A stretch of DNA of 23,437 nt from a virus. The stretch lies in IMG/VR virus record IMGVR_UViG_3300033571_007556, positions 1 to 23,437 of that record; one strand, 5' to 3'. Each line of letters opens with the position of its first letter. Position 1 is the first letter of the stretch. Of this stretch, positions 1-23,437 are shown one piece after another. A model generated the notes under the pieces. It worked only from the letters and a program-made list of their open reading frames with translations. It was not told the origin of the DNA and ran no database searches. A program made the position numbers and the translations under genes.

Positions 1-86
1 CTTGGCTGCTGATTGCCTTTCGGTTTCCAGCAATTCACCCAGTTTTAACATCATCCTTACGGATGAAGGACACAGATTAAAGCAGT
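1..86 (-). other. group I intron in psbA, 5' part (runs off window)
   Basis: The psbA reading frame breaks abruptly after two bases of codon 60 and runs into non-coding sequence. The last exon bases GACAT (87-91) can pair with GTGTC inside the intron (69-73), leaving the U.G wobble at the splice site that group I introns require (P1). Further in, the minus strand has AATTGCTGGAAACC followed by AATCAGCAGCC near the window edge, matching the conserved P/Q core elements that form P3, P4 and P6. Cyanophage S-PM2 is known to carry a self-splicing group I intron in psbA. The 3' half, the second exon and any homing endonuclease gene lie outside the window. The class is fairly sure; the exact 5' splice site (86/87) is inferred from P1. 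Confidence 0.85.
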
Positions 87-265
87 ATGTCTACGGGAGG
101 AGCAGCAATGAAAGCAACGATGAAACAGATAGTAGCAGCGAGAAGGGTAGGAATCATAAGAGTTCCAAACCAACCGACATACAGACGGTTGTTGGTAGAT
201 GTTACCCACTCACAGAACTGTTCCCATGTATTACTTCCATTGCGTTGAGCGATGGTAGCAGTCAT
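87..265 (-). CDS. psbA: psbA exon 1, photosystem II D1 protein (N-terminal 59 codons + 2 nt)
   Basis: This encodes the N-terminus of the D1 reaction-centre protein of photosystem II. The cytoplasmic N-terminal segment with [19 protein letters not shown] is unmistakable, followed by the first membrane helix (about residues 31-55, [14 protein letters not shown]...) and PPVDI. Phages carry psbA so that the infected cell keeps repairing PSII while host synthesis is shut off. The frame is interrupted in the Ile60 codon by the group I intron (phase 2). The start is the ATG at 265; no strong Shine-Dalgarno precedes it, but a 60-nt leader with a stable hairpin does. Both an early (TTGACA) and a late (TATAAATA) promoter lie upstream. 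The rest of the gene is out of the window. Confidence 0.96.
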
Positions 266-299
266 AGTTTTAAAAGTTCGTAAGAGTTTATGAATGTTT

Positions 300-325
300 G
301 TTAAGGAATGTTTCCATCCCTTAAC
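300..325 (-). promoter_or_regulatory. 5'-terminal stem-loop of the psbA mRNA leader
   Basis: On the minus strand GTTAAGGGATG, loop GAAA, CATTCCTTAAC forms an 11-bp stem (one G.U) capped by a GNRA tetraloop. The psbA early -10 box ends at 334, so the predicted start lies at about 325-328 and the hairpin is essentially the first thing transcribed. Such 5'-terminal hairpins are known to protect mRNAs in bacteria (for example ompA). A stabilising role here is inferred. Confidence 0.75.
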
Positions 326-328
326 ATT

Positions 329-362
329 TATTTATAGTAGCATAGATTACAAAGGCTGTCAA
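329..362 (-). promoter_or_regulatory. psbA promoter: sigma70 early promoter overlapping a T4-type late box
   Basis: TTGACA (357-362), a 17-bp spacer and TACTAT (334-339) form a near-consensus housekeeping-sigma promoter on the minus strand. Overlapping the -10 box is a perfect T4 late promoter box, TATAAATA (329-336). psbA may therefore be transcribed both by host polymerase early and by gp55-type sigma late. Confidence 0.85.
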
Positions 363-371
363 GGGGGTTTG

Positions 372-378
372 CCTAAAT
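372..378 (+). promoter_or_regulatory. late promoter box CTAAATA for the plus-strand gene island
   Basis: CTAAATA is the same late-box variant as upstream of minus-strand virion genes here (17876, 21722). It lies about 23 nt before the ATG at 401 and is divergent from the psbA promoter. No good -35 element was seen for the overlapping TATAAT-like string, so late use is more likely. Confidence 0.55.
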
Positions 379-400
379 ATAATTGAGTTGGAAAAGATCT

Positions 401-565
401 ATGTACAGACTTAACTCAACAGATATTGATTATTTAATTTTAGCATGTAATGCGTACCAAGAAAAAACTGGGTCTGACGAAATGTGGGATGTATTTGGTG
501 AGCTGAAAGAAAAATTATATACCTACATGGAGCAGAACTTACATGGACGAGAGAAGGACATTTAA
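401..565 (+). CDS. small conserved-looking phage protein, unknown function (54 aa)
   Basis: First gene of a short plus-strand operon that diverges from psbA. The ATG at 401 is preferred over the upstream TTG at 383, which lies inside the promoter region. The product is a small soluble, mostly helical acidic protein (STDIDYLILACNAYQ... then MWDVFGELKEKLYTYMEQN). No catalytic motif or membrane segment is visible. Its end overlaps the next gene by 23 nt. It looks like one of the many short conserved cyanophage proteins of unknown role; I do not recognise a function. Confidence 0.75.
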   Translation: MYRLNSTDIDYLILACNAYQEKTGSDEMWDVFGELKEKLYTYMEQNLHGREKDI

Positions 566-755
566 TACTCCTATAAGAGAACCTTGGAATGCTCCCATCC
601 ACAATACATTAAAAGCTATAGATAATCACACTAGAATATTTTTGAAAACTGGTGATGTGTGGCATCAACAAAAAGCAAATATTCTCAGAGAATATTTACA
701 CGAATTAAAAACTTGGATACATAAAGAAGAAAGTAAATCAAACAATGGAACTTAA
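543..755 (+). CDS. small hypothetical protein (70 aa)
   Basis: Second gene of the plus-strand island. A GGAG about 10 nt upstream of the ATG supports this start, which overlaps the preceding gene by 23 nt. The product is basic to neutral and rich in His and Trp (WNAPIHNTLKAIDNHTR, GDVWHQQKANILREYLHELKTW), likely helical, with no membrane segment. The coupled arrangement suggests co-translation with its neighbours. Function unknown. Confidence 0.7.
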   Translation: MDERRTFNTPIREPWNAPIHNTLKAIDNHTRIFLKTGDVWHQQKANILREYLHELKTWIHKEESKSNNGT

Positions 756-945
756 TATGGGAACTATCGCAACTTCACTATTAGGTGCTGCAATTATTGG
801 TGGATTTACCAGTTTCTGGGGGCTACAACAAAAGACTACTATCCAAGAGCAAAAAATTATTCAAATTGAAAAGACTCTTCAGGAAGTAAAAGAAGAACAA
901 GAAAGAAAATTGGATAGAATTCTCGACGCAGTAGAAAAAAAATGA
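745..945 (+). CDS. small single-TM coiled-coil protein (66 aa; alternative start at 757 gives 62 aa)
   Basis: The N-terminal part (IATSLLGAAIIGGFTSFWGL) is a membrane helix. It is followed by a charged heptad-type helix (QKIIQIEKTLQEVKEEQERKLDRILDAVEKK) that would form a coiled coil. The ATG at 745 overlaps the previous gene by 11 nt; the ATG at 757 would start just after its stop, and either is possible. Its TGA overlaps the next ATG (ATGA). A membrane-anchored coiled coil near an endolysin could be related to lysis, but nothing in the sequence proves that. Confidence 0.7.
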   Translation: MELNMGTIATSLLGAAIIGGFTSFWGLQQKTTIQEQKIIQIEKTLQEVKEEQERKLDRILDAVEKK

Positions 946-1067
946 ATCAATTTCCATGGGGAGTTGCAATAGGACTAGGAATAGTTTTATTAGGAACAAT
1001 AGGTTGTATAGTCTATATTATGATGCTAGACTACTTAGAAAGTAAGGATGAAAATAATCACCATTGA
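942..1067 (+). CDS. tiny membrane protein (41 aa)
   Basis: Starts in an ATGA overlap with the previous stop. MNQFPWGVAIGLGIVLLG is followed by TIGCIVYIMML, giving one hydrophobic helix of about 25 residues, then a short charged tail ending in NNHH. The translational coupling and the clean hydrophobic-then-polar layout argue for a real gene. Function unknown; small size and position next to another TM protein leave a lysis or membrane role open. Confidence 0.6.
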   Translation: MNQFPWGVAIGLGIVLLGTIGCIVYIMMLDYLESKDENNHH

Positions 1068-1212
1068 GTTATTAATACTCATAAGGCTTATAACAAATGA
1101 TGGAATATTTCTAGAAAATAGAAGACCTCTACCGAAAAAACAATCGACAGAGGTTATTCGTTTTATAAAAAGACCAGCAAAAAAAGGAAGAAAATTATTT
1201 TATCTTAGATAA
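1048..1212 (+). CDS. tiny basic protein (54 aa)
   Basis: ATG at 1048 with AAGG directly upstream, overlapping the preceding gene by 20 nt. The product has a hydrophobic start (MKIITIELLILIRLI) and a strongly basic C-terminal half (RFIKRPAKKGRKLF). Its 3' end overlaps the oppositely oriented endolysin gene by 18 nt. Coding status rests on position and the uninterrupted frame, so this is less certain than its neighbours. Confidence 0.45.
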   Translation: MKIITIELLILIRLITNDGIFLENRRPLPKKQSTEVIRFIKRPAKKGRKLFYLR

Positions 1213-1827
1213 TCCTGTTTCCCATAAAGCACCTTCAGCTCTACGTCTTCTAGCAAGTCCTTTCTCTACACTGGATCCTGGATTGCGATAACGATAAAGT
1301 GCTTCAGGAACCATGTGCCAAGATTTATCTTTTAATACTTTGGTGATTGTACCAAATCCATCTGAGCCATAAAAGTTAGCACCAAGATTATATACAAATG
1401 AAAGTAATGCACCACGCATTTCTTCATTCATTTCATTCCAATATGGAATTTTAGTAAGTGGAGAAAGATATTGATTTCTTAATTGATATTCAAACAGTTG
1501 GTCTGCTTGCTGTTGAGTAATTTTGTCTGTAATTTTAAACGGTTTACCATTTAAATCTTTCGTACTTCCCCAACCAATTGTAATAGGAAGTCCCCCAGTA
1601 AGAGGGTCGTAATATGCACTTAAATGACAACCTTCAAATTCTTTAATTAATCTGACTCCAGCTTGAGGAATTACACTAGAATCTACAGATTTATATTCAT
1701 TTCTAAATCGCTTTGCAAATTCTTCTAATACTTTAGGTGGAGTATTTTGCTGGAGATATTCCCATGCATCCATTTGATGCATATATCCTTCAGTGTGTTT
1801 CGCAGCATCAGTTAATTTTATAGACAT
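1195..1827 (-). CDS. phage endolysin, GH24 lysozyme family (210 aa)
   Basis: A muramidase that would cleave host peptidoglycan at lysis. The GH24 core begins near residue 56 (AGVRLIKEFEG). The catalytic Glu65, Asp74 and Thr83 keep the E-x8-D-x8-T arrangement, with the usual TIGWGST following, and NLGA / LARRRRAEGALW match the C-terminal lobe. The first 55 residues are an extension with no signal peptide, so release would need a holin. The ATG at 1827 follows directly on a terminator-like hairpin with seven Ts and has no proximal Shine-Dalgarno; Met16 and Met19 are alternative starts. It converges with the plus-strand island. Confidence 0.9.
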   Translation of the reverse strand: MSIKLTDAAKHTEGYMHQMDAWEYLQQNTPPKVLEEFAKRFRNEYKSVDSSVIPQAGVRLIKEFEGCHLSAYYDPLTGGLPITIGWGSTKDLNGKPFKITDKITQQQADQLFEYQLRNQYLSPLTKIPYWNEMNEEMRGALLSFVYNLGANFYGSDGFGTITKVLKDKSWHMVPEALYRYRNPGSSVEKGLARRRRAEGALWETGLSKIK

Positions 1828-1833
1828 AAAAAA

Positions 1834-1852
1834 AGGAGGTATTGAACCTCCT
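1834..1852 (-). terminator. hairpin plus T-run between hli and the endolysin start
   Basis: On the minus strand AGGAGGT, loop TCAAT, ACCTCCT and then seven Ts form a textbook rho-independent terminator 13 nt after the stop of the small Hlip gene. The T-run abuts the endolysin ATG. The 5' arm contains the only AGGAGG in the area, about 19 nt before the ATG. A late box ends 2 nt upstream of the 5' arm, so late transcripts should begin inside the arm. Confidence 0.8.
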
Positions 1853-1853
1853 G

Positions 1854-1861
1854 TATTTATT
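1854..1861 (-). promoter_or_regulatory. late promoter box AATAAATA for the endolysin gene
   Basis: AATAAATA (one mismatch to TATAAATA) on the minus strand, 26 nt upstream of the endolysin ATG. T4 late transcription starts 5 to 7 bp downstream of the box, which here falls in the left arm of the terminator hairpin. Confidence 0.6.
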
Positions 1862-1865
1862 CAGT

Positions 1866-1985
1866 TCACCAAACTCCAGGAATAATTTGTCCTGTAGTAA
1901 AGTAAGTGCCGATTGCAACTACAAATCCTAACATTGCTAGACGAGCATTTAGAATTTCAGCTTCAGGGGTAAATCCAAATTTCAT
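1866..1985 (-). CDS. hli: high-light-inducible protein (Hlip, 39 aa)
   Basis: A one-helix chlorophyll-binding-type protein. Residues 10-20 carry the Hlip signature E-x2-N-x-R-x-A-M-x-G (E10, N13, R15, A17, M18, G20), followed by one membrane helix (FVVAIGTYF) and a short C-terminus. Hlips bind chlorophyll and protect photosystem II assembly intermediates; phage copies are thought to support photosynthesis in infected cells. AGGAG lies 7 nt before the ATG. It lies directly downstream of the ferredoxin gene and ends at the terminator before the endolysin gene. At 39 aa it is the short phage type. Confidence 0.93.
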   Translation of the reverse strand: MKFGFTPEAEILNARLAMLGFVVAIGTYFTTGQIIPGVW

Positions 1986-2000
1986 AATAGTTCTCCTAAA

Positions 2001-2294
2001 TTAAAGATTTTCTTCTTGTTCGGTTAAAATTGTACAATCACTAGTTGGATATGCTACGCAAGTAAGAACCCAACCAGCTTCAAGTTGTTCATCATCAAGG
2101 AAAGATTGTTCTTCATTATCTACTGTACCGCTAAGTAGTTTTCCAGCACAAGCAGAACAAGCACCAGCACGACAGGATGAGGGAAGGTCGATGCCAGCCT
2201 CATCAGCAGCTTCAAGAATGTATTGGTCATCAGCACAAGTGAAAGTATTTTCTGTGCCGTCAGGGGATTGAAGTGTAACGTTGTAAGTAGCCAT
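2001..2294 (-). CDS. petF: plant-type [2Fe-2S] ferredoxin (97 aa)
   Basis: Electron carrier accepting electrons from photosystem I. All four cluster ligands are present: Cys41, Cys46, Cys49 ([13 protein letters not shown]) and Cys79 (VLTCVAYP). Length and fold match plant-type ferredoxins throughout. The ATG at 2294 is chosen over the TTG at 2297; it overlaps the stop of the tiny upstream frame. A good promoter (TTGACA, 17 bp, TACAAT) lies at 2358-2386. Phage ferredoxins are thought to feed reductases such as phage bilin reductases or ribonucleotide reductase; the partner here cannot be read from the window. Confidence 0.95.
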
Positions 2295-2380
2295 CAATAA
2301 GTCTCACAAATTTTTTCTACGGAATATGCCAGCAACACTAAGAAGCTGACTCCTGTAATTGTAAATAAAAGTTCAGGCAT
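2294..2380 (-). CDS. possible 28-aa single-TM peptide upstream of ferredoxin
   Basis: ATG at 2380, 13 nt after the stop of the 67-aa Hlip gene, ending in TGATG coupling with the ferredoxin start. The peptide ([20 protein letters not shown] then VEKICETY) would be one membrane helix with a short polar tail, the layout of small photosystem subunits. I do not recognise a specific one. There is no Shine-Dalgarno, and a near-consensus promoter overlaps the frame, so it may not be translated. Confidence 0.4.
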
Positions 2381-2386
2381 TGTCAA
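2358..2386 (-). promoter_or_regulatory. early promoter before ferredoxin
   Basis: TTGACA (2381-2386), 17-bp spacer, TACAAT (2358-2363; one mismatch). The predicted start near 2351 gives the ferredoxin mRNA a leader of about 57 nt and lies inside the tiny 28-aa frame. Confidence 0.6.
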
Positions 2387-2393
2387 TCATTTG

Positions 2394-2597
2394 TCAGAAG
2401 ATGAAGAAGAAGAGTTTACCAGAGACAGTATAAGAAATGAGCCCAGCAATAATACCGACCATAGCCCAGCGTCCATTATACATCTCCGTAGTTTGCATAG
2501 GAGTCATAAGACCCTTACGATTGTATTCTTGATAAACCATTTCAGGTTCTTTAGGCCACATGTTCTGCTGGCCATACTCATTAGTTGTTACAGTCAT
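2394..2597 (-). CDS. hli: high-light-inducible protein (Hlip, 67 aa)
   Basis: A second Hlip. The first 35 residues are a soluble leader (YGQQNMWPKEPEMVYQEYNRKG). The signature E-x2-N-x-R-x-A-M-x-G follows (E38, N41, R43, A45, M46, G48) with a membrane helix (VGIIAGLISYTVSGKL) and an aromatic C-terminus. The role is chlorophyll binding and photoprotection of photosystems. It is the first gene after a perfect-consensus early promoter that overlaps the terminator of the upstream SLH-protein gene, so it probably leads an early unit with ferredoxin and the short Hlip. Confidence 0.93.
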   Translation of the reverse strand: MTVTTNEYGQQNMWPKEPEMVYQEYNRKGLMTPMQTTEMYNGRWAMVGIIAGLISYTVSGKLFFFIF

Positions 2598-2624
2598 TAT
2601 AAATTAATTAAGAATTATTACAAT

Positions 2625-2660
2625 ATTATATATGAAAAAAGGGGTTTTGTCAACCCCCGA
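2625..2660 (-). promoter_or_regulatory. perfect sigma70 promoter fused with a terminator hairpin
   Basis: TTGACA (2648-2653), a 17-bp spacer and TATAAT (2625-2630) form a perfect consensus promoter on the minus strand, driving the 67-aa Hlip gene. The same bases form a rho-independent terminator for the upstream gene: GGGGTT, loop GACAA, AACCCC, then six Ts. The -35 hexamer is thus in the stem-loop and the T-run is in the spacer. Confidence 0.88.
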
Positions 2661-2671
2661 ATGTCAGAAAA

Positions 2672-3550
2672 TCAGAACTTGAAACCCAGACCAGTAGTAA
2701 ACACAGGACTGTAAGCAGCATCACTGCCACCATAAGCATTACCAGCATTTGTGGTAGGGAACTTTAGGTCAGCAAAACCCACTAGTGAGTTAGTAATACG
2801 ACCTTCCACACCAAGAGCTAGAACAACTTGACCTTTTTCACCAACAGCAGACTGATAGTTAGCCTGTGTATCGTTAGAGAAAGGAACTTGATAACCAACA
2901 CCACCATAGATGTTAGCAGCACTTACACCAGCCTTGCGAGCAATAGACCAGTCATAAGAAACTAGAGCACCACCAGCAGTGCCGATGTCGCTGTTAGGAC
3001 CAGCAACTGCATTTAGGTAAGGACGAACTGAAACTGCATTCTGGTTACGGAAGTTCTTCACAGCATAACGTGCTTGAAGAGTAGCACCAGAAATAGTACG
3101 ATTCTCAGTATAACCACCACCATCAACACCTTGCTTGTTCAGAAGAACACCAAGACCAACGTAGTTACCTACGCCCTGTGCTTTCTGAGCAGCAGCAACT
3201 TCTAGTGCAGATACACGAGCATTAGTTGCACCTAGTTCTTTTGCAAACTCTGCACGTAGAGCAGCAGCTAGTTGTGCATCAGCAGCAGTTTGGAACTCAG
3301 TAATACGGTCTAGACAAGCATTTGTAAGAGCCGCAAGTTGAGCACGAGTAGCAGGTTCACCAGGACGGAAAGTACCATCTGGGAAACCAGCAACACAACC
3401 ATAACGAGATACTAGGTTTGAAATAGCCTGGTATGACCATTCGGTTGGCTGTACATCACGCAGTTGGGATACACTGGTGACTTGTGCCATCGCAGGAGCT
3501 GCAATAGAAGCAGCAACTACACCAGCAGTTAGAAATGAACGAATCATCAT
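2672..3550 (-). CDS. secreted SLH-domain / outer-membrane beta-barrel-like protein (292 aa)
   Basis: Residues 1-23 are a signal peptide (hydrophobic core, cleavage after APAMA). An S-layer homology domain follows at about 28-82 (WSYQAISNLVSRYGCVAGFPDGTFRPG..., ATRAQLAAL). A helical, Ala-rich coiled-coil stretch (85-122) leads to a Gly/aromatic alternating C-terminal region (125-292) ending in GLGFKF with a terminal Phe, as in outer-membrane barrels. This order (signal, SLH, helix, barrel) is that of cyanobacterial Som/OprB-type porins, but the barrel is short. Phage S-PM2 is known to encode an SLH-domain protein. A possible role is altering the host surface; no direct evidence. It has early and late promoters. 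Confidence 0.85.
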   Translation of the reverse strand: MMIRSFLTAGVVAASIAAPAMAQVTSVSQLRDVQPTEWSYQAISNLVSRYGCVAGFPDGTFRPGEPATRAQLAALTNACLDRITEFQTAADAQLAAALRAEFAKELGATNARVSALEVAAAQKAQGVGNYVGLGVLLNKQGVDGGGYTENRTISGATLQARYAVKNFRNQNAVSVRPYLNAVAGPNSDIGTAGGALVSYDWSIARKAGVSAANIYGGVGYQVPFSNDTQANYQSAVGEKGQVVLALGVEGRITNSLVGFADLKFPTTNAGNAYGGSDAAYSPVFTTGLGFKF

Positions 3551-3576
3551 AATTTTAAATGATTAACTACAGATTT

Positions 3577-3584
3577 TATTTATA
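3577..3584 (-). promoter_or_regulatory. late promoter box TATAAATA for the SLH-protein gene
   Basis: Perfect T4 late box on the minus strand, 26 nt upstream of the first ATG. The same gene also has an early promoter 40 bp further upstream. Confidence 0.75.
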
Positions 3585-3592
3585 TTGTTGGA

Positions 3593-3651
3593 AACCGTAA
3601 CATAGTTCGGTTTCACTCACCCAGTATAGGGCATTTGTTGGAGATTGTCAA
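3593..3651 (-). promoter_or_regulatory. early promoter and 5' stem-loop of the SLH-protein gene
   Basis: TTGACA (3646-3651), 17-bp spacer, TATACT (3623-3628). Just past the predicted start, GAAACCG and CGGTTTC (7 bp) pair around a 10-nt loop, so the transcript would open with a hairpin as psbA does. A 12-bp string at 3611-3622 directly after the -10 box recurs at 5519-5530. The -35 overlaps the stop of the small gene at 3648. Confidence 0.8.
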
Positions 3652-3776
3652 CCCCCATTTGCAGGCTCGCCACCAATTTTGATTACGAGAAAATTGGAAA
3701 CTCGGCGGGAGTATCCTCCACATCCGCACCAGTCGGCATATTTTATGTCCAATCCGACGAGGACTATTTGGGTCAT
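3648..3776 (-). CDS. possible small Cys/Gly-rich protein (42 aa)
   Basis: ATG at 3776 with GGTGGAG 7 nt upstream, an in-frame stop shortly before the SD, and 42 codons to a TGA inside the -35 of the next gene's promoter. The peptide (MTQIVLVGLDIKYADWCGCGGYSR... then FLVIKIGGEPANGG) has a CGCG cluster and is more G/C-rich than its neighbours. I do not recognise it. An 8-bp inverted repeat (3673-3680 and 3690-3697) lies in its 3' half. Coding status rests on the good ribosome site. Confidence 0.45.
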   Translation of the reverse strand: MTQIVLVGLDIKYADWCGCGGYSRRVSNFLVIKIGGEPANGG

Positions 3777-3803
3777 ATTGACTCCACCAGGGTATTTTTT
3801 AAG

Positions 3804-4001
3804 TCATTCCAAGACTTCTAAATCTTTGTATATTTGCCAAATATACTGTTTGTGTTCTTTAAGTTTCTGAATCGTTTCATGAAGTTTAGTATAATTTTTC
3901 AAATTCATTTGGGATTGAATTTGGTTAAGTGTGGTAATCACACTTTCAATTTCAGCACAAACATTTGATAACTTGAAAGAACGATAGTTTGTTTGTTCCA
4001 T
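3804..4001 (-). CDS. small coiled-coil protein, unknown (65 aa)
   Basis: Soluble, mostly helical protein with heptad-like spacing (IESVITTLNQIQSQMNLKN, LHETIQKLKEHKQYIWQIYKDLE). No membrane helix or catalytic motif. The ATG at 4001 lacks a strong Shine-Dalgarno. It follows the zinc-ribbon gene at some distance. Function unknown. Confidence 0.6.
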   Translation of the reverse strand: MEQTNYRSFKLSNVCAEIESVITTLNQIQSQMNLKNYTKLHETIQKLKEHKQYIWQIYKDLEVLE

Positions 4002-4086
4002 TTGAATTTTAAGGGGTTGCTCCCGACCAGGGCAGAGTTTATAGTCTACTCCGAGACTTGGGTGATATCAATATTTATTGAATTTA

Positions 4087-4293
4087 TTAATCTCTAGGTT
4101 TTGGTTTATTACATTCGTTGCAATAATACGAAAATCCAGAACGAAAGTATTTTACCACTTGGTAGTGGGTGCTGTCAAGGGGTTGTTTGGTCTTGCACTT
4201 GGCACATTGTCTAGTCCCACCACCAGCAGAGGTTTTCAAGGGTGTTGATGAACTGCTCATGGTAGACAGTGCGGCTAGGATTCGGTTTACCAT
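4087..4293 (-). CDS. small zinc-ribbon protein (68 aa; 57 aa if started at 4260)
   Basis: Two CxxC knuckles (CAKC near residue 30 and CNEC near 59) with QPLDSTHYQ and a basic aromatic stretch between them form a small zinc ribbon, similar to those that open phage endonuclease VII-like proteins, but the nuclease part is absent. The 5' part overlaps the preceding gene out of frame: by 83 nt from ATG 4293, or 50 nt from ATG 4260. Neither start has a clear SD. A possible role is nucleic acid binding or a decayed HNH/endoVII protein. Confidence 0.65.
   Translation of the reverse strand: MVNRILAALSTMSSSSTPLKTSAGGGTRQCAKCKTKQPLDSTHYQVVKYFRSGFSYYCNECNKPKPRD
4149..4178 (-). promoter_or_regulatory. 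possible internal early promoter
   Basis: TTGACA (4173-4178), 18-bp spacer, TAAAAT (4149-4154), inside the zinc-ribbon gene. It could serve the small genes downstream. The spacer is one longer than the usual 17 here, and the match may be chance. Confidence 0.35.
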
Positions 4294-4792
4294 CTTTCAT
4301 GTCTTGGAGATACTGCATTATACCATGAACCACTGGGGTGTCCTGGAAGTATTCGTGCATTCGATAACAATTGAATTTCTCAATGTATTCAACGAATCCA
4401 TGGAGCGGTGCCATGTTGCGACGATGGGCACGAATGAATACATCTTCATCCTTGATACCATTCTTGTTACGAATATCAAGTGGTGTATATTTTTCACCAT
4501 CATGTTCCTCATCAAGTTCTTCTGATTCACCAAATACAAAGTGAAGGTCTTCGTAATACTTCTCCATCAACTCTAGGTCTGTTGCTACACGAATGTCTTC
4601 ATTCTCTTGCATGTAATACTTCATACGATTGATAGCATCTTCATCTGTAAGACGAAATACAATGTTACCAACGTAATAGTTTACTGGGCCGCCATAAAGA
4701 TGGCATGATTCTCTCTTACGAAAAGAGAGGTGGATTATTTCAAATCCAGCCTCTTCGTGTTCTTTGTCAACTAGTCCTTGTGAAATAGTCAT
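4211..4792 (-). CDS. conserved-looking hypothetical protein (193 aa)
   Basis: An acidic soluble protein with no signal or membrane segment. Visible stretches include an N-terminal beta-rich part (FEIIHLSFRKRESCHLYGG, YYVGNIVFRLTDEDA), a long acidic helical middle (ESEELDEEHDGEKYTPLDIRN) and a helical C-terminus ending in three Trp and Asp. It starts at 4792, two bases after the stop of the upstream gene, so the two probably form one unit. I do not recognise a family. The acidic character could fit a DNA-mimic or binding role, but that is speculation. Confidence 0.75.
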   Translation of the reverse strand: MTISQGLVDKEHEEAGFEIIHLSFRKRESCHLYGGPVNYYVGNIVFRLTDEDAINRMKYYMQENEDIRVATDLELMEKYYEDLHFVFGESEELDEEHDGEKYTPLDIRNKNGIKDEDVFIRAHRRNMAPLHGFVEYIEKFNCYRMHEYFQDTPVVHGIMQYLQDMKDGKPNPSRTVYHEQFINTLENLCWWWD

Positions 4793-4794
4793 GA

Positions 4795-5007
4795 TTAATA
4801 TCGTTCAGGAATTTGGTCGTAATCTAATGGGTGGTCTTGTTTCTTTTCTAATTTACGAAACTGTTTAAGATTTTCAAATAGCAATTTGATTTCTTTATAC
4901 GCATCATTAGCATTCATTCTACCTGCCATTTCTGCAGCAAGAATATACTCTACTCTTTTTCCGAATGCTAATAGATGCAATTCAAATTCTGTTTGGTTTT
5001 CATACAT
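4795..5007 (-). CDS. small helical hypothetical protein (70 aa)
   Basis: Mostly helical, charged (FELHLLAFGKRVEYILAAEMAGRM, DAYKEIKLLFENLKQFRKLEKKQ), with no membrane helix. It lies just downstream of tRNA-Thr and directly before the 193-aa gene (2-nt gap), suggesting co-transcription. Function unknown. Confidence 0.7.
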   Translation of the reverse strand: MYENQTEFELHLLAFGKRVEYILAAEMAGRMNANDAYKEIKLLFENLKQFRKLEKKQDHPLDYDQIPERY

Positions 5008-5012
5008 TAGTT

Positions 5013-5029
5013 TTAAGTGTTAGACTTAA
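5013..5029 (-). terminator. hairpin directly after tRNA-Thr
   Basis: TTAAGT, loop CTAAC, ACTTAA on the minus strand, starting on the tRNA discriminator base. A/T-rich and without a T-run, so more likely a processing or exonuclease barrier than a terminator. One of six such trailers in the window. Confidence 0.45.
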
Positions 5030-5100
5030 GCCCCCTATCAGATTTGAACTGATGACCGCTCGCTTACAAGGCGAGTGCTCTACCACTGAGCTAAAGAGGC
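5029..5100 (-). tRNA. tRNA-Thr(UGU)
   Basis: Complete cloverleaf: acceptor GCCTCTT with AGGGGGC (two G.U pairs), D-stem GCTC/GAGC, anticodon stem CTCGC/GCGAG with loop CTTGTAA, T-arm ATCAG-TTCAAAT-CTGAT. Reads ACA (and other A/U-ending Thr codons by wobble). CCA is not encoded. Serves the A/T-rich phage codon usage. Confidence 0.95.
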
Positions 5101-5101
5101 A

Positions 5102-5368
5102 CTAATCTACTGGTGGCATATCCTCAGGATTCTCCAAGTCTACTGGAAATAGACATGGGTGACATTCTTCATCTATTAGATAAAAAGATGTTTTGTATAA
5201 ATCCTCTGGAGAATATTCAGGATTATTAGCCGCTTCCATTTGAATATATGGGTCATCCTGCATTATCTGAGGAATATCTTCAAATGTAAATGGCACATTA
5301 TTGATGAAATACATGTCTACAATTTCGTCCTGATAAAAACAGTACATTGAAGAAATTTTGTATTTCAT
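5102..5368 (-). CDS. small acidic hypothetical protein (88 aa)
   Basis: The ATG at 5368 is chosen over the GTG at 5380 because GGTGA lies 9-13 nt before it. A soluble acidic protein (FTFEDIPQIMQDDPYIQMEAANNPEYSPEDLYK, FPVDLENPEDMPPVD) with three Cys and no clear motif. It sits between tRNA-Asn and tRNA-Thr. A late box and hairpin at 5380-5399 precede it. Function unknown. Confidence 0.7.
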   Translation of the reverse strand: MKYKISSMYCFYQDEIVDMYFINNVPFTFEDIPQIMQDDPYIQMEAANNPEYSPEDLYKTSFYLIDEECHPCLFPVDLENPEDMPPVD

Positions 5369-5379
5369 TTTAGTATTCA

Positions 5380-5399
5380 CCGATACTCATATTTATCGG
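5380..5399 (-). promoter_or_regulatory. hairpin after tRNA-Asn containing late box GATAAATA
   Basis: CCGATA, loop AATATGAG, TATCGG on the minus strand, 3 nt after the tRNA-Asn 3' end. The left arm and loop include GATAAATA (5390-5397), a late box for the 88-aa gene. One element may serve as tRNA trailer and promoter. Confidence 0.5.
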
Positions 5400-5402
5400 C
5401 AA

Positions 5403-5474
5403 CTGGCGTGGTAGGAATCGAACCTACAGTCCTACGATTAACAGTCGTTTGCATTACCGTTATGCTACACGCCA
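5403..5474 (-). tRNA. tRNA-Asn(GUU)
   Basis: Acceptor TGGCGTG with CACGCCA (7 bp), D-stem GCAT/ATGC, anticodon loop CTGTTAA, T-arm GTAGG-TTCGATT-CCTAC. The outermost anticodon-stem pair is A-A. No encoded CCA. Confidence 0.93.
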
Positions 5475-5735
5475 TTGTGGTAGGTGGAGATAACTTTACC
5501 TATGTTATCACTCTTTACTTTCACTCACCCACAGAATACTAGGGATGAAGAGCGGTTTTGGCACCTACGATTTTAAGGGCAAGAATGTCCACCTACGTTA
5601 AGCGACTTAGCAACTTATGATGAAGCCAGTTTCGCTTTTTCTACGATGTGGCCGAGGGGATTCTTTGTTTAATGTAACGTTCCTTGTTGCACCCTTTACT
5701 ACAGCATTCTGGTTTATCTTTCCAGTGCCACTAGT
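5475..5735 (-). ncRNA. structured non-coding spacer between two tRNA genes
   Basis: 261 bp without a convincing gene on either strand. It holds GTAGGTGGA (5480-5488) complementary to TCCACCTAC (5588-5596), a second competing CACCTAC copy near 5562, a local GATAAC/GTTATC hairpin near 5489, and a 12-bp repeat (5519-5530) shared with the SLH-gene promoter, following a TATTCT box (5533-5538). T4 has stable RNAs C and D in its tRNA region, so a small RNA is plausible but unproven. Confidence 0.35.
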
Positions 5736-5807
5736 ACCTTAGGTCGGGAATCGAACCCAAACTCCAACTGCATTGTCTGCGTGTCCTGGCCACTAGACTA
5801 CCCAAGG
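5736..5807 (-). pseudogene. degenerate tRNA-like gene (anticodon arm lost)
   Basis: Acceptor CCTTGGG/CCTAAGG (7 bp), D-arm with GTCT/GGAC as in tRNA-Glu or -Asp, and T-arm TTGGG-TTCGATT-CCCGA are intact. The 17 nt in the anticodon position (CGCAG-ACAATGC-AGTTG) pair only at the two outer positions and lack U33, so no anticodon can be read. Either a decayed tRNA, a recombined one, or a tRNA-like processing signal. Confidence 0.6.
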
Positions 5808-5817
5808 ATAATTAATA

Positions 5818-5994
5818 TTACATTTCTTCAGGATGAATGTTTAATAAGTATTCAACAGTAGTTGCAACATCATTCATTGCATCACGAAGATTTGGACGTT
5901 GACCAGATTCTTGTTTAATAATTGGCCTAGAGTCATCAGTTAGAGTCCACCTCCACTGATTCATATGCTTACAATACCAAAGTTTAATGTTCAT
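5818..5994 (-). CDS. small hypothetical protein (58 aa)
   Basis: The ATG at 5994 overlaps the preceding gene by 11 nt; an in-frame TTG at 6015 is less likely. N-terminal beta-type sequence (MNIKLWYCKHMNQWRWTLTDDSRP) then a helical C-terminus (NLRDAMNDVATTVEYLLNIH). Resembles a two-strand plus helix minidomain; function unknown. Lies between two tRNA genes. Confidence 0.65.
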   Translation of the reverse strand: MNIKLWYCKHMNQWRWTLTDDSRPIIKQESGQRPNLRDAMNDVATTVEYLLNIHPEEM

Positions 5995-6142
5995 GTTTGT
6001 AATGTTCAAGTTCAATCCAATTCAGAAGTGTTTGAAATGCATTGATGGATGCTTGAGTGCAGTTATCATCTTTAAGCCTTTGAACATAATATTCAAGAGC
6101 TTCAATAGCCATCTGACGGTCTGTTTGAGAAATAAGTGACAT
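5984..6142 (-). CDS. small helical hypothetical protein (52 aa)
   Basis: The ATG at 6142 is chosen because the longer frame runs into tRNA-Gly; GAGG lies 8 nt upstream, inside the palindrome that follows the tRNA. Product helical (DRQMAIEALEYYVQRLKDDN, ASINAFQTLLNWIELEHYKHEH). Overlaps the next gene by 11 nt. Function unknown. Confidence 0.7.
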   Translation of the reverse strand: MSLISQTDRQMAIEALEYYVQRLKDDNCTQASINAFQTLLNWIELEHYKHEH

Positions 6143-6147
6143 AATAA

Positions 6148-6161
6148 CCTCATATATGAGG
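6148..6161 (-). promoter_or_regulatory. palindromic hairpin after tRNA-Gly holding the ribosome site
   Basis: CCTCATATATGAGG is a perfect 14-bp palindrome 2 nt after the tRNA-Gly 3' end. Its right half supplies the GAGG ribosome site of the 52-aa gene, so folding would hide it. Confidence 0.5.
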
Positions 6162-6163
6162 GA

Positions 6164-6235
6164 AGCGGAGTATCGGAATCGAACCGACGACATCTAACTT
6201 GGAAGGATAGCGTTCTACCGCTGAACTAACTCCGC
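6164..6235 (-). tRNA. tRNA-Gly(UCC)
   Basis: Acceptor GCGGAGT/ACTCCGC, D-stem GTTC/GAAC, anticodon stem CTATC/GTTAG (one T-T mismatch) with loop CTTCCAA, T-arm GTCGG-TTCGATT-CCGAT. Reads GGA. No encoded CCA. Confidence 0.94.
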
Positions 6236-6289
6236 AGTGACTCCTCTGTTTGAGCTTCTATAGATAGGCTTGAGGAGTATTGATGTTAT

Positions 6290-6523
6290 TTATTTAAATG
6301 TAATAACATCATCAGAAATACCACTACTTACATATCCATTGTAATATGGATTTTTTAATGTGTAATTTTTCTGTGATTGTGAAGCAAGTAGTGCTTCAAC
6401 AGTACTCAATGCAGATGCAATCTGAGAAAGAGTCCATACATCTTCATGTGTTGCACCTAGTTCAAGTGCAGAACGAAGTGCTTCTCTGGATTTTTCAATT
6501 TGATACTTAACCGAGTCTCCCAT
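6290..6523 (-). CDS. small hypothetical protein (77 aa)
   Basis: The ATG at 6523 is chosen because the longer frame overlaps tRNA-Ala. No strong SD. Helical N-terminal two-thirds (YQIEKSREALRSALELGATHEDVWTLSQIASALSTVEALL) and a Tyr/Asn-rich tail (NPYYNGYVSSGISDDVITFK). Lies between tRNA-Ala and tRNA-Gly. Function unknown. Confidence 0.65.
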   Translation of the reverse strand: MGDSVKYQIEKSREALRSALELGATHEDVWTLSQIASALSTVEALLASQSQKNYTLKNPYYNGYVSSGISDDVITFK

Positions 6524-6542
6524 AGTAATAATATAAAGGGAA

Positions 6543-6616
6543 TGGAGAATATCGGACTCGAACCGATGACATCTTGCTTGCAAAGCAAGTGCTACTACCA
6601 ACTGAGCTAATTCCCC
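6543..6616 (-). tRNA. tRNA-Ala(UGC)
   Basis: Acceptor GGGGAAT/ATTCTCC (one G.U), anticodon stem with loop TTTGCAA giving UGC, T-arm ATCGG-TTCGAGT-CCGAT. The D-arm reads GTAGTAGCAC where GTAGAGCAC is usual: one extra T weakens the fourth D-stem pair. Probably functional. No encoded CCA. Confidence 0.9.
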
Positions 6617-6798
6617 AGATGGATTAGGTGTGAATACCCCCGAATATTTCCAGTAGTATTCAGGGACCTAACCTCTATCCGTATGCTGACTTTGCAGTTC
6701 AACGTCAAACTAATAAACTATCCAACGGCGATTGTGGTCTATGTTGAATAATATACTAGTGGTATTTACCGTCAGAAGGGAAGTTCTGTAAACGGTAA
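6617..6798 (-). ncRNA. structured spacer between tRNA-Pro and tRNA-Ala
   Basis: 182 bp without a gene. Two folds are visible: TACCGT-CAGAA / TTCTG-ACGGTA (6767-6797), starting 1 nt after tRNA-Pro, and TTAGGT-GAATAC / GTATTC-ACCTAA (6624-6671). The second lies upstream of tRNA-Ala. A processed small RNA or precursor tRNA folding is possible. Confidence 0.35.
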
Positions 6799-6872
6799 TC
6801 GGGATGATAGGATTTGAACCTACGGCCCCTCGCTCCCAAAGCGAGTGCTCTACCAAACTGAGCTACATCCCG
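6799..6872 (-). tRNA. tRNA-Pro(UGG)
   Basis: Acceptor CGGGATG/CATCCCG, D-stem GCTC/GAGC, anticodon stem CTCGC/GCGAG with loop TTTGGGA, T-arm GTAGG-TTCAAAT-CCTAT. Reads CCA. No encoded CCA tail. Confidence 0.95.
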
Positions 6873-7081
6873 TGGTGAATGGTGGGAATCTGTCATACCC
6901 ACAACCTGGAAGGTTACACTGACAACCGTATTTCCAAGTACCTAGATTCTTCTTGGTTGGAAGTTCTATACCTTTGATTTCTCAACGATACAGCGAGCAC
7001 CACCTCTAATCTATTGCGTTATCCCGTGAGTAACCACAAGGATTGTTCTGCCACATTCTTTAGGAACCCGTCGATTCCTAA
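6873..7081 (-). ncRNA. structured spacer between tRNA-Ile and tRNA-Pro
   Basis: 209 bp without a gene. Inverted repeats include TAGGAA/TTCCTA (7061-7080), 1 nt after tRNA-Ile; TGGAA-GGTT / AACC-TTCCA (6907-6936); and GTGGG/CCCAC (6882-6902). The repeated presence of folded spacers only in the tRNA region suggests processed or stable RNAs. Confidence 0.35.
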
Positions 7082-7152
7082 TAGGAACACTGGGAATTGA
7101 ACCCAGACCAACCCGTTATAAGCAGGCCGCTCTACCATTAAGCTATGCTCCC
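7082..7152 (-). tRNA. tRNA-Ile(UAU)
   Basis: Acceptor GGGAGCA with TGTTCCT (G1.U72 plus one more G.U), D-stem GCTT/GAGC, anticodon stem GCCTG/CGGGT with loop CTTATAA giving UAU, T-arm CTGGG-TTCAATT-CCCAG. Decodes AUA, a codon rare in hosts but common in A/T-rich phage genes. Confidence 0.93.
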
Positions 7153-7160
7153 AGACTAAA

Positions 7161-7418
7161 TTAACGAACTTCGTAATCTAGTCTTCTTATTCGTCTTTTT
7201 GGAGTGTTCAATTGTTCCATCATTTTTGATTGCTTTTGTTTTGGTTTAGTAAATCCTGTTACCATTTCTACTTGGCTCATGTCTTGAGCTATTATAACAG
7301 GTAATCCGTTGTTGTCAAGCCTTATGTAAGTTTCGTTGGGACATTTACAAGATTGTCCCCTGTTTGGAGTTGCTACTTCAAGATTGGAATTGCAACATTT
7401 GCATCTGATTTTGTACAT
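7161..7418 (-). CDS. small zinc-ribbon-like protein (85 aa)
   Basis: Starts MYKIRCKCCNSNLEV: a CxCC knuckle at residues 6-9 and CKC near 24-26 give a small zinc ribbon, then ETYIRLDNN and a Lys/Arg-rich C-terminus (KPKQKQSK, TPKRRIRRLDYEVR). This type of short protein is common in T4-like phages and has no known function. It ends 9 nt before tRNA-Ile and contains a promoter-like sequence. Confidence 0.75.
   Translation of the reverse strand: MYKIRCKCCNSNLEVATPNRGQSCKCPNETYIRLDNNGLPVIIAQDMSQVEMVTGFTKPKQKQSKMMEQLNTPKRRIRRLDYEVR
7291..7318 (-). promoter_or_regulatory. internal early promoter before tRNA-Ile
   Basis: TTGACA (7313-7318), 16-bp spacer, TATAAT (7291-7296) inside the zinc-ribbon gene. 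Both hexamers are perfect; it could drive tRNA-Ile and the following tRNAs. Confidence 0.5.
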
Positions 7419-7448
7419 TGTTTCATGCCTTAATTTATTCAGTTGTCA

Positions 7449-7522
7449 CGACTCAGGAGGGACTTGAACCCCCGACCAACTGCTTAGAAGGCAGATGCTC
7501 TATCCAACTGAGCTACTGAGTC
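7449..7522 (-). tRNA. tRNA-Arg(UCU)
   Basis: Acceptor GACTCAG/CTGAGTC, D-stem GCTC/GAGC, anticodon loop CTTCTAA giving UCU, T-arm CGGGG-TTCAAGT-CCCTC. Decodes AGA. An early promoter lies directly upstream (predicted start about 6 nt before the tRNA). Confidence 0.95.
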
Positions 7523-7534
7523 ATTTGTGTATTA

Positions 7535-7563
7535 AGTATAGCAGACTATTCTTGCTTTGTCAA
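7535..7563 (-). promoter_or_regulatory. early promoter of tRNA-Arg
   Basis: TTGACA (7558-7563), 17-bp spacer, TATACT (7535-7540). Its -35 half lies in the last codons of the upstream 147/149-aa gene. Confidence 0.8.
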
Positions 7564-7995
7564 GGGGCAGTCTGGGACCCATGGAGCACAGAGTCGGATT
7601 TCTCCTCCTAATGCTCGACACTCATCAGTATAACACACATCAGTGTCAACTGGGGTTTCTGAGTACCGTGGAGCTGGTATCTTAACATACCCATAGTCTC
7701 CTGTCAAGCGTTCATAATCTGAGATTGCTTTATCAACTTCTAATTCTACCTTAGCATCAAGTTGTTTTTGATGGTCTGGTATGTCTGGAAGATTTTGTTC
7801 CAGACCTAATTTTTGAATTAGTGCTGTATAGATTTTCCAAAGTTGTTTCTCATCTAATTTGAATTGTCCAGCAAGACCAGCAATGATAATAGCGATGATA
7901 GAAACAACAACGAATCCCTTGATATATTTAGGGTTTAATATTGGAAGTACTTTAAACTTACCTTCTTTAATTTCAAAGAGTTTAAACATTGTCAT
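7546..7995 (-). CDS. single-TM protein with Cys-containing C-terminal domain (149 aa)
   Basis: A short cytoplasmic N-terminus (FKLFEIKEGKFKVLP) and one membrane helix (about 28-44, FVVVSIIAIIIAGLAG) lead to a helical middle (coiled-coil-like QLDAKVELEVDKAISDYERL). The Pro-rich C-terminus has four Cys (VCYTDECRALGGEIRLCAPWVPDC) that could form disulfides in the periplasm. The start is ATG 7995 or ATG 7989; both overlap the end of the upstream gene. The layout recalls spanin-type inner-membrane proteins, and an RlpA-like gene is two genes upstream, but no family is recognised. Confidence 0.75.
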   Translation of the reverse strand: MTMFKLFEIKEGKFKVLPILNPKYIKGFVVVSIIAIIIAGLAGQFKLDEKQLWKIYTALIQKLGLEQNLPDIPDHQKQLDAKVELEVDKAISDYERLTGDYGYVKIPAPRYSETPVDTDVCYTDECRALGGEIRLCAPWVPDCPLTKQE

Positions 7996-8278
7996 TCTCC
8001 CAAAAATTTTCTAGAGCTTCATCAACTAAATCTTTAGGAGGAACATAGTTTGATTTATCTCTAAGCTTCTTTGTGTCAAAAGTAAGAGTTGGAGTTATAG
8101 ACCCATCGGATTCTACTCTTACCTTTGCTCCAAATGGAGTTCCTTTTGGTTGAATGTTTAATGTATTCGCAGAGTCCAATGATACTTTAATTTTATCATT
8201 CTCTGCTTTTAAATATCCTGCTTTGCCAAGAATGTCAACGACATCTTTCTGGTTATCTGGCAATCCATTATTTTTCAT
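7982..8278 (-). CDS. hypothetical protein (98 aa)
   Basis: The ATG at 8278 is chosen over a TTG at 8296 that falls in a hairpin. Soluble; helical start (QKDVVDILGKAGYLKAENDKIKVSLD), beta-type middle (TLNIQPKGTPFGAKVRVESDGSITPTLTFDTKKL) and acidic helical end. Overlaps the next gene by 8-14 nt. Preceded by a late box and hairpin. Function unknown. Confidence 0.65.
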   Translation of the reverse strand: MKNNGLPDNQKDVVDILGKAGYLKAENDKIKVSLDSANTLNIQPKGTPFGAKVRVESDGSITPTLTFDTKKLRDKSNYVPPKDLVDEALENFWENDNV

Positions 8279-8284
8279 GAGGAA

Positions 8285-8314
8285 GGGGAGAATCAAATCT
8301 CCCCATTATTTATC
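8285..8314 (-). promoter_or_regulatory. late box GATAAATA followed by a hairpin
   Basis: GATAAATA (8307-8314), then GGGGAG, loop ATTTGATT, CTCCCC (8285-8304) just before the ATG at 8278. As at the endolysin gene, the expected late start falls in the 5' arm. Confidence 0.55.
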
Positions 8315-8316
8315 TG

Positions 8317-8679
8317 TTAAACTCGTGAGTAACAGATACTAGCCACTCCCTGTCCAGGGGAAGCAATAGTAGAGAATGCCCCGTAGGACAGGTCGAGGTC
8401 TCGTCCTCCGACATATGGACCCCTATCATTCACTCGCACGATAACTGACTTTCCATTTCGTTGATTTGTGACACGTAACCTAGTTCCGAATGGAAGCCAT
8501 CTATGTGCAACGGATTTACCATATGCATTATATCTTTCACCGTTAGCGGTGGTTTGGCCGTGATATCCATCACCTACACCATAATGTGAAGCCAGGGAAC
8601 ATCCGCTGGCAGCTTCAGCTTTTTGGGGCGTAAATCCAATAAGGGTTGAAGCAATAAGAAGGGTTGAAATAAAACGCAT
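8317..8679 (-). CDS. secreted RlpA-like double-psi beta-barrel protein (120 aa)
   Basis: Residues 1-23 form a signal peptide (ending QKAEA). The mature part is one RlpA/DPBB domain: ASHYG...G (30-41), TANGERYN, H59 in AHRWLPFGT, then VRVNDRGPYVGGRDLDLS with D85. RlpA proteins are lytic transglycosylases or glycan-binding barrels acting on peptidoglycan; His and Asp of these motifs are the catalytic pair in active members. Cys27 and Cys116 could form a disulfide. It lacks the SPOR domain of bacterial RlpA. A role in lysis or wall remodelling is inferred. It lies downstream of the Asn-like tRNA. Confidence 0.88.
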   Translation of the reverse strand: MRFISTLLIASTLIGFTPQKAEAASGCSLASHYGVGDGYHGQTTANGERYNAYGKSVAHRWLPFGTRLRVTNQRNGKSVIVRVNDRGPYVGGRDLDLSYGAFSTIASPGQGVASICYSRV

Positions 8680-8721
8680 TTAAATTAATAGAACTCTACA
8701 TCCCAATAGAAGGGGGGTACA

Positions 8722-8737
8722 CTCACCTCTCGGTGAG
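8722..8737. repeat. inverted repeat in the leader of the RlpA-like gene
   Basis: CTCACC, 4-nt loop, GGTGAG, perfect 6-bp stem about 43 nt upstream of the ATG; no T-run. Possibly a leader hairpin. Confidence 0.4.
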
Positions 8738-8785
8738 CACCTTCCTGGGCACAAAATGATAACACTCAATCGCTTATGATATAAG

Positions 8786-8798
8786 TTGGTGTTACCAA
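8786..8798 (-). promoter_or_regulatory. hairpin abutting the Asn-like tRNA 3' end
   Basis: TTGGT, loop AAC, ACCAA on the minus strand with no gap to the tRNA. Short stem, no T-run; fits the tRNA trailer pattern. Confidence 0.4.
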
Positions 8799-8869
8799 TA
8801 GGTGAAGAAGGAATCGAACCTTCGCAATTCAGTTAATCGCTGACCGCTCTGCCACTGAGCTATTCACCA
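8799..8869 (-). tRNA. tRNA-Asn-like gene with abnormal anticodon loop
   Basis: The body is a normal tRNA: acceptor GGTGAA/TTCACC (with a T1-T72 mismatch outside), D-stem GCTC/GAGC, T-arm GAAGG-TTCGATT-CCTTC. The anticodon arm GTCAG-CGATTAA-CTGAA aligns with tRNA-Asn, but the loop has G instead of the invariant U33 and A34 instead of G, giving a formal AUU anticodon. A strong promoter predicts transcription starting at the tRNA 5' end. Decayed, or used for something other than standard decoding. Confidence 0.75.
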
Positions 8870-8875
8870 GATACT

Positions 8876-8904
8876 ATAGTACCATGTCAGTATTGGATTG
8901 TCAA
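8876..8904 (-). promoter_or_regulatory. early promoter of the Asn-like tRNA
   Basis: TTGACA (8899-8904), 17-bp spacer, TACTAT (8876-8881). The expected start (about 8868-8870) coincides with the tRNA 5' end at 8869. A late box TATAAATA (8916-8923) lies just upstream. Confidence 0.8.
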
Positions 8905-8915
8905 GTTACTTGGGA

Positions 8916-8923
8916 TATTTATA
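8916..8923 (-). promoter_or_regulatory. late box TATAAATA upstream of tRNA and RlpA-like gene
   Basis: Perfect T4 late box just after the peptidase gene stop. Late transcripts from here would include the Asn-like tRNA and the RlpA-like gene. Confidence 0.6.
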
Positions 8924-8930
8924 AAACTTA

Positions 8931-9623
8931 TCAGGGTTGGAAAACCCTACCCCATCCGTCATTACGATTAGGACACCACCTACGCATTAAATCTTGCTTC
9001 GTGTATACAGCATGTTTGCCATTAGTTACTGGTCCTGTATAATTATCATTTAGTGAGCCGTAAGGGTCATTCACAACATAATTGCCATTAGGTAACTTAC
9101 CAATTACTACAACCATGTGGCCACCAGTAGGAGAAGATAAAGTCCCCCTATGGAGAATGCCAATAACAACTGGTCTGCCTGCAGCAAGCTCACGGTCAAG
9201 GCCATCAAAAGTAAGATTATAGCTAAAGTGTGACTTAATACCATAAGACTCCAACACACGGGTTTGAACCATATGGTCAGTTGTATCACCAATTGAGAAA
9301 ACTTTCTGAACGTAAGCATCATCTCCTTTTGGTCCTTTTAACGTGCCAGGTTTAAAATACTCAAGACACATAGCACAACTAGAACTGTTACAAGTACGGT
9401 TAGCATCTCTGTAATTATCGGTTTGTGGGAAGAATGGAACTTCTAAAATATTCGATTTTGGTTTTTCTGGATTAGTTCTAAAAATTCTAACCCAGTTAGA
9501 TGTATCGTCTACTTCTTCTGGTGCTTTCTTTTCAAGAGTTTTTTCAAATTCTTCTACCGCAGCAACATGCTTTGGATTGGTTTCATCATAATGTTTAAAA
9601 AAGTTATGTAAGTCGATTTTCAT
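8931..9623 (-). CDS. C39-like cysteine peptidase / amidase (230 aa)
   Basis: Papain-fold cysteine hydrolase of the C39-like type. EVPFFPQTDN with Q67 supplies the oxyanion-hole Gln, RTCNSSSCAM has the probable nucleophile Cys78, GGHMVVVIG has the catalytic His169, and YVVNDPYG has the Asp/Asn partner (N185/D186). The first 55 residues are a charged helical extension without a signal peptide. In phages such domains occur in peptidoglycan-cleaving and virion-associated proteins, and this may be one; a protease role is also possible. Its ATG overlaps the nuclease stop (ATGA), so both are co-translated from the early promoter at 10013. Confidence 0.82.
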   Translation of the reverse strand: MKIDLHNFFKHYDETNPKHVAAVEEFEKTLEKKAPEEVDDTSNWVRIFRTNPEKPKSNILEVPFFPQTDNYRDANRTCNSSSCAMCLEYFKPGTLKGPKGDDAYVQKVFSIGDTTDHMVQTRVLESYGIKSHFSYNLTFDGLDRELAAGRPVVIGILHRGTLSSPTGGHMVVVIGKLPNGNYVVNDPYGSLNDNYTGPVTNGKHAVYTKQDLMRRWCPNRNDGWGRVFQP

Positions 9624-9958
9624 TTTAGTTCTCCAAATAGTTTGATAAAGTATTCTGCATCAACAACGACTAAAGGTTTTTTGTGATTCTTTTTCATAAC
9701 AACAATAGGTTCATAATCACCTGAGTTAGCTTTAGCTTGTTCATAAGCTTCCCATACATTTAGTTTTTCTACATTTTTACATTCAATAGAAAAAGGAAAT
9801 TTACTTCTAGCGGCTCTAGCCATAATTAGGTCTTCCCCGCCAGCACCCATAGAACGAGATTCAATATCTTCAGGATGTATTTCTAATTGTTCTATAAGCT
9901 GTTCTCTAACCCATTTTTGTAGATTCCTACCTTTAGCTTTAGCACTTTGAGGTTTCAT
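9620..9958 (-). CDS. PD-(D/E)XK nuclease, Holliday-junction-resolvase-like (112 aa)
   Basis: A small basic N-terminal helix (AKAKGRNLQKWVREQLIEQL) is followed by SRSMGAGGEDLIMA, with Asp43 as the metal-binding acid, and FPFSIECKN with Glu59-x-Lys61. This is the D...ExK core of PD-(D/E)XK enzymes. The C-terminal part (PIVVMKKNHKKPLVVVDAEYFIKLF) completes the beta-alpha fold. It likely acts on branched or damaged DNA in phage recombination; T4 itself uses a different enzyme (gp49) for junctions. It has an early sigma70 promoter and a late box GATAAATA (9987-9994). Overlaps the peptidase gene by 4 nt. Confidence 0.8.
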   Translation of the reverse strand: MKPQSAKAKGRNLQKWVREQLIEQLEIHPEDIESRSMGAGGEDLIMARAARSKFPFSIECKNVEKLNVWEAYEQAKANSGDYEPIVVMKKNHKKPLVVVDAEYFIKLFGELK

Positions 9959-9986
9959 TATATATCTCTTTAAGTATTATCTCAGA

Positions 9987-10041
9987 TATTTATCTCACCC
10001 CTAACAGAGTGAATTTTAGCAGGTTTTAATCGTCCTGTCAA
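9987..10041 (-). promoter_or_regulatory. early promoter and late box before the nuclease gene
   Basis: TTGACA (10036-10041), 17-bp spacer, TAAAAT (10013-10018), then TCACTC/GGGTGA pairing just after the -10 box, then late box GATAAATA (9987-9994). Early and late expression are both possible. Confidence 0.75.
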
Positions 10042-10071
10042 CCCCTCAGCAGGCTTTTTGAATTAAGCACT

Positions 10072-10088
10072 AAAAACCTATGGTTTTT
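10072..10088. repeat. A/T-rich hairpin AAAAACC-TAT-GGTTTTT
   Basis: Perfect 7-bp inverted repeat between two transcription units, with Ts in its own arm on either strand. It may act as a weak back-up terminator. Confidence 0.4.
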
Positions 10089-10114
10089 ACTTGATTTTAC
10101 TGGGGATTACAAGC

Positions 10115-10142
10115 ATAAAAAAGAGGTCCCATAGGACCTCTT
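10115..10142 (-). terminator. strong rho-independent terminator after the 317-aa gene
   Basis: On the minus strand AAGAGGTCC, loop TATG, GGACCTCTT (9 bp) followed by a T-run, 22 nt after the stop. It insulates the late structural gene from the downstream early nuclease unit. Confidence 0.92.
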
Positions 10143-10164
10143 CGTGCATTATTTTACTTTAAAT

Positions 10165-11118
10165 TCAATCTTCTAGAATCTCAGAGATCCATGCATCTGA
10201 CATATTAACCATGATAGCTTGTGCTGCTTCTGGAGTTTCTGCATACCCTTCAGATAGAAGGTGATCAAGAACTACATCATATACATCAACTTCTTCCCCT
10301 AGTCTGGATGCTAGTTTACCTGCACCAGAAGCTACCTTTCTTGCAACTCTACCAAGAAGTCCCTTACCAGCTTTCTTGGTAGCAGAACCTGCAGCTTGCA
10401 TCTTAGCCTGAGCAGCATCACTTGAAGACTTAGTTTTTGCTACTGCAGCTTGACCAGCAGACTTAACTGCACCTTTAACTTTTTCAACTCCACGCTGAAG
10501 CTTATTTGCAGCTCTGGTTGCAAGATGACCAACAACTGCAGAACGAACTCCTCTACGGCCAGCAGGATCCTTGGATGCTTGCTTCATGCCGATAGCACTT
10601 CTGTTGAGTGCTTGACCTTTCTTGCCAGTTACTAGTTTGTTTTTAGCAGCATAATCTCCAGCAGCGGTGTCTACAGCCTTTCTAGCTTTTGCTACACCGC
10701 TCTGAACTGCACCCTTAACACGAGCTGCAGCTGCTCCTGGAGCATCCTTAACTGCTTGTGCTTGACGTTGACGAGCAGCAGAAACTACTGCAGTACGTCT
10801 TGCTTGCTGACGCATTGCAGTACCTTGACCAGTAGTTACTGGTGCAGAACGCTTATCTGAGCTTAGCTTAGTATAGCCTCCACGACCAGTAGTTACTGTA
10901 GCTTCTTCTAGAATTTCGTCAAAAGCTTCTTCAATTTCATCTAGGTCATAACCTTCTTCTACCATAGCTTCGATTGTTTCATCAACAATCTCTTCTAGTT
11001 CTTCATCATAAAGATAATCTACATCTTCAAATAGTTCTGCTTCTTCAGATAAAGAAACTCTAAGTTCTTCATCATATACTGCAGCATATGCTTCGTAAAG
11101 TTTCTGAGTAAATGCCAT
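10165..11118 (-). CDS. acidic-basic-acidic Ala/Lys-rich phage protein, probably virion-associated (317 aa)
   Basis: Residues 1-72 are very acidic and helical (LYDEELEEIVDETIEAMVEEGYDLDEIEEAFDEILEEA in pieces). Residues 75-285 are rich in Ala, Lys, Arg, Ser and Gly like histone H1 tails (ARVKGAVQSGVAKARKAV, KGLLGRVARKVASGAGKLASRLG). The last 32 are acidic again (DVVLDHLLSEGYAETPEAAQAIMVNMSDAWISEILED). ILEE-A at the first junction resembles a gp21 prohead protease site. A late box precedes it and a terminator follows. It resembles the 860-aa protein upstream in design. Internal head or DNA-condensing protein is an inference. Confidence 0.75.
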   Translation of the reverse strand: MAFTQKLYEAYAAVYDEELRVSLSEEAELFEDVDYLYDEELEEIVDETIEAMVEEGYDLDEIEEAFDEILEEATVTTGRGGYTKLSSDKRSAPVTTGQGTAMRQQARRTAVVSAARQRQAQAVKDAPGAAAARVKGAVQSGVAKARKAVDTAAGDYAAKNKLVTGKKGQALNRSAIGMKQASKDPAGRRGVRSAVVGHLATRAANKLQRGVEKVKGAVKSAGQAAVAKTKSSSDAAQAKMQAAGSATKKAGKGLLGRVARKVASGAGKLASRLGEEVDVYDVVLDHLLSEGYAETPEAAQAIMVNMSDAWISEILED

Positions 11119-11148
11119 TTTTGTTAATGTATTTATTTTTTATAATAT

Positions 11149-11156
11149 TATTTATA
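11149..11156 (-). promoter_or_regulatory. late promoter box TATAAATA for the 317-aa gene
   Basis: Perfect T4 late box 30 nt upstream of the ATG; a second AATAAATA lies closer to it (near 11129). Marks this gene as late although it is next to nrdB. Confidence 0.75.
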
Positions 11157-11197
11157 AAAACCAAGGGTCTGGTATTTTAATTTTTTGCGGTATTTTC

Positions 11198-12361
11198 TTA
11201 GAGTTTGAACCCCGAAAAAGTATCCTTTTTAACGTCTTGTTTAATGCCGCCAATAACATAGCTTTCAATTTCTGTTTCTTGCGGGGCATTTTGCATCATT
11301 TTAGAATTTAGCCAATGTTCAGTCCAAGGTAGTGGATTATTTGACATAGGAATATCAAACAGTGGAGAAAGACCAATTGCTTTCATCCTACGATTAGTAA
11401 TCCATTCTACATATGAAGAAAGAAGTTTTGCATTAAGACCAATCATTGAGCCGTCTTTGAAAAGATATTCTGCCCATGACTTTTCTTCGTTCACTGCACG
11501 AAGATACATATCTCGCACATTCTGCTCCTCTTCCTTCATGATTTCCGACATTTGTGGGTCATCACCGTTCTTCCAGTTCTTGATAATATTTTGAGTAATA
11601 ACTAAATGCTGAGATTCATCACGAGCAATCAAACCAATAATCTTAGCAGAACCTTCCATAAGTTTTAGTTCACCGAATGCAAAAGAACATGCAAAGGAAA
11701 CATAAAAACGAATACCCTCAAGGATATTCACATTCATTACTGCACGATATAATTTTCTCTTTACTTCTTTCAATTCAATATTTGCAGTAGTATGGTCTCC
11801 AAGTTCCCAGAGCTTACCCCCACCCCACTGTTGAGCAGATTCAATTAACTCATCATATGCTTGAGTTACACTAGTAGCACGTTCTAAAATCTTTTCATCA
11901 TCAAGAATAGTATCAAATACTTCTGTTACATCTGAATATACATTCTTAATGATATAAGTGTATGAGCGACTATGAATCATCTCCATAGTTTCCCAAATAG
12001 TCATACAGGCTTCTAGTTCAGGAAGTGAACAATAGGGAAGAAATGCAAGACCAGGACCACGACCTTGAACGGAATCAAGCATAATTTGATACTTCAGGTT
12101 TGAAGTAAAGATATGCTTTTGTGCTGGAAGAAGAGTTTGATAATCTGCTCTATCTTTTTGAAGGGAGACCTCCTCAGGTCTCCAGAAGTATCCAAGTTGT
12201 TGTTGAGTTAATTTTTCAAAGATAGGATATTTGTATGAATCATATCTTTGAACTCCCAGAGGTTTACCAAAAAACATTGGTTGTTTTTTGGTATCTACAT
12301 GGTTACTATTAAATACAGTCATTCCCTTTATTTCACTATTTGTGTTTTTAATAAATTGCAT
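11198..12361 (-). CDS. nrdB: ribonucleotide reductase class Ia beta subunit (387 aa)
   Basis: Small subunit that makes the tyrosyl radical used by NrdA to reduce ribonucleotides to deoxyribonucleotides. All di-iron ligands are present: Asp96 (MLDSVQGR), Glu127 and His130 (EMIHSRSY), Glu215 (ILEGIRFY), Glu249 and His252 (ARDESQHL). The radical is Tyr134 in HSRSYTY. The C-terminus DTFSGFKL is the peptide that docks into NrdA. The ATG at 12361 is chosen because AAGGAG lies 8-13 nt upstream. It follows nrdA by 11 nt, so the subunits are co-expressed to supply phage DNA synthesis. Confidence 0.97.
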   Translation of the reverse strand: MQFIKNTNSEIKGMTVFNSNHVDTKKQPMFFGKPLGVQRYDSYKYPIFEKLTQQQLGYFWRPEEVSLQKDRADYQTLLPAQKHIFTSNLKYQIMLDSVQGRGPGLAFLPYCSLPELEACMTIWETMEMIHSRSYTYIIKNVYSDVTEVFDTILDDEKILERATSVTQAYDELIESAQQWGGGKLWELGDHTTANIELKEVKRKLYRAVMNVNILEGIRFYVSFACSFAFGELKLMEGSAKIIGLIARDESQHLVITQNIIKNWKNGDDPQMSEIMKEEEQNVRDMYLRAVNEEKSWAEYLFKDGSMIGLNAKLLSSYVEWITNRRMKAIGLSPLFDIPMSNNPLPWTEHWLNSKMMQNAPQETEIESYVIGGIKQDVKKDTFSGFKL

Positions 12362-12372
12362 GTAAGTTCTCC

Positions 12373-14670
12373 TTAAATTTTGCAGCTTTCGCAATCTTCT
12401 TCATCTTCTAGTTGATTTAGTAATTGAGTCAACGCTTCTCCTTTATCTTCAGTATCTCCATCAGACTTACTATCATATGTGTTGTGATAGTAAGAAGTTT
12501 TCCAACCATACTTATAAGTCATAAGTAGGTCTTGAGCCATTACAGATACTGGAACTTCATTATTATCATAATGCTCTGGATTATATGACCAGTTACCAGA
12601 AATGGCTTGGTCAAAAAACTTTTGCATTACAGAAACAATGTTAATGTAACCAACGTTATTAGGCATATCCCAAAGAAGAGTATAGTTCTTTTTGAGAGTT
12701 TGATAACTTGGAACAATTTGCTTAAGGGGACCCTTCTTTGATTTCTTAACGGACAAGTAATCTCTAGGTGGCTCGATTCCATTGGTTTCATTTGACACAA
12801 CGGAACTGCTCTCCGATGGCATTTGTGCGGACAGTGTACTATGTCGCAGACCATGTGCTTGAATTTCGGCACGTAGAGTTTCCCAATCATAGTTAAGATT
12901 ATTTGGTACGATTTCGTCTACATCTTTTTTATAAGTATCAATTGGAAGAACTCCTTGCGAATACTTTGTGCGAGTAAAGAATTCACATGCACCTTTTTCT
13001 TTTGCAACCTGATTGGATGCTTTAAGAAGATAATATTGGAATGCTTCAGTTAAGTCATGAACAAGTTTCCAAGCAGATGGGTCTTCATATTTTGCTCCAT
13101 GGCGAGCTAGATAATGAGCAAGTCCAATATAACCAATACCTAGTGAGCGTCTAGCTTTAGTAGAAAACTCTGCTGCATCTACAGGATATTTTTGATAATC
13201 AATCAATTCATCTAGAGCACGAACAGAAAGGTCACATAACTCTTCCATATCAGAATGATGGTTTACTTTACCAACATTAATTGCAGAAAGAATACAAAGT
13301 GCAATTTCTCCTTCTCCATCAATATGTTGAATTGGGTCGGTTGGAAGAGTGATTTCCTGACAAAGATTTGACATATTAACCTTGTCTAGGAAAGAACTAT
13401 GAGCATTGCAGTGGTCAATATTCATGATGTAGATACGACCAGTTTCTGCACGTTCTTTTAGAATGTCTAAAAATAGTTCTTGTGCATCAATAGTTTTTCT
13501 TGAAATAGAATCATTTCGTTCTGCAGCCACATACATGTCGTCAAATGAATCAGTCCCAAAAGCATCATACAAACCAGGAACGTCGTGGGGGGAGAAGAGT
13601 GAAATTTGTTCTCCATTGATAAACCTCTCGTAGAAAAGTTTTGAGATTTGAATACTATAATCTAGCTTACGAACTCGATTATCTTCTGTTCCTTTGTTAT
13701 TTTTTAATACAATGATATCTTCTATTTCTTGGTGCCAAATAGGGAAGTGAACTGTCGCAGACCCACCACGTATCCCGTTTTGAGTACAACAACGGACCGT
13801 CGCTTCAAATTTTTTGAGGAAAGGAATAACTCCTGTATGGGCAACTTCTCCTCCACGGATTTTGCTATTGATACCTCGGATTCTACCAGCATTAATACCG
13901 ATTCCAGCCCGCTGTGCAACATAACGGCCAATAGCCATGTCAGAGCTGAAGATAGAATTGAGAGAATCGTCAACATCAACAAGAACACAAGAAGCAAATT
14001 GGCGAAGAGTGGTTCTAACACCTGCCATAATTGGTGTTGGGATGTTGATTTTGTGCTTGGAGATTGCGTTGTAATATCGTTTGACATAATCTAGTCTTGT
14101 TTCCTTTGGATATTCTGCAAAGATTACTGCAGAAATTAACATGTACATATATTGAGGAGTTTCATAAATTGTTTTTGAACTCCTATCTTGAACCAAATAC
14201 TTATCTACTACTTGACGAAGACCAGCATAAGTGAATAAGTAATCTCTTTCATGGTCAATCCAAGAATTGATTTTATCCCATTCTTCCATAGAATATTTGC
14301 CGAGAAGTTCTCCGTCATACACGCCTAGGGAAACACCACCTACAAGATGGTCATGAACGTCTGGGAACCCGTTTTTCCAATTAGCTCCAAAGACTTGCTT
14401 ATATAAACCGAAAAGCAAGAGACGAGCAGCAACATACTGATAATTTGGATTATCGAGACTGATAAGGTCACTAGCTGACCTAACCAGGATTTCTTGAATT
14501 TCATCAGTAGTGATTCCATCATAGAATTGAAGACCTGATTGAATTTCTACTTGGGATGCACTAACTCCAGCTAATCCTCCGCAAGCACATTCAACCATAT
14601 TATGAATTTTATCTAAATTAAGTGGCTCAAGACTTCCATTACGCTTCCTTACTTTAGTTCCGTTGCTCAT
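12373..14670 (-). CDS. nrdA: ribonucleotide reductase class Ia alpha subunit (765 aa)
   Basis: Catalytic subunit for dNTP synthesis. An N-terminal ATP-cone region (VRKRNGSLEPLNLDKI) is followed by the ten-stranded barrel: redox Cys228 (RQFASCVLVD), active-site Asn435-x-Cys437-x-Glu439 (SNLCQEI), second redox Cys459 (ALCILSAINVG), and the mobile C-terminal pair Cys760/Cys763 (CESCKI), which accepts electrons from thioredoxin or glutaredoxin. The ATG at 14670 is preferred: it overlaps the primase stop (ATGA) and has GGA upstream; ATG 14682 adds four residues. Length is close to E. coli NrdA. Confidence 0.97.
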   Translation of the reverse strand: MSNGTKVRKRNGSLEPLNLDKIHNMVECACGGLAGVSASQVEIQSGLQFYDGITTDEIQEILVRSASDLISLDNPNYQYVAARLLLFGLYKQVFGANWKNGFPDVHDHLVGGVSLGVYDGELLGKYSMEEWDKINSWIDHERDYLFTYAGLRQVVDKYLVQDRSSKTIYETPQYMYMLISAVIFAEYPKETRLDYVKRYYNAISKHKINIPTPIMAGVRTTLRQFASCVLVDVDDSLNSIFSSDMAIGRYVAQRAGIGINAGRIRGINSKIRGGEVAHTGVIPFLKKFEATVRCCTQNGIRGGSATVHFPIWHQEIEDIIVLKNNKGTEDNRVRKLDYSIQISKLFYERFINGEQISLFSPHDVPGLYDAFGTDSFDDMYVAAERNDSISRKTIDAQELFLDILKERAETGRIYIMNIDHCNAHSSFLDKVNMSNLCQEITLPTDPIQHIDGEGEIALCILSAINVGKVNHHSDMEELCDLSVRALDELIDYQKYPVDAAEFSTKARRSLGIGYIGLAHYLARHGAKYEDPSAWKLVHDLTEAFQYYLLKASNQVAKEKGACEFFTRTKYSQGVLPIDTYKKDVDEIVPNNLNYDWETLRAEIQAHGLRHSTLSAQMPSESSSVVSNETNGIEPPRDYLSVKKSKKGPLKQIVPSYQTLKKNYTLLWDMPNNVGYINIVSVMQKFFDQAISGNWSYNPEHYDNNEVPVSVMAQDLLMTYKYGWKTSYYHNTYDSKSDGDTEDKGEALTQLLNQLEDEEDCESCKI

Positions 14671-15653
14671 ACTTTTTTCCATTGATTAAACTTGATTTTT
14701 GCTTCTACGCCCTGAACTGTATTTTTTGTGATTATTTCCACAGGGTCTAAACCAGAAATAACCATATCATTAATGTCTTTTTCTTTGATTGTGCTTGGCC
14801 AGATTACAATTTGTTCTTTGGCATCAATCAACTTTTCATAACGCTTAATAATTTCAGTATTCCTAGGTTCGTTGTCTAAAATAAAAACTCTACTTTTATA
14901 TACAATTTTATCTAGTTGAACATCTGCTCCACACATAGCAATAGCATTAGACAGAAAAAGAGAGTCAAAAGGACCCTCCGTGACATAAATTGTTTTAGTA
15001 AAATCTACAGTATGAAGTCCAAATACTTTAGCATATCTGTCATCCAACATGGTAGTAATATAACGCAGTTTTGAATTTTTGTCAAGAGACCTACCTTGGT
15101 ATCCAAACAATTTTCCTGACTTGGAGAGGAGAGGGATGACAATTCTAGATTCTTTAAATTTACTTTCTGTGTTTGCCCAAGCATTGAAATCCTCAGCGAA
15201 ATAAAGATTTGAAAAATGTTTTTCTGGTATTCTGCGTTGAATGAGATATTCTTTGGCTGGGTGTGTATTATTTAGTTCTGATATTTTGTCTAGCTTAGAT
15301 AGCGGTGTAGTATTAAATACTGGCTTCTTGAATTCTACGTCTAGCTTTGGATTTGGTGTGTTGGAACCTCTTCCTGTAGTTCCATTTTTAAACCTCTCCA
15401 TGACATAATTATCATAAAGATTTACATCAATATCTTTCAAAAAATTTGCTAGAGTTCTTCCAACTCCACAGTTATGACACCTGTAGAATACATCTGTTCT
15501 TTTAGTAAAGAAGAATCCTCTTGCTTTGTTTTTATTCCTTGATGAATCTCCACAGTAAGGACACCTAAAGTTATAGAGATTCTCGTGCTTTCTGCTAAAT
15601 TTATCTAGTCTTCCCGAAACCAAATTAACATATTTAGAATCAATAAAATTCAT
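14667..15653 (-). CDS. 61: DNA primase, T4 gp61-like (328 aa)
   Basis: Makes RNA primers for lagging-strand synthesis with the gp41 helicase. The N-terminal zinc ribbon has Cys31, Cys34, Cys59 and Cys62 (CPYCGD...YRCHNCGVG). The central RNA-polymerase part (RIVIPLLSKSGKLFGYQGRSL, KVFGLHT) leads to a Toprim-like core with Glu226 (YVTEGPFDS) and Asp260/Glu262 (FILDNEPRN). The ATG overlaps the preceding stop (ATGA). A perfect early promoter lies in the end of the preceding gene, and another promoter-like sequence inside this gene could serve nrdA. Confidence 0.95.
   Translation of the reverse strand: MNFIDSKYVNLVSGRLDKFSRKHENLYNFRCPYCGDSSRNKNKARGFFFTKRTDVFYRCHNCGVGRTLANFLKDIDVNLYDNYVMERFKNGTTGRGSNTPNPKLDVEFKKPVFNTTPLSKLDKISELNNTHPAKEYLIQRRIPEKHFSNLYFAEDFNAWANTESKFKESRIVIPLLSKSGKLFGYQGRSLDKNSKLRYITTMLDDRYAKVFGLHTVDFTKTIYVTEGPFDSLFLSNAIAMCGADVQLDKIVYKSRVFILDNEPRNTEIIKRYEKLIDAKEQIVIWPSTIKEKDINDMVISGLDPVEIITKNTVQGVEAKIKFNQWKKV
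15057..15085 (-). promoter_or_regulatory. possible internal promoter in primase for nrdAB
   Basis: TTGACA (15080-15085), 17-bp spacer, TATATT (15057-15062), inside the primase gene in the direction of nrdA. Confidence 0.5.
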
Positions 15654-16084
15654 TTCGTAAGTACTTGTTCGCTCCCTCCATTATAGCTGTGATTCAACAT
15701 ATTGTCAATATAGGGAGTGACCAGTCCGACAACCAGCACAGCGGCCCCTGCAATTGCTGCGACTTGCCATCGGAATTTGAGTAGGTCATCAACTGTTTTT
15801 TCTACTGCTGATATTCTTTCTTGAACTTCTTTATGTTCTTTACTATTGCTTGTCTTAACCTCATCAATCATTTTAATGAGAAGTTCATCTGTCTTAATAC
15901 TTTGGTCAATTCTTTCATCATGTTTGGTTAAAATATTTGCAATTCGTTGATTAGATTCTGAAATTTTATCTACTGCGTTTTCTAATTTATCTAGCATCTC
16001 TCTAGATAAAGACTCATAGATATTTAATTTAGATTCTAATACATCTAATTTAGCAAAATCTGTTCGTGACATTAATCCAAACAT
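15650..16084 (-). CDS. coiled-coil protein with C-terminal membrane anchor (144 aa)
   Basis: Residues 1-100 are a long charged helix with heptad spacing (LESKLNIYESLSREMLDKLENAVDKI, IDEVKTSNSKEHKEVQERISAVEKTVDDLL). Then KFRWQVAAIAGAAVLVVGLVTPYI forms one membrane helix (about 103-125), with a short tail outside. Alternative start at Met5. Tail-anchored coiled coils of this type recur in cyanophages without known function. The last codons contain a perfect early promoter for primase. Confidence 0.78.
   Translation of the reverse strand: MFGLMSRTDFAKLDVLESKLNIYESLSREMLDKLENAVDKISESNQRIANILTKHDERIDQSIKTDELLIKMIDEVKTSNSKEHKEVQERISAVEKTVDDLLKFRWQVAAIAGAAVLVVGLVTPYIDNMLNHSYNGGSEQVLTK
15680..15708 (-). 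promoter_or_regulatory. perfect sigma70 promoter for primase, inside the upstream gene
   Basis: TTGACA (15703-15708), 17-bp spacer, TATAAT (15680-15685): both hexamers perfect, located in the last 20 codons of the coiled-coil gene. Predicted start about 20 nt before the primase ATG. Confidence 0.85.
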
Positions 16085-16110
16085 AATGGTTCTTGGAATG
16101 AATTACTCGT

Positions 16111-16488
16111 TTATACTCTCGATGAAGCAAAATTAATAATTTTATCAAGACCAGAAGAAGAAGAGTTAACTGACTTTATCATTTTAACTCTATTACTTGC
16201 ATTTAAATTTCTATATAAGTCTACAATCTTTGATGCATTTACTGCAGACATTTGCTTCTTCTCTCCATTATCAAACACAATTACACCTTGATTGCCAGCC
16301 ATTGCAATTTGTTTAAGTTGGTCAATTACTTTTCCTCCACTTTCAAAAATATAAGTTTCATTGACCTTTTTCGCTCTTCTTTTTCTTTTTGATGCTGGAA
16401 TCCCAGGTGGTTCTACAGAAGGAGGAAGTGAAACTTCAGCACCAGTCCCAACAGAATTCGCAGCAACTTCTTCTTTATAATATTTCAT
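16111..16488 (-). CDS. conserved-looking small phage protein (125 aa)
   Basis: ATG 16488 in an ATGA overlap with the previous stop. A Pro-rich linker with a basic patch (PPSVEPPGIPASKRKRRAKK, residues about 22-41) leads to a compact domain (ETYIFESGGKVIDQLKQIAMAGNQGVIVFDNGEKKQMSAVNASKIVDLYRNLN) and a Ser-rich C-terminus. The domain looks like a small alpha/beta fold; unknown function. Context among structural and replication genes suggests a T4-like core accessory gene. Confidence 0.75.
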   Translation of the reverse strand: MKYYKEEVAANSVGTGAEVSLPPSVEPPGIPASKRKRRAKKVNETYIFESGGKVIDQLKQIAMAGNQGVIVFDNGEKKQMSAVNASKIVDLYRNLNASNRVKMIKSVNSSSSGLDKIINFASSRV

Positions 16489-16847
16489 ATCTTTGTTAAT
16501 TCCTCTAAACAATAAGAATCTATTTGTACTTCTTTTAATGTTTCCTCCTCAATTCTATTCAAGAAGACCATAAACGATTTCAATGGAGACCAATATTGTT
16601 TGTCCACTTTAAAAAATAATATTGGAGTTGCGGCATCACCAAATATATTATAAATGACAATTATATGATTTAACAAAAGATGAGTTTTAAGAACACCTGT
16701 TTTATCGTATCGCTTAAGTAATCTTTTAATATACTTAAATTTTTTCAGGTCCTCAAAAAAATCATCTTTTGTCATTGCATTTGGATTATCATAATTTTTA
16801 ATTGCAAATAACAAAAAGTTATCTTCATTCAATTCAGTAAATCTCAT
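16485..16847 (-). CDS. conserved-looking hypothetical protein (120 aa)
   Basis: Helical, strongly hydrophobic-aromatic but soluble protein: FLLFAIKNYDNPNAMTKDD, FFEDLKKFKYIKRLLKRY, LKTHLLLNHIIVIYNIFGDA, KSFMVFLNRIEEETL. The KYIKRLLKRY...LLNHIIVIYNIFG pattern is typical of a short protein conserved across cyanophage T4-likes whose role is not known. Overlaps the next gene by 4 nt and follows the Ig-domain gene by 6 nt. Confidence 0.75.
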   Translation of the reverse strand: MRFTELNEDNFLLFAIKNYDNPNAMTKDDFFEDLKKFKYIKRLLKRYDKTGVLKTHLLLNHIIVIYNIFGDAATPILFFKVDKQYWSPLKSFMVFLNRIEEETLKEVQIDSYCLEELTKI

Positions 16848-16853
16848 TTGTTA

Positions 16854-17459
16854 TCATGCATAAGTTAGTGTAGCTGTTGATGAAGTAACTTCTTCAGTAC
16901 CACCAGCAGATGTAATCTTCACACGGAACTTATATCCATTGTATGTTGCTTTAGCAGCAGAGGTAAGAGTAAGAGTATCAGTCGTTGCGTCAGAGAACAC
17001 ACCAGCATTGGTTAGATTAATCCAACGTGTACCAGTTGCAGTTTGATACTGCCATTGGTATGCAAGTGTTCCAGGAGTACCAGTTGTAGAAGTAGTAACT
17101 GAGAAAGTTCCAGTGTAAGGAGTAGAAGCACCAGTTACATTTGCAGGTTGTGCAGTAATTGTTACTGCAGATGCAGCGTCTGCAGCAATAGTATCGTCAG
17201 ACTGAGTTTCGTTCGCATTTGTATCTGGATTAGAAAGAGCTACTAGCTTTTCTGCTTTATGGCGAGTATTTCCTGCATCATCAGTGTATGTAAAATATGA
17301 CCACCAACCAGGACCATCAATACCACGCTGACGGTTTTCGTTTAGAGCTGCTTCAGTTTCATCAACAAACACAATTGTCTTAGCTTGGGATGAGGCTGAA
17401 ATTGTAGACTCAACTTTTGCTTTATTAGCATTTGAATCAGTTCTTCCGTATAGAGACAT
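16854..17459 (-). CDS. Ig-like domain virion protein (201 aa)
   Basis: The N-terminal 75 residues form a distinct domain (SLYGRTDSNANKAKVEST, KTIVFVDETEAALNENRQRGIDGPGWWSYFTYTDDAGNTRHK in pieces). A Thr/Asp-rich linker (80-95) leads to a C-terminal immunoglobulin-like beta-sandwich (96-201) with the YQWQYQ core strand, a single Trp pair, and VTSSTATLTYA as last strand. Ig-like domains decorate phage heads and tails and bind surface sugars weakly. Good ribosome site AGAGGA and a perfect late box upstream support a late structural role. Confidence 0.85.
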   Translation of the reverse strand: MSLYGRTDSNANKAKVESTISASSQAKTIVFVDETEAALNENRQRGIDGPGWWSYFTYTDDAGNTRHKAEKLVALSNPDTNANETQSDDTIAADAASAVTITAQPANVTGASTPYTGTFSVTTSTTGTPGTLAYQWQYQTATGTRWINLTNAGVFSDATTDTLTLTSAAKATYNGYKFRVKITSAGGTEEVTSSTATLTYA

Positions 17460-17492
17460 TAGAAATCCTCTGAAAAATATTTTTTCTATTAG

Positions 17493-17524
17493 TATTTATA
17501 AAAAATGGGGAGTCACCTCCCCAT
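17493..17524 (-). terminator. terminator fused with late promoter TATAAATA
   Basis: On the minus strand ATGGGGAG, loop GTGA, CTCCCCAT (8 bp, 17505-17524), then a T-run that runs straight into TATAAATA (17493-17500). It ends the unit of two tiny genes and starts the Ig-protein unit within 32 bp. Confidence 0.9.
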
Positions 17525-17527
17525 GAG

Positions 17528-17677
17528 TCATTTATTTAAATGTTTTAAAAATGTGTTAATTAACTGGTATATACTATTTGATTTTATCTTTGAATTAGAA
17601 CCTAACCATTCAGATAAAGCTAAACAAAATGCTAATAATATAGTAAACCCAAAGTTAACTATTAAACATTCAATCAC
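17528..17677 (-). CDS. small membrane protein with GTG start (49 aa)
   Basis: GTG at 17677 overlaps the stop of the preceding gene (GTGA). The N-terminus (IECLIVNFGFTILLAFCLAL) is one membrane helix; SEWLGSNSKIKSNSIYQLINTFLKHLNK is an amphipathic, basic tail. It ends 3 nt before the terminator stem. No other gene fits here on either strand. SEWLGSN followed by a helix suggests a conserved small phage membrane protein; function unknown. Confidence 0.7.
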   Translation of the reverse strand: MIECLIVNFGFTILLAFCLALSEWLGSNSKIKSNSIYQLINTFLKHLNK

Positions 17678-17847
17678 TTACAATCTCTAAGAAGCGCAGT
17701 TCTTACAGTTGTAGCAATTACATTATCAATGTCATTATCTGTAGTGTTAACATAACGGTCAAGTAAATCACATACTAATTTTTTTGTATGGCAGCTGTTC
17801 ATAGCTGCTAGTAGTAATGGTTTTACTAATTCTACAAGTGCTCCCAT
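17674..17847 (-). CDS. small helical protein (57 aa)
   Basis: AGGAGG 8 nt upstream of the ATG and a late box further up make this a clear gene although short. Product: LVELVKPLLLAAMNSCHTKKLVCDLLDRYVNTTDNDIDNVIATTVRTALLRDCK in overlapping pieces, amphipathic helices with three Cys. Coupled by GTGA to the membrane protein. Function unknown. Confidence 0.78.
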   Translation of the reverse strand: MGALVELVKPLLLAAMNSCHTKKLVCDLLDRYVNTTDNDIDNVIATTVRTALLRDCK

Positions 17848-17875
17848 GGTGTCCTCCTAAAAGTAGATCTATCTA

Positions 17876-17882
17876 TATTTAG
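17876..17882 (-). promoter_or_regulatory. late promoter box CTAAATA
   Basis: 29 nt upstream of the 57-aa gene's ATG, at the end of the 860-aa gene. Same variant as at 21722 and 372. Confidence 0.65.
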
Positions 17883-17883
17883 T

Positions 17884-20466
17884 TCAATCAAATCTAGAAG
17901 ACATATTATCTTGTGCTCTTTGTGCTGTAGCACGACGTTGTGCTACTTTTTGAGCAGGAGATTTTACACCAGAACCATATTCACCCGCTGCAGGTGGCTT
18001 TTTACCAGGAACTTTTTTCTGCTGTCCTGCAGGTGTTCCAGTCATCTTACGCATGGTTTGTCTAACTGATCTGAGTGCAGGATTAGTTTCTCCACCTTTT
18101 TGGGTTGGCCTTCCCTTTGGCATATTGAGAGAACCAGAAGATGTTCCAGTTTCCTTTTCATAACGATTGAGTTCATCTAGGTTCTCAACTTCTTCCATGT
18201 GACCCACTGGAAGTTTACCTTGCTTTTGCATTTGAAGCCTTTGCTGTTGAAGCATTAGTTGCTTTCTCTGCATTTGCTGTTGTACTTTCATTTTTTGCTG
18301 ACCTTGTGCTGCAGTTTTAGCTGCTTCTGGATCTGCTTGTTCCTTTTGCTGTTTCTTATATTCTTTCCATGCAGTTGCAAAAGCAATTCCCTTTTCTTTT
18401 TTAGTTAATCCATCTTCAGCATATCCAGCTTTGATGTGCTTAGCCATTCTTTTGAACTTAGCACCTGGAGGAGAAACTTCATCAATCTGTTCAACTTCCT
18501 CTACAGTGGTGAATGCTTTAGGATTAATAATTACACCATCTTTTTTCTTTCCTTTCATTTCAACATGACGGTTAGAAGTTGCAGAAGATGTTTTCTTTAC
18601 AAATTTACTGGTAGCTTCATCACTTGAATGAATTTCAAGTAAAGTTCTCCAATCAGTAAAATTAAAATTTGATAAATCATAAGATCTATTTAAAGTTTCT
18701 TGAATAACATCAATAGCAGATGGAGAATCTTCTACAACTAAAGACATTGCTTCATCTAGAAAATATTCAAAATGCTCTTGGTCTAATGATTCAAAAATTT
18801 CTTGAACTTCATCATAATCAAATGCAATTTCAGCCTCAATGAAGTATTGAGTTAAAAGTTCTTTTTCTTCTTTTGTCATTTTTTTAACAAAAGTTCCAGC
18901 AGCTCTTCCTGCCACTTGAGCAGCAGTCTTACCAGACTTTTTGGCCTTTACTGCTTCTCCTGCAGCCGCACCAGCAGCTCCTGCAGCCTTGACTGCAGTT
19001 CTACCTGCTTGCTGAGCTGCTCTACCAACCGCAACAGTTGCTTGTCTTCTTGCCCTGGTTGCTGCTGCTGATTTTTCTGCTTCCTTACCTTTCGATCTAA
19101 CCGCATCATAAGTTGCTTTAACTTCTGCTGCACGTCTTGCACCTACTTGTCTTGCTGTGTTTACTGATTGTCTAACAGATGCAATATCCTTTTGTGCTCT
19201 AGCTTTAAGTGCTCCAAGAATACCACCTTTTGCTTTTTCTTTAGTTTGTACTGGAGTTGATTTAGTTTCTGGTTGCTTTTTAGCTACCTTTTTAATAGTC
19301 CCCGAAGAACTTGAACCAGATAGTTTTCTGGTGGTTCCATATTTTGCAACCGCAGCTTTTGTAGTTTTACCTGGAGCTGCTTTTAAAGAAACTCCTCTGG
19401 CCTTACCAGTAGCTGCAGTTTTTTTCTTTCCGACTAAAGTTCTTGCTTCGCTGAGCATATACTCATCGGAAATTTCATTCACAAAATCACAGAAATCATC
19501 TAGACCCATCTCCTCAATTAGAATATCAATACCGTATTCGTTGAGTCCTTCGTTCATAAAATATTCTGTTGCGATTTCTGCAACATCTTCCATCTTCACA
19601 CACTTATCTTTACCATTTTCAGTGCCAGCATACTTATAACCTTTCCAGCAAGCTTTGCCGTCAGAACCTTGCTCTTTACCTTGCTTATTCTTGGCTTCTG
19701 TAGCAAACTCTTCAGGAAGACCTTTAGAACCACCTACTTTATTATATTCAGCTCTACGCTTAGCACCGCTCTTATTATATTGATGATATTCTTTTTCGGA
19801 GCTGCTAAGTTTTGGAGTATTCTTTGGCTTTGCACCAGGAGCAGTTGGAGCATCTGGTGTTGCTCCTCTTGCACGACCCTTAGTGTAATAGTTTGGTCCA
19901 GTTTTTTCATCTCCAGAAATTCTTTTACCTGCGTCGGAACGTCCAGCCTGATATTCTTTTTCAGATTGTCCGTGTCTACCTTTCCAAAGTTCAGCAACGT
20001 AATCTACATCTTCAGTACGCTGTCTACGCTTAGAAATTGCAGCAGCTACTGCGGATCTGCGTTTGCGAATGTACTTATCATTCTTATCATTTTTCTTACC
20101 ATCATTATCAATATCAGCATCTTCTTGACCAACTGGATCTAATGCTTCAGTTTTTGAATTCAATTTAGATTGAATTCTTTGTTTAATTTCTGGCATAGAG
20201 CCAACATTATAAATTGCTAATGTTGGGGCACTGAATGTTCTACCGTCTGTGTATACAGCAACATTCATATAATCTCTTACTTTCTGATTCTCTAGAAGGG
20301 TAAGAGCATATTCTAGAGTAGTATCAATTAAATTTTCTCTCAAATAATTTTCTTGTAAATCTACATCTCCAGGAAAATGTACATTAGCAGTCTCTACAAG
20401 TTTTGTAGCTTTATACATCATGTCTGGAGTTAGAGACATAAACTGTGAAACAATAGATAAATCCAT
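17884..20466 (-). CDS. large modular virion-type protein, A/K/Q-rich (860 aa)
   Basis: Modules in order: helical N-domain (1-110); a Ca-loop-like Asp118-x-Asp120-x-Asp122-Gly with a basic helix (RKRRSAVAAAISKRR); a low-complexity region with two SEKEY repeats; a CWKGYKYAGTENGKDKC motif (about 273-289); an acidic helical domain ending MLSEAR; a histone-like Ala/Lys/Arg stretch (about 345-525); a second acidic domain (530-610); KFKRMAKHIKAGYAEDGLTKKEKGIA in pieces; a Gln/Met-rich coil (about 700-760); a basic tail. Several E-A junctions (MLSE-A, FATE-A) resemble gp21 protease sites. These motifs recur in marine myophage structural proteins. Head-interior location is inferred. Confidence 0.75.
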   Translation of the reverse strand: MDLSIVSQFMSLTPDMMYKATKLVETANVHFPGDVDLQENYLRENLIDTTLEYALTLLENQKVRDYMNVAVYTDGRTFSAPTLAIYNVGSMPEIKQRIQSKLNSKTEALDPVGQEDADIDNDGKKNDKNDKYIRKRRSAVAAAISKRRQRTEDVDYVAELWKGRHGQSEKEYQAGRSDAGKRISGDEKTGPNYYTKGRARGATPDAPTAPGAKPKNTPKLSSSEKEYHQYNKSGAKRRAEYNKVGGSKGLPEEFATEAKNKQGKEQGSDGKACWKGYKYAGTENGKDKCVKMEDVAEIATEYFMNEGLNEYGIDILIEEMGLDDFCDFVNEISDEYMLSEARTLVGKKKTAATGKARGVSLKAAPGKTTKAAVAKYGTTRKLSGSSSSGTIKKVAKKQPETKSTPVQTKEKAKGGILGALKARAQKDIASVRQSVNTARQVGARRAAEVKATYDAVRSKGKEAEKSAAATRARRQATVAVGRAAQQAGRTAVKAAGAAGAAAGEAVKAKKSGKTAAQVAGRAAGTFVKKMTKEEKELLTQYFIEAEIAFDYDEVQEIFESLDQEHFEYFLDEAMSLVVEDSPSAIDVIQETLNRSYDLSNFNFTDWRTLLEIHSSDEATSKFVKKTSSATSNRHVEMKGKKKDGVIINPKAFTTVEEVEQIDEVSPPGAKFKRMAKHIKAGYAEDGLTKKEKGIAFATAWKEYKKQQKEQADPEAAKTAAQGQQKMKVQQQMQRKQLMLQQQRLQMQKQGKLPVGHMEEVENLDELNRYEKETGTSSGSLNMPKGRPTQKGGETNPALRSVRQTMRKMTGTPAGQQKKVPGKKPPAAGEYGSGVKSPAQKVAQRRATAQRAQDNMSSRFD

Positions 20467-20493
20467 TTTATTCTGTAAGTTCTTTATTTATTA

Positions 20494-21696
20494 TTATTTA
20501 TCTTTTCGTTTAGCTGTAGTAAAAGATTGAACTTTTTCTCCAGGAGTAAGTCTTTGAACATATTGTCTATAATCATCCGTTCCTATTTCTAACACTTTCG
20601 GGTGATAACTCAAATCTTTAATCCATGTTCTATGAATTTTTTTCTGCTCATCAACAAAGATTACATAATTAGAACCACGAGTAATAATTTTTCCGTCGAT
20701 TCCGGTATTGCAATCAATAACAGTTTCTCCTAGATTAAATATATTTCCTTGATAATATTCTTCACGTAAATTTTCTAAATCTAAAGAAGGAGATATTTTC
20801 CAAAGTTCTTCTTTAAGATTCATTGACTTACGAACTTGCATATAAATTGCTCTGCACTCTTTTTTGCTTGCATTTCCAGGAAGACCTTTTTTAAAAGTCT
20901 CATAATCATTTTCCAATGCAGCTTTTCTCATCATAGAACTAGTAATGCCCTCAGACTTATCTACATCTGGATCTTCCATTCCAGCACCAACTACTTCTAC
21001 ACCATAAAAATCATAAACACTTCCATTATATTTTTCTGCTATCTTTTGATATTTTTTAACATTCTCATCACCACATACAATAATTACATGCTCGTATCCT
21101 TCATCATGTAATCCTTGTAAAATATCATAAATATTATCTCCATTTTCTGGGTCGTTTATAATATTTTCTGCGTAATCTGGAAATACATGTTGTAGAATAT
21201 TATATTTGGTTTTGAAGTCTAGTGGATTTTGCTTTTTATCTGATGCACGACTTGGATATATTCTGTATTCGGCTTCTAGCTCTTCTGCCTGTTCTTGTAC
21301 AGAAGCAAGTAATTTTTCATGTCCCTGAGAAGGAGGATTAAACCTTCCGAATGTAATTACTATAGCTGGCCCTTCTCCTTCGGATGGCTGTATAGGTTCT
21401 TGAGCAGATACAGCAGAAGCAGCCCCTGCAGGCGGAGAACCTGCGGGAGCTGCGTTTACAGAGTTAGCTACATCAGCTGCGGATTGAGGACCAGAAATAG
21501 GAAGACCTTGTTTGATTTTATTTTTTTCTGATTTAGAAATTGGAACAAGTTTTTGTCCCCCCATTTCACTTTTAGCAACTATTTCACCTTTTGAATTGGA
21601 ATAATATCCTTTTCCAAGATGAACTAGACCTTTCTTTTCTGCTTCCTTTCCTGCTGGTGTTCTAGCTTCAGTTACAAATTGTCTAAAAGTTTTCAT
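20494..21696 (-). CDS. nucleotidyltransferase-domain protein with T4-like capsid-targeting leader (400 aa)
   Basis: Starts MKTFRQFVTEA, very close to the capsid-targeting leader of T4 internal proteins (MKTYQEFIAEA), which gp21 removes after the Glu. After a Pro/Ala-rich linker (70-108) comes an HxGH-type cytidylyl/adenylyltransferase fold (110-280): ITFGRFNPPSQGHEKLL with S123-Q-G-H126 in the HxGH position, VIIVCGDEN, and GITSSMMRKA with Arg257 as the ISSTxxR motif. The last 110 residues are a small beta domain (GETVIDCNTGIDGKIITRG). Such domains use NTP and release pyrophosphate, for example in NAD synthesis or nucleotide transfer. Late box CTAAATA upstream. The substrate is unknown. Confidence 0.85.
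   Translation of the reverse strand: MKTFRQFVTEARTPAGKEAEKKGLVHLGKGYYSNSKGEIVAKSEMGGQKLVPISKSEKNKIKQGLPISGPQSAADVANSVNAAPAGSPPAGAASAVSAQEPIQPSEGEGPAIVITFGRFNPPSQGHEKLLASVQEQAEELEAEYRIYPSRASDKKQNPLDFKTKYNILQHVFPDYAENIINDPENGDNIYDILQGLHDEGYEHVIIVCGDENVKKYQKIAEKYNGSVYDFYGVEVVGAGMEDPDVDKSEGITSSMMRKAALENDYETFKKGLPGNASKKECRAIYMQVRKSMNLKEELWKISPSLDLENLREEYYQGNIFNLGETVIDCNTGIDGKIITRGSNYVIFVDEQKKIHRTWIKDLSYHPKVLEIGTDDYRQYVQRLTPGEKVQSFTTAKRKDK
20495..20502 (-). promoter_or_regulatory. late box GATAAATA for the 860-aa gene
   Basis: Overlaps the last codons of the nucleotidyltransferase gene; a second AATAAATA at 20486-20493 lies closer to the ATG at 20466. Confidence 0.6.
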
Positions 21697-21721
21697 CAAA
21701 AGAAAGTGTTTCTACATCTAT

Positions 21722-21728
21722 TATTTAG
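21722..21728 (-). promoter_or_regulatory. late promoter box CTAAATA for the nucleotidyltransferase gene
   Basis: CTAAATA on the minus strand, 26 nt upstream of the ATG at 21696, in the short gap after the preceding gene. Confidence 0.65.
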
Positions 21729-21735
21729 TTGTGTT

Positions 21736-22206
21736 TTATTGTGAAAACCTTACAGGATTTGCAATTAATACGGAACTTGCTCGTATTAAATTTGTATAAA
21801 CTACAAGAGTATTATAGATGTTTGTGGTATTACTTGCTAGAAACTTAAAGCCATCGTCCTTTTCTTTATCAAATTTTTTTACTTGTTGTTTTCTAAGTCT
21901 AACATAAAATTCAATAAATGCAGCAGTTATTTCTTTTGGATTTGCTAAATTTTGTTTAGACTTTGGATATTTAAACATGAACTGGTCAAATATCTTGAAT
22001 ATATAAAAATTCTTATTATGATAAATTATTTCAATAAAGTCAGAACATAATGGAAGAAATTTTTTAGCCGCATTCAAATAATTTTGGTATCTACTGATTT
22101 CAGAATCTGGAACCAACATAGAAAACCCATCTAACATTTTTAATGAGTCATTTACACTTTTCATTCCATCTCTGAATGGGTGCTCTCTGACATCACGTAA
22201 AGACAT
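21736..22206 (-). CDS. hypothetical protein (156 aa)
   Basis: ATG at 22206 in a TGATG overlap with mazG. Helical, aromatic protein: HPFRDGMKSVNDSLKMLDGF, KFLPLCSDFIEIIYHNKNFYIFKIFDQFMFKYPKSKQN, then AFIEFYVRLRKQQVKKFDKEKDD. No membrane segment or catalytic motif recognised. Position after gp41 and mazG suggests a conserved T4-like cyanophage gene. Function unknown. Confidence 0.75.
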   Translation of the reverse strand: MSLRDVREHPFRDGMKSVNDSLKMLDGFSMLVPDSEISRYQNYLNAAKKFLPLCSDFIEIIYHNKNFYIFKIFDQFMFKYPKSKQNLANPKEITAAFIEFYVRLRKQQVKKFDKEKDDGFKFLASNTTNIYNTLVVYTNLIRASSVLIANPVRFSQ

Positions 22207-22646
22207 CAAATGTCTCCTTCTTGACGATTTTCAGAACGGAATACTCGGAATGCACCTTCAGGATAACGTGCAGTGAGTTTGTCAACGTTAGTTTCCAGGA
22301 CTTCTTCTAGATTAGTTCCAAGAGCAATACAACCTTGAGCAATATACCACATCACATCTCCCATCTCTTTAATCATATGAATACGAGATTGGTCGTTATA
22401 TGGTTTACCCTGAAATGCAATCTTCTTTACAATTTCAGCAAATTCACCACCTTCAGCAGTGAGACCGATTGCAGCAGTGAGAAGTCGGTTCAAGTCAACA
22501 CCAGTCCCGTTTACGTTGTCTTCAGGCAACTTACGACTAAGTTCATTTACTTTGTTTACAAACTCTTCTGGGTTGCTGGAGTAAATGCTAGTTGTATCTC
22601 CAACAAATTGCTGATACGCATCTAGACTAATTAGTTTTTTTGTCAT
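22206..22646 (-). CDS. mazG: MazG-type nucleotide pyrophosphohydrolase (146 aa)
   Basis: All-alpha NTP pyrophosphatase. Metal-binding Glu65, Glu68, Glu71 (AEGGEFAEIVKK) and Glu94, Asp97 (KEMGDVMWYIA) form the MazG E-x2-E ... E-x2-D motif. MazG hydrolyses NTPs or dNTPs to monophosphates. Cyanophage MazG was first thought to lower ppGpp and has since been reported to act on deoxynucleotides. It overlaps both neighbours (ATGA with gp41, TGATG downstream), and a perfect early promoter lies within the end of gp41. Confidence 0.93.
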   Translation of the reverse strand: MTKKLISLDAYQQFVGDTTSIYSSNPEEFVNKVNELSRKLPEDNVNGTGVDLNRLLTAAIGLTAEGGEFAEIVKKIAFQGKPYNDQSRIHMIKEMGDVMWYIAQGCIALGTNLEEVLETNVDKLTARYPEGAFRVFRSENRQEGDI

Positions 22647-23437
22647 ACTTTAAATCCTTCAAAAGTTCGGCTTTGTTTTTTGAATTTTGTGTCATAATCA
22701 GAATCATCTGAGTTGTTTCCAGAATCAGTGATTCCTTTCTGAGCACTTTCCTCTACATTATAGAGCTTCATCTTCCCTCTGTCAATCCCCACCACAAACC
22801 TCTTGAATGTGGTTGGGTCATTGTATCGGTTCTTTAACTGTTTTACCATAATCTGACCAAGTTGCTCAAGTTCTTCTGTACTAATAAGAGCAAACATGAA
22901 GTCAGCAGTAGCTGGCAAACCAAAAGATTCACTGGTATCAGTAAGTTCAACATCAGAGTTGCCATAACCACTACGAGTTGTTTGAGTAGCAGAAACAATA
23001 GGAACATTACATTCTACAGCAAGACCACGTAACTCTTCCGCAATAGATTTTACAAAAGTATATGAGTTAACAATACTTCCTTTGTATCGAGAAGATGAAC
23101 AGATATTCAGATAGTCAATAAAAATAATATCTGGTTTAAATCCCTTTTTGAGTGCGAGGTCATTCAACAGAGATTTAAAATGTCCAACATGTGCAGATGC
23201 AGTTGGATATTCCTTAATGATTAGTCTTCCTCTAGTTTTCTCTGCAAGCTTTGTTAGCTTTGATTCGTATAGAGTTTTAGGAATATCCATAATATCTTTG
23301 ATATTTACATTCAAGAGATTCGCATCAATTCTTTCAGCAATCCGCTCCTCTGCCATTTCAAGTGTAATGTAGAGAACATTGCGCCCTTGCAGGAGGACGG
23401 AGCTAGCCATATGGCACATGAATAAACTTTTCCCGAC
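22643..23437 (-). CDS. 41: replicative DNA helicase, T4 gp41-like, C-terminal part (5' end outside window)
   Basis: DnaB-family helicase that unwinds DNA ahead of the T4-type replisome and works with the gp61 primase. The window opens in the Walker A motif (VGKSLF), followed by YITLEMAEERIAERID, Walker B (DIIFIDYLNI), the sensor region (VPIVSATQTTRSGYGNSDVELTDTSES in pieces) and KNRYNDPT near the C-terminus. The tail is Ser/Asp-rich and ends FEGFKV. Frame is open to the window edge; 264 residues are visible. Confidence 0.95.
   Translation of the reverse strand, partial: VGKSLFMCHMASSVLLQGRNVLYITLEMAEERIAERIDANLLNVNIKDIMDIPKTLYESKLTKLAEKTRGRLIIKEYPTASAHVGHFKSLLNDLALKKGFKPDIIFIDYLNICSSSRYKGSIVNSYTFVKSIAEELRGLAVECNVPIVSATQTTRSGYGNSDVELTDTSESFGLPATADFMFALISTEELEQLGQIMVKQLKNRYNDPTTFKRFVVGIDRGKMKLYNVEESAQKGITDSGNNSDDSDYDTKFKKQSRTFEGFKV
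22757..22785 (-). promoter_or_regulatory. perfect sigma70 promoter inside gp41, driving mazG
   Basis: TTGACA (22780-22785), 17-bp spacer, TATAAT (22757-22762), both hexamers perfect, about 110 bp before the mazG ATG. Confidence 0.75.

Follow-up and report, generated by a model that had tools for sequence, protein, structure and literature searches.

Phage tRNAs with mutated anticodon loops have been argued to remain active decoders (van den Berg et al. 2023, PMC10264068). The tRNA described here (hereafter the odd tRNA) resembles them in its changed anticodon loop and in a possible insensitivity to anticodon nucleases, but it differs in that U33, the discriminator and the 1-72 pair are lost as well. 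T4-like phages are also known to contain tRNA pseudogenes and to have early promoters ahead of tRNA genes (PMC1524935). Like those pseudogenes, the odd tRNA is a degraded copy beside intact tRNAs in a T4-type myovirus; unlike them, it retains a good fold and a promoter, and it heads the conserved leader of an RlpA-like (rare lipoprotein A) gene. A further parallel is offered by tRNA-like elements of mRNAs that are cut by RNase P, such as t-elements and punctuation tRNAs (PMC4919922). In these elements, as in the position ahead of RlpA, which we call the slot, tRNA identity varies while the place in the mRNA is fixed; cleavage is established for the elements, whereas the slot is known from sequence. 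Leaderless tRNAs occur in Nanoarchaeum equitans, and the odd tRNA likewise has a promoter placed for a possible start at residue 1. It departs from that case in that the start is a predicted one, would fall inside the tRNA in a relative, and is accompanied by a late box that would add a leader.

We refer to the whole 23.4-kb stretch of DNA that was analysed, which is an entire IMG/VR virus record, as the window. It is a fragment of a T4-like cyanophage (cyanomyovirus) with a psbA fragment, ferredoxin, ribonucleotide reductase, manA and wcaG RNAs and nine tRNA calls (Table 1). The manA RNA (6872-7081, minus strand) lies exactly between tRNA-Ile and tRNA-Pro and touches both, and in the isolate S-CREM1 manA is flush with one tRNA-Leu and one tRNA-Asn. 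A perfect TTGACA-16-TATAAT is found within a gene at 7291-7318 (minus strand), about 140 nt before tRNA-Ile.

We tentatively propose, as the first choice among readings none of which is probable in its own right, that the odd tRNA is a decoding-dead derivative of tRNA-Asn, kept as a tRNA-shaped processing or 5'-end element of the RlpA transcript, with a loop that would be free to drift.

Table 1. Positions of the odd tRNA and of the features discussed with it
Feature	Position	Strand	Remarks
tRNA gene (odd tRNA)	8799..8869	-	Body most likely Asn-derived; loop CGATTAA, G33, anticodon AUU; ARAGORN, Rfam
Sigma-70-like promoter	8876..8904	-	TTGACA-17-TACTAT, TG before -10; -35 at 8904-8899, -10 at 8881-8876
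T4-type late box	8916..8923	-	Exact TATAAATA; 46 nt upstream of odd tRNA
C39-peptidase/endolysin-like gene	8931..9623	-	Upstream of tRNA slot
Structured leader between tRNA and RlpA	8680..8798	-	Conserved; covariation, 20 sequences
RlpA-like gene	8317..8679	-	Downstream partner of tRNA slot
tRNA-Asn(GUU), normal	5403..5474	-	Loop CTGTTAA, G73; same genome as odd tRNA
tRNA-like RNA, "tRNA-His(atg)"	5736..5807	-	ARAGORN calls His(atg) or Leu(caa) across genomes

Lesions of the odd tRNA and its orthologue

ARAGORN calls the gene tRNA-Asn(att), and its cloverleaf scores 50.5 bits against the RF00005 cut-off of 29. This is the lowest score among the window tRNAs above the cut-off (64.6-71.1 bits for the seven others reported by Rfam). 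A sequence-only reading of this DNA had described an Asn-like tRNA with G33 and AUU that differs from a normal Asn loop at two bases, which agrees with the loop we find (C32 G33 A34 U35 U36 A37 A38, compared with CUGUUAA). One of the two changes replaces U33, the U-turn uridine, a position that is T33 in 303 of 315 tRNAs of RlpA loci. That reading had not listed the U1·U72 mismatch, which leaves six acceptor pairs instead of seven, the G27·A43 mismatch, the discriminator A73 in place of G73, or the absence of an encoded CCA. Among 1,884 distinct tRNAs compared, the closest bodies, apart from that of the orthologue described below, are those of cyanophage tRNA-Asn(GTT), and on this basis the odd tRNA is most likely descended from a cyanophage tRNA-Asn.

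The bacterial requirement for tRNA-Asn is the anticodon GUU together with G73, in place of which the odd tRNA has AUU and A73. Because G33, A34, A73 and the open 1-72 pair occur together, we read the odd tRNA as non-decoding, and the lesions at positions 33, 34, 73 and 1-72 suggest that charging has probably been lost along with decoding. Support for the non-decoding role that had been suggested earlier is therefore stronger than was argued at the time. We consider it unlikely that the odd tRNA is a working AAU-reading tRNA whose loop was altered to escape a host nuclease that cleaves tRNA-Asn, the kind of adaptation proposed for mycobacteriophage tRNAs. The cleavage site of colicin-E5-type nucleases is G34-U35, and a change of G34 to A would remove it. 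Such a tRNA would read the commoner Asn codon of the window (226 AAU vs 90 AAC), and changes of the anticodon loop at nuclease sites are documented in phage tRNAs (PMC10264068), but G33 removes the U-turn uridine, and A73 and the U1·U72 mismatch remove Asn identity, which in bacteria requires both the anticodon and G73 (PMC9976931).

A different metagenome supplied a contig (L010, also L562 in our RlpA survey), about 82% identical to the window and syntenic with it, that carries a tRNA in the same place with the same loop and 68 of 71 identical positions; of the three substitutions, two replace an A-U pair by a G-U pair. This comparison in relatives, proposed in the sequence-only reading, rules out a sequencing error as the source of the odd loop. 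BLAST in phages and two pattern scans returned L010 as the only orthologue; L628, which contains an exact 20-mer match, was rejected because the match lies outside any tRNA. Local divergence downstream is low (fourfold sites: RlpA 16%, following gene 0%; leader: ~4%), and three differences in 71 positions are therefore weak proof of constraint; L010 shows that the odd tRNA persists and points weakly to strong constraint. An alternative hairpin, GCGAUU-AACUG-AAUUGC, was considered and set aside, as its energy is the more favourable one in the window (-21.5 vs -19.2 kcal/mol) but not in L010.

Promoter, late box and the tRNA slot ahead of RlpA

The promoter and the late box named in the sequence-only reading are both present; the heavy transcription supposed there is conjecture drawn from the promoter. 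As the -10 element ends 6 nt ahead of the odd tRNA, a standard start would lie at or adjoining residue 1. When every position of the window was taken as a pseudo-start, a comparable promoter 3-12 nt upstream was found at 0.28-0.51% of positions, and only two of the nine window tRNAs, the odd tRNA and tRNA-Arg, have a promoter this strong ahead of them. The window's five copies of TATAAATA all lie on the minus strand. Four of them precede a gene start by 34-71 nt, and the fifth, at this locus, is retained in five relatives (L010, L546, L552, L554 and L558). A start governed by the late box would give the odd tRNA a leader of roughly 40 nt. In L010 the promoter is TTGACA-17-TATTAT, with hexamer positions kept and a diverged spacer, and it ends 4 nt before the tRNA, which would put the start inside it; in relatives with a normal slot tRNA and a promoter the distance is 9-11 nt. 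Given these differing distances, the promoter does not appear to be spaced for a start at residue 1. The proposed leaderless start is geometrically possible in the window, but would not extend to L010 or to transcripts from the late box.

To place the odd tRNA among its relatives, we surveyed 80 viral loci that encode a close homologue of RlpA. In 28 of them, L562 included, a tRNA lies 118-122 nt before RlpA (146 nt in one). Its identity is Tyr(gta), Val(tac), Ile(gat), Arg(gcg) or Ala(tgc), with Asn(att) in L562 only; the isolate S-CREM1 has tRNA-Val. In other RlpA loci the slot has no tRNA, and a TTGACA promoter, often with a terminator-like hairpin, is followed by the same leader; S-PM2, for example, lacks a slot tRNA yet has TTGACA-17-TATAAT. 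Since relatives with another tRNA or none keep the promoter before the RlpA leader, we assign it to the RlpA unit and not to the odd tRNA itself, and since relatives without a slot tRNA exist, that tRNA is dispensable, a point against our preferred reading. The slot does hold a tRNA-shaped element of varying identity in a fixed place, as expected of an RNase P punctuation element. Cyanophage tRNA-Thr with A34 (AGT) was seen in the large tRNA clusters of L585, L599, L610, L612 and L622.

The leader contains a stem (8796-8790 with 8764-8758) and a hairpin (8749-8746/8744-8740 with 8713-8709/8705-8702). Across 20 sequences 97.8% of cells are paired and 40 double changes occur, and the covariation score is reached by none of 500 shuffles; comparison of the leader with Rfam gave no match. 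This conserved, covarying RNA is found in cyanophage loci L545-L600 and L643 in addition to the window. Several relatives have a U-tract between both arms of the first stem, and in several the sequence directly before the slot tRNA repeats the 3' arm of that stem, an organization that could possibly be an attenuator.

A reading nearly as likely as the tRNA-shaped 5' element, at perhaps one chance in three, is that the odd tRNA is a tRNA-Asn pseudogene in early decay, in which a slot Asn tRNA made redundant by Asn(GUU) took on function-free mutations at decoding and identity sites. The lowest score above the cut-off, with its several lesions, the redundant Asn(GUU) in the same window, the fast turnover of slot tRNA content and the precedent of tRNA pseudogenes in T4-like phages (PMC1524935) all fit such decay, whereas three features tell against it: L010 keeps the promoter hexamers despite its changed spacer, pairing of the D and T stems is intact in both genomes, and both share the same lesions with none added.

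The CGATTAA loop in other viruses and a parallel slot

An exact pattern scan of IMG/VR found the CGATTAA loop on 19 tRNAs, 16 of them distinct and with very different bodies. That half of the 16 are the sole tRNA of their locus might suggest a loop-specific, non-decoding RNA (a nuclease decoy, or a protein-binding or antisense loop) in which G33-AUU itself is selected, and cellular genomes gave one such tRNA among the matches listed (L434, 6403-6480, plus strand, on a Desulfobacterales MAG contig and carrying CCA). Control loops are about as frequent, however (distinct tRNAs: CGGTTAA, at least 10; CTATTAA, at least 25), and a mixed V33 scan gave similar, single-digit counts for most A/G33 loops among the matches listed, so that CGATTAA is not clearly enriched over other odd viral loops. 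No neighbour gene common to different CGATTAA-carrying phages was found. G73 is present in none of the 16 CGATTAA tRNAs, compared with 15 of 35 CTATTAA or CGGTTAA tRNAs among the matches listed, which fits tRNAs without further need for Asn charging and also speaks against a nuclease-resistant decoder.

In a phage family unrelated to the window phage, a CGATTAA tRNA lies directly behind the same gene in L013 and L067, with compensatory acceptor changes. The loop is kept there although two compared proteins are 56% and 78% identical, which again could favour selection on the loop itself. Among ten loci with that gene, however, CGATTAA occurs in L645, L646 and L651, while in L647-L650 this tRNA has a 6-nt TATTAA loop instead, L652 has tRNA-Gln in the slot, and L653 and L654 retain an acceptor/T-arm minihelix only. 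In L647-L654 the slot lies behind a 149-aa gene; a search with the neighbouring protein of L067 returned no isolate relatives. Bacterial RNase P tolerates extensive truncation of tRNAs, and the acceptor/T-arm part kept in this family is the part that it recognises (PMC4919922). The case for a processing or positional role of the odd tRNA leans chiefly on this slot, by analogy.

With control loops about as common and a loop that drifts in one family with several orthologues, we rejected CGATTAA as a specially selected loop and regard a loop-specific RNA as very improbable. We found nothing in support of the anticodon-nuclease decoy of the sequence-only reading; a remnant, or an element that serves RNA processing, is a likelier identity for the odd tRNA than a special decoy.

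Proposed roles of tRNA-shaped RNAs in cyanophages

Under our preferred reading of a tRNA-shaped 5' element, a cyanophage tRNA-Asn would have given rise to a derivative unable to act as an Asn decoder, which came to occupy the 5'-terminal slot of the RlpA unit, whose tRNA is exchanged among phages of this group. The sigma-70-like promoter would give transcripts that begin at residue 1 or directly beside it, and the late box would give longer ones; both kinds would pass through the odd tRNA into the structured leader and then the RlpA gene. RNase P is present in cyanobacterial hosts. The tRNA fold may serve as a processing or 5'-end element, with RNase P acting on leadered transcripts, and processing of the 3' end of the odd tRNA may free the RlpA leader; the anticodon loop would then be free to drift. 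A start at or inside residue 1 counts against processing, as early transcripts would then carry no 5' extension for RNase P to remove, and for the odd tRNA itself the proposed role draws on a single orthologue.

The window RNA called tRNA-His(atg) has acceptor, D and T arms, but in place of the anticodon arm stands a 4-bp stem that carries a bulged A and is capped by a pentaloop, GACAA or GATAA. Each of the four stem pairs varies in both partners, and pairing holds in 100% of cells across 14 distinct sequences. This RNA is unannotated in six isolate cyanophages (S-PM2, S-CREM1, S-RIM32, S-RIM8, S-SZBM1 and DSL-LC03) and was also found in L010, L571, L580, L620, L623, L642 (S-CREM1), L655 (S-PM2) and L656-L659. 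An evasion strategy involving queuosine-tRNA, common to this RNA and the odd tRNA, was discarded, as the former has no real anticodon. It is arguably the more interesting of the two.

More speculatively, phages may keep a class of non-decoding tRNA-shaped RNAs as processing or binding elements in mRNAs and tRNA clusters, an idea we hold as doubtful. If the class is real, its members would include the G33-AUU tRNA, the GACAA-pentaloop RNA and the L647-L650 and L653-L654 versions. Calls of tRNA-Asn(ATT) in phage annotation should not be taken as codon supply. It has long been asked why phages carry tRNAs, and a slot in which tRNA identity is freely swapped while the leader and RlpA remain in place offers a testbed for distinguishing tRNAs kept for their shape or position from those kept for their codon.

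What the first reader, a model, noticed from the sequence alone, without database searches (positions are those of the whole stretch)
20494..21696. Nucleotidyltransferase with a T4 internal-protein leader: a possible injected effector
MKTFRQFVTEA matches the T4 capsid-targeting sequence MKTYQEFIAEA at 7 of 11 positions, and is followed by a linker and an HxGH/ISSTxxR-type transferase. T4 uses this leader to pack internal proteins that are trimmed by gp21 and injected with DNA. A packed enzyme using NTPs could modify host metabolites, RNA or proteins in the first minutes of infection, analogous to the Alt ADP-ribosyltransferase.
Basis: partly seen in the sequence, partly recalled or inferred. 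Interest (0 to 1): 0.8.

Follow-up and report, generated by a model that had tools for sequence, protein, structure and literature searches.

The report
Cyanophage enzyme with T4-type packaging tag
This gene of a virus of cyanobacteria encodes a nucleotide-transferring enzyme that begins with the same short 'pack me into the head' tag that phage T4 uses for proteins it injects; relatives of the enzyme have already been found in virus particles, and the same tag sits on other cyanophage enzymes, so the tag offers a way to list what these viruses may carry into their hosts.

Summary
Window 20494-21696 (-) encodes 400 aa: leader MKTFRQFVTE|A, mini-domain, disordered linker, NMN/NaMN-adenylyltransferase-like domain, small C-terminal beta domain. 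It is the cyanophage-core 'cytitidyltransferase' (phrog_395; 532 phage records). The leader is 6/11 identical to T4 IPII/IPIII (reader said 7). Orthologues conserve F4, F7, position 8 and E10, the positions mutagenesis tied to targeting and processing in T4 IPIII, while 3, 5, 6 and 9 drift; 75 of 80 IMG/VR orthologues keep it. The same rule, run on 50 kb of T4, finds only ipII and ipIII. Published proteomics already put orthologues in virions of S-SM1, S-SZBM1, S-SCSM1 and S-CREM2; all four carry the leader. What appears new is the tag as explanation, and its spread: in S-CREM2 all five leader-bearing proteins (SAM lyase, kinase, transferase, two others) are virion proteins, and a mini-domain behind the leader is shared with kinases and large phrog_3561 proteins. 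Limits: one small leader-bearing family was not detected in two virions, some orthologues are leaderless, and the enrichment is modest without the transferase. Cleavage, injection, substrate and host target are inferred, not shown.

The parts
20494..21696 (-). Gene for the 400-aa leader-bearing nucleotidyltransferase (stop included)
   Evidence: ORF; PF01467 E 7.9e-5; phrog_395 E 3.1e-79; 532 phage records
21664..21696 (-). Residues 1-11 MKTFRQFVTEA: T4-CTS-like leader, predicted gp21 cut between Glu10 and Ala11 (between 21667 and 21666)
   Evidence: T4 alignment, conservation, pattern control; cleavage itself inferred
21526..21663 (-). Residues 12-57: mini-domain, shared with cyanophage kinases and phrog_3561 proteins
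   Evidence: HMM search, reverse tblastn, AlphaFold2 pLDDT about 90
21367..21525 (-). Residues 58-110: linker, little conserved, residues 75-103 predicted disordered
20824..21366 (-). Residues 111-291: NMN/NaMN-adenylyltransferase-like Rossmann domain
   Evidence: AlphaFold2, Foldseek NaMNAT E 1.1e-5
21319..21348 (-). Residues 117-126 GRFNPPSQGH: nucleotide-binding (H/T/S)xGH motif
   Evidence: G117, R118, N120, P121, P122, G125, H126 invariant in 18 orthologues
20926..20946 (-). Residues 251-257 ITSSMMR: second nucleotidyltransferase motif, R257 invariant
20605..20778 (-). Residues 307-364: small C-terminal helix plus beta domain (SH3/KOW-like by eye), a separate gene in P-HM2 and S-CAM3
   Evidence: also matched by phrog_22379 and phrog_4808

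Best explanation
The protein is a virion-packaged enzyme. Its first ten residues act as a T4-type capsid-targeting sequence that places it in the prohead core (Phe4, Phe7). The prohead protease gp21 then cuts after Glu10 (VTE|A, counterpart of the [IL]LTE|x site of the major capsid protein), so the mature enzyme starts at Ala11, stays in the head in roughly one to ten copies and leaves with the DNA into the host. The catalytic domain is most likely an NMN/NaMN-type adenylyltransferase acting on the NAD pool at the start of infection. Shown: leader conservation at the T4 determinant positions, its presence on unrelated cyanophage proteins, virion presence of orthologues (published proteomics). 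Inferred: targeting function, cleavage, ejection, activity, substrate, benefit.
For: Invariant M1, K2, F7, E10, near-invariant F4 and A11, hydrophobic position 8 and drifting 3, 5, 6, 9 in 43 non-redundant orthologues agree with T4 IPIII mutagenesis: targeting at 4 and 7, processing at 8 and 10 (PMC9026906). Leader kept in 22 of 22 close and 75 of 80 further orthologues, also where the mini-domain is lost, and while the linker diverges (0.68 against 0.14 identity). Rule finds only ipII and ipIII in 50 kb of T4. Orthologues detected in virions of S-SM1, S-SCSM1, S-SZBM1, S-CREM2, all with leader. S-CREM2: 5 of 5 leader CDS in the virion against 47 of 214 others, p 6.5e-4; four phages 8 of 10, P about 5e-5. 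Capsid protein sites [IL]LTE|x in three cyanophages. Fold search: NaMNAT first.
Against: No N-terminal peptide data, so cleavage is unproven, and position 8 is Val, outside the strict L/I-x-E. The rule was refined after seeing the S-CREM2 list and a looser rule shows no enrichment; without the transferase itself the four-phage result is 4 of 6, P 0.017, and gp12-15 are one gene cluster. A 106-aa leader-bearing family was not detected in S-SZBM1 or S-SCSM1 virions. Leaderless stand-alone orthologues exist in S-CAM3, P-HM2 and a Salmonella jumbo phage. The S-PM2 virion study did not detect it (PMC3037559). Substrate models all score far below cut-off. Nothing shows ejection.
Confidence: 0.68

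Rival explanations
1. Ordinary intracellular metabolic enzyme that co-purifies with particles because it is abundant; the N-terminal helix is just part of this protein's fold.
For: Low peptide counts (2 in S-SZBM1, 3 in S-CREM2); the S-CREM2 authors themselves name carry-over as possible; leaderless orthologues exist.
Against: Same leader on unrelated proteins, four of them also in S-CREM2 virions; of 29 S-CREM2 replication/metabolism ORFs only gp12, which has a leader-like segment and the mini-domain, is in the virion list; detected in four independent preparations; leader more conserved than its flank.
Confidence: 0.15
2. The leader targets the enzyme to the prohead, but the protein acts there (assembly, scaffold or DNA packaging) and is not delivered as an effector.
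For: CTS function in T4 concerns head incorporation; the gene neighbours phrog_613 head protein and an 860-aa gene whose positional counterpart S-SZBM1_139 is a virion protein.
Against: An intact nucleotidyltransferase site is conserved, not needed for a scaffold; many T4 internal proteins and Alt are ejected (PMC9026906).
Confidence: 0.12
3. The resemblance of the 11-residue leader to T4 is coincidence.
For: Only 11 residues; single BLAST matches to T-even internal proteins have E 4-10.
Against: Position-specific conservation matching T4 mutagenesis, 20 against 0 hits in the reversed-pattern control, T4 positive control.
Confidence: 0.03

Closest known systems
T4 internal proteins IPI/IPII/IPIII and their capsid-targeting sequence (CTS)
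   Same: Leader length, M-K-x-[FY]-x-x-F-[LIV]-x-E-A pattern, conserved targeting and processing positions, T4-like phage with gp21, gp22, gp23 in relatives
   Different: Cargo is a ~400-aa enzyme with an extra mini-domain, not a small basic protein; copy number apparently about 1-9 (emPAI) against ~360 per T4 IP; cleavage not shown
T4 Alt (packaged ADP-ribosyltransferase)
   Same: Idea of a low-copy enzyme packaged in the head of a T4-like phage
   Different: Different fold and chemistry (nucleotidyltransferase); Alt's propeptide is 7 residues; ejection not shown here
Cyanophage core 'cytitidyltransferase' T4-GC190 / NMNAT-like virion protein (S-SM1, S-SCSM1, S-SZBM1, S-CREM2)
   Same: This is a member: full-length homology, leader, gene order
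   Different: Window lineage has Ser in the first HxGH position; the leader's role was not mentioned in the papers read
Bacterial NaMN/NMN adenylyltransferases (NadD, NadM, NadR)
   Same: Fold and GRFNPP-x-x-GH / S-x-x-R motifs
   Different: All equivalog models far below cut-off; substrate not assignable

Membership tests
T4-type capsid-targeting-sequence (CTS) protein | N-terminal ~10-residue leader with aromatic residues at 4 and 7 | tested here: met
   F4, F7 in window; F7 43/43, F4 40/43 in orthologues
T4-type capsid-targeting-sequence (CTS) protein | gp21 site L/I-x-E at 8-10 followed by a small residue | tested here: inconclusive
   E10 invariant, position 8 L/I/F/V; window has V-T-E|A
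T4-type capsid-targeting-sequence (CTS) protein | Leader directs protein into the head | not testable with these tools
   Orthologues in virions by published MS; causal role of the leader untested
T4-type capsid-targeting-sequence (CTS) protein | Leader removed in the mature virion | not testable with these tools
   No N-terminal peptide data in the papers read
T4-type capsid-targeting-sequence (CTS) protein | Protein is ejected into the host | not testable with these tools
   No infection data
Cyanophage core T4-GC190 / phrog_395 cytidyltransferase | Full-length homology and gene order with S-SM1, S-SZBM1 | tested here: met
HxGH nucleotidyltransferase superfamily | PF01467 above cut-off, (H/T)xGH motif, Rossmann fold | tested here: met
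   23.3 bits against 21; SxGH variant; NaMNAT fold match
NMN/NaMN adenylyltransferase (NadD/NadM/NadR) | Equivalog model above curated cut-off | tested here: not met
   Best 12.9 bits against 164 for the window; orthologues also below. Works-like claim rests on fold only
Alt ADP-ribosyltransferase | ADP-ribosyltransferase fold | tested here: not met
   Pfam and the full-probability Foldseek matches are nucleotidyltransferases

The most novel reading that the evidence does not exclude
T4-like cyanophages use a portable packaging module (CTS leader, often followed by a GDGHGxW-type mini-domain) to load a variable set of enzymes (NMNAT-like transferase, SAM lyase, kinase, large phrog_3561 protein, GNAT-like acetyltransferase) into the head for delivery with the DNA, so the injected cargo of these phages can be read from genome sequence.
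Probability: 0.5. Interest if true: 0.8.

Novelty: new variant of a known kind. Interest (0 to 1): 0.62.

Why it matters
Enzymes in cyanophage virions (NMNAT-like transferase, kinases, SAM lyase) have been reported since 2010 without a packaging mechanism and with carry-over as an open worry. A conserved T4-type targeting leader on them supplies a mechanism, makes packaging testable by N-terminal peptides, and gives a sequence rule for predicting what abundant aquatic phages may deliver into cyanobacteria at the moment of infection.

Tried and rejected
A loose leader regex gave no enrichment in S-CREM2 (6 of 19 in the virion list, p 0.28): the signal needs F7 and E10. phmmer against PDB sequences found no true relative; a profile search gave only MJ0541 at E 0.1, so a fold search was used. 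Whether S-CREM2 gp12 is mis-started at LRFASFMAEA: the codon is CTG, so not resolved. The mini-domain alignment was too divergent for a contig scan; tblastn from the phrog_3561 copy was used. The 'Cas9' label of S-CREM2 gp12 is not supported by Pfam. Coincidence and simple carry-over were considered and disfavoured for the reasons under rivals.

Full report
WHAT IS THERE. The minus-strand ORF 21696-20494 encodes 400 aa beginning MKTFRQFVTEARTPAGKEAEKK. The window is a whole 23.4-kb viral record whose best phage matches are Synechococcus/Prochlorococcus T4-like phages. On the minus strand the order is: a helicase-like ORF, MazG, a 157-aa ORF, this gene, an 860-aa gene, a phrog_613 head protein, then ORFs matching cyanophage primase and ribonucleotide reductase, essentially the order of S-SZBM1 and S-SM1. 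The protein matches PF01467 and phrog_395 'cytidyltransferase' (E 3e-79); 532 phage records hold a relative. It is the cyanophage core gene T4-GC190.

THE LEADER. T4 IPII and IPIII begin MKTYQEFIAEA. An unbiased tblastn of the N-terminal 60 aa against 50,697 phage records gave cyanophage homologues and, outside them, mainly residues 1-17 of T-even proteins labelled internal protein II, internal virion/head protein or hypothetical (E 4-10, so each alone is weak).

CONSERVATION. All 22 close IMG/VR relatives keep MKTF[RKT][QK]F[VI][TI]EA. Of 80 loci from a wider search (34-51% identity, apart from two close loci found again), 75 match the leader rule; of the others L077 has it shifted, L102 is truncated, and L098, L103 and L110 lack a clean site. 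In 43 non-redundant sequences M1, K2, F7 and E10 are invariant, F4 is 40/43, position 8 is L/I/F/V, A11 39/43, while positions 3, 5, 6 and 9 have 2.0-2.8 bits of entropy. T4 IPIII mutagenesis placed targeting at residues 4 and 7 and processing at 8 and 10, and gp21 cuts after L/I-x-E (PMC9026906). In the divergent set the leader has mean column identity 0.68 and the linker 0.14. Synonymous codons vary at the invariant residues. The S-SZBM1 and S-CREM2 orthologues lack the mini-domain but keep the leader.

SPECIFICITY. The rule M-x(1,2)-[FYL]-x2-F-[LIVF]-x-E finds exactly ipII and ipIII in 50 kb of T4. In the complete S-SZBM1, S-CREM2 and S-SM1 genomes it finds 8 of 7,425 Met codons in six frames, 7 of them at annotated starts, plus the GTG start of S-CREM2 gp14. 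A DNA pattern over 13 records gave 20 hits against 0 for the reversed pattern; 18 start open frames of 54 aa or more, 8 of which are this transferase and 2 are ipII and ipIII.

VIRION EVIDENCE. Sullivan 2010 detected the citidylyltransferase T4-GC190 in S-SM1 virions (PMC3037559). It was also reported in S-SCSM1 (ORF91, PMC9602691; record note), S-SZBM1 (2 peptides, emPAI 0.26, PMC9146016) and S-CREM2 (ORF154, 3 peptides, PMC10665884). All four carry the leader. In S-CREM2 the five strict leader-bearing CDS (SAM lyase gp6, gp13, kinase gp14, gp136, transferase gp154) are all in the 52-protein virion list, against 47 of the other 214 (Fisher p 6.5e-4; size-matched product 1.6e-3). gp13 rests on a single peptide. 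Across four phages 8 of 10 leader-bearing CDS are virion proteins (P about 5e-5; gene totals of S-SM1 and S-SCSM1 are approximate, and S-SCSM1 was scanned with the narrower DNA pattern); without the transferase 4 of 6 (P 0.017). Caveats: the rule was refined after seeing the S-CREM2 list, a looser rule fails, and both misses belong to one ~106-aa family beside the terminase genes. General carry-over is unlikely: of 29 S-CREM2 DNA replication/metabolism ORFs only gp12, which has a leader-like segment and the mini-domain, is in the list.

A SHARED MODULE. An HMM of the residues after the leader finds the same mini-domain in the kinases of S-CREM2 and MA10 (two copies each) and S-CRM01 and in large proteins of phrog_3561 type (E 7e-28 to 7e-8). 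The reverse search, from a phrog_3561-type copy, returns transferase N-termini. In S-CRM01, whose kinase is cited as a virion protein (Dreher 2011 in PMC10665884), neighbouring genes 127, 129 and 130 start with the leader and gene 128 has it near its start. A GNAT-like S-CRM01 protein also starts with it. ACG-2014f carries a second protein with leader and mini-domain, a phrog_3561 member. No paper found in the open library links cyanophage virion enzymes to a capsid-targeting sequence; subscription papers were not searchable, and the T4 review does propose in general that CTSs let T4-like phages package various proteins.

THE ENZYME. AlphaFold2 (mean pLDDT 80) gives a weak leader helix (4-10), a confident mini-domain, a disordered linker (75-103), a confident Rossmann domain (111-291) and a small C-terminal beta domain. 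Foldseek against PDB puts NaMN adenylyltransferases first (E 1.1e-5, TM about 0.6 on the target), then PPAT and FAD synthetase. NadD, NadM and NadR models score far below cut-off. An NMN/NaMN adenylyltransferase is the best guess; the substrate is not settled.

MECHANISM. Most likely: targeting to the prohead core by F4/F7; gp21 cut after E10 (capsid protein sites of three cyanophages align with the T4 site as [IL]LTE|x); retention of a few copies (emPAI ratios suggest 1-9, assuming T4 copy numbers of portal and capsid protein); ejection with DNA; early action on the NAD pool. Everything after virion presence is inference.

LIMITS. Stand-alone leaderless enzymes occur in S-CAM3, in P-HM2 (where the C-terminal domain is in the next gene, which starts MKSLSDF) and in a Salmonella jumbo phage, so the leader is an add-on and not a constant of the enzyme family. 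There are no virion data for the phage of the window itself.

Noticed in passing
T4 AF158101 19101-19130 (-), locus L137: A 54-aa T4 ORF starts MKTFKEFIKEDMVAGDSGG, matching the CTS pattern; not one of the T4 internal proteins listed in the review read.
   Followed up: no
L130:1501-1818; S-SZBM1 122311-122628; S-CREM1 137282-137611; S-H38 128689: A conserved 105-109-aa family beside the terminase genes starts with the leader (MKTFKQFMSESVNISGDFNG...) but is not among the detected virion proteins of S-SZBM1 or S-SCSM1.
   Followed up: partly
HQ615693 139045 (S-CRM01), locus L136: A 131-aa GNAT-like acetyltransferase begins MKTFDEFLTEG, another possible packaged enzyme.
   Followed up: partly
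L146, L148 (record G001, 172-kb relative of the window's phage, about 22.5-23.2 kb): Two neighbouring ~200-aa proteins start MKTFAQFLEEAK and MKTYSEFLLESE; they may be further cargo in the window's own lineage.
   Followed up: no
S-CREM2 gp12, L028:7704-10313: Annotated as Cas9 nuclease and detected in virions, but Pfam finds nothing; it belongs to phrog_3561 (unknown function), as does a leader-bearing 796-aa ACG-2014f protein.
   Followed up: partly
Records metaG-MbCM1, S-MbCM6, S-H35; phrog_4808: The transferase, or its C-terminal domain, is labelled ribonucleotide reductase subunit in some records and in phrog_4808: apparently propagated misannotation.
   Followed up: no
L042:394-3204: A 937-aa protein has leader, mini-domain and transferase followed by a long C-terminal extension without a Pfam match; BFVD shows a similar 1021-aa protein in S-RIM2.
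   Followed up: no
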